From: Aphrocallistes beatrix
Taxonomy: Eukaryota; Porifera; Hexactinellida; Sceptrulophora; Aphrocallistidae
Length of the DNA stretch: 64,000 bases
NCBI GenBank assembly: GCA_963281255.1
Contig: OY725499.1
Span: 992,001-1,056,000, forward strand
Direction: 5' to 3'
Shown here piece by piece: positions 1 to 64,000 of the stretch. The position numbers were made by a program, and so were the translations under genes. Below the pieces are notes generated by a model. That model worked only from the letters and a program-made list of their open reading frames with translations. It had not been told where the DNA came from and did not search any database. The first letter of the stretch is position 1. The number at the start of each line of letters is the position of its first letter.

Positions 1-226
1 ATGAATATATTGATACAATTTGACAGAATAATTAATCAAATCTACAACCCCATTTTATCTACCTGCTTATATACATATACGTACTATATACGTACGTACA
101 AATGGATATAACAAAATCCTCAATTCAGAGTGTTTCTAAAATACGATTTACTAATTACGAAATGTACTAATTAAAATACTTAGCTAAAATAAATAAAAGA
201 TAGGTAGTGCAGACGTATTCTCATGA
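1..226. other. AT-rich flank, no gene seen
   Basis: No coding or repeat signal that I can support. It lies downstream of the last codon of gene B (minus strand, stop at 227). Confidence 0.4.
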
Positions 227-702
227 CTAAAGAACATTGTGACACATCGATGAGATATAATGGCTATAGGATTCTGCTATTGGTTCAACATAATTCAGAT
301 TATTCACTTCCTTTTGGCTAGAGAAAGCTTGTTTTTCGTTCATTACTGCTTCCTCTGTTAAACATCTCACATCCAAACTGATACGCCCTTTAGGTTTATT
401 CTCTTCATCAAACATTTGAATTAAGTACCGACCGTACTCTTTAAAAATATCGACCTTATCACACGCGTGGTAGAGACACTCTAACCATAGGCGTCGTAAA
501 CTTTATTGCCTACCCTTGGACTACCCGGCCACAATAATCCAGGGCCGTTCAGTCAGTTAATCGGGCCGTATCTTCAGCTGATCCAGCGTTACTGTCAGCC
601 AAATGGGCCGTGAACCCTTGATTTACATGAGGAATTAGTACGAAGGTAAAAAATGTATTTATATTCCAGGATGGAAAGTTAGATAACAAAATTCTGATTC
701 AT

Positions 703-3162
703 TTACGTAATCCTATTTATCTTCATTTGCCTGTGCAGAAGATGCACAAAGGTTGGAACGTGTAGACCTCGAGCGTATGAATTCATACTAATCTGACTGA
801 GAGTTGTCCTTAGCTTTGACTTGATTCTAGCAAGTCCAGAAAAGGACCTCTCAGCTGAACAAACTGTTGTAGGTAGTGTCAATACGATGACAAGCAATGC
901 GCGGTACTGTACCAATACTTCGCCGATTTCACTACGCATTACATCCAGTATAGGTTCCATCTTGAAATCCTTTCCAAGCGACATCAAGCGAGCACGTAAT
1001 ATATCGCGCTCAGATATGAACAAACGCCAGTCGATATCATCGTGCAGTGTCTGCAATGACGGATCCACCTCACTATCAAAAAACAAAGCACTCTCCATAT
1101 GACCCACCATTGTTAAGTCTGCAATGTCATACTTTCTGTTGATACCTGCGATCATTTCGAACAGAAGAGCTTTATGAATTTCTGTGATGTATTGAGTGAG
1201 CAGAAGCTGCTCCTCATCTGCAGCAGTCATAACTTGACTCTTGCGCTCTCGCCTAACTGCCCTCTCAAGAAGTGGGCCTTCCATTTCCATAGAGTCAGCT
1301 TCTGTCTTCACCTCATCGAAGAATGTAGTTAGTGCATCCCAATCACTTGTTTTCTTCACCAACCGGTCTAAAGTGTCCCTTATAAGATCTCGAACAGTCA
1401 GAATGCTAAGACCAGGGGATTGGATTATACGATGAACAGGGTTTATAACAGAGTATGCATCTTGTAATACGCGAAGGCTGTAGTATGTCCGGTAGTTGTC
1501 AAGAAGGTTGATGAATTCTCTAGCTTTAGCCTTCTGGTGAGCATTTGGAAGACCAGCTGAATCATCATAGATGTCTACATCTAACCTCTTTACAAAGTAG
1601 TCCAAAAGTAAGGAATAGTTGTCCACAACACTTGATATAGCCCTTTCGTTACACAACCATCTCGTATCACTAAGTAACTTAACAGTTGGTAATTTACTTT
1701 TTTTGTTAGTCTTGGTCTTGTTTTGTTTCTGTTTGCCAATTATTTGCATGCACAAATCAATCCAATCATCGTCCTCACTCTCCGAGCTCCCTCCAACATT
1801 ATCCACAGCCTCTTCATCTTTTCTATCATCATTATTTCGTTGGCGTTCGTCCTGAAATTGTTGCCAGCCTGATGTACGCTTGATATGTCTCGCGATGCTC
1901 CCCACTACACTCATTGCGTGTTCGCAAGCGGGTACTGCTTGGACACCGTGCTTAAGCACCAAATTTAGTGCGTGTCCTGCACAATAAATAAATAAGGCCT
2001 TGGGATATTTACGTTTTATCCTTGTTTTTACGCCACTTAGCCTTCCCACCATTGTCGTAGCCCCATCTAGAACCTGCCCAACACAATACTTTTCGACATC
2101 CATCTGATATACATAAAGGCTATCCTCTAACAGGGTGACTAGTGATTCAGCATCTTTTTTAGCAGTGGCGTGCCAACCGAGGAAGGTTTCTTCAATCTCA
2201 AGGTTGTCGTTAACCGTCCGTACTACCACAGCTGTCTGTTCTAACCCTTGCAGATCAGGAGTTCCGTCTATCATAAAAGCGAACTTTCGATTACGAAGAC
2301 GTGTGCTGATAAGGCGCATGGTTGAAACTCCTACCAACGTGGTCATCTCCTTGATTACATCACCAGATGTGAATTTGGTCCTGTGGTTCCGCTCAAACCA
2401 CCAACGAATATCGGTTTGGTATCTTGCTAGCATTTTTGTCAATTGATCAAAGTTGCTCTCTGAGTGTGTGTGCCCCCTAAGGGGTATGTTCTGTTTGAGC
2501 GCAGTGCGAATAGTATCAAGCATGATCAGAAGTGCTTGTCTCCCCTTCAAAGAATCAGTAAGGCCTTGACCGAGGACTTGTCGGAGCACAGTACCCTTCT
2601 TCTCGAGAGCGTAATGAGCTTTAGCAAGATTATGATCCTTCGATTTGTCGTGGCTTGCCCATGTTCCTTTCACCCCCATCACGCGTGAGAAGTTGCTGAC
2701 ACCTTTGGTTAGCATATTTATTGCATATTTGGATGACTGACAGTACTTACAGAAGGCAGTACCGGATATCTCATCGTAAGTCAGCCAAGGATATCGTACC
2801 CCCCATTCCGGAATATACTTGCCCCTCCTTTTCAATCTCTTGGGTTTTGGTTTCTCTATCCCGTCTTCAGGCACCATTATGTCAGGATCTTCTGAGACAC
2901 CGGGTATGGCGCTATCGTCTAAGTCTTCCGAGATCTTGTGGTGTTCTGACTCTGAGTCAGTCAGTCTGATGGTCACAGTGTCGGACAGTGGAGACTCCAC
3001 ATCGTCAGCGATTTGAGATCGGGAATTAACCCTAAACATGGATGCAGCCACTGCTTGCATCTGCGGGAGACTTGTTTCAATTCGACGCTGTTTTTCAATG
3101 GCTGCTTGCTTTTTGGCCCATCCTCCAGTAGGTTTTAATGAAGTACGTGATGAAGAGGACAT
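703..3162 (-). CDS. hAT transposase (BED/TTF-type finger plus hAT dimerisation domain), 819 aa, intact
   Basis: The transposase cuts and pastes the surrounding element. Residues 1-115 are charged and end in a basic patch (KPKPKRLKRRGK) that could direct nuclear entry. Residues about 120-180 form a BED/TTF-like zinc finger (CKYC, then W.SH and KDH). The RNase H-like core shows candidate acidic residues in FMIDGT (about 298) and QVLDGA (about 365), then a CAGHALNLV block (about 393) matching the conserved C..H motif of hAT enzymes. The C-terminus has LPTTVCSAERSFSGLARIKSKLR, the hallmark hAT dimerisation segment containing the third acidic position. The layout resembles ZMYM/52-kDa-repressor-like hAT proteins. 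There is no stop or frameshift over 819 codons, a normal length for the family. An ATG at 3162 sits 382 bp inside the right end. Likely functional; domestication is unlikely given the intact termini. Confidence 0.9.
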   Translation of the reverse strand: MSSSSRTSLKPTGGWAKKQAAIEKQRRIETSLPQMQAVAASMFRVNSRSQIADDVESPLSDTVTIRLTDSESEHHKISEDLDDSAIPGVSEDPDIMVPEDGIEKPKPKRLKRRGKYIPEWGVRYPWLTYDEISGTAFCKYCQSSKYAINMLTKGVSNFSRVMGVKGTWASHDKSKDHNLAKAHYALEKKGTVLRQVLGQGLTDSLKGRQALLIMLDTIRTALKQNIPLRGHTHSESNFDQLTKMLARYQTDIRWWFERNHRTKFTSGDVIKEMTTLVGVSTMRLISTRLRNRKFAFMIDGTPDLQGLEQTAVVVRTVNDNLEIEETFLGWHATAKKDAESLVTLLEDSLYVYQMDVEKYCVGQVLDGATTMVGRLSGVKTRIKRKYPKALFIYCAGHALNLVLKHGVQAVPACEHAMSVVGSIARHIKRTSGWQQFQDERQRNNDDRKDEEAVDNVGGSSESEDDDWIDLCMQIIGKQKQNKTKTNKKSKLPTVKLLSDTRWLCNERAISSVVDNYSLLLDYFVKRLDVDIYDDSAGLPNAHQKAKAREFINLLDNYRTYYSLRVLQDAYSVINPVHRIIQSPGLSILTVRDLIRDTLDRLVKKTSDWDALTTFFDEVKTEADSMEMEGPLLERAVRRERKSQVMTAADEEQLLLTQYITEIHKALLFEMIAGINRKYDIADLTMVGHMESALFFDSEVDPSLQTLHDDIDWRLFISERDILRARLMSLGKDFKMEPILDVMRSEIGEVLVQYRALLVIVLTLPTTVCSAERSFSGLARIKSKLRTTLSQISMNSYARGLHVPTFVHLLHRQMKINRIT

Positions 3163-3377
3163 GCTAATTTGTAAAAATTCCTATTGTATAAGCACAGAAT
3201 ATGAAGGCTGGCTAGATTATAAGAAAATCAATGGATATATACATATTGGAGTTACAGTGACCAATAATGGGAGTCTAATAAAACTATATCATTAAAAATA
3301 TTACGATTCGTCGCGATGCGACTATCCTGGATGGGCAAAATTGTAACAGTCAATTACCAGTACATAATAGCACTCAG

Positions 3378-3500
3378 CTTTTTACCGGGTAGCACCCGGC
3401 ATTATACCGGGTAGTACCCGGACTATACCGGGTAGCACCCGGCACTATACCGGGTAGTACCCGGCACTATACCGGGTAGCACCCGGCATTCACTCTGGGC
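3378..3500. repeat. Subterminal palindromic tandem repeat in the hAT element
   Basis: Four to five near-identical units of about 22-24 bp contain ACCGGGTAGCACCCGG or ACCGGGTAGTACCCGG, separated by CATTAT or CACTAT. Each unit is itself a hairpin. The position just inside the right TIR suggests transposase-binding repeats. Confidence 0.8.
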
Positions 3501-4254
3501 CGCCCGGCCATTGCCGGGTAACCGGGTGGGTTACGACGCCTATGACTCTAACTCCTCGTCAAAGATATCAATTTCAATATTAATATCTTTGATTATATTC
3601 GAACCAATCCATTTGTAAATACAGACATTTGTAGAAAACTATTTGATAAGAGGTAGACCTTGCCTCTACTGGCAGCATGGATCTCTTGAATAACTTTTGT
3701 CTATCGTTTTGGAGTTTCAGCACTAGTCTACTTGCCTTTTTTGATTCAGGTTCATTGAGTCCATAATAATCGAGGTCGAATTGAAACACAGTTATTGCGA
3801 TGTATGTTGCTGCAGATAAACTGGGCTTTTGTCTCCATTGGAGAGCATAAAACTGTTCCAATTCTCTAAGATGATAGAAATTGAGTAATTCGAACATTTT
3901 AGAAATTAGAACATCAAAATCAGGCGAGAAATTGAAGTTATTAGAGATTTCTTGGATGATAATGTTAAGTATCTCAGTTTTTGATAAAGGAGCAGAGGGC
4001 GCATCTCCTTCAAGATCGGAGATATGTTTGGAAGAGTAGAGAGAATGGTACAATTGTGTATGTGTCATTCTAACAAGTAATTCCAGTCTTGATCTGGTAA
4101 CACTCAAATCCACCGCTGTAAAGTTTTGAACAGTGAGGCCGAGAAACTTCAACGTCTTTTTTACTATAAGCACAATAGTAAGTACGGCTTCAAGTGTATA
4201 GGTAGTGGCACCAGACATACTGGATATCTCAGAAACTGTTAGAAATACAGCATC

Positions 4255-4731
4255 TTCACACCCTGCGAAATATTCGAAATGTCCTGTCGTCTCGTTAGGA
4301 GTGACAATGATGTCGTAGAGAAATTCTTGTGTATCTGCGGCTGAATTGATTTCCTGAGATTCTATTGATTTAACTTTTAGTGGCTTCAAATCTGTGCCAT
4401 TGACCAGTGTGGTATTTTCAGAGAGTTTTTCAATACCCTCCCAACCCAGTGTTGGGCAAAATGATTGCAAACGATCTGGACGAACTGTAACATAGACTGC
4501 TCGAGAAGTTTGTTGCTTGTTAGTGAAATTGACAAACGGCTGTGTATCAGTGAAACGAAAGGGTAGATCATTTATAGAATAAAGGATACGATCTCTTTGA
4601 AGTATTTTAGAGACATAAATTACCTTTGAGCATCCATTTTGTGTTTTCACATTATCGCCCACCCTTATCGAGGATATGTCCTTCATACTATTATCATACA
4701 TCAGAACTTTGGTATTTTTAGTGAAACAACA
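4255..4731 (-). other. Hint (intein/hedgehog-type autoprocessing) domain of gene B
   Basis: The domain starts with the Cys-Phe of GGGCCFTKNTKVLMYD, the expected nucleophile position, preceded by a flexible glycine stretch. It continues with DISSIRVGDNVKT, typical of the early Hint strand and turn. It closes with FLYDIIVTPNE and FEYFAG, which resemble the closing strands of Hint modules. The TxxHPF element is present as TDTQPF, which would lose the catalytic His. Classification is from motif reading only. Confidence 0.68.
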
Positions 4732-5606
4732 ACCTCCACCTCCACCACTATGTCGATATCCACTTCCTGGCTGACCGTTAGCTGTAAACTCAAAAGAATT
4801 TTCTTCTTTCATTGATGAGCCCCCATACGGGCTCATACTTGGTATATATATACTCTCTAATATCCCATGTTTTGCCTCACTATCGATATCTGAGTGATTG
4901 ATATCTGTTGGAATGAGCCAAACTAAATAGTTTCTCCAATTATTTTCATTAACAGAATCTGGAATAGTCAATCCATTGTTTTTACAATTCCTGATCCATC
5001 CGTTAATCTCGCTATCTGATGCCAATGAAAAATCTTCCATTCAGGATTTTCCCATTGCCCCTGGGAGTATTTCAGTTTATGTAATTCAATCCAATACGTA
5101 CTATTGACTACTTTTAGATAATCCGCTTTGGTTGATTGGTTTGGATCATAACCATGTACTTGTTTGCTGAAAACATATTTATACCAATCGAATGCATGCT
5201 TAAGAAGGTCTCCATTGTGGCTATCAACAGCTGAGTTAATTTTTCCGATTTCTAATTGTTTCCTCAAATCACTAGTCTGATAATATATCGACTGACATAG
5301 AACGGCAACACTGAAATCAGACCAGTATCCATCGCTCAATCCAGGGACAGCTCTTGTGATATCTCCTTCATAGGTTGTTGCATTGTGATTAGGGAAAAAT
5401 AAGTCTACGAAAGTATTTCCCTTCATAAAATAAGCTTCAGTGTGTCTTCCAGGAGTAGAACGTTTGAGTTTACTTACAAACGCATCTCTTGCCATTTTCC
5501 CTATATTACTGTGAAATTCAGGGCACTGTGATACTAAATCATTTATATGAGCTGATATATCAGCTTTAGATCCTGCTGAAACACACATTTTGCATTCTTT
5601 AGCCAT

Positions 5607-6298
5607 TATAAAAATCTAAATATATTCCAAAAAGTGCTTGTTCAAACAAAAATTCTAATATTAAAAATAGAAATGAGATTAAGCCATAGGAGTATTTCGT
5701 TAAATCTAGCTCTTACTTGATACATTTGCAAAGAAAGGAGCAAGGACTCTCAAATACCTAATCCATTAAATTTATTTGATCACTCTTTTCCTATTTTATA
5801 TCCTTCATTTTTAGTTCACAACAATTCTTTAAATTTATAGGAGTATTTTTTTTAATTATCAAAATAATAGGAATTTTTACAAATGTTGGTCTACAAACCA
5901 ACAGTGCAGCACCATTAAAATACTAACCAGAAGTATGAAAATATCTACATATAAATGCTAATACGCGTATTCACATTTTAGATATCTAAATTCCCATAAG
6001 AAAAAGTAAATCCCATTCCCACATGGCAACCCTGCTACAATGTGAACCCTTTAAAATTGGATAATACTGTCAGTTATCTTTTTATTAAAAGTATACATCC
6101 TACATGAAGTACACATCCTAATATGTAAAAATATAAACACACGTAGTATTATACTAGAAGCCTAAATCACATATATCAGCAAGAATTCAGTATATAATCA
6201 CACCACTAAAGTATCTCGGCATTATAGTGCCGATACTAAAGGAAAGAAGTTCAAACTAAACATTTCCATGTTCTAGATGTCAATATGCATAACGGACT
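5607..6298. other. Spacer between gene B start and gene A end
   Basis: AT-rich non-coding DNA. It should contain the gene B promoter and the gene A 3' end; no box can be named with confidence. Confidence 0.4.
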
Positions 6299-7395
6299 CT
6301 AGACATGTGTTACTTCGATCGTGAATGTAGCACTTGTAGAGCCATAATGATTGCTGACAGTGAGCTCAAAGGTTGTTTTACTGTAAACTGGTGCAGTAGT
6401 TGTCAGGGAGATCACACCAGTTTTATTATCGAATAAGAGAAAGGATGGCAATTTTGGAATTAAGATCCACGTTTTCCCAAACTCGCTGCCCGGTGAGCGA
6501 AGAGTAGGATAGGATTTCGTTAGGTAACTGTACTGATCTAGCTGAATATTTTTCATCATTAAATGAGATGGCTTCATGCCTTGCATTGTGAGTACCCATT
6601 TCTTAGGAGTAGTATTGACTATTAGTTTCCCGGTATCGTCAACATTCAGGTAACTAGTTGTTTTAGCTATATGTGAAGCTACATTTTTTATCGTGAAAGT
6701 ACCACTATGGAGGAATTTTTGTATTACTGTATTCCCACTAATTGTCTTAGAAACTTTTTCATAGTTTGGAGTATCTGTTATTTCACAGATCCATTTTTGT
6801 TCATTATCATCTCCGTTGGTTGTTGCACCCTCTGCAATGACATTATTACCCTTTAGCTTTATAAAAACGGCCTTTTGTGGTGCATTCGGTGGATAAACAA
6901 TGGTTGCAAATTTTGCATACCCAAATTGATCAGTTTTTATTTCCCAGACAGTGTCGGGTGTATGCGTCGCTGTTGAAATATCAAATGTCAAATCTGGTAA
7001 TATCCTGACGCAGTTTTGTATAGCACTATTTTCAAATAAGGATAATCCTACTGAATCAGCTAGGCCATTTGTTTTGATAACCTGGAAGTAATCAATGTCT
7101 ACATACAATTTTTTAGCGTAACTATTTTCAAATTTATCTACTATCACAGACCATTTAGCACTTGGATTATGGAGTAATGTTGCGTGAAAAACCTCCATTA
7201 TCGGCTTCAAATTATCAAGTCGAACCTGTTCTCGCAATGCTGTTGCGGCATCTTTCATATTTGGATCTTTAGAATCGACATATTTTGCTATAAATTCATT
7301 AAGCACTTCTTTCATAATAATAGTAAAATCAGACGTGAGATCCTGTAAGTTAAGGAGTTGAGGTAAGATGTTTAAGAATTGATATTGCTTTATAT

Positions 7396-7880
7396 CAAGG
7401 TTGAAACCGCTTCAACCAAATACCAATTTAACCGAATAATGAGTAGACCAAATAATTTGGTTAACCGAATAATGATCAAACCGAATATTTGGTCAACCAA
7501 ATAATTTGGTCAACCGAATAATTTGGTCAACCGAATAATTTGGTCAACCGAATAATACTTGATTATATTTTTGCATAAATGTTTATATAAATATTTATAC
7601 AAAAATATATTCAAGTATAAGTAAGCCTATTATATTTATTTGTGTTCGGATCACTTCTTGTAAGAACATGTGATTATTGTGTTGGGAAAGCATGCAAATT
7701 ATTTGTTTGGCTAAATATTCAGTTGGCCAAATTATTCGGTTGACCAAATTATTTGGTTGACCAAATTATTTGGTTCTCAACCGAATACCAAATAATGATA
7801 TTTGGTGACAAACCAAATATCAATTATTTGCAAATAATATTTGGTTAAACCGAATAATCAACTATTCGGTTTCAACCCTG
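7396..7880. mobile_element. hAT-type MITE with inverted minisatellite arms, inserted in gene A
   Basis: The ends are CAAGGTTGAAACCG (left) and CGGTTTCAACCCTG (right), flanked by the 8-bp duplication CTTTATAT at 7388-7395 and 7881-7888. The arms consist of roughly 17-bp units such as AACCGAATAATTTGGTC, direct in the left arm and inverted in the right, around an AT-rich core. There is no coding capacity. It interrupts an otherwise open frame. Confidence 0.88.
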
Positions 7881-9775
7881 CTTTATATAGTTAAGAAACT
7901 CGAAAGAATAATCTCCACTTGGGTCCAAAATTTGCAAAAGTGTAACGAATTTCTTAACGCTCATTGCTAATACTTGGGAGCTGCCATTCGGATTTAACAT
8001 GTTAGCTTGCAACCATGTTATATAGTAAGGAGAGGTAATGTATCTAAACAATGCATAAGCCCAATACACTCTCTCAGCCATTGCTTTGTTCGCTAAGTTT
8101 TCGATAATAGAGATGGAGTTCTCTTGAGCAGTTTTTTCCTCTGCTGTGCTGGTCTTTTCACTTCTCATTTGTTGTATTAAAGCCTGACTATCTTTGTGTA
8201 TGAATCCTGCATACTTTGCATAATTAGTATTTTGATCTGCGAGATATTCACTCATCAAAGGGAAATGCTTTTCAAAACGCATTGTGTAAAAATTTTGGGT
8301 TTGATCTTGAAAAGTTGATTTATAGAGTGTATCGTAAAAGAATCCTTTGTTTAACATTTTAGAAGCACGTATACCATTTAATTCATTAGATCCTGCTTGT
8401 GTACTGTTAGCTAGTGCTTGTGACAAATAGGGAACGGAGAGAAAACCATAGAACTTACTGTTATGGTCCCGATTATCAACAGCAATATTAAGAATATCTG
8501 TCATATTTGGGGGATTTAAGTTAATAAAGTCATGTCTTAAGGTATCATCCATGTAATACTGAATTGTTTTATAAAAGTCCTGCATAGCTTCCGATTGAAT
8601 GACATCAGTTGTGCCAGTTGATGACTTAGCATTTGGGTCCATCGCAATGAGTCCATATATATTAAGATTGATTGCAGCTAGAGACTGTGGTGTAGCCATG
8701 AGAGAACGAGGTTTTACAGATATCAATGGCTCTTTGTTGGACTTTCGAAACATCAAGCCATTACTACCGTCTTTACTAAAGTCGATAGATCCATTGGTTG
8801 GTAGACCAGAGATATCGCTGTGTTCATTGGATAGATCATTCCACCACAAAGTGTTGTTCCTTACACCGGACTTTGTTACAGGGGTATCATTTAACAACAT
8901 TTTCCCACGAGACACAGCAAAATTTGATTGTGCACGTCCATTCGAATATACCATATAGTTTCCCAAGATGACTGGATTCTTTGGGGTCCCTTGAATAGCG
9001 TACACCGTGGCAGACTTCACATCAGTTCCAAAAGACATTGCACCACTAAACATAGTGCCAATTTCATTCATGTCGTATACCATGTCATCAGGAAATACAG
9101 ATGGATATTCTGTATTCTTTCGTGCGTTGTCAGTAGGCGGATTTGCAAGATTTTTGTTGAAATTAACCCTTCTTCCTTGGCTGATAGTGATTGTAGCAAA
9201 TCCATTAAAATTTCCAGGATTGTTGTCTACCTTCCATTCTACACCTGTTTCAACATCAGTAAAAGTGGCATTGTAAATGACTGTATCTTGTCCTGCTATC
9301 TTCGGACCTTTAGTAACACTGTATGAATATTCAAATTCTTTCTCAGCCCAATGTGCACTTCCCCATGTCGATGATTTAGTATCCCAATGCAGTTTCAATC
9401 AAATGCCTTCCTTTTCCGCTTTTGCGCCGGCATCCTTTGAAAGTGCCACGTTAAATTCAGGAGGTTGGAGCAATAGCATAGCTGGTTTTTTTATTTCACC
9501 TTGTTGGAATGAGCCCAATGCTGATTTATTGTCATGGTTGAAATCAAAATGTCCCCCAACAAATGCGTTTCCCACACCATGGTGAAAAGTAACGTCTGTC
9601 TTATCACTCCACGAATAGCTGTTCGCATGAATTTCATTATGATTAAAGTACACCTTTTTGTTATCTGGATTCGCTTCATTCTTTATGAGTGAAATAACAT
9701 GCTTAGTATTCTCATAATCTTCTGTATTAGGATCATCTGTTTTCAAATGAATTTCGTATTGTTGATGATTCTATT

Positions 9776-10056
9776 AAATTTAAATTTAATTATCATATTT
9801 ATATTTTTCCTTGTGAGAGCTTTTACTAAGATTAAGTTATAAAATTTCATACACTGGATACATACGTGGATATATCTGTAAATATCCTAGAGTAGCTGAG
9901 TTTCTTTGAGTTTCTGACAAATGCAAGTACATTTTGTCTACAAATGGAGCGTCCCTGTCCCTAGTGCATACACCAATACCTTATTTCTCGTTAAAACAAG
10001 TGCAAATTTAGGGGTTTGAGATTAGGAGCGCATCTCTGGAGGGCTGTATAATACCT
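9776..10056. other. Gene A intron, unclassified part
   Basis: No gene or element end recognised. An AT microsatellite follows at 10057-10078. Confidence 0.3.
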
Positions 10057-10078
10057 TGATATATATATATATATATAT

Positions 10079-10776
10079 GTAACGAATTGATTGAAGAAAC
10101 TGCCAGGCACAAAAAGCTGATTTTTGGCATGTGGGAGTCTTTTGGCTATGGGTCCACTAAGTTATGAACTCTGTTGCGTGAAATTCTGAGACACTGCGTG
10201 AAATCCTGAGACACCCGCTTAGAAGCCTTAGCAAGCTCTGATCTAATATATTATGCAACTTGTAGTTCCTATTACAGAATGATATTTCACAAAACATGAT
10301 GATTTTGTTCTATTTTGATCCTAGAAATAGAATAGGATTTGGAATCAAAATAGAACAAAATCATCATGTTTTGTGAAATAATCATTGTGTAATAAGAACT
10401 ACAAGTTGCATATCATCAGATCAGAGCTTGCTAATGATTCTAAGTGAATGTCTCAGAATTTCACGCAGTGCCTCAAAATTTCACGCAACAGCTCAGACAA
10501 AAATGTCGACTCATCATGGAATTATGACGTCATTGTCAACCTTTTTATAATTATAAATTTCTGTTTTTCTACTATAACTCAGCCGTTTTAGGTGATAGAA
10601 GGCTGAAATTTTAAAAGAATGTGTATATTAATATATCTCACATAAAAAAAAGCTATCATCAAAAAATGATGACTCATCACTTTGTTATGACATCATCATT
10701 ACGCATCAAAAATTAAAAATTTTGTGATCTTCCGTGCGATATCGATTATAACAGTAGGACAGACGTATTTAGAGCA
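10079..10776. mobile_element. F1 family copy, interrupted by a fold-back element
   Basis: It starts with GTAACGAATTGATTGAAG, the standard inner end of F1. It is split at 10173 by the GTTGCG fold-back element and resumes at 10490 with AGCTCAGACAAAAATGTCGA. It is truncated after ACAGACGTATTTAGAG where an unrelated CAGGGTTGG-type sequence begins. Confidence 0.75.
10173..10489. mobile_element. GTTGCG fold-back MITE nested in F1
   Basis: The left arm begins GTTGCGTGAAATTCTGAG and the right arm ends with CTCAAAATTTCACGCAAC. The inner arms pair over about 140 bp around 10320. Flanks are AACTCT and AGCTCA, an imperfect 6-bp duplication of the F1 sequence. The same family occurs at 57212-58048. Confidence 0.8.
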
Positions 10777-11556
10777 GGGTTGGCTAATTTTACCCACCCC
10801 CGGGTTAATCCCGGGCTGGGCAAAACCCCTTTTTGTGGGTTAAACTGGGTTAAAGTGGGTTTTATTATAATGTACTTGTAAATCAAGTTAATTTTTGCGA
10901 TATCAATTGTTTGGATTGAGAATCCTTATTCCGTAAGTATTCTTTTGGAGATTCCGTAATCATATTTTTTAATAAGACCTCTGATGTATGAACAATGGGA
11001 TTTCTTAAAAGTTACAACAATCTGAGGTGCTTTAAGCAAACAATCAAAGGATACTTTAGTTTAGTCCAGAACAAACTTCGAAATAGATTAAGCTTAGAGA
11101 AAACAGCAAAATTGGTAATCTGTTATCGGGAATTGAGAGGTTCAGTGGAGTTTGACTGGTGATTTCAAACTTACTAAGTGGTTTAGTATAGTAAGTCTTA
11201 GTCCGCGTCCTTTTTTTCAATATTTTTTTATATTCCTGACCAGTGGAGCACAGGTGGGACACAGCCTAATTGAAATGGGTGAACACATTTTTGAAAAATG
11301 CCATTTTATGATAGAGGTTCTGCTTCTCATGATGGATTTTGAATATGTTCTTCCTGCCGAAAATTCGATAAAAAGATGATTGTGCTCCACCTGAAGTGGG
11401 GCACAATTATCTAAACCTCTTGGGACCTACCACCAAGTTGCTAATAAGGGAACAGAATTAACACAAAAACTTCACCTGAGCCCTGAAAATTGGTTGCTAA
11501 TAGAACAATATAATAATGGAGTTGCTAATAAGTGAATTCCACTGAATATAATAGTA

Positions 11557-11709
11557 CAAGTGACTCCGCTTAATCGGGACACTTTGGTCCTGGATATTTT
11601 ATCCCGATTAACCGATGAAATTTAGTATTAGCTTTTATGTATGGGAACCATTGCGTTCCTGGAGACTTGTCCCAATTAAGCGGTTGTCGCGATTAAGCGA
11701 AGTTGACTG
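11557..11709. mobile_element. pogo/Tigger-like MITE
   Basis: TA-flanked element. The left end is CAAGTGACTCCGCTTAATCG; the right end inverted is CAGTCAACTTCGCTTAATCG. Internal copies of CCGATTAA and AAGCGG occur. Non-coding. Confidence 0.7.
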
Positions 11710-12352
11710 TACTTGAACCTCTATAAAGACTTTTTCTAATATAAACCAACTTATTATATACATAATTCCCGAAAATGAATCATAAATCGTATGCAAAATA
11801 AACTCGAGCAGTGTTGAAATTCTCATACAAATCATATATGTAATTCAAATTTAAAGTAACAGTCATTTCAAAATTCGAGGTTGCAGGTCAATCATTCTTT
11901 CGATACGACTAGTTGGTCTGTGTCTAAATCAGGGTATTATACAGGCCTCCAAAAATACTCTCCTAGTCTCAAACTCCTAAATTGTCATTATTCGCTCCAA
12001 AACACTTTCGGGGTTAAAATCCTGTGCCTAAAGGAGTGTCTCGCGCTCCTAGATAATCCCTTGGTCTAAGCAGTTAAAGATAGATTCGCTTCTGGTAAAT
12101 ACATTCTAAGGTGGTTACACTATATAAAATCCAGAGTAAATTATTATATGGGATAAATTATAATATATTGTCTTACGAGTGGATATACTGTGGATCTAAA
12201 ATTGGTTTAATAGATATGAATCAATTTAAGGCCTGCAATAGTCTTATATGGTGTATATTCCTTAATTTTGTATCTCAAGATATTGCATCCACTTCTATAA
12301 GCTAGTAAAAATTAAACAAAACCAAATTACATGTGTAAAATAATCAACTCAC

Positions 12353-12442
12353 GATTGTATGATTTCCTGATAAAAGAGGATTTTCTGTCACTGGCGTGAC
12401 AGTGTCCGAAACTGGAGACTCTTGAGGAAAAGCTTCAGCCAT
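12353..12442 (-). CDS. Gene A, putative exon 1
   Basis: Thirty codons from ATG at 12442 are followed by ATC|GTGAGT, a good splice donor. The phase fits the acceptor before 9770 exactly, and the peptide flows into HQQYEIHLKTDDP. An intron of about 2.6 kb filled with F1, fold-back and pogo-type elements separates them. The join is inference from phase and splice signals. Confidence 0.55.
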
Positions 12443-12786
12443 TCAAAATTTTAGATTTAGATTCAAAAGATCAGTGAGAGTACCTAAGATATTAATCAAT
12501 TAATTCAGTGGTATATTTGTTCAGCAAGTATGAATATTCCTACTTGGAGTAGCGCTAGAAATAGATATTCCTACTGGACGCAGAAAGGATGGATTATCCC
12601 TACTACTATAATCTGAAAAGGTCTTACTTTTCGCTGTGCAAAATAGGAAACTTTCAGAGAAAATAGCGGTGCTGTTAACAGTACTGACAGCAAATTGTTG
12701 TTAACGGCAATCCGAAATGTTTACTGTCAAGCAACTACGTATAACCCGATCAATATTTATTTGTTCGTATATATATATATACTATA

Positions 12787-13085
12787 CAAGCACGCTTTGC
12801 TTGCTTGCACTGCACGGCTGGCGAACACAAAGTGTCCGCCAGAGGCGGACTTTGGACGCCTAGGCTCACATTGATTAATAGGTAGTTAACATCTCTAAAT
12901 ACATCTGTCTTATTGTTATAATCGATATCACTCGAAAAATCACCAATTTTCCAATTTTTGTAATGATGACGTCATAACAGAATGATGAGTCATCATTTTT
13001 TATGATAGTTGCATGATTTGCATCATATGTGAGGTATATTAATATACACAGTCTATTAAAATTTCATAAAAAATTTCTGAAATAG
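12787..13085. mobile_element. F1 family fragment
   Basis: It starts at the GC-rich hairpin end (CAAGCACGCTTTGCTTGC), continues through the GATGACGTCATAAC block, and is truncated within the ATTAAAATTTCA region. Confidence 0.75.
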
Positions 13086-13136
13086 AGTCGATAATTTTCT
13101 TGTCCTGTAGTAAATCGAAGAAATTATTCCGACACC

Positions 13137-13514
13137 CAAGGCTGGATTCGGTCAACCGGTTAACCGGCTAACCGCCGTCAATCTCGGTTAACGGTTAAGA
13201 AAATATTCGATCGGTTAACCGATCTGCTTTATTTTATAAATAATTACACTAATTTCATTGTTTTTCGACGGAGATTCATGAATATTACTTCTAAAAAATT
13301 GGTAATACAGTATAATTCCTATTTTTTAAACATATAGTATAATATATAGTATATTATAGTATATTTCAATACCACTGAAAATTATAAAATTTTTAATACC
13401 AGGTTAAATATTAGTCCAAATCCATATTTTTACTTAATATTGACATCAGTTAACCGGTTAACTGCCCTGGAGCAAACCAAAATAGCCGAGCCCTAAAATC
13501 CAACCCCAGCCCTG
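13137..13514. mobile_element. hAT-type MITE with AACCGGTT repeats
   Basis: The ends are CAAGGCTGGATT and (inverted) CAGGGCTGGGGTT. Flanks share CGACACC. Internal arms carry GGTTAACCGGTTAACCGG-like words on the left and AGTTAACCGGTTAAC on the right. Non-coding. Confidence 0.6.
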
Positions 13515-15530
13515 CGACACCTAACTTTTAAAAATCTGTATTGAAATTCCAGCAATTTGATACGACATATGAGCATATTTGTGATGATTTTATCCCAAGC
13601 AAAACAAGAATGTCTCAGGAATAAAACAACATTCCATTCCCAATCTATGTTCCGACCAATCAGTAATCTTGATTACTAGTTGGCCATAGAACCCCATGTT
13701 AACATGGTCTGTTGATCTGCAATGCGTCCAATCAAAGCTGTAAGGCTAATTAGACGTTTCTTAGATATAACCATCAACTAAGAGGCTGGTCAATTCATTA
13801 ATAACCCCAAGATTATACTGTTGTGATTCGCTATTGTAAGGAATTCTGGGAAAAATCCTTAAGAAGTGGCAACATGTACAGGATTCTGCGGCACTTCTTA
13901 TTACGGGTGCTAAGAAGCACAGACATCGTATTTTAAAATATTAAATACTAAGTAGCCTAAGCCCACCTTACTATAGTGAGATAATTAAATCAGAGAACAG
14001 ACTAGGAACACTTGGAGCACATTTTCTTGGTGTTCTCAATTATTTTAATCTTACGAGAAAGGAAAATATGTTCAAATATGTTCAATTTATTTCAGTCAAT
14101 TTTTAAACAATATCCAGTGTTTTCTGTAAACAGCAACAAACGAATTTTGATAAAAACGTATGTAATAGTCATAATAAATTTATTTCTTGGATAACGGGTC
14201 ATGATTATCTATTTAATTACATAAAATATCCAACCAAATCACTTTTTGAAGTATAGCATATATGGAGTTAATTATTCAAATCAGCGAATCAATTACACAG
14301 AGAGAAATCAAGTTTCATTGCATCTACAGCAAAACTTGCTGAGCTGTTGAATATCATAATTATGCAGCATAATAATTAAATACTTTCGCTATATTATATT
14401 TTCATGATAAAATCTCGTGCTCATGATTCATATAAGTGCACCTGATTAATAAATTTGTTCAATAGTGCATCGTACTCTACTGGCAAGACAGAAGTATATG
14501 AATACTGTATATAAATTCATCATAGTACATAGTAATAAAACGTCTCTATAAGATAGATATATAGGCTTTAATTTAGGGAGGGTATATAGTACCTACTTAG
14601 TTCCATGGTATTGTTAAGTGATTTTCTAGTATATCTGGTCGCATTAGACAAATTTAATCAATTGAGTTGTGAAAAATTATTCAAGATAGTTTCTCTTGAA
14701 AGTGAATAAGGAACGAGAACGTTTTAAACCAACTGTTAAGTGATTGAACATGGTTGGGCCGATGTAGTATTACAAAGAATTTTTAGTTATATTTAGTTTG
14801 AAATGGCGTACAAACAAGTGTTCTTGAGCTGTCTGTCTTGTGCAACTTTGAATAATAGTAGAGAGATATGTAAATAATTTCTGAATTTACCAGCAGAGAC
14901 TTGTGAATTAAAGATATGGTGCCTCATCCACCTTATCTTATATAGAGCTAACACATTTTATAAAAAAATTGTAAATATGAGATTATACTATTTAGTATCA
15001 GATTTTCGTACTTAATGTTAAAGCAATAAAGCGAATATTTAATGAGTTGTTAGCATATCTATATGTATATACATTTTGACATGGAACTGCACTATCGCTT
15101 TGTCAACAGCCATTTTTTGAAAACATATAACTTTAATTTGGTAGGTACATACATGGGATAAAAAACATTGTTAAAGATTCTTTTAATGCAAGCAAACCAA
15201 GGAAATGTTACAATGGAGCAAAATAAATTATAACAAACACGTTTTTAACAAATTTATTCCTACAGTTTCATTAATTTATAACTTAAAATAGTTGAATAAA
15301 TTAACATTTGTAAGGAATACACACCTTTAGCAAACTATATTAACCCCCTTATTACACATTATCATGCACTATTAGTCAGGTCAATATGATGTATGACCCC
15401 AAAATAATTGCAAGAAATTGTTTTATTGCATTTTCCGTAGTATCATGTCTTAAGAGTGACATACTAAAAGTTTACCGAAATCGGACTATCCTAAAGTGGA
15501 TTGGTACGACACCGTCGTTGACCCCGGACT
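13515..15530. other. Intergenic AT-rich DNA
   Basis: I see no gene, no defined element end and no tandem repeat here beyond short AT runs. Confidence 0.35.
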
Positions 15531-15534
15531 ATAC

Positions 15535-17090
15535 AAATCGCGGTTTTGAAAACGGATATTTAAACTTTCAAATGATTGCAGATCATTTTTATTGTCATAT
15601 TCGTGCTCAGCATCAAATTTCCGACAATTTGATATATATATTGACTATATTTTGGGCAAATATTTTCTGATCCTCCCTAGCAACGGCCTGGAATGTGAAA
15701 ATTAAATTTGGTAGAAACCATATCGAGTGACTCCTTGTTTTTCTCGGCTATGCTTGCTGAGTACGAATTTCTTAATATAAATAGTCTAAATGTTAGTTTT
15801 AAAATATTATTACTTACGGCTGGTGGCATAAGTGTATTTTTAATGGGAAAAAACTCTAATTTTGACTCTTTTAACACCTATGAAAATGTCCTCTCACAGA
15901 TGTGGTCCTATTAAGCGGAGTCGAGTGTATTTAACAATCTATCCCATCTAATTTTCCATTTTTAAATTTGGTCCGAATAAGCAGAGAATCCTGTTCAAAA
16001 TATATAGATATACGTGTCTATATTTTCCATTAGCTTCTATGTATGTGTGATAAATAGTCCTGACAAAAGTGGTCTGATTAAGCTGTCGGCCCGATTAACC
16101 TGTAGTCCTCTTAAGCGGAGTTGACTGTAGATTGATAGATATGCTCGTATTTCAGTTTTATCTTCCGTTTCATCAACTGATGCAATTCTTTCGCTCACAT
16201 TGTCGCAGTTGTTCTCTTGGCATCGTCCTCATGCTTGAGAGCTGTTTAGTCCTTGTTTCCTGCAGCTACATCTGAGACTACTACAGCCAGTAGAACAGTT
16301 ACAATAAATCATTTTCAGTAGTGCTTCGGATGCAGGGTTAGCGTCCATCATGACTGGGATTAGGCTGTTATCTTGACAGTCCCATCCCCATTCGTGACCT
16401 CCATATCATCAGTCATGCCCTTCCACAACATCACCTGGAAGGAGCTCCTCAGAGAGTGAAATTTCGTGGCAGAGGCTGTAGGTAGCTGTCTTTCAGGTAT
16501 CACGAAATTAATAACAGTACAAAGATATACTTCTACTCGGATAAAGGGAAACCAACCGTATTGTATGACATAAAGGTTATAAAGCAGGCGTTTGAGAACG
16601 AGATCTGTGACAGCCTGCCTTTTCTACATGCATTCGCTCGGTGTGAGAAGTCTGCTCTACACTGGTTGATGAAAGAGGATTCCGTCTTACAAATCTGTGC
16701 TAGTGTTTTCTGCAGCAATCCAAGACCCAGTTGAGATGGAAATCAAATTTTAAATTTTATTTGTTTGTTTTTTAATAATACAGTTATGCCACCAGCCGTA
16801 AGTATTAATATTTTAAAATTAATATTTATAATATTTATATTAAGAAATTCGCACTCAGCAAGCATAGCCGAGAAAAACAAGGGGTCACTCGATATGGTTT
16901 CTACCAAATTTGGAGATCGGAATTTTCACATTCCAGGCCATTGCTAGGGATGATCAGAAAATATTTGCCCAAAATATAGTCAATATATATATCAAATTGT
17001 CGGAAATTTGATGCTGAGCACGAATATGACATAAAAATGATCTGTAATCATTTGAAAGTTTAAATATCCGTTTTCAAAACCGGCGATTTC
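15535..17090. repeat. Long inverted repeat (fold-back), arms about 300 bp
   Basis: The sequence at 15535-15845 recurs inverted at 16785-17090, including GGCAAATATTTTCTGATC, TACCAAATTT and ATGCCACCAGCCGTAAGTA words. The spacer of roughly 940 bp holds pogo-type ends (CTTAAGCGGAGTTGACTGTA near 16100-16130). Probably a fold-back transposon opened by later insertions. Confidence 0.75.
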
Positions 17091-17099
17091 AAACTAAAT

Positions 17100-18400
17100 T
17101 AATTAAATGAGATATAAAAATATTCTTGGCATTATAGAATTCGCTGTTGATCGCTCTGAACCTTTCCTGATTAGGATGTGTTCAGGAAAAAATTGTGAGA
17201 AATTCGAAAATGGGAAATGCTAAACAAATTGTATAGCAATAGCATAGCAATTTTTCTACATGTGTTTTATTTCACTACTAGTAGATTCTGGTATTTTTAA
17301 TACGTCCAGGAAGGCCAGGATTAGGACAAATCTCTGGTCACCGTATTTTCGCTTCCCTTGTAAAAGTTTAATACTCTATTTCTTTCTGTTTTGTGAGTTT
17401 ATATTTTAATATTTTAAAATGACAGGTTATAAATGGTATAAAATATATTAGCTATTTTATTCTAAAGATGAACTCACTTGCACACAATTTACCAAGAATT
17501 CTTGTTAATGGATATGTATGAATATGTATGTCCTGCAATGAATTATGAAATAGTACTTGTTTACTTCGCTAAACTATTTATACTAAAGCAAAATTGCATA
17601 GATTTTCATTAACTGAACATGTCTGTACTAAGATAATTGTTATTAATTAATTAACTAAGTTAATGATTGGAACTCAACTGAACATAGCTACTTGCTTTAA
17701 CTAAATCTCCTTTTACGCAAAAAAGAAAAACTTGAATAATTAAAATAACGCTAGAATTCAATAATACAAATTAAGTACACCTGTTTTATAAATTGTGGAA
17801 ATACAGAGTATAAATTTCCATTTTAGTAGACGCTGTATGTATTTATAGTATAAATAGTTGGATCATACTGCTACTTATACTTGTATTTAAACAAATTCTT
17901 TGAATTATCTCTTTAATGAGAAAAAAATTAATAATTTGTGTTTAATTTTCTTTGGTTTCATAAGATATAAGCAGGTTTGTTAACCGAATTGCCGGTGTTA
18001 TTTAATATTTTAATCTCCATAAATTAGATTAGCACCGGATATTTCAGATTATAGAATAGCTAGGGGATATAATAATTTTCTCATCCAAATCCGCAAGTTA
18101 TTATCTTTTCTTTCGCGAAGAAACCATGCCTCTTATAGCAGCTAATCTGACTTTGTGTGGGATATTGGCGGATGATGATTTCAGTGGAACCATTTTTAAG
18201 CGTTTAGAATTGTGGTTATGTAGTTTAGACGTCATTTTGTGGTGACGTCACCATTTTTTCTTGTTTTAAGACGAACTTCTCTAATTTGATAAGAATGGGT
18301 TTATAGGTACGTAGTTTATACGTAAGCTATACGTATACTCTATAATTTATTATAAGAATAGTAATTCCAGGAGCATAAACAAGAAAGACATAATTTGAAG
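17100..18400. other. Intergenic AT-rich DNA
   Basis: No supported coding or mobile feature. Confidence 0.3.
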
Positions 18401-18419
18401 TAATTTACACTAATAAATA

Positions 18420-18541
18420 ATTAATTATTGGTATACAATGTATACCAATAATTAATTAATCTACATGTAATGCACGTTTTAAAAAGTGAATCATGTATAC
18501 TATACATGATTCACTTTTTAAAACGTGCATTACATGTAGAT
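18420..18541. repeat. Two adjacent perfect palindromes
   Basis: The first palindrome has 17-bp arms at 18420-18436 and 18440-18456 with a 3-base loop. The second has perfect 39-bp arms (41 with outer pairs) at 18461-18499 and 18501-18539 around a single C at 18500. Such tight perfect palindromes are unstable and normally decay. Confidence 0.9.
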
Positions 18542-18949
18542 ATGCTATTCTATGACTTTTGAAAATTACATTTATGACTTTCTTATTGTCCAAAGTGTAA
18601 GTTTTAGATAATATGTTTTCAGTCTTCGGTAATTATTTCTGTACAATTGTTAGTTGTCTGTTGCAGTTTATTAGAAAACCTTGCGTGTACGAGTTGAAAC
18701 CAAATTTCTAGCCGAGAACAGTGACAAATTGTACTAACCAATATAAAATTGAAGTGGCGGCGGAGCCACTGCGAGAGATTGAAAGTCAACATTTTGGAGA
18801 TTATATATAGAAAAGTGTGAAAGAGAGCTTTTTAAGTTCGAAATATTGTCCAATTGAGTGTAAAATGGCATTTTAATTTCGTGACGAGGGGGTTGAGTGG
18901 CATTTACTAGAACTAGAAATCCTATTCTGACAAACGCCAGCAAAGGAAA

Positions 18950-19155
18950 TTCTGACTAATGACTACTTCAAGATTTTGAAAAATGCAGCGTCCCCATTCG
19001 GACTAGTGACAGTCAATCCAAATATTGATTCGGACAAGTGACAATATTCCAAAAATCGATTCAGACAAATGACAATATTCCAAAAATCGATTCGGACAAA
19101 TGACAGTTAACGCAATTCGGACAAATGACAACTTCGAAATTCGGACAAATGCATG
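18950..19155. repeat. Degenerate tandem repeat of ATTCGGACAAATGACA
   Basis: Six or so units of variable length carry TTCGGACAAATGACA, spaced by ATTCCAAAAATCGA. Inverted relatives occur at 48985-49241, so this is a terminal repeat block of a dispersed family. Confidence 0.65.
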
Positions 19156-19317
19156 CTTAAATCGCTATCGAGGGAGGATAGATCTGTACTACCAGCATAT
19201 ATAAACACGGCGTCAATGTATACCTATCCGTTGGGAAAATTATGATAAGTCATCTTATTGTTGCGCAATAGGCTCTATAGAGGACGAATTAGAGGATTTT
19301 CTGATGTGTTTTAATAA

Positions 19318-19441
19318 CCCACGCTTGCCACAGGAATTGGTTGCGTCATTTCCGGTTTAAGCCATTTTCAATGGGATTGGGGAAGCTATATAAATTTGGG
19401 GTTACTACTATAAATAGAAAAATCCCAAATGCTTTCAAGGG
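19318..19441. mobile_element. Short CCC-GGG MITE copy 1
   Basis: It starts CCCACGCTTGCCACAGGAAT and ends TGCTTTCAAGGG. It is closely similar to 61928-62045, which is flanked by TTAA. The flanks here (AATAA and TTTTAA) are imperfect. Confidence 0.6.
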
Positions 19442-19755
19442 TTTTAAACATATATTTAATTATTATTAATACATTATTAATGGATAGAACTAGACTAACT
19501 CTACCTAACTAGGCTAGCTATAAGAGATAGACTTTTAAATTTAATTTTATATGATATGCAATATCATACTTTCTATTAGTTAATAATATATTTCGCACCG
19601 CTTCTAAATTTAAAGACCTTTGAGTGATGGAACAATTTATGTCAACTGGTCATATTTGTACTGATAATGTCCCATCTCAAAAACTTTAGAACTTAGAAGT
19701 AAAATTATATATCAACTCATTGAAAGGCATTGTCTATCATAGTAAAGATCAAGTA

Positions 19756-19925
19756 CAGTCGAAACCGGATTTTTCTGACTATTTCTTTACAGGTTCAAAC
19801 AGCAAGAAAAAACCCGATGGAAATTAATATAGATTTGGAATTTTTTAGATAATTAAGATTCTGAAATAGTAAGAAAAAAACGATAGGAAAGGAATACCGG
19901 AGTGAGAAAAAGACGGTTTCGACTG
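19756..19925. mobile_element. pogo/mariner-like MITE
   Basis: TA-flanked. The ends are CAGTCGAAACCGGATTTTT and, inverted, CAGTCGAAACCGTCTTTTTC. Non-coding, 170 bp. A half copy (ACAGTCGAAACCC) follows near 20081. Confidence 0.78.
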
Positions 19926-20309
19926 TACTATCTCTTAGGGATTTTCCCCAGCATTAACATTTAGTTCCAATTAACAAAAACTATTTTCAACAGCAACGCA
20001 GTAATGCAGCAACATTCAGTCATCTAATCTCAAGCCTATTTTACCAATTAATCATTTATGAATGATTATCACTTAAAAGTACAGTCGAAACCCAATTTTT
20101 TAATATTTCTTTTTTTCGATATAAATAATATTTTTAGGAATTTTAATAGCTTAGATTTGTGATTCAAATATAATTATTCTCAAATAAGTCTTAAATTGTT
20201 TAAGTACTCTTCCTTTTTGCATTTGGTAATATCTTATTTTAACTAGTTAATTCAAAATTAAACTCGATCTATATTAGTATTCTTAATAAATTGTAGCAAT
20301 TCATACACA

Positions 20310-21780
20310 ATGAAATTACACAAACACAATCGATCTGCCGAATTACATGGCGCTGTACTTTCCGAAGAAAAATTTACTTGTACTGCCACAGTTCTTCAAG
20401 TTGAAGATGTGTTTACTCCTGATTCTAATGCCCATATTCACCCTGCTGAACCTGGATTAGACATTAAGGTAAAGATTACGAAGAAAGTGCATGGATATTC
20501 AAAACAAAACATTTTTCGTTTCGCTTCCGCAATAGTAGATGTGATGTCTTCTGATATTCATTTGGATACACTATCGATCAGTCGTCCAATACCTGCCAAT
20601 CTTATGCGTAGTTGCAATTATCAACGTCATAGAAATCGGCCTACTGAACTCCAGGACATATCGTTTGTACTAGATTATAATTGGATCCATCAAGAATTTG
20701 TTCAAGGGGACATTAAAATTGCCGGGGCTCGCCATATTGTTTTTGCCACGTTGCCACAACTCCAACTCTTAAATAATGCGAGTGTAATTTACTGTGATGC
20801 AACGTTCAAAGTTGTCCGACAACCATTTAGCCAGCTGTTTAGTTTCCATTCTTTTCTTGGCGATGCTAATAATGAGAATGTCAAACAAGTTCCCCTCGCA
20901 TTCATAATGATGTCACGTCGACCCAAAAGAGATTATAAGGCATTATTCAAACATATGAAAGAAATAATCCCCATAATGAATCGAATCAGGCGAATTACAG
21001 ATTTTGAAGCAGCTATCTGGCACGGAGCAAGTAAGATTTTTCCGAACATAGTGGGTGTAACTTCCATTGGGGACAAGCTCTATGGAGAAAAGTTCAGGAA
21101 TTGGGGCTAGCAGTTGCATATCGTACATCCGGACCTATCAATGAATATATTAAACTACAGGGTGTAACAAAAGTGTTGTCAACTTTGAATACAAGCTCTA
21201 ATTAATAGGTGAACAAAAATTTGATCATGGGAAAGGAAAAGTGTATTTCGCAAATGATGTTATGACACAAAATATAGTAATGCGGGATAGCTAACGACAG
21301 GCTAAGAGTTTTGTATTTGATTACTATTGGTTCGATATCAATCAAGCATAATGATGAATTATCTAGGGTGACAACACTTTTGTTACACCCTGTACTAAAT
21401 ATGTCACAGAAATCGTAGCAAGTAGAAGCTCTGATATCCAACCATTGCTCGATTATATGAATAGAACATGGATCAGTGGCGCGATGTGGTCACCTGCTGA
21501 TTGGTGTATCTACAAAAGAGCTATCCGAACAAATAATGATGTAGAGGGATGGCAAAATCGTTTAAACACAAGAGCTCATCATAGTAATATCTCATTTTAC
21601 ATCCTAGTGTCCTTGCTACAAACAGAATCTAAACTCGTCCTGATCCAGCAACGACTCAATTTTGAGGACAAACTACCAAATTCCAAAAAAAGCAAACTCT
21701 TGCATTTCAAGGTCAATTATTTCAACTTAATAAAACTAATACATTCTAAGCTTGTACCTTTAATTTCAGGAAAATTTCAA
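20310..21780 (+). pseudogene. Mutator-like (MULE) transposase with FLYWCH-like N-terminus, broken
   Basis: The 266-residue frame 20310-21110 begins with a FLYWCH-like remnant (KLHKHNRS to AHIHPAEPGLDIKVKITKKV). The MULE core follows: VIYCDATFKVV (first Asp), PLAFIMMSRRPKRDY, then ITDFEAAI (second Asp). A stop at 21108 precedes AVAYRTSGPINEYIKL in another frame. The gene is then split by the MITE 21158-21392. It resumes at 21393 and reaches WCIYKRAIRTNNDVEGWQNRLNTRAHH, the conserved block with the last catalytic Glu. Coding similarity fades after about 21770. A stop after ATGTCACAGAAATCG at 21416 is a further lesion. No TIRs could be paired around it. Confidence 0.85.
21158..21392. mobile_element. 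Mariner-like MITE inside the MULE pseudogene
   Basis: The 24-bp TIR begins CAGGGTGTAACAAAAGTGTT. The element is flanked by TA at 21156-21157 and 21393-21394. Without it the MULE frame is continuous across the site. Confidence 0.88.
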
Positions 21781-22150
21781 CCAGAAATATTTTTTGGGAG
21801 ATCAGGTTCTCCTCACTTCCTCACTTGGGGGCCGACTTCTTCAGGACCGAGTTCTCCAAGGGCCGAATTCTCCTAGGCCGACTTCTCCTGGTGGCCGAGT
21901 TCTCCTGGTACCAAATCGTTGAATAGTTAAACATGGAGAATAGATCTTAAGAATGTATTATAAGTACATATAAACATGATGTCAAAGTACATGCATCTCT
22001 TGATAAAATTTTGATTAGTTATCATATCATTGCTCAATAGGTTTTTCAGGGACCATTTTAGCGATATCATATTCTAATAGGTTGTTTCAAGCCTACTTCT
22101 AAATGTTATTAATGCATGAATTTTGTGTAGAATCAAGATTAGTACTAGTT

Positions 22151-22302
22151 CAGGGTTTTTTTAAGGGCGATCGTGGTGTAAAAATTACACCACGATTTGG
22201 GTCGGCCGCTGCAGCGTGGGCAATATTTGGTTAATATTTTTTCGGTGGTTACACCGTGATTAAGCTGAGTTACACCAAGGTCTCAACCTTAAAAAATCCC
22301 TG
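22151..22302. mobile_element. Short hAT-type MITE
   Basis: The ends are CAGGGTTTTTTTAAGG and CCTTAAAAAATCCCTG, with a perfect 8-bp duplication TACTAGTT at 22143-22150 and 22303-22310. The inside has GTGGTGTAA/TTACACCAC hairpins. 152 bp, non-coding. Confidence 0.9.
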
Positions 22303-23098
22303 TACTAGTTGATTTGAAAAATTTAGGATTTTTCTTTGGAAATTTGTGACATTCCTGCGTTGCTATGGGAATGCATTTTGGTATCTGTCAACACTAGATT
22401 TTCAAATTTGATCGTATTTGATAGGCAATATACTACTTCCTATTAGATGATAATACAATTTGAACTAATTAACTCTCAAATTGATTAGTTAAACAAGTTG
22501 TATGAATGGTGTGAAAATCAATTTTTACATCTTGAAACACTCTATGATAAATATAGATATTGCTTTTAGCTTAAAATAAAAATTTGTGTAAAAGAGGGCA
22601 ACATATGTAACTTTATTTTCGCTTTTTTTATTCATTTAATAAACTTTGTATTGCTCTTTTTCATCACATATCTCACATCATTTTCTCATTTTTATATTTC
22701 GATTTTTACATCGCTATCCTGTTTCAACAGCCGAATTCTTTTCAATACATACTGTTTATAGAATCATCAACAGTAAGCCCCCCCTAGAGCCTGTGGAGGC
22801 ATGGTGCCGGGCAGTGGAGCAGTTGGGGAAACTGTGGTATGGCAGGACTTCACACAAACTTATAGGTTACAACTAAACCCCAAAATTATGTTAATTGCGT
22901 CTAGATATATTTCCCAATTACATTTTATTTCACTAAAGTCCGATATTTTCTTTTCCCTAATTAACAACAAAAGCTTTATATCTAAGATCTAAGATTTAAA
23001 GTTTTTTCTGGGGGGTAAGTCCCCCAGACCTCCCCTTATCCTCGCTCGATCTTGCCCCCAGGTTTAGTTTATTTTCTAAAACTTGGTTCCTATGTATT

Positions 23099-23963
23099 CA
23101 AGGGACCCTAAATAATCCATTCATCTTCTTGGGAAACTATATGGTATATTCGAATGGACGTGCACAATCAATACCCCTGTAACAAAGTCCGGTGTAAGGA
23201 ACAACACTTTGTGGTGGAATGATCTATCCAAGGAACACAGCGATATCTCTGGTTTACCAACCAATGGATATATCGACTTTAGTAAAGACGGTAGTAATGG
23301 CTTGATTCGAAAATCCAACAAAGAACCATTGATATCTGTAAAACCTCGTTCTCTCATGGCTACGCCAGTCTCTAGCTGCAACAATTCAGAATATATATGG
23401 ACTCGGTAAACAGACACTTCGTCGCACGGACATTTTGTCGCCAGACATTTCGTCCTCTGAACATTAGTTACTGGACAATGTGTAGCGGAATTTTCGCCTA
23501 TGTTTCACGGGAATTTCGCCTCATTTGGGACTAATATAAACGGATTCCTTAAAAGCTGTGCTTTCACGATAAAGAATGTAGCTTCAGCGAATGCTAAAAT
23601 TAATAGCTACCTGAATGTTGACAATACTGGTAAACTAATACTTAATACTACTCCGAAGAATTGAGTACTAACAATGCAAGGTATGAAGCCCTCTTATTTA
23701 ACTATGAGAGATATTCGGCTAAACAAGTATAGTCACTCGGTAAAAACATACCCTACTCTCCATGAATCTGGCATCGATCATCTAAAGAAGTGGATTCTAA
23801 CACCAAATTTACCAAATTCCTTGCTTTTGATAGCACAACTGGGATCATTTTCCCAGATAAAGGTGGTGACGAATTATCTTATTCAAACTTTTGAACTCAC
23901 TGTTACCAATCATTATATGGTTCTACTAATGCTACGTTTAAGATTGATGCAACCGCATAATGT
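23099..23963 (+). pseudogene. Decayed partial copy of gene A
   Basis: Segment 23099-23408 matches the gene A region 9000-8640 (GNYMVYSNGRAQ, NTLWWNDLS, SDISGLPTNG, VKPRSLMATP), with an internal deletion of about 12 codons. Segment 23545-23963 matches the gene A C-terminus (FTIKNVAS, YLNVD, MQGMKPS, TFELTV), with a TGA replacing a Trp codon and later frameshifts. The middle third is missing and replaced by about 135 bp of unrelated repeat rich in CATTTTGTCG and TTTCGCC. It is in the opposite orientation to gene A. The TAA at the end matches the gene A stop region. Confidence 0.85.
23409..23544. repeat. Insert replacing the middle of the gene A copy
   Basis: It carries related words such as CGGACATTTTGTCGCC, AGACATTTCGTCC and GGAATTTTCGCC. 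It probably derives from a MITE; no duplication could be defined. Confidence 0.4.
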
Positions 23964-24676
23964 GTCCACTACAGAATAACCAGTTGTTAGCTTGAAAATT
24001 TGTTTGTTGCAAAAAAAAGTTTTATCCCCGGGCTACCTGGGGTATATTTCTTACTACTGATTTTTATCAGAAAAAAAATCAGTATTTTCCTTGATTTAGA
24101 TAAAGTAATGCTGTAACATTTGACATTTTTCAGAGATTCTTGGTTTCCTGTAATAATTTATTGTGCTGCTCTTAGTAACGCCTTTATTCGTCGATTTAAT
24201 TGCATTCTACTCTTAGTAGTATTTATTAATGTTAACTGATATTAGTTGGCAAACTAATAATTTTATTGATTGGATACCTTCATCAAAGATCTGAAAAAGA
24301 TTTGGAATATATTTAATACTGATCTGAAACAGAAGTATTCTAGTATGATCTGAAACCCTGGATTAAATAAATACTGTAATTAAATGATTAATTTGAATAA
24401 TTCTAAAAATCCGATTGTCACCTTTATACTGTAAAGCTATGATATTATTATTTTACGATAATTTCACACCTGTTGTTGGTGTTCTGTTGGAGTTCAGCAG
24501 CTATCGGCCCCTCGACCAACATTTTTTAAAATTTGTGGGTTGGACATATTTGAACATGTAGTAATTTAGCATACTATATATCATTTTATTGACACGAAAT
24601 TTTTCTGCAGAATTTTCATATATTGAAATAGAATGAAATTATTATGCATAAAACTAATAATCCAGCATAATGTAAT
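23964..24676. other. Intergenic, downstream of SNRNP200
   Basis: This stretch would contain the SNRNP200 3' UTR. An AATAAA overlaps the stop codon on the minus strand (24676-24681) but is probably too close to act as the poly(A) signal. Otherwise AT-rich without recognisable content. Confidence 0.35.
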
Positions 24677-25620
24677 TTATTTGATATTAAGCGAAAATTC
24701 ATATTCTTGGTCAGACCCTAAATAGGAGTCAGACATGAAATATAGAGTATAGGGATAGCTTCCTGATGCTGTAGGCGAGTCAAATTCCAGTTTAATTTTG
24801 GACTTTGATGTCAGACTGACTTTCTTTATAACTTTAATTACATTCTTCGGGACATCTCCTATTACTAGCCACCAGCCTTCCTCGCGCCTTTGAGTGAAAA
24901 AGGGGGCGATCACATCCAGTCCGATAAACTCTTCTCTCTCAAGTGTAACCTGCAGCTGAATCAGATCACCACAGAATATCTCTGAAGGATTCGAGATGGA
25001 AAACTGAAGGTCTATATTAGGATAATGGTTGCAGAAATAAGCTACTTCTGTCAGATGGGCCTCATCCATTTGTAATAGATCAAGTCGTTGGTCTTCCTCT
25101 AACTCGATCAGATCATAAACTGTGTCTACCCCAGCGGCTTTGCATTTCTGAATAAGAGTGGAAGAGAAGTAAGGTAGCTGTTTAAGTAGACTCTCTTTAT
25201 TCCACTGTGCTTGAGTGATCATCTGACACAGTTCCATAGAGTTCAGGACCGGAGAAAGCCAACCAAAACTGCTAAGTACGTCTACACATGAGTAGATAAG
25301 GCGCACGACAGATTGTATAATCCCTTCGCAGTCCTGCTGTAGTTCTAATGGGAGGGATAACCTACTGATATGTGCCTGTAGTAATAGATTTGCCTTGATA
25401 TGAGGATTAGTATGGGAAGTGTTTTCTGAAAGTTTCAAAGGCACTCGGGTGGACAGCTGACTCAAATACTTGTCTTCATTTGGCCGAACTATAATGTTTG
25501 AGAATTCTACTGCAGAGGCAAGGATCTCTATCAGACCTTTTATCTTTGTATTTTGTTTCAAAGAATTAGCAAACATTTCTATTGTAGTACAACTCACGTA
25601 GAAGTAAGCTCCGATAATAC
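24677..25620 (-). CDS. SNRNP200: SNRNP200 last exon, Sec63-2
   Basis: Acceptor TTTATAG|GTATTATC completes the Gly codon of NLG. It encodes the C-terminal Sec63 unit ([46 protein letters not shown]) and ends at TAA 24677. Confidence 0.95.
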
Positions 25621-28600
25621 CTATAAATATATGAAGAGAAAGTGCCAGTAGTAATAAAGAAAAAGTGACAAAAAGTTAAATATATAAATATATTTAGACC
25701 AGCACTACTCCATTAGACAAATTAAAATGCATTTTTATGAGATACAGATCAGGGCTTGTAAAAAACTGGTAAAAAGAGCTTAGAATTGCAAATTTTGACC
25801 TGTCTGAAAAGCCTAGACCAGTGTGACCATTGACCGTCTCGACCCTAGAGAACATCAGCGCAATTGACCAGATAGTAATTAATGATAAGCAAATAACCTA
25901 TAGATAGATACAGTACGAGTTAGGTATCAGCAACGATCTGATTCAATTCATTTTGTTCTACACAAACCAAAAGTCTGCACAAGGTGGAATCCTCAATTGT
26001 TCGAACCTGAGCAGAGAGAAGCAAGAGTTGATTGGTGTAAAAATATAAGTCAAATTTTTTAAAAGGCAGTTAACCTTTGTATTCGAAAGTGATTATGGGT
26101 GATGAAACACGGATTAAAATTTAAAAAGGTGACGATTACGTCATCACATACGAGATATTAATTTTCTTCAACATTAATTAAAGGGTCAAAATTTAAATCG
26201 TCAGAAAATGTAATTTTGCAGTCCTCATTAATTAAAATTATATTCATATGTCTCATAGCATTGCATTTCGTTTCTCATAGAAAATTGCTAATTTTGAACG
26301 TCATTGGTGATAATATTGAGGAATAATCCTCAAAGATATTCCAGTTTTCGTCGTACCTAAAAGCAGTAGAAAAGGAAATAACCTATTTACAGGCGCCTTT
26401 CTCAAGGTCAGGATTTGTTTAGCAAGCCATGTTTATTAGAACTCGAGATAAAAAATGGTCCTTAAAAACGCGTTCTGTATATAAGTAAGCTCATATCAGC
26501 GAGGACTTACCTAAATTAGTTGGGTTGATGTTAGTTTCGTTCTCGATAGTTAAGCAGTTACATTGTTTTAGATGTGCTAGTGAAGATTCCACAAGTTCTG
26601 AGAGGAAATCACACAAGTGATGATGACTTGTGCCTTGTAACCCATAGAAGTTAGGATTTAGAGTCAACCGACGATAGAGAAATGTCCAAGTGATATAGTC
26701 AACTGCATCTTGCTTGTTCTCGATATTCTTAGTCACTATCTCAGCATTCATGTGATCGTTCAGTGAGTGCAAAAGACGAGATTCTACTACCAAAGGTTCT
26801 GATAAAAATTTCTGCAAGTACTTCTTCTTGCTGTTTTGGCACAAAATGATCGCTTTAGATACATTTTGCATGTATGGGGAGTTAGCACGTCCAATCATGT
26901 GAAGAATATGAGTGATTGGTAAATCAATATAACTGTGCGATAATCCGTCAAAATAGACAGTGTCCATGATAATCACAAGGTTGGCATAGGATTTGAAATA
27001 GAAACAGAAAGAATATGATGCTACAAGGAGTTTAATCTTCCCAGTCAGGAATAAATGCTCTACAATACTTCTTTCCCCCTTGTACATCCCTTCATGTATA
27101 TAGCCTACACCATGCTCCAACGTCTGAATAAGTGTATCATCACTCAATCCTTTAGTGCTGGATAATATTTCCTGTTCAGTAACAGCTAGGAATTTGTGAG
27201 GGTTGTTCTCAGAGGCGAGAAAAGAGAGGATATCAATGGCTGTTAACTTAGCCTGTTTCTTAGAAGGGACAAATATTAGGACTGATGTACTTTTTGGCTG
27301 GGAAGATATTTTGTGATATAGTGGCTTGGTCATTGCTAGGAGGCGAGATGGAACGTGATTATAATTGAAAGTTTCAAAGCTTAGTTCAAGAGGAACAGGC
27401 TTAACAGTATTAGAAAACGCAAAGGTTCCTTTGTTAGAAACCCCCAACCATTGAGCAAGATCCTTTGCATTAGAAACGGATGCACTCAAGGCAATAATAC
27501 GGATTTCTTTACCCAACTGATTGGCCATAAAACGAATCCGAGATGCGATCACCTCGATAGTCGGCCCATTCTCAATATCGATCAGATGCAAATGGTCAAT
27601 AATGAACAAGGATATATTCTGAACATGTTTTCTCTGTCTCCACCTTCTAGACACGATGTCCCATTGAAAAGGAGTACTGATTATTAAATTGCCTTCACGA
27701 ATTAACTTTAAATCAATGTTACTATCTCCAGTCAATCTAACTACACTTATATCCAGTAATTTACTAAAACGAGGAGACCATAATTCATACATATTATCAG
27801 CTAAGTGGTCATTAGGGGTCACAAAGAGGCAAGTAGATTTATTCCCATACTTAGAATAGAGGCGCAATAGACCTAGTTCAGCGCACACAGTTTTACCGCT
27901 GCCAGAAGGGGCGCCAATGAAAATACTCTCGTCAGAATTGTATATTAAGTTGAAAGATTGAGTTTGAATGGAATTAAAAGTGGAAAATTGGCTTGTATAT
28001 AGATTTTCATAGTCAACATTTCTCAAAGCAGAAATTGGCAGGGGCTGCAGATCCAATAGAGTAGTTGGAGGGAGAGATTTTACAGGTAGGATGAGATGAC
28101 GAAATGAGATAGGAAGAAGAGCCTCTGAGCTTAACCACGTATCTGATATCACTCGAATATAGTACTGAGGAGGAATCGGTTCGATAATGTTAACGAAAAA
28201 ACTAATATGGTGTTCCTGCTGAACATAATACTTCTTCAACAAGAAGTATTCATAGTGTAGTAGTAATTCACCATCCACGTCTTCCACCATTATCCAGAAA
28301 CCTTGAGAGTCTCCATGCATTTTCTCATCCCATTGGAAGTCTGGTAGTATTATCAGTTCAATGTGAAGGGAAGATCGAGTAACCGGTTGAATTTGTGTCG
28401 ACAGCTCTAGTTTAGGAAATTTGTGGATTAATTTGTGTAACGTTTTCCCCATTTTTGGGTTCTTAATGAGTTCGCCTATCTCGTGATGTGATAAGTCATG
28501 AAGCCGTTCCCATGAGAAATCTTTGGACTCGATTTTTCGAATGACATCAGATGAAAGCTTACCAAACTGTCGGAAAGGTGTCATGGATTTCCACATCCTC

Positions 28601-31600
28601 TTTTCAACCATTTTACACAATGTCAGGCAGCGCTCAGCGAGCAAAGCCCAGCCTTTGAAGAGAGCTATTTCAAATAGAGCGCGTAACAGCCTTCCCGCCG
28701 ACTGGGTGACATATACCATATCTGACATGAGAGCGAATCCATCAAGTTGTATTTGTGAGATGTATACCTGGAGGAGAACATTGATTTTTGCGGTAGGCTC
28801 TTCATAGCCTTCTTTGATAGGAATAGGTACTATCTCTGTAAGTTTTTTTATTTCCACTTTTTCCTCTTCTCGCACTGCCACATAACGGAATTCCGTCGAC
28901 AATGAGAAAATACGAAATATCTCAATTTCAGTCAAGTTAGATTTTAGTATCTTGTTATAGATAGCAGCTGTTTCATTAGTAAGGTAAAAGTAACTAGCAA
29001 TTCTACTGAATTCAGTTGGGTACAGTGTGCCTGTCTTCTTTTCATAGCGAATCAAACTGTTCTTCTCTAACTGTATTGCTGCAGTGTGGATGAGGTTGGA
29101 ACGGTGTTGCTCTAGCAGTGGATCCTTCTCTATAACCTCAGATGATATATTGTACAAAGACGGATTACGTAGCATACGAATGAAGAGATAAGTGTAACTT
29201 AACCAGTGAACTCCTTCTTGTATTGTGGAGACGTTGTTCAGTACAATTTCTGCATTCAAATTGTCAACTAGGTTTTTGATGAAGTGACTCTCTATTGGAA
29301 GCTGTTGATTCATGAGAGAGAGATAATATTGGAGCTCGCCATGATTCGTTATAAGGATTCCATGACCTTTCTTGTCGTGTTGCGGCCTACCGGCTCTGCC
29401 TAACATTTGCAAACAGTTTAACAACCCTAATTCAATCCATCGACCTTTCTCAGGTGAGTATACTTGTGTTCCTTTAATGATCACAGCATGTGCCGGTAAA
29501 TTAACTCCCCATGCCAGAGTAGCTGTTGAGAAGAGAACTTGGATGTGCCTATCCTCAAATAAATCCTCTACCAACGTTCTGTCCAGCTTAGAGAGGCCTG
29601 CGTGATGGATAGCAAACCCATAAGGAAGCAATTCTTTCAGTTTGGGGTCTGAAACCTTGGGGTCTGAAGCCTCCGATCTGAGTACTTCTGTACTTGCAGA
29701 ATCTTCCTTCAGGTATTTTCCTAAATAATATGTTTAATAGTACATACCAGATATATCAATATACAATGTATAATATCGAAAATAAATACAGTCAAACCTC
29801 ATAATAATGAACACCGTAGAAACCATATTTTTTGTCCAATAGGTAGAGGTTCTTAGTAATGATTATTTGATTTAAAGGTTAAATATTTAAGATCAGAAAA
29901 AAGTGTTTACTATTTCGAGGTTTCACTTTCGGAGGTTCGACTCAGTGGCGTAGCTAGGGGGGGCGGGGGGGCGGACCGCCCCGGGCGGCGCTTAATAGGG
30001 GGCGGCGCTTGACTTTGTGTTTCATAAAATATATATTGATAAACTCAGAATTTTTCAAGTTGAGGGGCGGCATGAAATACATCCGCCCCGGGCGACATAG
30101 GTGTAAGCTACGCCTCTGGTTCGACTGCATTAGTCTAGGATATTCCATCCTTTGATATTATCCGTACTAAAATGCATACGTTCTGTCGCTCCCAGTGCTT
30201 TATCGATACAGGTGCTAAAATGTTAAAAATAAGAAAATATAATTGTTTGGAAAAAAATGATCAATCATCCGCTTCAACGGTTTAAAAGAATAAAAAATCA
30301 GATAATCGAGCTAGGAACGGGTTAATTCCAAAAATTTGAACTTTTCTAATGGAATGTTGCTACATTCTAGCGTTGCTATGGAAACGTATTTATACCATTT
30401 GAGCCTATATCTTGAAAACTGTTACAGTTAGACATTCAAATTGTATTTGATAGATAATAGGCTACTTTCCATTGGCTCCTATACATTTTATAACATTAAA
30501 TCTTAAGGTTTTCGAGATATGGTACAATTTAACAAATATGATTTATAAAATATATTGAACCATATCTCGAAAACCTTAAGATTTAATTAGGAGCTAATAG
30601 AAAGTAGCCTATTATCTATCAAATACAGTCAAATTTGAATGTCTAACTGTAACGGTTTTCAAGATATAGGCTCAAATGGTATAAATACAAATCCTATTCA
30701 AAATGAAATTGGGACCAGGAGGCTATTTCATAATAAACGAATGTTCATATAAGCGTGGTCATAATAAGCGACCCTGACTGTATATAAAGGTGTGAAAATA
30801 TGCACATAACCTTTTTATTGCTATACAATATAATCAAATTAAGATATTAACATGTAAGTTGCGGCTTTGAAGTAGTAATACCAATGACAATCTATTATGC
30901 CGTACATTGATTTATATTGTGAGAGTGAAGTCATATATGTTGTATAGAAAATGTGCGAAAAATTGATTTCCATTTTGTTGCAGTGGTGTGAAAATTTCGC
31001 TTAGATCTTAGAACTTAATCGTAGTCATATCATTTGACACCTAAATGCCAATTTTCATATCTCTAAGACTTGCAAATTCTTCAATCAATTCGGATAAACA
31101 CAAAAAATAAAATCCTAGCGTTTTAATATATAAGATTCTCAAGCCTAGTACATAGTAAGTTCTGCTGTTCTACACCTAAACCCTAAAATAATGTAGATAT
31201 TATCAAATTTTTCTTTTTACGGGTTGTCAATTGGGACCCTTCCAGATTTCAAATATAACAGTCGCCCCGAAGTAACATAAAGTGGATTTATTTCTGAAAT
31301 AAATAATATGTGAATCCGTATTAAAATTATCCCGATGGCATCCATGTAATTGGCATCGGATGACACAATTTGACACATTTAGATTTATACTGTTCTCCTC
31401 ACTGATAAAGGAAATACGCTGCCATGAGTCTTTTCTCTATTAACTAAATGATATTACTATATTTCCATGGTAAACCAGTAAATTTATCAATTAATCTGCC
31501 CAGAGTTTTACTTGCATTATACTATGAAAATACGCATTTTGAAGTCTAAAAATTGAAAAATTAAATGACTGGAACTTACCAATAGTGTCTTTCTCTAAAG

Positions 31601-34600
31601 ACATGTCAAGGATGGCTCTTGCAGTTTTCCAAGTTTCTTTTCTAGAATGTACAAACACTAATACCTGATGTCTCCCAGCAAAATCCAAGATTTTATCGTA
31701 AACTACATCATTCATAAGCTGATATCGTTTTAAGCCCTTCTTTTCCGTAATGCCAATGTAATTCTGCTCCAGGGGAACAGGTCGATAAGAATTGTTGAAA
31801 TGGAATAGCCCTTTCTTTGGGTCAACCTGAAGATAAATAAGTAAATTATATTTTTTTAAATTCTATGAGAACCAACTCTAGGCATAGTACGGTAATATTT
31901 AATTTTTTCAATCTCTCATTATACTTACAGTAAAAAGCAACATTGCTATTTCTCTAGATAGTCGTATCTATACATGATTAAATTGCCGTAAATTGGTGAG
32001 CAATTTATTGAAGACAAGGTAGGAACATCTTTTCAATAAATTAAAAGGAAATATCTTTAACCTGTATATGCCAATTTTCAAAATATTCGACCTAGTAGTA
32101 GGGGCGGTCAGAGGTGTAGTCAGTCACTTACGCCTGGTCCTGCAGCAACCTAAAGCGACAAATCTACAGGTCCTGGCGGGCGTGCCGGAAAATGGTTGGA
32201 TTTGGATTTGGGTCCAGAGGTTTAGGTTGGGTTCAAATCGAATCAGGCTTCCCATTTGAAACGCAGACTTAAAGAGCATAAGTTTCGCTACCAACAGTTA
32301 TTTTAGAAGTGACAATATATAAACCCTTGCTATGAACTGATATATGTGGGTAATAGTATATATAATATACTAGTTGGATTAAGCTCATTAACAGATTCGG
32401 GTTCGGAATCGGATCGGGTCAGGTTCTGAAAAGTCGACCCGATTCCAACTCGGCGTCGGCAGGCCCGGGGAGTCCCTTGGGTACACCCCAGTGGGTGGCC
32501 CTAGAAATTGGTTAAGGCAGGATACGACATCGGCAGGGGAATCGAGTAGAATTTCGAGGTAGAATGCATGAACAAAGTAATACTAAGTGTAAATATATAA
32601 AAGTACTATATTACCTTTAGGAAAATAGCAACATCTTCATAGTTAGGCAGGGTGGCGGATAGTCCTACCATCCTAACGTGTTCCTGTGTAGAGTCTATCT
32701 GCATATTCGTTCGAGCTACAATTGACTCTAGCACTGGGCCACGCTCATCATGAAGTAAGTGCACTTCATCAATTATTAGTAGACGTACGAATTGAGTAAA
32801 AGACTTCTCGTGTCCTTTTCGAGTAATTATGTCCCACTTCTCAGGAGTGCAGACAATGATGTGTGTTTGCCTTGCTTGCTCTTTTTTCAATTGGCTGTCA
32901 CCTGTCATCTCGTCTACAATTATACCATAGTGTCCGAGGCGTTTCCGGAAATTCAAAACTACTTCTTGGACCAGAGATTTCATAGGTGCAATGTAGATCA
33001 CCTTCATATTTTCAAAGTTCCAAGGCTCAGACTCCTGAATATATTTGCTTATTTCTCTCAGAATACACAACAGTGCTACGTTAGTCTTACCAGCGCCAGT
33101 AGGTGCACATAGTAACAGATTCTCATCAGTATTTATAGCAATATCAGCTAATCGACTCTGTATCCGATTTAAGGATTTGTAACCAACTACTGAGAATGCA
33201 GGTTGAGCCCAAGAGGGCAGGGAAGAGATAGCGACAAGTGTTTCACCTGGATGTACCACCTTCTTAACTCCAGGTACATGTACTTCTTCGTAACTAAGAT
33301 GATAAAACAATCAGAATAAATATGGAATCCAACTCTTCAGACGGAACCCATTTTAAAAAATTGCAAAATGAATGTATTAATTACAGTAAAAGCATTGTCA
33401 CTAAGTGGAGCTAGAAAGTAAACAAAAGTGTGACTATGTTTATGGATGTACGTATATGATAATAAGCAGACAGAGATACTCTATATTAGCATTAGGAACT
33501 CGCTTAAAACATAAAATACCAATTTTAAAGGCATGAAAAATGTATACAGAGTGGAACGACAGTTATCAAAACCCTATTTGGTCCCACCATATTCTGATAA
33601 CTAACGTTCTACTGTATATTTAAACAAAGCTTTGCAGGGTTTCTAAAGTATTAATATACGTACATAAAAACCGGAAGTGATGAGACTCGGCGAAAAAATA
33701 GGTGCACACCTACACCAGAAGAGATCCTACATGCGAAATTTATACAGGTAAAAATCGGTTTATTAGATTTCGGAGTAGCGCACTTATGGGCATACATACA
33801 TGTACTAAAAAACAACAATTGAATTTTTGAAAAGTGCAACTCTAGTATATAAACAATAAATTAATGGCAGAAAATATCTGCTTCACAATCGAGAAATCTT
33901 GAGACTTTTTTCAAATATACTTAAATATAAGTCAATATACGTAGTATCAGACGCACAAGCAAACAGACAAAACCCAAGCGTTTTAATATATAGGATATTA
34001 GGGTGCTCCCAAAATTTTAAAGTATCAATCTTTAGATACACACTACTTAGTATTCAAATAGTTTACTTTGATCACCAAATATTCATTTTAAAAATTCAAG
34101 CAATTTTGAGTTGATTTAGTGGTCGCGCAAGTAGCCCCCCCTCGTGCAGATTTATAATGGATCTGTCCGGTTTGAGGTTTAAGTTGCAAAAGGTGTACTT
34201 TTGATATTCAAAGAAACTAGTAACTTTATTTTTGAGATATTTGGGGGTAGTTTTATATTAGCTAATAATATATTTAATGGGCGAAAATCTACAGGTTCCG
34301 AGATATTGGTGAAAACAGTTGGGACCATTAATAATTTCAATACGAAGGCTGATCCCAACTGTTTCTACCAATATTTCAGAACCAATAGATTTTAGGACAT
34401 TAAAATGTAATATTAGCTGATATAAAACCACCTCCAAAAATCTCAAAAAAAGTTTCTTTGGATGTCAGAAGTCGGACAGATCCCATTATAAATCTGCACG
34501 ATGGCTACCTTGAGCGACCACTAAATCAACTCCAAATTGTTTGATTTTTTTATGGAGAATATTTGGTGATCAAGGTAAACTATTTGAATAGTGTGCATCT

Positions 34601-37600
34601 AAAGATTAAAGCTTTCGAATTTTTTGGAGCACCTAATATATATATATCCTCCATTTTAACCACTATACATGGTGGTTTTAATTACCTCTCGTGGTATATG
34701 TTGATAATTTTAGTCATTGCATTGAGAAAATTATTAGAAATCTTCAAATATGACTAATTAGAATGTGTATATTTCGAGTCTGATAATCAATTTCTCTTTA
34801 CTACGTAGTATAACAAAAATACAAATAAAGCCTCTATGTTACAATGCAGCACACACTTGCCACCCACTACGATTATTACTCACAATATTTACCCGTTACT
34901 GTTAAGAGGCGGCAGGGTTGTTAAAAATAATGATTTTTTTAAAAAATCAAAAAAGTTTTTGATTTAAATCGGATTTTTTTTATTTAAATCAGATTTTTTT
35001 GATTTTTATTGATTTTTGCTATTCATTTCACATTTTGTTATATTATTTTGGTAATAAATCCACAAGATTGAGTGAGAATCAGATAGTTTAATAGCATATT
35101 ATCGATTTAATTTTGCATGAATTCAGCATGTTTATGATTAATTGCAATAGGAAAATGTAGAAGAGAAAATTTAGTACGAAGTTTTATATAGATAGATTGA
35201 GCATTCTGTAGATAAATACAATCTTGGCCGTCTTATCGATTCCAAGTCTATTCCTTATGTTGGAATGTATTTTGCCCAATTTTGAAAATATCCGCTCAAT
35301 TCCTGCGCTTGATGCCAGAGCTGAATAATTTAATTTTTGATTGCAAAAAAGCCATTGATGAATATTGTTCATAATAATGTGTGATCATTATAATTAGAAT
35401 AGAGTCGAGTCTCGTTAATACGAATCAGGGAACCTTCAAAACTTGTACGTATTATCCCGAATTCGTATTACCCGAAGTTAAGTGCATGCATTTGTACAGG
35501 CTGGGGAATCAAACCTTGTTCGCTTTAACAGAATTTTACCCTATCCGTGTTCGTATTAGCGAGAGGCTAATATATGATTTAAATCATGATTTTTATTAAT
35601 AAAAATCATTGATTTAAATCAAACAACCCTGGTTAAGACATACATAGGTCTGGAGAGAGCTATAAATAGCCTACTGTTACATTTATCATACCCTTTTTTA
35701 GATTGTCGATATGAACCTTCTGGAAGTTCACACCGCTTGTTAACCATTAATTGTGAGCTATGTGAGAATGAGAGATGATGGAGATTAAGTGACTTGTAAG
35801 TTGAAGAAGTTGATACAGATTGAGAGTCTCTCTGTTCCTCTCTAGACGATTGTCTCTTGCTCTTGTCTGTGTCAGCTTCTGACAGAGTTCCTTTGTACTT
35901 AATTCCTTGAAATGAGAAAAAAATGATACATGTATTAAATAATATTTAGCAAATTACATCGGTTCTAAAATATCTTCATTCGAGCGAAAGCAATTACAGT
36001 CGAACCTGGTCTAGCGTCCACTTAAGAACAGTCTAATGTTATTTTTTTATAGTTTTCCTTTTTCTCTCTATCTATTTCTTTGAATATAGTATAACTGTTA
36101 CACTATTTACGAACTGTGTGCCCAGCTTGAGTGTGATGGGGTACAGGCAATTTCCTTGCAGTTCGTACCCCACTTGGTCCCAACTTCGCGTCGCCCCAGC
36201 TGATAAACAAATATTGCTATTACCCTCGCTAATCCGAACACTTTATTCTTACAATCCGAACACCCAAAATATAATATTATTCGCCTCTATGCTTTAAATC
36301 AACGTTTATAACAAAAAATAAAAGGATAGCAGAATGCATTATTCGAAAGTACTTGTACAACTAGTTCCATGATAATTATTAGTTTTAAAATATTTCATTC
36401 TCTTTAGTAGTCACTAAATTGTATTTTCAGTTTTTCCAAAGAAACAATATTTAAGCATCTCTAGATCTTAAGGTATAAATAAATAAATAATATTGCAATG
36501 AACTCTGAATATCCTATCTAAATTTGATAAGCTTCTTTAGGAATTACAAATACATTTAATCGAAAACCTACAATTATATATGAGGATTTACATTTTTCAA
36601 AATTCGTCAAATGGTGTTAAAATATACACAAAACATAATTGAGACATCAATATAAGTTATTGCTTTGAAATACGTATTAAGAATAACAAGCGCGCTTCGC
36701 TAACTTGCGCTGCGCAGCTGGCGGACACTTTGTATCCGCCGGAGGATCCCTTCGGTCGCCTGGGAACACATTAGTTAATTATAAGGGAGATAGCATCTCT
36801 AAATATGTCTGTCCTACTGTGATAATCGATATCACTCGAAAAATCACCAAATTTGTCAATTTTAAAATTTTTGATGCGTAATGATGACGTCATAACAAAG
36901 TGATGAGTCATCACTTTTTGATTATAGTTGCATCATATGTAAGGTATGTTAGTATACATATTCTATTAAAGTTTCAGCCTTCTATCAACTATAATGACTG
37001 AGTTATGCTCGAATAACTCTGTTGCTTAACTTTTAAAAATGTGACAATGACGTCATAATACCATGATGAGTCGACATTTTGATCTGAGCTCAGAACTTAC
37101 TGGAGCCATAGCCAAAAGACTCCCACATGCCAAAAATCAGCTTTCTGTGCCTGACAGTTTCTTCAATCAATTCGTTACAGATATATATATATATATATAT
37201 ATGTATATCCTTAATATTAAAACTCGATTAATGTATATTTATTTATTTACAAGCGCGCTTCGCTTGCTTGCGCTGCGCGGCTGGCGGACACTTTGTGTCC
37301 GCCGGATGCTCCCTTCGGTCGCCTGGGGTCACATTGGGTAATTATAAGGGATATACATAGTATCTCTAAATATGTCTGTCTTACTGTGATAATCGATATC
37401 ACTCGAAAAATCACCAAATTTGTCAATTTTAAAATTTTTGATACGTAATGATGACGTTATAACAAAGTGATGAGTCATCATTTTTTGATGATAGTTGCAT
37501 CATATGTGAGGCGTGTTAGTATACAGATTCTATTAAAATTTCAACCTTCTATCTCCTATAATGGCTGAGTTATGCCCGAATAACTGTGTTGCTTAACTTT

Positions 37601-40600
37601 TAAAAATGTGACAATGACATCATAATTCCATGATGAGTCGACATTTTGCTCTGAACTCAGAACTTACTGGAGCCATAGCCAAAATACTCCCACATGCCAA
37701 AAATCAGCTTTCTGCGCCCGGCAGTTTCTTCAATCAATTCGTTACAGAGATATATATACGTACATTAATCGAGTTTTAATAGTAAGGACAAGCGCGCTTC
37801 GCTTGCTTGCGCTGCGCGGCTGGCGGACACTTTGTGTCCGCCGGAGGCTCCCTTCGGTCGCCTGGAGGTGATATTGGTTAATTAAACAGGATATATCATC
37901 TCTAAATATGTCCATCTTAGTTTTAAATCGATATTACTCGAAAAAACATCAAATTTGTCAATTTTAAAAATTTCGATGAGTAATGATGACGTCATAGCAA
38001 AGTGATGAGTCATCATTTTTTGATGATAGTTGCATCATATTTGAGACGTGTTACGATACAGATTCTATTAAAATTTCAGTCTTCTATCTCCTATAATGGC
38101 TGAGTTATGCCCGAATAACTGTGTTGCTTAACTTTTTAAAATGTGACAATGACGTCATAATTCCATGATGTGTCGACATTTTCGTCTGAGCTCAGAACTT
38201 ACTGGACCCATAGCCAAATCAGCCTTCTGCGCCCGGCAGTTTCTTCAATCAATTCGTTACAGATATATATATGTTACAGGGTATCTGTAAAATCAGGGTA
38301 ATTGTAATTACCCTGATTTTTTTAGGGTAATTGTAATTACCCTGGTTCAATCAGGGTAATTGTAATTACCCTGACTTTTTCAGGGTAATTGTAATTACAG
38401 TATAACCTCCATAAGTGGGGGAGCATGGGACGGGATAAAACTGGTTTATCCCCCATTCCCCGGTTAAAATTCAATTATAATTTTCTAGATGAGAACATCT
38501 AACAGCCTATTTGAAACTTGTAGAATTTCAGAAAATACATAGTACATAGTACATATAACACACCCATTAATGTACCAGTTGAGTTTTATAAGTTACACAA
38601 TTACATTTAGAAAACCCCACTTCCTAATATGGTACTTAGGTGGTATAATTGTTAACTTATAGTATGGAAGGGGGCGAATTCAGGGGGGGAAATTCAGGGT
38701 GGGCAATGTTACCTGTTACAATGCAACTGTCAATTGAGGAATCCTATTAATAGGACAATTGCTCTTAGGTGAGCCAAATTGTGTTTCCCGTACTTGTGTA
38801 TTACAGGCTGAGCAAATCTGGATGGACATGTGAAAATGTTGCGCCTATACAAATGATCCACTATACAATGAGTGGTCACTATAATTAACCTAAAAAAAAC
38901 AAAGTAATTACAATTACCCTGAAAAAATCAGGGTAATTACAATTACCCTGATTTTACAGATACCCTGTAACATATATATATACACACATACACACATATA
39001 TATAGATTAATTGAGTTTTAATAGTAAGGATATATCTCTGTAACGAATTGATTGAAGAAACTGCCAGGCGCAGAAAGCTGATTTTTGGCATGTGGGAGTC
39101 TTTTGGCTATGGCTCCAGTAAGCTCTGAGCTCAGAGCAAAATGTCGACTCATCATGGAATTATGACGTCATTGTCACATTTTTAAAAGTTAAGCAACAGA
39201 GTTATTCGAGTATAACTCAGTCATTATGGGAGATAGAAGGCTGAAACTTTAATAGAATATGATTACTAACATACCTCACATATGATGCAACTATCATCAA
39301 AAAATGCTGACTTATCACTTTGTTATGACGTCATCATTACGCATCAAAATTTTTTAAATTGACAAATTTGGTGATTTTTCGTGCGATATTGATTATAACA
39401 GTAGGACAGATGTATTTAGAGATGTTACTCCCTTATAATTAATCAATGCGACTCCAGGAGCCAGCCGCGCAGCGCAAGCAAGCGAAGCGCGCTTGTATAC
39501 TATTAAAACTCGATTAATGTTTGTTTGTGTGTGTATATATAACTATCTCTGTAACGAATTGATTGAAGAAACTGTCAGGCCCAGAAAGCTGATTTTTGGC
39601 ATGTGGGAGTTTTTTGGCTATGGCTCCAGTAAGTTCTGAGCTCAGAGCAAAATGTCGACTCATCATGGAATTATGACGTCATTGTCACATTTTTAAAAGT
39701 TAAGCAATACGAGCATAACTCAGCTTACTTCTCCACATTGTTTCCTAAATATTTAACCTTTAATGATCTTATTCCACGACTTTAAAAAATTATTCACCAA
39801 ATATATTCTTAATAGGAAGATCACAATTTTTCGACAGTATCTTAAACCTTTGTATAGAAATAACCACAATAATTGTTACAACAACCCTACACGAAGATCG
39901 ACAGCAGATTCCACAATGACTAATCAAAAATATCTTTCAAAAATAGAATCTCAGTGATGAGTATAATGGAATGACAAACAAATTCTGGCCTAAACGACAT
40001 GTAACGTTTGTATGTTCGTCTACTCGTCTGCTCGTCCCAAAACACTTTGATTCTAATTGGAACATATTTGATATTTGGGTCATTATTCCTTATATGGTAG
40101 AAATTTGCACCTGGATAAACCAAATAATCCTGTAAATTATATTGTTACATAATCCAATAATTATAGATAAGGACTGGAAAAGAACTAAAAATTTTGGTCA
40201 GAAATAAGTCAGATAATGTGCAAAATTGGTCTTAAGTGTACAATCTTGAGATAGAGCTTAATAATTTATTAACAGTTTTTACAAACGTTAAATCAAAGTA
40301 TCAAATCCGCTGTTAAATTTAAGCCATAATATTATTTGCAATAGGCAAATTTACGAAAAATATTGAATTTTTTTGATTTGTTTTAAAACATTTTGAAGCG
40401 GTATTAAATACTATGATATTCAGAGAAAATCAAGATAGGGACCCCGGCTGATTCATGAGTTTCTATGAAAATTCACTTTGAGCAATTCTCACAATTTTAC
40501 GCTCTAGCTTGAAAATATAATAGTTAGATATTCATTTGATTGATTACCGGCTACTTTATGTAAGCTCTTGAAATTTTACAACCTAAATTCAAGGATTTCG

Positions 40601-43600
40601 AGAGATGGGATATTATATTTTATTGGTCATATTTAACAAATTGTCCTACACATATATCAAAGATTTTTGAATTTAGAGTTACAAAACTATATTATAAACT
40701 AATAGAATGTAGTATAGTGTGTATTACGCAAAAAATAAAATCAATTTCTCTAGCTATTATAGTATAAATATAGCGTAAAATTGTGAAAAATAAATTTCTT
40801 TAGTAAAGCAGGAATGTAACAACATTCCAATAGAAATTTGCTTGATACAGTTCAGAAAATCACCAAAAATTGGTTTTAACATAGCCTACTGTATATAAGG
40901 CCTCAGAGTAACTAGACTAGGGATGCGGTAGAGCAGTGGTTCTCAGCCTTTCATGATCCGTGGCCCCCCTACCGAGACCCTCAGTACCCGTGGCCCCCTG
41001 CCCAATAAAAAAACGTAGATTTCGTTTTAACGTTCCAGACCTTTCCGATTGACATTTGTGAAGCCAAGCGCGACGTAACTGTCGTTCCATTTTCGAACCT
41101 TCGACATTTGACAAACACAGAATTGCAAACACAATGAGAATTAAAACAACTCTTTTCTAAGCTACTAAATATATGTAAAAACAATATGCAAGATTAAATA
41201 GTTAATTTCAATTGGACAGTGTGTTTGAGACAATACTTAAACATAGCCCTCCGGCGAAGGCCTCGTGGCCCCCCTGGGGGGCCACGGGCCCCTGGTTGAG
41301 AAACGCTACGGTAGTGGATGGTTGAACTAATACATGAGCTGCCTTAAATCATTAACAAAGCACAATAGAGCTTAAGAATGTATTACCAGCATATATAAAT
41401 ATGGTGTCAAAGTACCCATATCCGTTGTGAAAATTTAGATTAGTCACAATATGGTTGCGCAATAGGGTATATTTGTGACAAATTTGGTGATTTTCAGAGG
41501 TCGTTTAAGGGCACTTCTAAGCGTTTTTATTATAAAACTTTTCGCATAGAACTGAGATGTGAATGGGTTAATACGAAAAATATGGCTTTTTTTATGGAAT
41601 GTTGCTATATTCCAGTGTTGCTATGGAAACGTGTTCAGTTGGGGTTATATCTTGAAAACCGCGATAGATAGACATTTAAATGAGATTCCATTTTATAGCA
41701 AATATACTACTTTCTATTAAGCGATAATATAATTTCGACGTCTAAATTAAATGAATTACGATATTCGACAAATTACCAAAAGTGACCAATATGATAAATT
41801 ATCTAATAACTCGTAAACCAATGAATTTAGAAATATCCATATTTTTCGTATTAACCCATTCACATTTCAGTTCTATGCGAAACGTTTTATAATAAAAACA
41901 CTTAGAAGTGCTCTTAAACGACCTCTGAAAATCACCAAAATTTGTCACAAATATACCCTATTGCGCAACCATATGGCGACTAATCTCAATTTTAACAACG
42001 GATATGGGTACTTTGATACCATATTTATATATGCTGGTAGTACATTCCTAAGCACTATTGTGCTTTGTTATTGATTTAAGGCAGCTCATGTATTAGTTCA
42101 ACCATCTTCTACGGCATCCTAGTCCCAAATCCGCAAGTTACTCTGAGGCCTTATATATAGTAGGCTATGGTTTTAAGTATTCCTATTGTATAATAATGTG
42201 ATGACCTATCATCATTTCGACAACAGATATCTGTACTTTGATTTCATATTTGTATAGGCTTGGCCGGCACCACTGTTCTGGTTGGAATCTCTAAAGCGGC
42301 CCCCGGTTGGTCTGGTTAGATGGGACCACTTCTAGATCAGTGGCGTCGGCGCATTTAGTTGTCAATGTATTCCTAAGCTCTACCTTGCAAGATTGGATAC
42401 TTTAGGTTAATTTTGCAGTATCTCAATGCTATCACTGGTTCAAGAGTTTCAGCTCGTCCCAGTTCTTATAGTAGTTCATTGGTCAAAAAGAATATGGAAA
42501 AGGTCATGTAGGAGGGAGCATCTATCTCCTTTCATGATAAAATAAGTCTAGTAAGGAAGGTCAAGCATCCCCTTCTTCCCAATTATTTGATCCGCTATTG
42601 GGCATTTATACCCATTTCCGGGTAAGGTAAAAAAAGCAAAATACTAGATTTAATTGAGGAAATATTGAGTAGTAGAAATACAGTTGATCATGATATTTCA
42701 TTTTCATAACATACATTGAAAATGTATAACATAAATTTCTATTTATAATATCTTACTTTTTAAAATTGAAGATAGTGTTACATCATCCTGCATCGTGCGT
42801 TCCAATTGTTTTCTCTCTGTTTCTGAAGCAGCTCTTTGTAGCAATGTTGAGTACAGAATAGTGAGGCGATGTGAGGAAAGTAGTTTGATGAAAGAAAAGC
42901 ACTCTGAACCTAGCAAAAGTACCAACTTGTTCTCACAGTCACCTCCATCTCTAGCGGAACGTAAAATTGAAATAACCTACAGAATTTATGAATTGTTATG
43001 AAATTAGCCACAAAAATAGAGCATAGGGTATGAATTAAAATTTTGTGATCCAAATACTGCCTTACACATTATAATATACCCAATCACACAAATACGTGTG
43101 TTAAAAATGATTCTCTCTCAATTCTATAAGCAATGACTATTGTAATGGATGTTGGGGTTTGTATAATCCAGTTAGTTTCTTCAAAAAAAGATAGCTCCTA
43201 ATTAGAGGTGAATAGATATTATGTCTGATGATGTTGAGAAAACATTATTGTATATACTTTATATAATGACAGAATCCCACTTAAATCAACAAACTTAATT
43301 TTCTCATGGAGTACTAACTGATAAATCTCATTCACATAATGAAGTAGTCTCTCAAATTATAGTCTTTTCGATACTATTGTTAAATCCTTGGAGGGAGCAA
43401 AGCAACTGGCGCGGGAGCTAGCGACTCGCTCCATTCAAGAATACAATTTTCTGAACAAACAAGACAGTCTGAAATAGCTTGTTCCAACAAATTTGATGTT
43501 GCTTATTAGAATATGGCAAATTTTGCACATTCAACGAAATGAATCTGTTTTTACTATAAGAGCAGAGGTTCCTAAACTGGGAATGGGCAGCGCCAGGGGG

Positions 43601-46600
43601 TGCAGCTGCACCCCCTGACTGAGCGTCAGAGGGAATCGGCAGATAGTTGCTCCATAATACTTCACTACACATTGATGGTTGCTTTTAAGTATAGATCATC
43701 CATAAATTTATATTAGAAGTGCTGATCCAAAGCAAGAACTCAACCAGATGGATCTGCCAGTTGAAGGGAATCGTGGCCAGGGTTTCATTTAGGGGATGGC
43801 GAGGGATGGCTCCCGCCATCCCTTGACATCCCTTGAAATGTTGGAAAAAGTTAGTTTATTTTGTATAATATTGAAACACAAAAACTGAAACTTCACAATA
43901 AAAATAATGACCTAATGTACATGCACTGTCAGTACTACTAAATGTAAGTAAGCAAAATACTAAAACTTTTAACAAGCCACAAACGCTTTTGATAATGCAA
44001 ATATACCACAAAGCTACAATTTCAGAAAAATGCATTTTTGCTTCACAGATTGTACTAGATTCGATCTCAGAGACCCTAACCCTTCTTATTTCCAGGGGGA
44101 GGATGCTCCCAGACAACCCTATCTCACGCAATTACGGCCTCGCCACCCCTTATTCCTCAAAACCCAAATTTTGCCATCCCTTGAGTCAATGTTTAAATGA
44201 AACCTTGCACTGGCAATTATCAGCACTCTTGGTTCCATTTTGTGGACTATGGAAGTTTTTGAAGACGATGTTATGTATATTCAACGTTCGCAGAGAGAAC
44301 GCTTCACTATTACTTCGACGTTTGAACTCGTTTGAACTTGAGTTTGTTTATTCGTTGATCATATTTGATAAAGTCTTGTGAGGCGAAAACGTGTACAATT
44401 GTTTTGAAAGGTGAAGTCAACGACTTGGTCCGTGCGTGAAACTTGGTGGAAGTGTTGTCAAATACTCCAGCTTGTATTGACGCCAAACATAGTGGTCCTC
44501 AGGTGATATAGGATGAACTTGCTAAACAAGCTGCGGAGCTTATTAAGGAGCACGATTTACCGTGCCCTGCTGAGCGATCGAGAAGAAAAATTCGCATTGA
44601 TATTGTTCGTAAAATAATGAAGACAAAGTCTAATTTTCGAGATCAGTTGTACCGGCCATGCTTGGATGTCCTTCAATCGAGCTTCAAGAGAGATTTTCTC
44701 CTTTTAACTCGACGTATATCAGGGTGTTCACGCTCTTAATCCATCATCACTGACGGATGTCTCTTTCTTGGACCTGACGTCATTGAGCAAGTTCGCCAAG
44801 CAATACGGTGTTGACGCTGGAGAAATCAATCATGAAATTGGTACTTTTCGTGAAATTTTGAAGGGATATATATAACGCTGAGGTCAGCTTCGATCCAACT
44901 GTACATAGACCTATACTAGAAGTTCTCTCTGGGGATTACAACAGGTTCTATCACAGTATCGCAAACCTTTCCGTGTGCTCTATGAGTTGAGCTTGATAGC
45001 TTTAATACTGCCAATTACGACGGCAACAGCAGATGATTTATTTAGTTGCCTACATCGTGTTAAAAACTGGCTCAGGAACTCAATGGGTGAGGATAGGCTA
45101 TCTGGACTTAACTTACTTTCGCTGAAGGATGGACCGATTGATAAAGATAATTTTCTCAAGCGGTTTGCAGCACGAAAAGAAGAAAATTACAGGATACATT
45201 GTTTAGAAAGTAATTCATATCCCAATATAATGACTGGTTAATATAAACAAACGCGCGCTTCGCTTGCTTGTGCTGCGCGGGGCAGGCGAACACTTTGTGT
45301 CCGCCAGAGGCGCCCTTTGAACACCTAGGTTTACATGGTTAATTAAAGGTAAAAACATCTCAAAATACGTCTGTCTAACTGTTATACTGGATATAACTAG
45401 AAAAATCACCAAATTTGTTTCACCAACTTTCAGGCAAATCGGTAGATGTTGGTGAAATGACTGGATGAATTGACCTGGAATTCCCCATATATATAAACAA
45501 ATATACACAATCAAGTTTTAATAGTAAGGATATTGCATATAGTATACATTTATAAACGATCGGTAAAATCACCATCCCCTGCACTCCCTGGTCAGGAAGC
45601 TGGCGATGCCCATGGCCTTGCCTGGGGTCCACGAGGTCTAAAATTTTGGGTTACAGTTAATTAGGATATATATAAACTTTTTCATGGCCAAAAAAGGTTT
45701 AAGGTATCCATCCTCCCATAGTGTTTTTTCCTAAATTTAATTTGCTGTTGACTTTCTTGACAACTATTCACTTCGAGAGAATATCATTGTACATCCCTTT
45801 CCACCAGTACCTTCCATCGAATGTTGCGCAAATATACACCAAAGTTGACAACCGAAAATTATTGCNNNNNNNNNNNNNNNNNNNNNNNNNNNNNNNNNNN
45901 NNNNNNNNNNNNNNNNNNNNNNNNNNNNNNNNNNNNNNNNNNNNNNNNNNNNNNNNNNNNNNNNNNNNNNNNNNNNNNNNNNNNNNNNNNNNNNNNNNNN
46001 NNNNNNNNNNNNNNNNNNNNNNNNNNNNNNNNNNNNNNNNNNNNNNNNNNNNNNNNNNNNNNNNNGATGGTTTAACTGTATAAAACAGGCGATAAAATTG
46101 TCGAAATTGTCTATCCTTGGTCCAAGTCAAGTTACTTTATATCTTTTTTCACAAAATTTTTAAAAAATTTCCTCATCTCTAGTCCCCTAGGTTAATACTA
46201 AATTGTGTCGCTCGACACATTTTTTGGGCTCAAAAGTGGTACGTACTCATTGTGCAAGATGTTTCTCATCCTATATACACTAACCTCTCTAATTGTCCAC
46301 CATCGGGTAATGGGATCCTAAGTGGACAATTAGAGAATTCGAAGTGTGTGTGCACATAGTACTCCTATTCTGGCAAGTGGACAATTAGAGAACTTGATGC
46401 AGATACGAAAGGTTTAACGGGAGGGGGACGCTGGCGATCGACATGTGGTGTTATTTTGTCTATGTGGTCAGGCCTTAAGTTTTTTCTGTCCATTTATAAG
46501 AGCTCCCATATGGCTTAGTTGGTGCGTCTAGATGTATACTTCAGTATGAAGATTTTAATTAAGCAGTGCTGAACCCAGAAGGGCAAAAGTGGTCAAAGGT

Positions 46601-49600
46601 ATTGGTGGTCCGCAAGTCATCGGTCAATATTTTTGTCAATTTTTATATTTTAAACAAAGAAATGCTATCAGGGGCAATTATACGTAGAATCCGAAAATAA
46701 GGGTTAAAACAGAGCTTTTATCATATTATACTGCTGAGGCGAAATTGTGTTAAAATAAACACTTTCGTACAGGAATTTTGAAGTAATATTTAACAAAAAA
46801 TTCCAAACATAAAATTTTTCCGTTATAGGAACTCAAAAGGTATTCACTGTATCAACAAATGGCAATGGGAGCGCTTTAAATGGCGCAGAATCGTCTCCAC
46901 TTTAACTCTGGTCTAGACTTAAAAAAATGCCCTTTGACATAGTTATGACGATTTAAATTCAAAAAAAGTTGTATGCGTTTTGACCTTAAAGTGCCACAAC
47001 TATGTTTTAATTCGAAGCCAGTCACCTTGAAGAGGGTACAATTTTGCATCGTATTGAGCAGGCATAATCTATGTCATTAGAGTTATCATCACGGAAAGAT
47101 AATACACCAACCAGACACAAGTATTTCAACACTTGATTCTTTCCCATACAAATAATACTAAATCGGATTTTTTCATGAATGGGAAATACGTTCAAATTCA
47201 AAGAGATACTAAAAATCTGATTTCAGATTCGAAATCTACACATTCGAATTAGTCATAGTTGAACATAACTAATAAATTACTCATCTCAATGAACAATTGT
47301 ATCAGCCTGAGCTACCATAGGTAATTCATTGCCATAATGTATAGTGGTCAAAATGGGTGTATGTGGCACGTGGCACTGATTGTTAATTACAAAAAGTTAA
47401 GAATGAATGATTAATTTAAAAATTAACTTGTGACTAATTTGAATGCGTATTATTCGAATCTGGATTCCGAATAGCTGTATCCCATACAGTTTAGAAGTAA
47501 CCCTCTTCATGAATAGACCCATTTTAGTATTATTTGAATGGGAAAGAATCAATTGTTGAAATATTTTTGCCCGGTTGGTGTAGGTTGAAATTATTGGAAA
47601 AAGATTTTGGACCCAAGTGGGACATTTGGGTAAAAAAGGCGATTGTGACGCTTTTTGATTGAAGGTTTTACGTAATCCTAGACTAAGTTTTAGATCGAGA
47701 AATCTGATTAGTGGAAAATATGATTCAACTATAATTTATTTACCCTGAGAATTAACAAAAATTCTATATATATTATGGCCCTTACATTTGACATTCATAT
47801 ATTTTACTTACACATACCATAAATTCAGAGATATCTAAAAACAGATATTAAATTAGAAAAAAATTCCACTTAATACAAGTACATTGAATATGATCTCCAT
47901 ACTATTATTAATATTTTCTATACTCCCTTACCTCGTGCATATCCTGTTCTGACTTGCCATCTTCATCTCCTGAACTCTCGTAAAAGAGGACGTTGATGCT
48001 AGCATTTGTCTGCAAATCATCAGCACTAATGGCAGGAGCCAAATTCGTATTGTCAGAAAATTCAAGCAAATTAGATGTTAGGTTACTAAGCTCAGAGTAC
48101 TGCTTAGGCGATATATGCCCCAAGAGAGATAATATCTCGTTATGTTTGTCACTGGCAGATACCCTACCATCTTTCATAGTCAGAATGATTTCTTCTGCTG
48201 CTCCTACCAACACATCCTTAGGCTGATCTCCTGAAAAACATACAAATTAAATACAAGTAATCTGAATTCACAACACGCATAAATCCTGAGGAAATATCAT
48301 TACATAACAGCCATTGAAAATGACACTTAATTAATACAATCAAAACAATCAAAAAGTTGCCGTAGGATGTTGGAAACTTTATTCCACCTGGGAATTATAG
48401 GCTATATGATAAGATAGCATTTCCAGGTAATCCTGATAAAGGGTTATATTTATTATTTATCGCAAAACGCATTAAATTTTGGAATAATAAATCTAATTTT
48501 TAAGCAAAGCTCTCGGAGAATTAACAAATATTGAGACTTTCTCTACCACTACATTGGTTTTCGACCAATGGCAGACAACCATAATCCTTAAGTGGGCCAC
48601 AATTGGGGCCAGTGAGAAGTCTTGCGGAAACAAAATCTGTCAAATCTTGTTACAGGCACATCACAATGGCCATAGCAAGACAGATTTTGGTGTTATGCAC
48701 AACAAAACTTACCACAAAACAACATACTAAGCCTTAGCATTAAAATTCGATTAATGTTTTAGTATATACAAGCGCGTTTTGCCTACTTCCGCTGCGCGGT
48801 TAGCGGACACTTTGTGTCCGCCAGAGGCGCCTGGGGTCACATTGATTAATTATAAGTGAAATAATATCTCCAAATAAGACTATCCTACTATTATAATCGA
48901 TATCGCACGAAAAAACATGAAATTTGTCAATTTTGAAATTTTTGATGCGTAAACTTCATAACAGAGTAATGAGTCGAGGCGGATGCATTGTTGCGAATTT
49001 CCCAAGTTGTCATTATTTCGACTCTACCTTTGAGAGGGTTGTCATTAGTTCTACTCTGCTTTTGAGAGGGTTGTCATTAGTTCTACTCTACTTTTGAGAG
49101 GGTTGTCATTAGTTCTACTCTACTCTCGGAGGGTTGTCATTAGTTTTACTCTACTTTTGGAGAGTTGTCATTAGTTCTACTCGAATTTTGGGAGAGTTGG
49201 TATTAGTTCTACTCGAATTTTGGGAGAGTTGACATTAGTTCTAAATGATCAATTCTTGATATTCACTCATTATTATGCTTCCAAACCTCACAAAATTATA
49301 ATCCCACTTTCACGGTCAATTTGACACTATTTCAAACTTAAAATGCCTACTTTCACTTTCTGCGAATATTTTCTCCACAACCATATTTCCGTTAAAGCAT
49401 CGCAAGCAAGCGAAACGCGCTTGTATATATATATATATATACAAGCCCGCTTCGCTTGCTTGCGCTGCGCGGCTTGCAGACACTGTGTGTCTGCAGATTT
49501 ACCAAGTGGGCGCTTGCGGATTATTAGAGAAACAATACGTCGCTTTCTTGTTTTATACTAAGTACGCTGGATTGTCATTTGTCTACGGTTACATTAAAAT

Positions 49601-51244
49601 CAGAACTATAGCAGAAATTTTGTTTCGTGATAAATAGAATTTACTTCGTATTAAGTCAACTAATCCTGAATGTAAGCTCAATTTGAATACACAAAGTTCA
49701 CATTACTAAATATTATTATACTTAAATAATCAATTCCAGTCCTTGTCGTTAAAAGTTATTTTATGATCGAATTGATTGGTCGTAGCATATAACACACTTT
49801 GATTGTTGTTAACAATCAAATTATAGACTCAAAATAGCAGTATTCAATTATTTATATGAAATAGAATCGTGTGAATGGCATTATAAAAGGCTGATAATTG
49901 ATTGGTTCTTACATAAACCAATGAATTTCATTCACAAATAACCCTTTGGATTGTAGGCATAAGTCACTACTATTTTATTCCAATGTATTTGCATTATAAA
50001 ATAATCGAATTTGATTGGTCAGCACATTTTGTCACCTATCTCGGCGAGGTGTAAACATTTCGCTTAGATCTTCGAACTTAATCCTAGATTGATTATTTGA
50101 CACATACATGCCAATTTTCGTATCTCTACGACTTGCCAATTCTTCAATCACTTCGGACAAACAAACAAAACAAACAAAAAATCCTAGAGTTTTAATATAT
50201 AAGATACAGATACACAAATACACATTAATCGAGTTTTAATAGTAAGAATATATATATATAACGAATTGATTGAAGAAACTGACTAGCACAGAGGGCCGAT
50301 TTTTGGAGCAACAAAAATATACTTATAAAATCAAAAATAACAAAGTAAGATAGATTGAATCGTTATATAATGATGGTACATGTAGAAAATATATTCTATT
50401 CAGCATTGATTTAACACCCAAATTAGGCGAGCCATGGCCTACTTTATACACAGTCGTGTATCTCACCGTGATGGCCAGTTTTAACACATTCAAAATTTAA
50501 TTAGACCGATAAATCAAAAATCGTAAACATTAGACCTTTGAAATGCATTATTACTCTATACATACATCGCATCAGGGTTACAATTCAATGCAATTCAGCT
50601 GTTGAAAAGTTGATATATCATCATGTGATTGCGCAATAGGCTCTTTTTAGAAAAATACTGCTGTTCTAGCTCATTTAAAACATCGTTATCAGCATTTTAA
50701 ATGCTTGAAAATTTTTGATAGAGTAACAATAGGAAGGCCTTGATCGAAAATTCTGAAAATCGTAACTGGTGTGTCTATGCATCCTTCAGTTGCTACGGAA
50801 ACAAAATTGTTTAATCATAACTTAAAAATACAGATCGCAGACATCAATAAATTATACCGTTCAATTCGCAAGCTATTACTTCCTATATGATAAGAACAGC
50901 ATTCACGTGTTCATCTTCAATATTCTCTGAGTCATCTAGGATTTTGTCACATCTCATGACTTCACTATAGATCGTGATAAAATCCTAGATAACTGATCCC
51001 AAGCGCCCACAGGGCGCTTGGGATCACATTGATTAATTAAAAGGGAGATAAAATCTCTAAATACGTCTGTCCTACTGTTAAAATCGATATCGCACTAAAA
51101 ATCAAGTTTGCCAATTTTTAAAATTTTGATGCGTAATGATGACGTTATAACAAAGTGATGAGTCATCATTTTTTTATGATAGTTGTATATATCCTTACTA
51201 TTAAAATTCGATTAATGTTTATATATGTGTGTGTAAATATATAC

Positions 51245-51276
<32 letters not shown>

Positions 51277-54200
51277 GTGGAACCTGTATATAACGGCCAC
51301 CCAAGGGACTGGAGAAAATTGGCCGTTATAGACAGGTGACCGTTATATAGAGTGGCCGTTATAGCAGGTTCGACTGTAGTATATATATTTATATCTGGAA
51401 CGAATTGATTGAAGAAACTGCTTGGCGCAGAATGCTGATTTTTGGCATGTAGGAGTCTTTTGGCTATGGCTCCACTAAGTTCTGAGTTCAGACGAAAATG
51501 TCGACTCATCATGGAATTATGACGTCATTGTCACATTTTTATAATTAGAAATTTCAGTTTTTCGGGTATAACTCAGCCATTTCAGATTATAGAAGGCTGA
51601 AATTTTAATAGATTGTGTATCTAAATATTCCACACATTTGATATAACTATCATCAAAAAATGATAACTCATCACTCTGTTATGACGTCATCATTACGCAT
51701 CAAAATTTTTAAAATTGACAAATTTGGCGATTTTTCGTGCAATATCGATTATAACTGTAGGACAGACCTATTTCGAGATATCATCTCTCTTTTAATTAAT
51801 CAATGTGACCCCAGGCGACCGAAGGGAGCCTCCGGCGGCACAAAGTGTCCGCCAGCCGCGCAACGCAAGCAAGCGAAGCGCGCTTGTATACACATATATG
51901 CACATTAATCGAGTTTTAATAGTAAGGATAAACACGTGAACAGTATTATTATCATATAGGAAGTAATATCTTGAGGGTAAATTGTATAATTTCTTAGTGT
52001 CTATGATATATACGTTTTGAGCTATGGCTTGAACAATTTTTTGTCTCCATAACAATTGAAGGGGAACGCGGAATTTGTCCTACACTGCCTGAGCAAAAGT
52101 ATTCGTACACCCCATAATTCCCCATACAAATAGTTATTATACTAATCTATTTAGTGAGTCAAGGTATTTAAATGGTAAGAGATACGCTTAATTGAACTTC
52201 AAATTCGAATTCTCCATATTCGAATTACTCACTTTTTAATCTTTCAACCTGTTTACACTCCCACAAGGTTAAAACTTATAAAATGGGGAATTCGAATTTG
52301 AAGTTAAATTAAGAGTATCTCTTACCATTTAAATACCTTGACTCGCTAAATAAATCAGTATTATAACTATTTGTATGAGGAATTATGGGGTGTACGAATA
52401 CTTTTGTTCAGGCAGTGTACATAAAAACGGAAAATGTCCTACAACCAATTCCGGATTTTGACCTACAGTCAAATCCGGAATTTGTCCTACACTTTTTAAG
52501 ATGTAGGAATTTGTCCCAAATTAAATTCAAGAGGTCGCGGTTCATCAAATTTAGTCTCGCGGGCCCCAGGTTGCCCACCACTGTTTAGACATCCAAGGCT
52601 GCTTAAGCATCAATGTTTCATTTAGAAGAGTCCACTTGGAGAAAAAAAATAGAAAATAGAAAATACAGTTCTGACTGCAAAAATAAAGGATAATGCTATT
52701 ATAGGGAAATGCAATCGACATACATAGATTGTGAGTAGTGCTTTCAAAATGATTCAAACGAAATCGAAACATAAAGGGTCTTAGTGACGGCCATCTGGAT
52801 TAGGCGTTTCAGTTGGCAATTATATCCAATGATCTGAATTTATATGAACTCGTGGTAGAGAAGGTTTGTAATGGTATACTTATTAAATTTAAGGTCGAAT
52901 CCTCGATTTTCAAATCATTCACAAAATGTCAATAAAGAATTGTTCAAACATTACACATAACGTTTCAAGGGGGAAGGGAGTATAATTAAAATGTGACAAA
53001 CGTGGCATAATGGGAGGGGGGGTTAATGTTGTGCATTACGTAACGAATGGTATCAATTGAAATTTTATGACAATACAGTAATATCGTATTTAATATTGAA
53101 GTATATGTTCATAATGAGCAAAATGAAAATTCATTCACAATTCCTTAAAGGCAATTTATGATTTAGATTGGTTCATCCCAAATTTTCAGATATTATTGTT
53201 GTTGGTGGGGAAAATATGTTTAAAACCCTGGAACGACTTTGGGGTCAAAGGTATAAATAGAAATGACCCCACTTTCATTTTCACTTTCAGTTCACTTTCA
53301 ATTAACTTTTACTTTCATTTTCAATATGCCAAGTTGTTCCAGGGATAATTATTAATTAAGCATAGCCCTCTGTATATAAGGTTTGACATCTAAATCTCAG
53401 AAATGGACCAGGGATGCGGTCGAAGATGGTTGAACTAATACATGATCTGCATCCTAAAATAATTAATCACACAGAATAGAGCTCAGCAATTTATTACCAG
53501 CATATATAAATATGGTGTCAAAGTACCCAAATCTTATGCTTGCGCAATAGGTTATATTTATGATGAATTTAGTGATTTTCAAAGTCAGTTTAAGGACACT
53601 TCTGAGGCTTTTTAATACGAACTTTTTCGCATAGAACCGAGCTGTGAATTGGTGAATGCGAAAATGTGGATTTTTTAATGGAATGGTGCTACATTCCAGC
53701 GTTGCAATGACAACGCATTTTGGTCAGTCGAGGTCGTATCTTGAAAACCGCAATGACTTGGCATTCAAATTTGATCTTAGTTGATAGCTCATAGATTACC
53801 TCTTATTAAGTGATAACATAATTTCTACGTCTAAATTAAGTTAACCTTTTCTTACGTTGGTAGGGATATTAATTGACTAACAATTCAACAGGTCTATAGT
53901 GAGACTTCCAGTGATAATTAGACATCAATGATGCCATTATATAGGTACATAGCAGTTCGAAAATGAGATTTTTCAAAATTTGGCTAGTTGCGCAATATGA
54001 TGACAAAACGCATTTTGACAAAGGATTCGGCTAATCTAATATGTGGCTTATATATTATGTGGATAATGCATCTCCTAAAACTATCATGCACAGAAAGCAA
54101 TTTTTGTTTTATGTTGAAATTCCACAAATATGCTATTTCATCCATGAGCTAAAAAATATAGAGCACACCATTGCCTAGCACTATATATCTCTAAGGTTAT

Positions 54201-54740
54201 TGAGACATAAAAGCGTTAATAAAATGTTCACAGCCAATTATAGATTAAATCATCAGCTTTGAGATAATTATAATCAAATACTGTCCACCTGTATACTCAT
54301 TGGAGATCGTTTTGGAACTGAAACAACTTAGTTGTTTATTTGCAGTGGTCTAATACAGTAATGACGTTGATTTATCATTACTCTTACTTACCAATAAACC
54401 GTTTGATGAAATTGAGAAGAAACTCAAAGTGCGGTCTCGCCTGGGGGAGGGTCTGGAATGGAAGAGAACTATTCTGACTCTCCGAGAATAGAGGCTCTTG
54501 TCTATCCAACTGAATATCCTTGCTTTCACTTGTAGATTCAAATTTAGCACGCTTAGCAGGTTGTTCTCGCTGGTATTTATCTCCCATCTTCATTCCAGAA
54601 AGATTACCAGTGAGAGACTTAACTTCTCCTGTCGATTCATCTTTGCTTCTCCTATCAATCAGGGAGCGATCTGCCGTCAGCACTAGATTGCTGTTCGATT
54701 TATATTCATACTGAGACCGCCTCGCATTTTTTTCGGCCAT
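24677..54740 (-). CDS. SNRNP200: SNRNP200/Brr2-like U5 snRNP ATP-dependent RNA helicase (eight exons found)
   Basis: Brr2 unwinds U4/U6 snRNA during spliceosome activation in the nucleus. The exons are 54740-54392, 48230-47932, 42976-42757, 35905-35692, 33293-32615, 31826-31580, 29720-26511 and 25620-24677. All junctions are GT-AG and phase-compatible, giving 6162 nt and about 2053 codons, against about 2136 in human. The start [21 protein letters not shown] is diagnostic of Brr2, not ASCC3. The first helicase cassette keeps [34 protein letters not shown] and GRAGRP, followed by a Sec63 unit. The second cassette has a good P-loop (APSGSGKT) but DHLH instead of DEVH, FYFKSY instead of the WGMN motif, and a changed motif VI. 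It is followed by a second Sec63 unit ending in EYEFSLNIK. About 75 residues expected between exons 2 and 3 were not found. Introns are crowded with mobile DNA. Confidence 0.93.
25621..26510. other. SNRNP200 last intron
   Basis: Spliceosomal intron without a recognisable inserted element. Confidence 0.6.
26511..29720 (-). CDS. SNRNP200: SNRNP200 main exon (3.2 kb)
   Basis: A single open exon. It starts after TATTTAG|GAAAATACC, covers cassette 1 motifs V and VI ([23 protein letters not shown]), Sec63-1, and all of cassette 2, and ends AACTTAG|GTAAGT. Cassette 2 keeps [13 protein letters not shown] and [11 protein letters not shown] but lacks the acidic DEVH Glu. Confidence 0.95.
29789..30127. 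mobile_element. pogo-like MITE carrying a nested hAT MITE
   Basis: The left end is CAGTCAAACCTCATAAT after TA. The right end GGAGGTTCGACTG is split by the nested element 29943-30118. The right flank is CA rather than TA. Confidence 0.65.
29943..30118. mobile_element. hAT-type MITE (CAGTGGCGTAGC) nested in a pogo-like TIR
   Basis: The ends are CAGTGGCGTAGC and GCTACGCCTCTG, with a perfect 8-bp duplication GTTCGACT at 29935-29942 and 30119-30126. GC-rich, non-coding, in an SNRNP200 intron. Confidence 0.9.
30387..30690. repeat. Fold-back inverted repeat
   Basis: Arms 30387-30527 and 30563-30690 pair (TTATACCATTTGAGCC, GATAATAGGCTACTTTC, CTTAAGGTTTTCGAGATATG). Confidence 0.8.
30975..31133 (-). 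mobile_element. Helitron-like 5' end fragment
   Basis: On the minus strand the fragment starts TCTTATATATTAAAACGCTA, then AGGATTTTAT, the animal Helitron 5' signature. The following 140 bp match the fragment at 50040-50204. No 3' end found. Confidence 0.6.
31580..31826 (-). CDS. SNRNP200: SNRNP200 exon, cassette 1 RecA2 start
   Basis: Acceptor ATCTTCAG|GTTGAC, donor ATTG|GTAAGT. It encodes [20 protein letters not shown] and [18 protein letters not shown] (motif IV). Gly is replaced by Trp in the usual RKETGKTARA. Confidence 0.93.
31827..32614. other. SNRNP200 intron
   Basis: It contains a GC-richer stretch (32090-32240 and 32390-32520) that looks like repeat debris. No ends definable. Confidence 0.4.
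32615..33293 (-). CDS. SNRNP200: SNRNP200 exon, helicase cassette 1 RecA1
   Basis: It begins [11 protein letters not shown]. It holds motif [14 protein letters not shown], Ia [24 protein letters not shown] and [16 protein letters not shown]. Donor CTAAAG|GTAATA. Confidence 0.95.
33546..33612. mobile_element. Very short pogo-like MITE
   Basis: CAGAGTGGAACGACAGTTAT on the left and, inverted, CAGTAGAACGTTAGTTATCA on the right, next to TA. Confidence 0.5.
33900..33999 (-). mobile_element. Helitron-like 5' end fragment
   Basis: Minus strand begins TCCTATATATTAAAACGCTT, then GGGTTTTGTCTG. It directly abuts the fold-back element that starts at 34002. Confidence 0.5.
34002..34633. mobile_element. 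Fold-back MITE, 632 bp
   Basis: The ends are GGTGCTCCCAAAATTTTAAAG and GAATTTTTTGGAGCACC. The arms pair for nearly the full length around 34320 (GAGTTGATTTAGTGGTCG, AGTTTTATATTAGCT, CCAACTGTTT words). Confidence 0.8.
34913..35631 (-). mobile_element. hAT deletion derivative with a transposase C-terminal relic
   Basis: The ends are CAGGGTTGTTAAAAAT and ATCAAACAACCCTG. GTTAAGAC follows the right end, and GTTAAGAG lies 4 bp before the left end. Inside, minus strand 35372-35184 encodes [20 protein letters not shown] and [19 protein letters not shown], the hAT dimerisation segment. A TA-flanked pogo-like stretch with GTATTAGCGAG words lies at 35403-35570. Confidence 0.7.
35692..35905 (-). CDS. 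SNRNP200: SNRNP200 exon
   Basis: Acceptor CATTTCAAG|GAATTAAG, donor AAAAAAGG|GTATGA. It encodes a Ser/Lys-rich linker and [18 protein letters not shown] just before helicase cassette 1. Confidence 0.9.
36687..39725. mobile_element. F1 array: five copies with shared ends in an SNRNP200 intron
   Basis: Copies are c 36687-37207, d 37208-37788, e 37789-39030 (split by 38273-38973), f 39031-39520 and g 39521-39725 (truncated). c, d and e have the hairpin end on the left; f and g are inverted. Copy d has the 27-bp TIR at both ends (starts TCCTTAATATTAAAACTCGA). Copies d and e abut with no spacer: AGTAAGGA followed directly by CAAGCGCGC. Each copy carries GGCGGACACTTTGTGTCCGC hairpins, a GATGACGTCATAAC block, TGATGAGTCGACATTTTG and a terminal GTTACAGATATATA microsatellite. 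Confidence 0.85.
38273..38973. mobile_element. TIR element with arrays of a 24-bp palindrome
   Basis: The ends are GTTACAGGGTATCTGTAAAA and its inverse, inserted in the AT microsatellite of F1 copy e. The left subterminal region has four units of CAGGGTAATTGTAATTACCCTG; the right has about two. The middle (38398-38880) includes a pogo-like end CAGTATAACCTCCATAAGTG. No coding sequence. Confidence 0.8.
40880..42169. mobile_element. Large fold-back MITE with a nested hAT MITE
   Basis: The ends are CATAGCCTACTGTATATAAG and inverse CATAGCCTACTATATATAAG. Both flanks share GTTTTAA. The arms pair around 41780 (TTGCGCAATAGGGTATATTTG, GCATAGAACTGAGATGTGAA, TATATAAATATGG). A diverged half copy is at 53370-53850. 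Confidence 0.85.
40934..41308. mobile_element. hAT-type MITE (CAGTGGTTCTCA) nested in the fold-back element
   Basis: The ends are CAGTGGTTCTCAGCC and GGTTGAGAAACGCTA. 8-bp flanks are CGGTAGAG and CGGTAGTG (7 of 8). GC-rich ends (GTGGCCCCCC, GGGGGGCCAC). Confidence 0.85.
42757..42976 (-). CDS. SNRNP200: SNRNP200 exon after the missing piece
   Basis: Acceptor TTCTGTAG|GTTATT in phase 0, donor AAAA|GTAAGA. It encodes [20 protein letters not shown], close to human [20 protein letters not shown] in the PWI-like/plug region. Confidence 0.9.
43778..44212. mobile_element. hAT-type MITE (CAGGGTTTCATTTA)
   Basis: The left TIR CAGGGTTTCATTTA pairs with TAAATGAAACCTTG on the right, with a GATGGCGAGGGATGG / CCATCCCTTGA subterminal motif. 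The target duplication is unclear. Confidence 0.6.
44500..45242 (+). pseudogene. hAT transposase C-terminal remnant
   Basis: A first stretch in one frame reads [20 protein letters not shown], then [16 protein letters not shown]. It is broken near 44730 and again near 44870. The last piece, 44975-45241, reads [20 protein letters not shown] and [19 protein letters not shown], the hAT dimerisation block of ZMYM/52-kDa-repressor-like proteins; the usual SAERSFS Glu is replaced. Multiple stops and frame changes show it is dead. It is a different lineage from the intact element at 486. An F1 copy begins directly after the stop. Confidence 0.82.
45247..45530. mobile_element. F1 family copy, internally deleted
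   Basis: The hairpin end (ACGCGCGCTTCGCTTGC) is on the left and the TIR TCAAGTTTTAATAGTAAGGA on the right, followed by TA. The middle is replaced by GTTTCACCAACTTTCAGG, a small inverted repeat with GATGTTGGTGAAAT. Confidence 0.75.
45690..45865 (-). pseudogene. Integrase zinc-binding scrap next to the assembly gap
   Basis: Minus strand reads [18 protein letters not shown]. After a one-base frame change it continues [17 protein letters not shown]. This resembles the integrase zinc-binding region (RYYWKGM..DI....C..C) of retroelements and GINGER-like elements, with the second Cys lost. The upstream part would fall in the gap. Confidence 0.4.
45866..46065. other. Assembly gap, 200 N
   Basis: Exactly 200 unknown bases, a conventional placeholder size, so the true length is unknown. 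It lies in the SNRNP200 intron where an exon seems missing. Confidence 1.
46066..47104. other. SNRNP200 intron DNA
   Basis: It contains a partial pogo-like end (CACTAACCTCTCTAATTGTC at 46288, AAGTGGACAATTAGAGAA nearby). No coding exon recognised. Confidence 0.4.
47105..47580. mobile_element. TA-flanked fold-back MITE
   Basis: The ends are CACCAACCAGACACAAGTAT and inverse CACCAACCGGGCAAAAATAT, with TA on both sides. The arms extend through TTTCAACANTTGATTCTTTC. Confidence 0.8.
47932..48230 (-). CDS. SNRNP200: SNRNP200 exon 2
   Basis: Acceptor TTTTTCAG|GAGATCAG, donor CACGAG|GTAAGG, phase 0 exit. It encodes the helical N-terminal region and an acidic Ser/Asp/Glu tail. Confidence 0.9.
48732..48975. 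mobile_element. F1 family fragment
   Basis: TIR-like CTTAGCATTAAAATTCGATT, then CAAGCGCG hairpin end and body, truncated at the GATGCGTAA region by the tandem-repeat block. Confidence 0.75.
48985..49245. repeat. Tandem repeat, about 32 bp x 7
   Basis: Units read GAGAGGGTTGTCATTAGTTC followed by TACTCTACTTTT. They are preceded by TGCATTGTTGCGAATTTCCC, which resembles the inverted end of the 18950-19155 block. No coding potential. Confidence 0.85.
49398..49498. mobile_element. Two head-to-head F1 hairpin ends
   Basis: GCAAGCAAGCGAAACGCGCTTG at 49398-49419 faces CAAGCCCGCTTCGCTTGC from 49442 across an AT microsatellite. Confidence 0.7.
50040..50204 (-). mobile_element. Helitron-like 5' end fragment
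   Basis: Minus strand begins TCTTATATATTAAAACTCTA, then GGATTTTTTGTTTG. It is homologous to 30975-31133. No body or CTRR-type 3' end nearby. Confidence 0.65.
50222..50315. mobile_element. F1 fragment, TIR plus inner end
   Basis: ATTAATCGAGTTTTAATAGT followed by a TA microsatellite and AACGAATTGATTGAAGAAAC. It is truncated after about 40 bp of body. Confidence 0.65.
50998..51190. mobile_element. F1 fragment
   Basis: A modified hairpin (CCAAGCGCCC, AGGGCGCTTGG) followed by the usual body GGGAGATAAAATCTCTAAAT and the CGTTATAACAAAGTGATGAG block. It ends at the next copy's TIR. Confidence 0.65.
51192..51928. mobile_element. F1 copy with both TIRs
   Basis: The left TIR starts TCCTTACTATTAAAATTCGA; the right TIR ends GTTTTAATAGTAAGGA. 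TA lies on both sides. The body is inverted relative to copies c-e. It is interrupted by a pogo-like MITE at 51275-51376. Confidence 0.85.
51275..51376. mobile_element. pogo-like MITE nested in F1
   Basis: The ends are CAGTGGAACCTGTATATAAC and inverse CAGTCGAACCTGCTATAACG, with internal GGCCGTTATA repeats. TA follows the right end; CA precedes the left. Confidence 0.8.
52083..52417. mobile_element. Tc1/mariner-type fold-back MITE
   Basis: The ends are CACTGCCTGAGCAAAAGTAT and inverse CACTGCCTGAACAAAAGTAT, TA-flanked. The arms pair through TTCGTACACCCCATAATTCC and further inward. Non-coding. Confidence 0.88.
53370..53850. mobile_element. Half copy of the CATAGCC fold-back element
   Basis: It starts CATAGCCCTCTGTATATAAG and follows the left arm of 40880-42169 (GGGATGCGGTCGAAGATGG, TTTATTACCAGCATATATAA, GCGCAATAGG), then loses similarity. 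Confidence 0.75.
54392..54740 (-). CDS. SNRNP200: SNRNP200 exon 1
   Basis: It starts at the ATG at 54740 and encodes the conserved N-terminus, then a low-complexity acidic stretch, ending TTTATTG|GTAAGT (phase 1). The downstream residues [10 protein letters not shown] lead into exon 2 [14 protein letters not shown], matching human GDQPRDILCGAADE. Confidence 0.93.
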
Positions 54741-55943
54741 ACTAAATAATCAAAATGTAAGAGCATAAAGGGATTGAATAAATTATCTTATTAGTGTGGT
54801 TTCAAATCAATTTAGAGTTAAGGTCGTAGATATGCATTAGAGTTATTTACAGAGACCTGAAAGAGCCATTGCAACAGTATTACAAGGCTGTATGAAGCAA
54901 ATATTTATTGGTGCGGCAAAGTGGATATTTAAAGCGATCAATGGGGAGCCTGGCTTGGCCGCTTGAAAAGATCAGGGATGTCTTTATATAAGTACCAGCA
55001 CCGGCGCCACGGTTTTAAAAGTGGTCCGGTTCAACCGGACAAACCTTCTTGCATCAGAAAAAGTGTTCCAGTACAGTACATATTACAAAAAGCAAATTTT
55101 ATAACATATATATAAACAAACCATATACAGAAAGACGACATTATTATTTAGAATCAAAGATGTTTGATAAGTAGTTATGAAAGAGTACTTCTTACAGAAA
55201 CGAATAGTCGTAAGAGAAGTTATTTGTTTGTACGTATTTCAATTTTTAATATGGCATCCACTATTATTTATTACTATTCTGCATCTATTTGGCATAGAAT
55301 GCCAAAATGGTATCAAAAATTCCGGACTTATCCCATCCCAAATCTAGTTCAACTTGAACTCTAGTGCAGATACCTCTTTTTACTCAAAAAAGGAAGATTA
55401 TCTATCTCATCATTTTGCATTCCAATGGCCCGTATTTCCCAATTTATTTGCTATGGCGGATCATATACTTCGTTGTTTTGTAAAAAGAATTGTTATTTCA
55501 ATAAAATCTCAGATCCCAGGTAACATTTTATGGCTATACTTTTAAAATACTCTTTCTTATAGGAGATTACCAATATTATACAAATCAAAGTAATAATACG
55601 ATTTTAGTATTATGAATCAATTACAGAATATAGAGGTGATAAGTTAAGATTTAATCAGGAAAATAGTAATCTTGAAACTTGACACTTTTGAATTTCAAAT
55701 TGTATGCAATTTTATAAAATTTTAAAAGAAATGTCTCCTGCTTTATAAGTCGAGCTTATTTCTATGCTAGAAGGGACTAATTTGAAATAAAACAGAGTGA
55801 TTTTTGTCAAATTAAGAAAGTAAATTTATTGTTGCAGGACTGCTGCCCCACCCCTGGTTGGAAAAAGTCAAAATGAATATTTATTTACTATACAAAATAA
55901 TAGATGAAAAACTAAGTATTTGCTTAACTAAGCAAAAACTAAG
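54741..55943. other. Upstream of SNRNP200
   Basis: The presumed promoter side. No TATA box or initiator can be assigned. A TTTGCTTAACTAAGC minisatellite starts near 55915. Confidence 0.35.
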
Positions 55944-56570
55944 TACACTCGAACCTCTCTTATCCGGGCAGTGCAGGACAGGAGGGTGCCCGGATAACAG
56001 AATTTGCCCGGATATCGGAGGTCAGGATAAGAGAGGTGCCCGTAACTCAGAAATCAACTTGAATAGCAGTTTATAGTGTTAAAACTGTCAATTTGTATAA
56101 TGGGTGAGTTTAAACAATATCTAGTGCCCGGAACTTAGAGGTTATCAAAATTTGAGTTCCGGATAAGAGAGGTGATTGTAAAATAGATATTCTATAAATG
56201 AAAAGAAACTATTCTATTGCGATTGATTAATACATTTAAAGCAGTATTTACCCCTGAATATATTAGATGTCGCAATTATCTTCCAAATTCATTATCAAAG
56301 TTCATTAAATAATATTACATGATAATGATTGCTGGAATTGTGGTTAATAATTAACTTGAAAATAAGACAATGCATATTGACTAAATGTCGAAAGGGCTGC
56401 CCGGTTGAGAGAGGTGCCCGGATATCGGAGGTCCGGATAAGAGAGGTTCGAGTGTATTTGCTTAACTTTAAGCAAAATCTAAGTATTTGCTGAACATTAA
56501 GCAAAATCTAAGGATTTGCTTATCTTTAAGCAAAATCTAAGTATTTGTTTAACTTGAGAAACAGCTAAGA
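55915..56570. repeat. AAGCAAAATCTAAGTATTTG minisatellite split by a MITE
   Basis: Units of roughly 28-30 bp (TTTGCTTAACTTTAAGC, AAAATCTAAG) occur at 55915-55943 and 56457-56570, on both sides of the element 55946-56454. Confidence 0.75.
55946..56454. mobile_element. pogo-like MITE, 509 bp
   Basis: The ends are CACTCGAACCTCTCTTATCC and its exact inverse, TA-flanked. Internal repeats are GTGCCCGGATA and GATATCGGAGGT. Non-coding. Confidence 0.88.
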
Positions 56571-56659
56571 ATTTGCTTGCTTTAAAAAAATGTTAAGAAT
56601 TTAATACTTTGAATTATCCAAATACTGTAATCACTATCAAGTTCCATGGTTAAATTATA

Positions 56660-57197
56660 CAAGCGCGCTTCGCTTGCTTGCGCTGCTGGCGGACACTTTG
56701 TATCCGCCGGAGGCTCCCTTCAGTCGCCTGGGGTCACATTGATTAAATATAAGGGAGATAGCATCTCTAAATATGTCTGTCCTACAGTGATAATCGATAT
56801 CACTCGAAAAATCACCAAATTTGTCAATTTTAAAATTTTTGATGCGTAATGATGACGTCATAACAAAGTGATGAGTCATCACTTTTTGATTATAGTTGCA
56901 TCATATGTAAGATATGTTAGTATACATATTCTATTAAAGTTTCAGCCTTCTATCTTCTATAATGACTGAGTTATGCTCGAATAACTCTGTTGCTTAACTT
57001 TTAAAAATGTGACAATGACGTCATAATTCCATGATGAGTCGACATTTTGCTCTGAGCTCAGAACTTACTGGAGCCATAGCCAAAATACTCCCACATGCCA
57101 AAAATTAGCTTTCTATGACCGGCAGTTTCTTCAATCAAATCGTTACAGATATATATATATATATATATATACATTAATCGAGTTTTAATAGTAAGGA
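56660..57197. mobile_element. F1 copy, near full length
   Basis: The hairpin end is on the left (CAAGCGCGCTTCGCTTGC), the body is complete, and an AT microsatellite and the TIR ending TTAATAGTAAGGA are on the right. Confidence 0.85.
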
Positions 57198-57211
57198 TGA
57201 ACAATAGTCCT

Positions 57212-58048
57212 GTTGCGTGAGATTTTGAGGCACTGTAATATTTTGAGGCATTCTATATACGGACCAAGGATGTACATGAACCGTGAGATTTTGAGACACC
57301 GTAATATTTTGAGGCAGTGAAAAATCATGTTCTATGATTATTCATAGAAATAATGACGATATCAGGACTGCTAATTGCATCGTAATATTCTGAGGCATGA
57401 CGTACTAAATGATGATTTATAACTCGTTAGTGATAAAATGCTATACAGTTTCTCTATCAATGTACAAATTAATAGGGAAAATTTTCGACACAAAAATGGG
57501 GCAGAATTATACAAATTTTGATTTCATTTTAGTACAAAAAATGGTATTTCAATGCAATGTCTCATTTCTTACCCTTTCCCCGTAATTAAACTATAAAATT
57601 GATTTGAATATGTATATGTTCCACACCAAATAGGAATTTGCGGAAAGTATGAATATTCATTCTTACACTGCGCCAAATAGGAATTGTATTCGTGATCGAA
57701 TGAATCGGATTGACATAAAATGCGTTATTCTACATTATTCGTGATGATATCATCACCACAAATAAATACACCAATAAGTTATCTCTAGTTAACGTCAACT
57801 TCAATGTAGTATAAGTGACTACATCATCAAAAAGGTTACGAATGACAATATCACTGCATAATCATTCCACACCTTTAAAGCATTATAATAAAATCGATAT
57901 TGTCATGTTAAAGCATGAATAATCATAGAACATGATTTTTCACTGCCTCAAAATATTACGGTGTCTCAAAATCTCACGGTTCATGTACATCCTTGGTCCG
58001 TATATAGAATGCCTCAAAATATTACAGTGCCTCAAAATCTCACGCAAC
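57212..58048. mobile_element. GTTGCG fold-back MITE, 837 bp
   Basis: The arms begin GTTGCGTGAGATTTTGAGGC and pair nearly perfectly for about 170 bp. Perfect 6-bp flanks AGTCCT lie at 57206-57211 and 58049-58054. Arms hold repeats of GTAATATTTTGAGGCA. Related to 10173-10489. Confidence 0.88.
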
Positions 58049-58059
58049 AGTCCTATTAA

Positions 58060-59983
58060 GGATACCGCCCTCGAAAAACATCGCCTGGCATTAAAAAAAA
58101 TGGTGAAATTTTTTATTGTTAATTCCATCGGATTATTGAGTAGTCTACCATCTAATCGTACTTGTTGGACGGTATTTATTTTGATATTCTAGAAATGAGC
58201 ACCTAAAGCTCATTAGTACTAAAAATCGGGTAGTTATTCGTGGTTTTGCGGCGCAATCATCAATTATTTTCCAGTTTATCTGATATTTTTTAAATTATAT
58301 GAACCTCAAAATGGTTTTGGCCCCTTTAAATATTATAAAACAGATGAATTTAGAAAAAGAGGCACTGAAAATCCAATCTAAAATATCTTTATGAGGGACT
58401 TCATTTCTAAAATGCTCGGGAAATGGCCGTTGTGATATTAGCTATTGTGTGTAGAAAAGAATTCTGAACATTTTTAAAAAAATTTGTTCAGATCCGACCA
58501 TTAGTTCGTAAGTTATAGTATATTGTATGTAAAGTTCGGACATCAAACCTCTATATGGCCCCGAAAGTGCTCGATGTCAATGCTTAAAAACTATTGATGA
58601 TATGTAATCTATTATAATCTTAAATGAAAGGATATATATGATAATATATAGGTCCTCAAACTTCTCTTTGTCAAAAAGTCAATATTTTTTGACTTATCAT
58701 CGATTTTGTTGTAATACAAATTCTATGGAGAACTTTGAATATATTAGAAAATGGTGAATCTTGTCATGAAATAAGTTCCCAGAAGTAGCTTTATACTCAA
58801 AAAACAATGCAATAGTCACTAGCAATGTATACAGAAATTTTGAAGCACTCAACATGATTATTTTGGAAGTTCAAAGCATTTATCTCTAAAATTCGGTCAA
58901 AGCCCCCCATTTATGGTCCAAAAACAGATTCCTCCATATCTCGGGAAATATACACCCAAATTCTTAGCTCTCAATTCCTAATATACTTTTCAAGACTGTA
59001 TATATCTGATTCTTAAATAATAAGTGTACTACATGGAATGGAATGCTAAGTTTTAAATTTTTATCACGTGATGACGTAGCATTTTTCGAAAATCCTAACT
59101 TGAAAACTAAAAGTCGTAGACTCTCGGTCTAACTTCCTAATATTCTTTTAGAAGCTCTTTATTCATTCTAAAACGATGAATTATACTTTGTAGTGCTAGG
59201 AATATGAATTATATTCCCTAATTGGTTCAAAATATTCGGGGTTAGAGGCCTCAAGGTAATTTGTAAATTTTCAGTATAATTTTGCTATTTTCACCAAAAT
59301 CTGTTGTAATACATCTAATTCATTAGTATACATGCGATTAAATGTCCATGGACGCTTTTATTTATCGTTAATAGCTCATTTTACTTCGTTCTTAACATCA
59401 AAACTTCAAATCCCTATATCTCGGGACTTTAAATTCCAAAATTGACCGTCTTTCAAAAATTTTAACTCAAAATTGCCTTGAGATAGAGGTTTGAAAATTT
59501 CAGGAGTTGTTCCATATCATTAGGCGATGAGCGTAGGACCACTCGATTTTCGATATCTTACAAACTTGTGATTTTATTTCTGATTTCCAAAGAAAATCGG
59601 ACTTTTTTCGCCGTTTTTTGGCCCTTTTTATTCGGACACCGATTAAATTTACAAATTTTCTAATTTAAACTTTCTTCTGGTCCTATGAAGTGGCAAATAT
59701 GATAGACTATCTATGAATAAATTTTCGAAGCATTTGATCCAAACATGTGCTTTAAAAAAATCACAGAGTGGAGGAGGGCTTACCATTAAGATGTGCTAGG
59801 GAGAAACGGAAAAAATCGACTTTGAGACGCTGTAACTCAAAAACTAAAAATGTGAATCAAAAACTGTTTGGCATGACTCAATATTTTTTAATTGCACTAC
59901 CTGCCCACGCTTAACATCTTATATATCTCTATTCTTGATATATGCTGTAAGCCAAACCTAAGGATTTTTCACCGGCGGTATCC
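58060..59983. mobile_element. TTAA-flanked non-coding element, 1.9 kb
   Basis: The left end is TTAA-GGATACCGCC (58056-58069) and the right end is GGCGGTATCC-TTAA (59974-59987). The duplication can be read as TTAA (piggyBac style) or TAA (Harbinger style). There is no transposase. The first 450 bp are related to 60574-61090. Confidence 0.72.
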
Positions 59984-60031
59984 TTAAATAGTTATAAATT
60001 TCTGAAGAAATATTCTAGTTTAGTTAGATTT

Positions 60032-60573
60032 CATGGCTTCTGCACTAAGTTTACTTGAGATTGAAATTTAAATTATTGAAAACAGTTTACGTCGCCAGAG
60101 TTTTTAGGGATCGACTTAACTCAATGGAGGCATATTCTGACTTCGATTTTATCGCTAGATACAGAATAACGAAGTATATGTTTGTAAACCTCTTGAACAA
60201 ATATTCCATTAAACTTCATCGATCTACTGCTCGTTCCCACTCAATTGCTCCAACAACACAACTAGCTGTAGCTCTGCAGTTCTTAGCTACTGGAACGTTT
60301 CAGACAGTTATCGCATCCGCACATATAATCTCGCAAATCTCTGTATCGAAATGCGTAACTGCTGCGACTAAAGCATTAACCAGCATAGCTCCAGCATATA
60401 TCAATTTTCCGAATACAACTCGACAAAGGGTCATTCAAGAATATTTCTTAAAAAAATACAAGTTTCCACTAGTTCTAGGATGTATTGATGGCACCCATGT
60501 TCCCATCCTTGCGCCATCAAAGAATGAGGATATCTATGTTAACCGAAAGGGATTTCAATCTATAAACATCGAA
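60032..60573 (+). pseudogene. HARBI1-like (PIF/Harbinger) transposase, truncated
   Basis: A PIF/Harbinger nuclease remnant. An ATG at 60032 starts MASALSLLEIEI, with a stop at 60068 and a frame change near 60100. From about 60105 the frame is clean: VFRDRLNSMEAYSDFDFIAR, then YRITKYMFVNLLNKY and a helical DNA-binding-like part. The catalytic block follows: PLVLGCIDGTHVPILAPSKN, then DIYVNRKGFQSIN. Only the first Asp of the DDE triad remains. Similarity ends at about 60570, where sequence related to the interior of 58060-59983 takes over. Full-length relatives have roughly 350 residues; under 190 remain. The gene starts only 45 bp after the right end of the 58060 element. Confidence 0.85.
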
Positions 60574-61090
60574 GAAAAACAACAAAATTTTTTATTGCTA
60601 ATTTCATTGTATTACTGATCGGTCTACCATCTGATAGCATTATCTGGACGGTATTTATTTCGATTTTTCTGAGTTAACCCCCTAAAGTTTAGCGTTAATA
60701 AAAATTGAAACATTATTGAAGGTTTTTGACTCATTTACCAATTAGTTTTTAACTTATTTGATATTTTTTTAATGATATGGACCTTAACATTGTTTTGGCA
60801 CCTTGGAGATTATATAACACAAAGATTTAAAAGAATGGGCAAATAAAATCCAAACAAAATAGCTCTATAGGGGAGTTCATTTATATAATGCTCGGGAAAT
60901 CGCAAGTTTGATCTCAGATATTTATCGATCACTGGGTCAGAAATAAAATTGTGATCGTTTCAAAAAAAATTTGTTCGGATCCGACCATTTGTTCTTGAGA
61001 TATCGCATATTATAGGTAAAGTTCGGGCATAATATCCCTATGGTCCCGAAAGAGGGCGGGGTCATATCTTAAAAACTATTGAAGATATAT
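60574..61090. mobile_element. Partial copy of the 58060 element
   Basis: It shares ATTTTTTATTGCTAATTTCA, GGTCTACCATCTGAT, GGACGGTATTTATTT and CAGATCCGACCATT-like words with 58078-58570. The 5' end is missing, and it is cut on the right by an F1 copy. Confidence 0.75.
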
Positions 61091-61577
61091 AATCTACAAG
61101 CGCGCTTCGCTTGCTTGAGCTGCGCGGCTGGCGGACACTTTGTGTCAGCCGGATGCTCCCTTTGGTCGCCTGCGGTCACAATTGATTAATTATATGGGAG
61201 ATAACATCTCTAAATACGTCTCTCCTACTATTATAATCGATATTACATGAAAAAGCACCGAATTTGTCAATTGTTAAAATTTTGAGGTGTAATGATAACA
61301 TCATAACAAAGTGATGAGTCATCATTTTTCGATGATAGTTACATCATGCGTTAGAAATGTTAGTATACAGATTCTATTAAAATTTCAGCCTTCTATCTCT
61401 TATAATGGCAGAGTTATGCTCGAATAACTCTGTTGCTTTACTTTTAAAAATGTGACAATGACGTCATAATTCCATGATGAGTGGGTATTTTGCTCTGAGC
61501 TCAGAACTTCCTGGAGCCATAGCCAAAAGACTCCCACATGCCAAAAATTAGCTTTCTATGACCGGCAGTTTCTTTAA

Positions 61578-62422
61578 GGTGAGACTAATCTCAAAAATCA
61601 ATATTATAGTAGCGCTAATTGAATGGTGTACAAAATCATCACTCTATACTAAGTACACATAAAACGTGCGAGAGTATACTGCTCCTATGCATAGTTTTAC
61701 TATGAATCCATACTTAGTATGATCCATATCAATTACAGCCACAACTTATGTTGAGCATAACTCAACTTCAGTACTACATCGAGTCAAAATCAAAATTGCG
61801 TTATGAAGCATATTCAATAAGGAACAAATTGGCTCGATTAGAATGTTTTAAAAGTGATTATATTTTTCATTTTTGAAATAATTTTGTCAACTCGTTGCAG
61901 CGGATTTTTTTCATATTGTTAAATTAACCCACGCTTGCCACAGGAATGTGTTGCGTTATTTCCGGTTTAAGCCATTTTCAATGGGGAAGCCATACAAGTT
62001 TGGGGTTACTACTATAAATAGAAAAATCCCAAGTGCTTTCAAGGGTTAATTAGAAATATTTTATAATTAAATAAATGATCAGCATACATTTTACTTTGTT
62101 CAAGCAACAATACCATCCATTATAAAACAAAGAGCTAAGCTCTATCTCTACTACAACCTTATAACTTTGTGACACAATGTACCTCAGTCGTAAAAAAATT
62201 ACAAGAAATTTTTTTTTGGAATTTTTGTACAAAATTATAAAATGACGTCATCTTTGAAGCCATATAATCGCATGAATAATGGAAATTTTTCTTAAAAACT
62301 TACAGATAAGCTAGTTCGGATATCAGACTATAGAAATATATCAATTTAAAACAAATCTAATATTCATCCCAAATTTCCAATTTTGAGATTAGCCAAATTT
62401 CCAATTTTGAGATTAGCCCACC
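61578..62422. mobile_element. TTAA-flanked element nested in F1
   Basis: The ends are GGTGAGACTAATCTCAAAA and inverse GGTGGGCTAATCTCAAAA, flanked by TTAA at 61574-61577 and 62423-62426. The right end duplicates AAATTTCCAATTTTGAGATT. It contains the 61928-62045 MITE. Confidence 0.75.
61928..62045. mobile_element. Short CCC-GGG MITE, TTAA-flanked
   Basis: Perfect TTAA on both sides (61924-61927 and 62046-62049). It starts CCCACGCTTGCCACAGGAAT and ends GCTTTCAAGGG. The piggyBac-type target and CCC start suggest that superfamily. Second copy at 19318-19441. Confidence 0.75.
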
Positions 62423-62700
62423 TTAATCAATTCGTTACAGATATATATATATATATATATATATATGTTGCAGTGTATTAGAGATATTAGTGTGTACGCG
62501 TACACACGATAGTAGATAGTAATTTCCGTGTATTCGAGTTACTGCATAAAATGGGTTGATTGTAATTATAGACTGATGATGTCATTTGGGGACGTTCTGT
62601 AGTCGCATTCTCATGATTGTTTGTTGTCTTGTCTATAAATTATTTCAAAACGTCTTCTTTAACAATTTTCTTTTACTTTTTTGGTTCATAATTCGAAACT

Positions 62701-64000
62701 ATGTCCAACGCAAAACAGATTTTCATTGATCACTTTTGAAATTACCCTTCTCAAACCGTTGTGAACTCTATACCACTTTGAATATTTCTCAAAAAATTGA
62801 TTTTATGTCCAGTCCTATTCCAAATGAAAGATCAGCGCGAATTCGTTGGCAACGGCTGCATCAAAGATTCAAAATAGTTCCCTACCAATCAACCAGATTG
62901 TTGTATTTGAAAATGAAAGGAGCTGATTGCTCTCAGATCAAACGCGTAGTAGCGATTGAAGAACTGTACGATATCATTAAGCGTATCCATATAGAGCACA
63001 ATCACGCAAGGAGAGAAGGCTTAAATAAGAGATTGACAAAAGAATTTCATGGTATCACTGAGAAAGCTTGCACCCTCTTCTTGGAAAGTTGTGAAGAATG
63101 TCATTCACGCAAAGCCAAAAAATCTGTAAAATATGTTGTTGTTAAAGTCAATTTCTTCAACTCAATTTTGTCAAGATGCCAGGTTGATTTGATTGACTTT
63201 AGGGACATGTCAGAGCAGCATAACATGTCAGAGTCAGGCGTTCCTTATAAATGGTTGTTGGTTTATCAGGACCATTTTACCAAGTACATTCTTCTTCGAC
63301 CTCTCAAGCACAAATCAGCTGTAGAGGTAGCAGATACATTGGAAGATTATTTTTGTGAAATCGGACCTCCCCATATTCACCAGTCTGATAATGGCGGCGA
63401 ATTTTGTAATAGCATTCTATTTTCTCTCATTGATGAAAAGTGGCCCTCTACCAAGATAATCCATGGAAAACCACGCCACCCAGCAAGTCAAGGGTCTGTA
63501 GAGCAAAGAAAAAAAAAATATAACTTTTCATTCTACCATTGGGATGACACCATACGAGGCTCTTTTCCACCACAAACCATCTTTTGGGCTATCTGATCTA
63601 GGAATACCCGAATAATTTGCTCCTCATATTCAAAACGAGGAAGATCTTGAAGTTGTTATTGGTGAGATCAATGCCTCAACAGAGGACGCTCAGATGAACA
63701 ATTCTCTGCCCTTATCTCTTGATATACCTCCCATGCTAACTGGGGATGTCAACGGCCAACAGCAAAATTCTGATGGGGATAGTGAATCATTTGTTATCCC
63801 GATTCCTCAACTTGATTCATATATAGATGAAATTTCTCAGCCTATTCCTGATGGAACTCGTGTCTTTGGGTCTGACTCCTCTCCCAAGTCCTTAAACTGT
63901 GTGGTATGTAGTTACGAAACCAGTGGCGTACATTCTTGTCCAGGATGCAGTGGATTCGTACATGTTCATTGCGGTATGACCGAAGGAGAAGAAGGTTATG
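62701..64000 (+). pseudogene. GINGER/KRBA2-like integrase, frameshifted, runs off the window
   Basis: An ATG at 62701 (MSNAKQIFIDHF) is followed by a frame change near 62740. The frame is then clean to about 63510. It contains an HHCC zinc-binding region (IHIEHNHARREGLNKRL, then CEECHSRK). It also holds a DDE integrase core: QVDLIDFRDM (first Asp), HQSDNGGEF (second Asp) and ASQGSVEQ (Glu, about 37 residues on). At an A-rich run near 63515 about 50 residues are lost and the frame shifts to GMTPYEALFHHKPSFGLSDL. A TAA follows at about 63616, then an acidic linker and a C-terminal zinc-ribbon (CVVCSYETSGVHSCPGC, HVHCG). The order matches KRBA2/GINGER integrases of animals. It is probably a dead transposon copy. 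It starts just after an F1 microsatellite. Confidence 0.82.

Follow-up and report, generated by a model that had tools for sequence, protein, structure and literature searches.

The described systems with which the present locus can be compared are the AIG1-Hint proteins, the Hog proteins (hedgehog and its relatives), the VWA-Vint proteins and the inteins. AIG1-Hint proteins are reported from the coral Acropora (PMC3723955), the snail Biomphalaria (PMC7053062), amphioxus (PMC12373286) and the Glomeromycotina (C46, PMC8778642; GmGIN1, PMC2362128), they are placed in an immunity-associated GTPase family (PMC3723955), and the origin of the eukaryotic Hog and Vint domains is stated as unknown (Buerglin 2008, PMC2362128).

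The window analysed here is the whole stretch of 64,000 nucleotides from a eukaryote genome of 100.5 Mb. An earlier sequence-only reading had described in it two large, adjacent and codirectional genes, and both coding regions are indeed present on the minus strand, gene A at 12442..6302 and gene B at 5615..3583 with a tail at 477..230. The features are the following:

12353-12442, minus strand: putative exon 1 of gene A, read from the sequence (ATG at 12442, donor GTGAGT at 12352)
9402-9770, minus strand: first open piece of gene A exon 2 (acceptor AG at 9772-9771)
9399-9401, minus strand: in-frame TGA in gene A (at this place the frame of copy 2 stays open)
7879-9398, minus strand: N-terminal part and helical core of gene A, aligning with Microbulbifer A residues 168-693
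7396-7878, no strand assigned: insertion of 483 bp into gene A, with abundant inverted repeats and a 10-bp flanking duplication TGCTTTATAT at 7386-7395 and 7879-7888
6302-7395, minus strand: C-terminal part of gene A with He_PIG (Pfam match and alignment)
5019-5615, minus strand: N-terminal domain of gene B (ATG at 5606; Microbulbifer B residues 3-192, 33%)
5019-5040, minus strand: break in the frame of gene B, which is some 9 residues short here relative to Microbulbifer B
3583-5022, minus strand: middle part of gene B (Microbulbifer B residues 202-662, 26-27%)
about 4728-4233, minus strand: Hint domain within the middle part of gene B (Pfam)
486-3544, minus strand: hAT transposon in gene B, 3,059 bp, 14-bp perfect TIRs, transposase ORF 703-3180
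230-477, minus strand: C-terminal tail of gene B on the far side of the hAT element (245-418 is 80% identical to the DNA of copy 2)
23095-23944, plus strand: inverted partial copy of gene A (DNA comparison with window A)

The start coordinate of 227 given earlier for the locus corresponds to the gene B tail, beyond the transposon.

Domains of the pair and known Hint systems

No more than two named domains were found in the pair, Hint in B and, as a weak match, He_PIG at the end of A. Of these two modules, both named in the sequence-only reading, Hint is upheld by the Pfam model Vint (28.2 bits, cut-off 27), with Hom_end_hint remaining below its cut-off (29.1 bits, 32.1 needed), and He_PIG is marginally sub-threshold (23.5 bits, cut-off 24). 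Apart from this end, neither Pfam nor NCBIfam nor PHROGs gave a match to gene A, and the PDB gave none by sequence or profile (best E 0.86). Other weak Pfam matches (DEP, WWE_2, DUF5937, Endotoxin_M, DUF2937, Poxvirus_B22R_C and others) were below cut-off and were taken as chance. Structure prediction, which had been proposed as a check, gave two poor AlphaFold models (mean pLDDT 37.6 and 38.4), and Foldseek with the gene A model returned no match at E 0.001, the top rows being mostly cadherin-type chains with TM-scores of at most 0.06 of the query; given this model quality and these scores, no fold reading was drawn.

A histidine in block B is a feature of the Hint superfamily. This position is His in four of four bacterial B and in three of three AIG1-Hint proteins, and Gln in both eukaryotic B copies, and we therefore regard eukaryotic B as a Hint homologue, with no claim of an active Hint. 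Motif A with the starting Cys reads GCCF in window B and SSCF or GSCF in all four bacterial B.

The eukaryote genome itself contains three intact (open) AIG1(GIMAP)-Hint genes on C7, in which an AIG1 GTPase precedes Hint. The likeness to B, as measured with the host C7 protein, extends beyond Hint: this protein aligns with Microbulbifer B residues 294-768 (23%, E 3e-29), and the part beyond Hint taken alone reached E 8e-7, above 1,000 of 1,000 shuffles. AIG1-Hint differs in having an AIG1 GTPase and a helical stretch where B has its own N-terminal domain (Pfam gave no AIG1 GTPase match before Hint in window B), and the host copies are open whereas the B copies are broken. B has its Hint and C-terminal part in common with the three intact host genes, and because these carry it the Hint part of B is not purely foreign.

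Hog proteins share with B a C-terminal Hint, the starting Cys and an extension after it; as differences, no export signal was seen in B, a hydropathy scan showing no N-terminal hydrophobic segment in the four bacterial B, and window B scored 20.5 bits with Pfam Hint (PF01079), below the cut-off of 29.7. With the VWA-Vint proteins (Buerglin 2008, PMC2362128), which have VWA and Vwaint domains ahead of Vint, the link is the Pfam model Vint, the one for which window B scores above the cut-off; B has no VWA or Vwaint match in Pfam. A true VWA-Vint gene is located elsewhere in the eukaryote genome. As for the inteins, a profile built on B and its relatives (A11) matches PI-SceI in the N-terminal part of its Hint (E 4e-10); the HN-C/S/T end was not seen in the alignment by eye.

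Bacterial A-B pairs

The bacterial flavour ascribed to the locus is borne out by bacterial relatives having both genes in the same order. The core of gene A alone retrieved the Microbulbifer locus (27%, 187/188 residues, E 2e-16), and Microbulbifer B, absent from the query, was found adjoining the match. Intact pairs were recovered from Microbulbifer taiwanensis, from one plasmid each of Gloeothece verrucosa PCC 7822 and Pantoea sp. At-9b, and from a further genome. At all four loci where both genes are visible A comes first, B lies on the same strand and 12-209 bp separate the two; a fifth A locus, L078, was left out of this count because its sequence ends inside A. The five bacterial A come from a cyanobacterium and from Pseudomonadota, and their genes lie both on plasmids and outside them. 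They fall into two deep clades, with 25-27% from clade to clade and 51-73% inside one of them. Among 72,556 plasmid records, tblastn matched two, and these were identical whether A or B was the query; the N-terminal piece of window B used as query matched none.

A 508-residue piece of window A matches the five bacterial A at E 2e-39 to 2e-46, and the window A pieces cover Microbulbifer A residues 91-786 and 1039-1312; pieces of window B match Microbulbifer B at E 1e-36 and 3e-31. The identity between eukaryotic and bacterial proteins is 22-43%, and since single pieces reach E 2e-46 these matches are not due to chance. For five of the 21 eukaryotic A/B pieces, including the two tails of B, BLAST returned nothing bacterial at E 1e-3. 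He_PIG is over its cut-off in one of four bacterial A, no toxin domain was found in the proteins scanned, and no third gene common to the four loci was recognised by eye. An Aeromonas plasmid match (short, Hint-only, without annotation) and four short weak genome matches were left out of the family. A phage or virus origin was rejected, nothing having been found in 50,697 phage records (queries: the window A piece, Microbulbifer A, Microbulbifer B and G070 B) or in four IMG/VR scans (AIG1-Hint protein, A4, A5 and A6). The pair is apparently undescribed so far: no description was found among the matches listed from the open-access papers searched, and the words 'hint' and 'intein' are absent from the Amphimedon transfer paper (PMC4784904).

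Copies, probable intron and decay in the eukaryote genome

Genome-wide, A is present as three long copies and one fragment, and there are two A-B pairs, in agreement with the multi-copy family proposed earlier. The partial copy noticed at 23.1 kb was located at its plus-strand position; its DNA is 92-94% identical to window A in 23095-23404 and 82-84% identical in 23558-23736. The second pair has the same order and lies on the same chromosome as the window pair; the A copy on C15 has no B match. In a tree, the three eukaryotic A form one group (100/99). Between pairs 1 and 2, dN/dS is 0.115 (761 codons) and 0.187 (685 codons), ratios that are only rough because dS, at 1.5-2.2, is close to saturation. 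With such values, two separate acquisitions in place of duplication may also account for the pairs.

The spliced exon claimed for gene A is supported by the acceptor AG directly before 9770, which by eye aligns to one common position in the three long A copies. This shared position makes the intron credible, and gene A probably contains one; exon 1 (12442-12353) had no match in the other A copies (best E 0.38), and the intron remains putative. The dN/dS of 0.12-0.19, together with the common acceptor, indicates that the genes lived as eukaryotic genes before they decayed.

The proposed decay is evident in the window from the TGA, the frame break, the insertions and a deletion. Near 7112-7141, an in-frame deletion has removed from gene A what corresponds to residues 787-1038 of Microbulbifer A. 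All four hydrophobic segments of the Microbulbifer protein lie in this stretch, which is present in copies 2 and 3. The hAT element is flanked by a perfect 8-bp target duplication (ACTCTAAC, at 478-485 and 3545-3552). Copies 2 and 3 carry other lesions, and all A and A-B copies found in the genome are broken.

Origin and possible function

Taken together, these data make it probable that window A and B are what is left, after decay, of a two-gene unit of bacterial type that an ancestor of the eukaryote acquired. The pair would have entered together, A would then have gained its intron, and duplication with the order kept and purifying selection would have been followed by the breakage of every copy found. 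We infer a transfer from bacteria to the eukaryote, on few bacterial sequences and with this genome as the eukaryotic comparison. Composition proves nothing on origin, because the GC3 of A and B (0.28-0.34) is unlike that of Microbulbifer (0.75-0.76) but like that of Gloeothece (0.33), two host genes being higher (0.40 and 0.74).

Gene A (about 1,310 residues) would comprise a beta-rich N-terminus, a long helical body, hydrophobic helices and a beta C-terminus with He_PIG, and gene B (about 800 residues) its own N-terminal domain, Hint and a C-terminal extension. Adjacency suggests that A and B act together. We tentatively propose, as a possible function, that A inserts into membranes and B is its self-cleaving Hint partner. 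A would be made soluble, its buried hydrophobic helices then inserting into the membrane; the Hint of B would form a thioester at the Cys after the N-terminal domain of ~300 residues and release or lipid-tag that domain, like the hedgehog Hog proteins, the C-terminal extension choosing the acceptor. The amplified and decayed acquired exoprotein system imagined earlier agrees with the copies, the decay and the bacterial relatives, but its exoprotein character is not supported: a 19-residue hydropathy scan of eight intact A and B proteins from bacteria showed no hydrophobic segment at any N-terminus.

Several alternatives were considered. (i) The bacterial pair could be a plasmid-borne abortive infection module, with B a Hint-regulated switch and A a membrane effector. 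Its patchy occurrence, the two plasmid cases, the lack of any export signal seen, the hydrophobic segments (found by hydropathy scan in A proteins, not in B), the type III-B CRISPR genes at some 3.4 kb from the Gloeothece copy and the AIG1-Hint relatives in an immunity-associated family (PMC3723955) are in line with this role; we hold it unlikely, as PADLOC gave only a weak Hint match (E 0.037) and no defence gene was recognised, from annotation or by eye, among the neighbours at the other three loci. (ii) A and B could be old eukaryotic genes taken up by bacteria, through a reverse or shared history. The Hint plus C-terminal cassette in eukaryotic AIG1-Hint genes, and the range of animals and fungi from which the combination is reported in the papers cited above, would fit, but the two deep bacterial clades, the intron-free, closely spaced bacterial layout and the recovery of only broken copies from the eukaryote genome render this rather improbable. 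(iii) It is highly improbable that the genes still work, the TGA, frame breaks and insertions being sequencing errors, recoding or introns: dN/dS well below 1 and the probable intron would suit such genes, but clean transposon signatures with target duplications lie inside the coding frame, inspection by eye showed no canonical splice pair at the 483-bp insertion that would restore the frame, and copies 2 and 3 have other lesions. (iv) Bacterial contamination, for which the existence of bacterial relatives could be invoked, is rejected because the several copies lie on contigs of 4.8 and 4.2 Mb, transposons sit inside the genes and protein identity to bacteria is only 22-43%; the common splice acceptor also argues against it.

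Acquisition of a bacterial pair is the most probable reading. An extension of it, which we consider a long shot, is that the Hint plus C-terminal cassette of the eukaryotic AIG1-Hint GTPases derives from gene B, a membrane-acting bacterial pair having been captured, its self-cleaving module re-used on a host immune GTPase and the original pair left to decay. The record is unusually complete: a eukaryotic chromosome carries a bacterial-type pair as one unit, probably spliced, selected and then dead, and the intact bacterial copies are open to experiment. Bacterial B, whose Hint and C-terminal extension match an AIG1-Hint protein of a eukaryote along some 470 residues, is relevant to how the eukaryotic Hog and Vint domains arose.

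Genes A and B in the window and their copies in the genome

The A-B locus, two adjacent minus-strand genes neighboured by a Brr2/SNRNP200-type helicase gene, is real and unusual, and both of its genes are broken. The assembly is eukaryotic (100.5 Mb, 28 contigs) and the window, C13:992001-1056000, has a GC content of 35%.

Parts of genes A and B and mobile-element remnants (window coordinates)
12442-12353, minus: putative exon 1 of gene A
9770 down to 6302, minus: exon 2 of gene A
5615-3583, minus: main part of gene B
477-230, minus: tail of gene B, with 80% DNA identity over 245-418 to the tail of copy 2 (the second A-B pair)
20262-21110: MULE transposase piece, mobile-element remnant
62730-63596: integrase-core (rve) piece, mobile-element remnant

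In Pfam, the end of gene A matches He_PIG at 23.5 bits (cut-off 24) and gene B contains a Hint/Vint domain at 28.2 bits (cut-off 27); NCBIfam and PHROGs gave weak matches only. The reading frame of gene A is stopped by a TGA at 9399-9401, a position that stays open in copy 2. The gene also carries a 483-bp insertion at 7396-7878 with a 10-bp duplication on both flanks, and has lost in frame the part equal to residues 787-1038 of Microbulbifer A, its intact counterpart from Microbulbifer taiwanensis. The frame of gene B is interrupted near 5022, and the gene is cut in two by a hAT element at 486-3544, bounded by perfect 14-bp terminal repeats and by an exact 8-bp target duplication, ACTCTAAC. 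The odd start coordinate in the sequence-only reading is explained by this element, since 477-230 is the gene B tail beyond it. GC-rich tandem units, CCCGGTATAGTGCCGGG-like, are present within the element, close to its end (3368-3488). Within the putative gene A intron, 10171-10491 is its own inverted repeat (87%) and sits between two parts of a repeat (10059-10171 and 10490-10774) with further occurrences close to copy 2 and also upstream of the window.

The genome was searched piece by piece for relatives of both genes. A second pair is located at C13:738945-747984, approximately 250 kb from the window pair on the same contig and with the same order and strand; a third long A copy lies without B at C15:3558354-3560751, and a partial A copy at window 23095-23944. 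The Microbulbifer A protein as query gave at least 11 matches and the identical set of three long A copies. Every copy found is broken by stops and frame changes, and the Hint of copy 2 is interrupted by a ~1-kb element with ~400-bp inverted ends, which recur ~4 kb from the C15 copy. Homology between the two pairs is largely limited to coding pieces and repeats.

Bacterial relatives and residence in the eukaryote

Two patterns from the gene A core were run over GTDB contigs, which represent 84,980 species by one genome apiece, and one of 30 pattern matches was a relative, that of M. taiwanensis (27% over 187/188 residues, E 2e-16). Microbulbifer A has 1,318 residues, and a 794-residue Hint protein, Microbulbifer B, is encoded 87 bp downstream. 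Searched by tblastn against 72,556 plasmids, both proteins matched the same two records, Gloeothece verrucosa PCC 7822 Cy782201 and Pantoea sp. At-9b pPAT9B04, in both of which B follows A; the N-terminal piece of window gene B alone had no plasmid match, so that the bacterial B protein was needed for this link. Full or long profile matches were found in 3 of 398 genomes of Microbulbifer's phylum (itself included; a fourth match is short). Its class (369 genomes sampled) yielded one such genome plus two with short matches, its order (390 genomes) one plus a single short match, and a second order (48 genomes) two. The samples overlap, with matches recurring between them. These searches gave two further bacterial genomes, one with A and B 89 bp apart and one whose contig stops within A. 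A precedes B in all four bacterial loci where both genes are visible. No relative was found among 50,697 phage records or in four scans of viral contigs.

The A proteins of Gloeothece, Pantoea and the two further genomes share 51-73% identity, and that of Microbulbifer is 25-27% identical to this clade. At E 1e-3, bacterial matches exist for 16 of the 21 eukaryotic pieces of A and B; the five without one are the first piece of window A, both B tails, one piece from copy 2 and one from copy 3 (the C15 copy). Microbulbifer scores best for 12 of the 16; the remaining four (a window A piece, 164 vs 153 bits, pieces 1 and 2 of copy 2 and the 23-kb fragment), all within or reaching into the N-terminal half of A, score best with the Gloeothece-Pantoea clade. 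The GC3 of A and B (0.28-0.34) differs from that of Microbulbifer (0.75-0.76) but is near that of Gloeothece (0.33), and two host genes vary (0.40 and 0.74), so that composition is no proof of origin.

The three eukaryotic copies group together (100/99) in a tree built from one A block. Between the two pairs, dN/dS is 0.115 for gene A (761 codons, dS 2.2) and 0.187 for gene B (685 codons, dS 1.5); in comparisons involving the C15 copy, synonymous sites are saturated and pN/pS is 0.35-0.38. In all three long A copies, an AG acceptor, aligned by eye, lies at one place immediately before ...QQYE or ...DQYE. These features fit a long residence in the eukaryote under selection on the protein sequence, with decay afterwards. 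Two separate acquisitions of diverged pairs are possible, but the common acceptor speaks against them. The sequence-only reading had proposed an acquired, amplified and decayed system, a picture supported by bacterial pairs in the same order and several eukaryotic copies, all broken; we infer the direction of transfer, as well as the function.

Possible function of the pair

The term "exoprotein" used in that reading is not supported by the bacterial proteins: the four B have no hydrophobic segment, and the four full A have no N-terminal one, their several segments all lying between residues ~755 and 1055. A poor model of A suggests a long helical body set between two beta parts. All four bacterial B proteins retain the Cys of Hint and the His of block B; in both eukaryotic B copies, that His is replaced by Gln. 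Our preferred reading, a tentative one, is that A may be made in the cytoplasm and insert into the membrane, with B as its Hint-processed partner. A plasmid-borne defence module is somewhat less likely, and a structural role is possible. The in-frame loss from window A of exactly the hydrophobic stretch could be chance. Within the open-access literature searched, the paired A-B family appears undescribed.

Hint modules in other host genes

Three tandem open genes that fuse an AIG1(GIMAP) GTPase to Hint (AIG1-Hint) are located at C7:786489-795423, with frames of 790-799 residues; the two scanned gave AIG1 at E 1e-26 and 8e-27 and Vint at 1e-8 and 2e-8. One of the three has at least 32 genome matches, mostly to the AIG1 part. 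Their whole frames share 79-91% protein identity, and two of the genes show 98% DNA identity along 1,530 bp from Hint to the C-terminal side, a pattern resembling gene conversion of the Hint region. In one of the three, Hint and the C-terminal part match residues 294-768 of Microbulbifer B (23%, E 3e-29). Its part beyond Hint alone reaches 24.5 bits with a bacterial profile, compared with 3.1 for the highest of 1,000 shuffles; the window B pieces (8.3 and 6.4 bits) and the copy 2 tail (4.4) are weak and above all 1,000 shuffles, and the middle C-terminal piece of copy 2 is absent among the matches listed. A tree built from Hint plus the C-terminal part places eukaryotic B with AIG1-Hint (84/85), adjoining Microbulbifer (100/100), but the tree is not relied on, because the program warns of long branches meeting there. 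AIG1-Hint proteins already figure in published work (PMC3723955, PMC7053062, PMC12373286, PMC8778642, PMC2362128); in the open-access literature searched, none was found that ties them to the bacterial pair.

Near C16:1159702, a 1286-codon open frame combines a perforin-type MACPF domain (E 3e-10) with a Hint module (E 4e-31). A VWA-Vwaint-Vint gene is present at C7:588259 and a second strong Vint match at C10:108904. Since Buerglin 2008 (PMC2362128) reported that Vint genes are seemingly missing from Metazoa, these C7 and C10 matches would be noteworthy if the genome is that of an animal.
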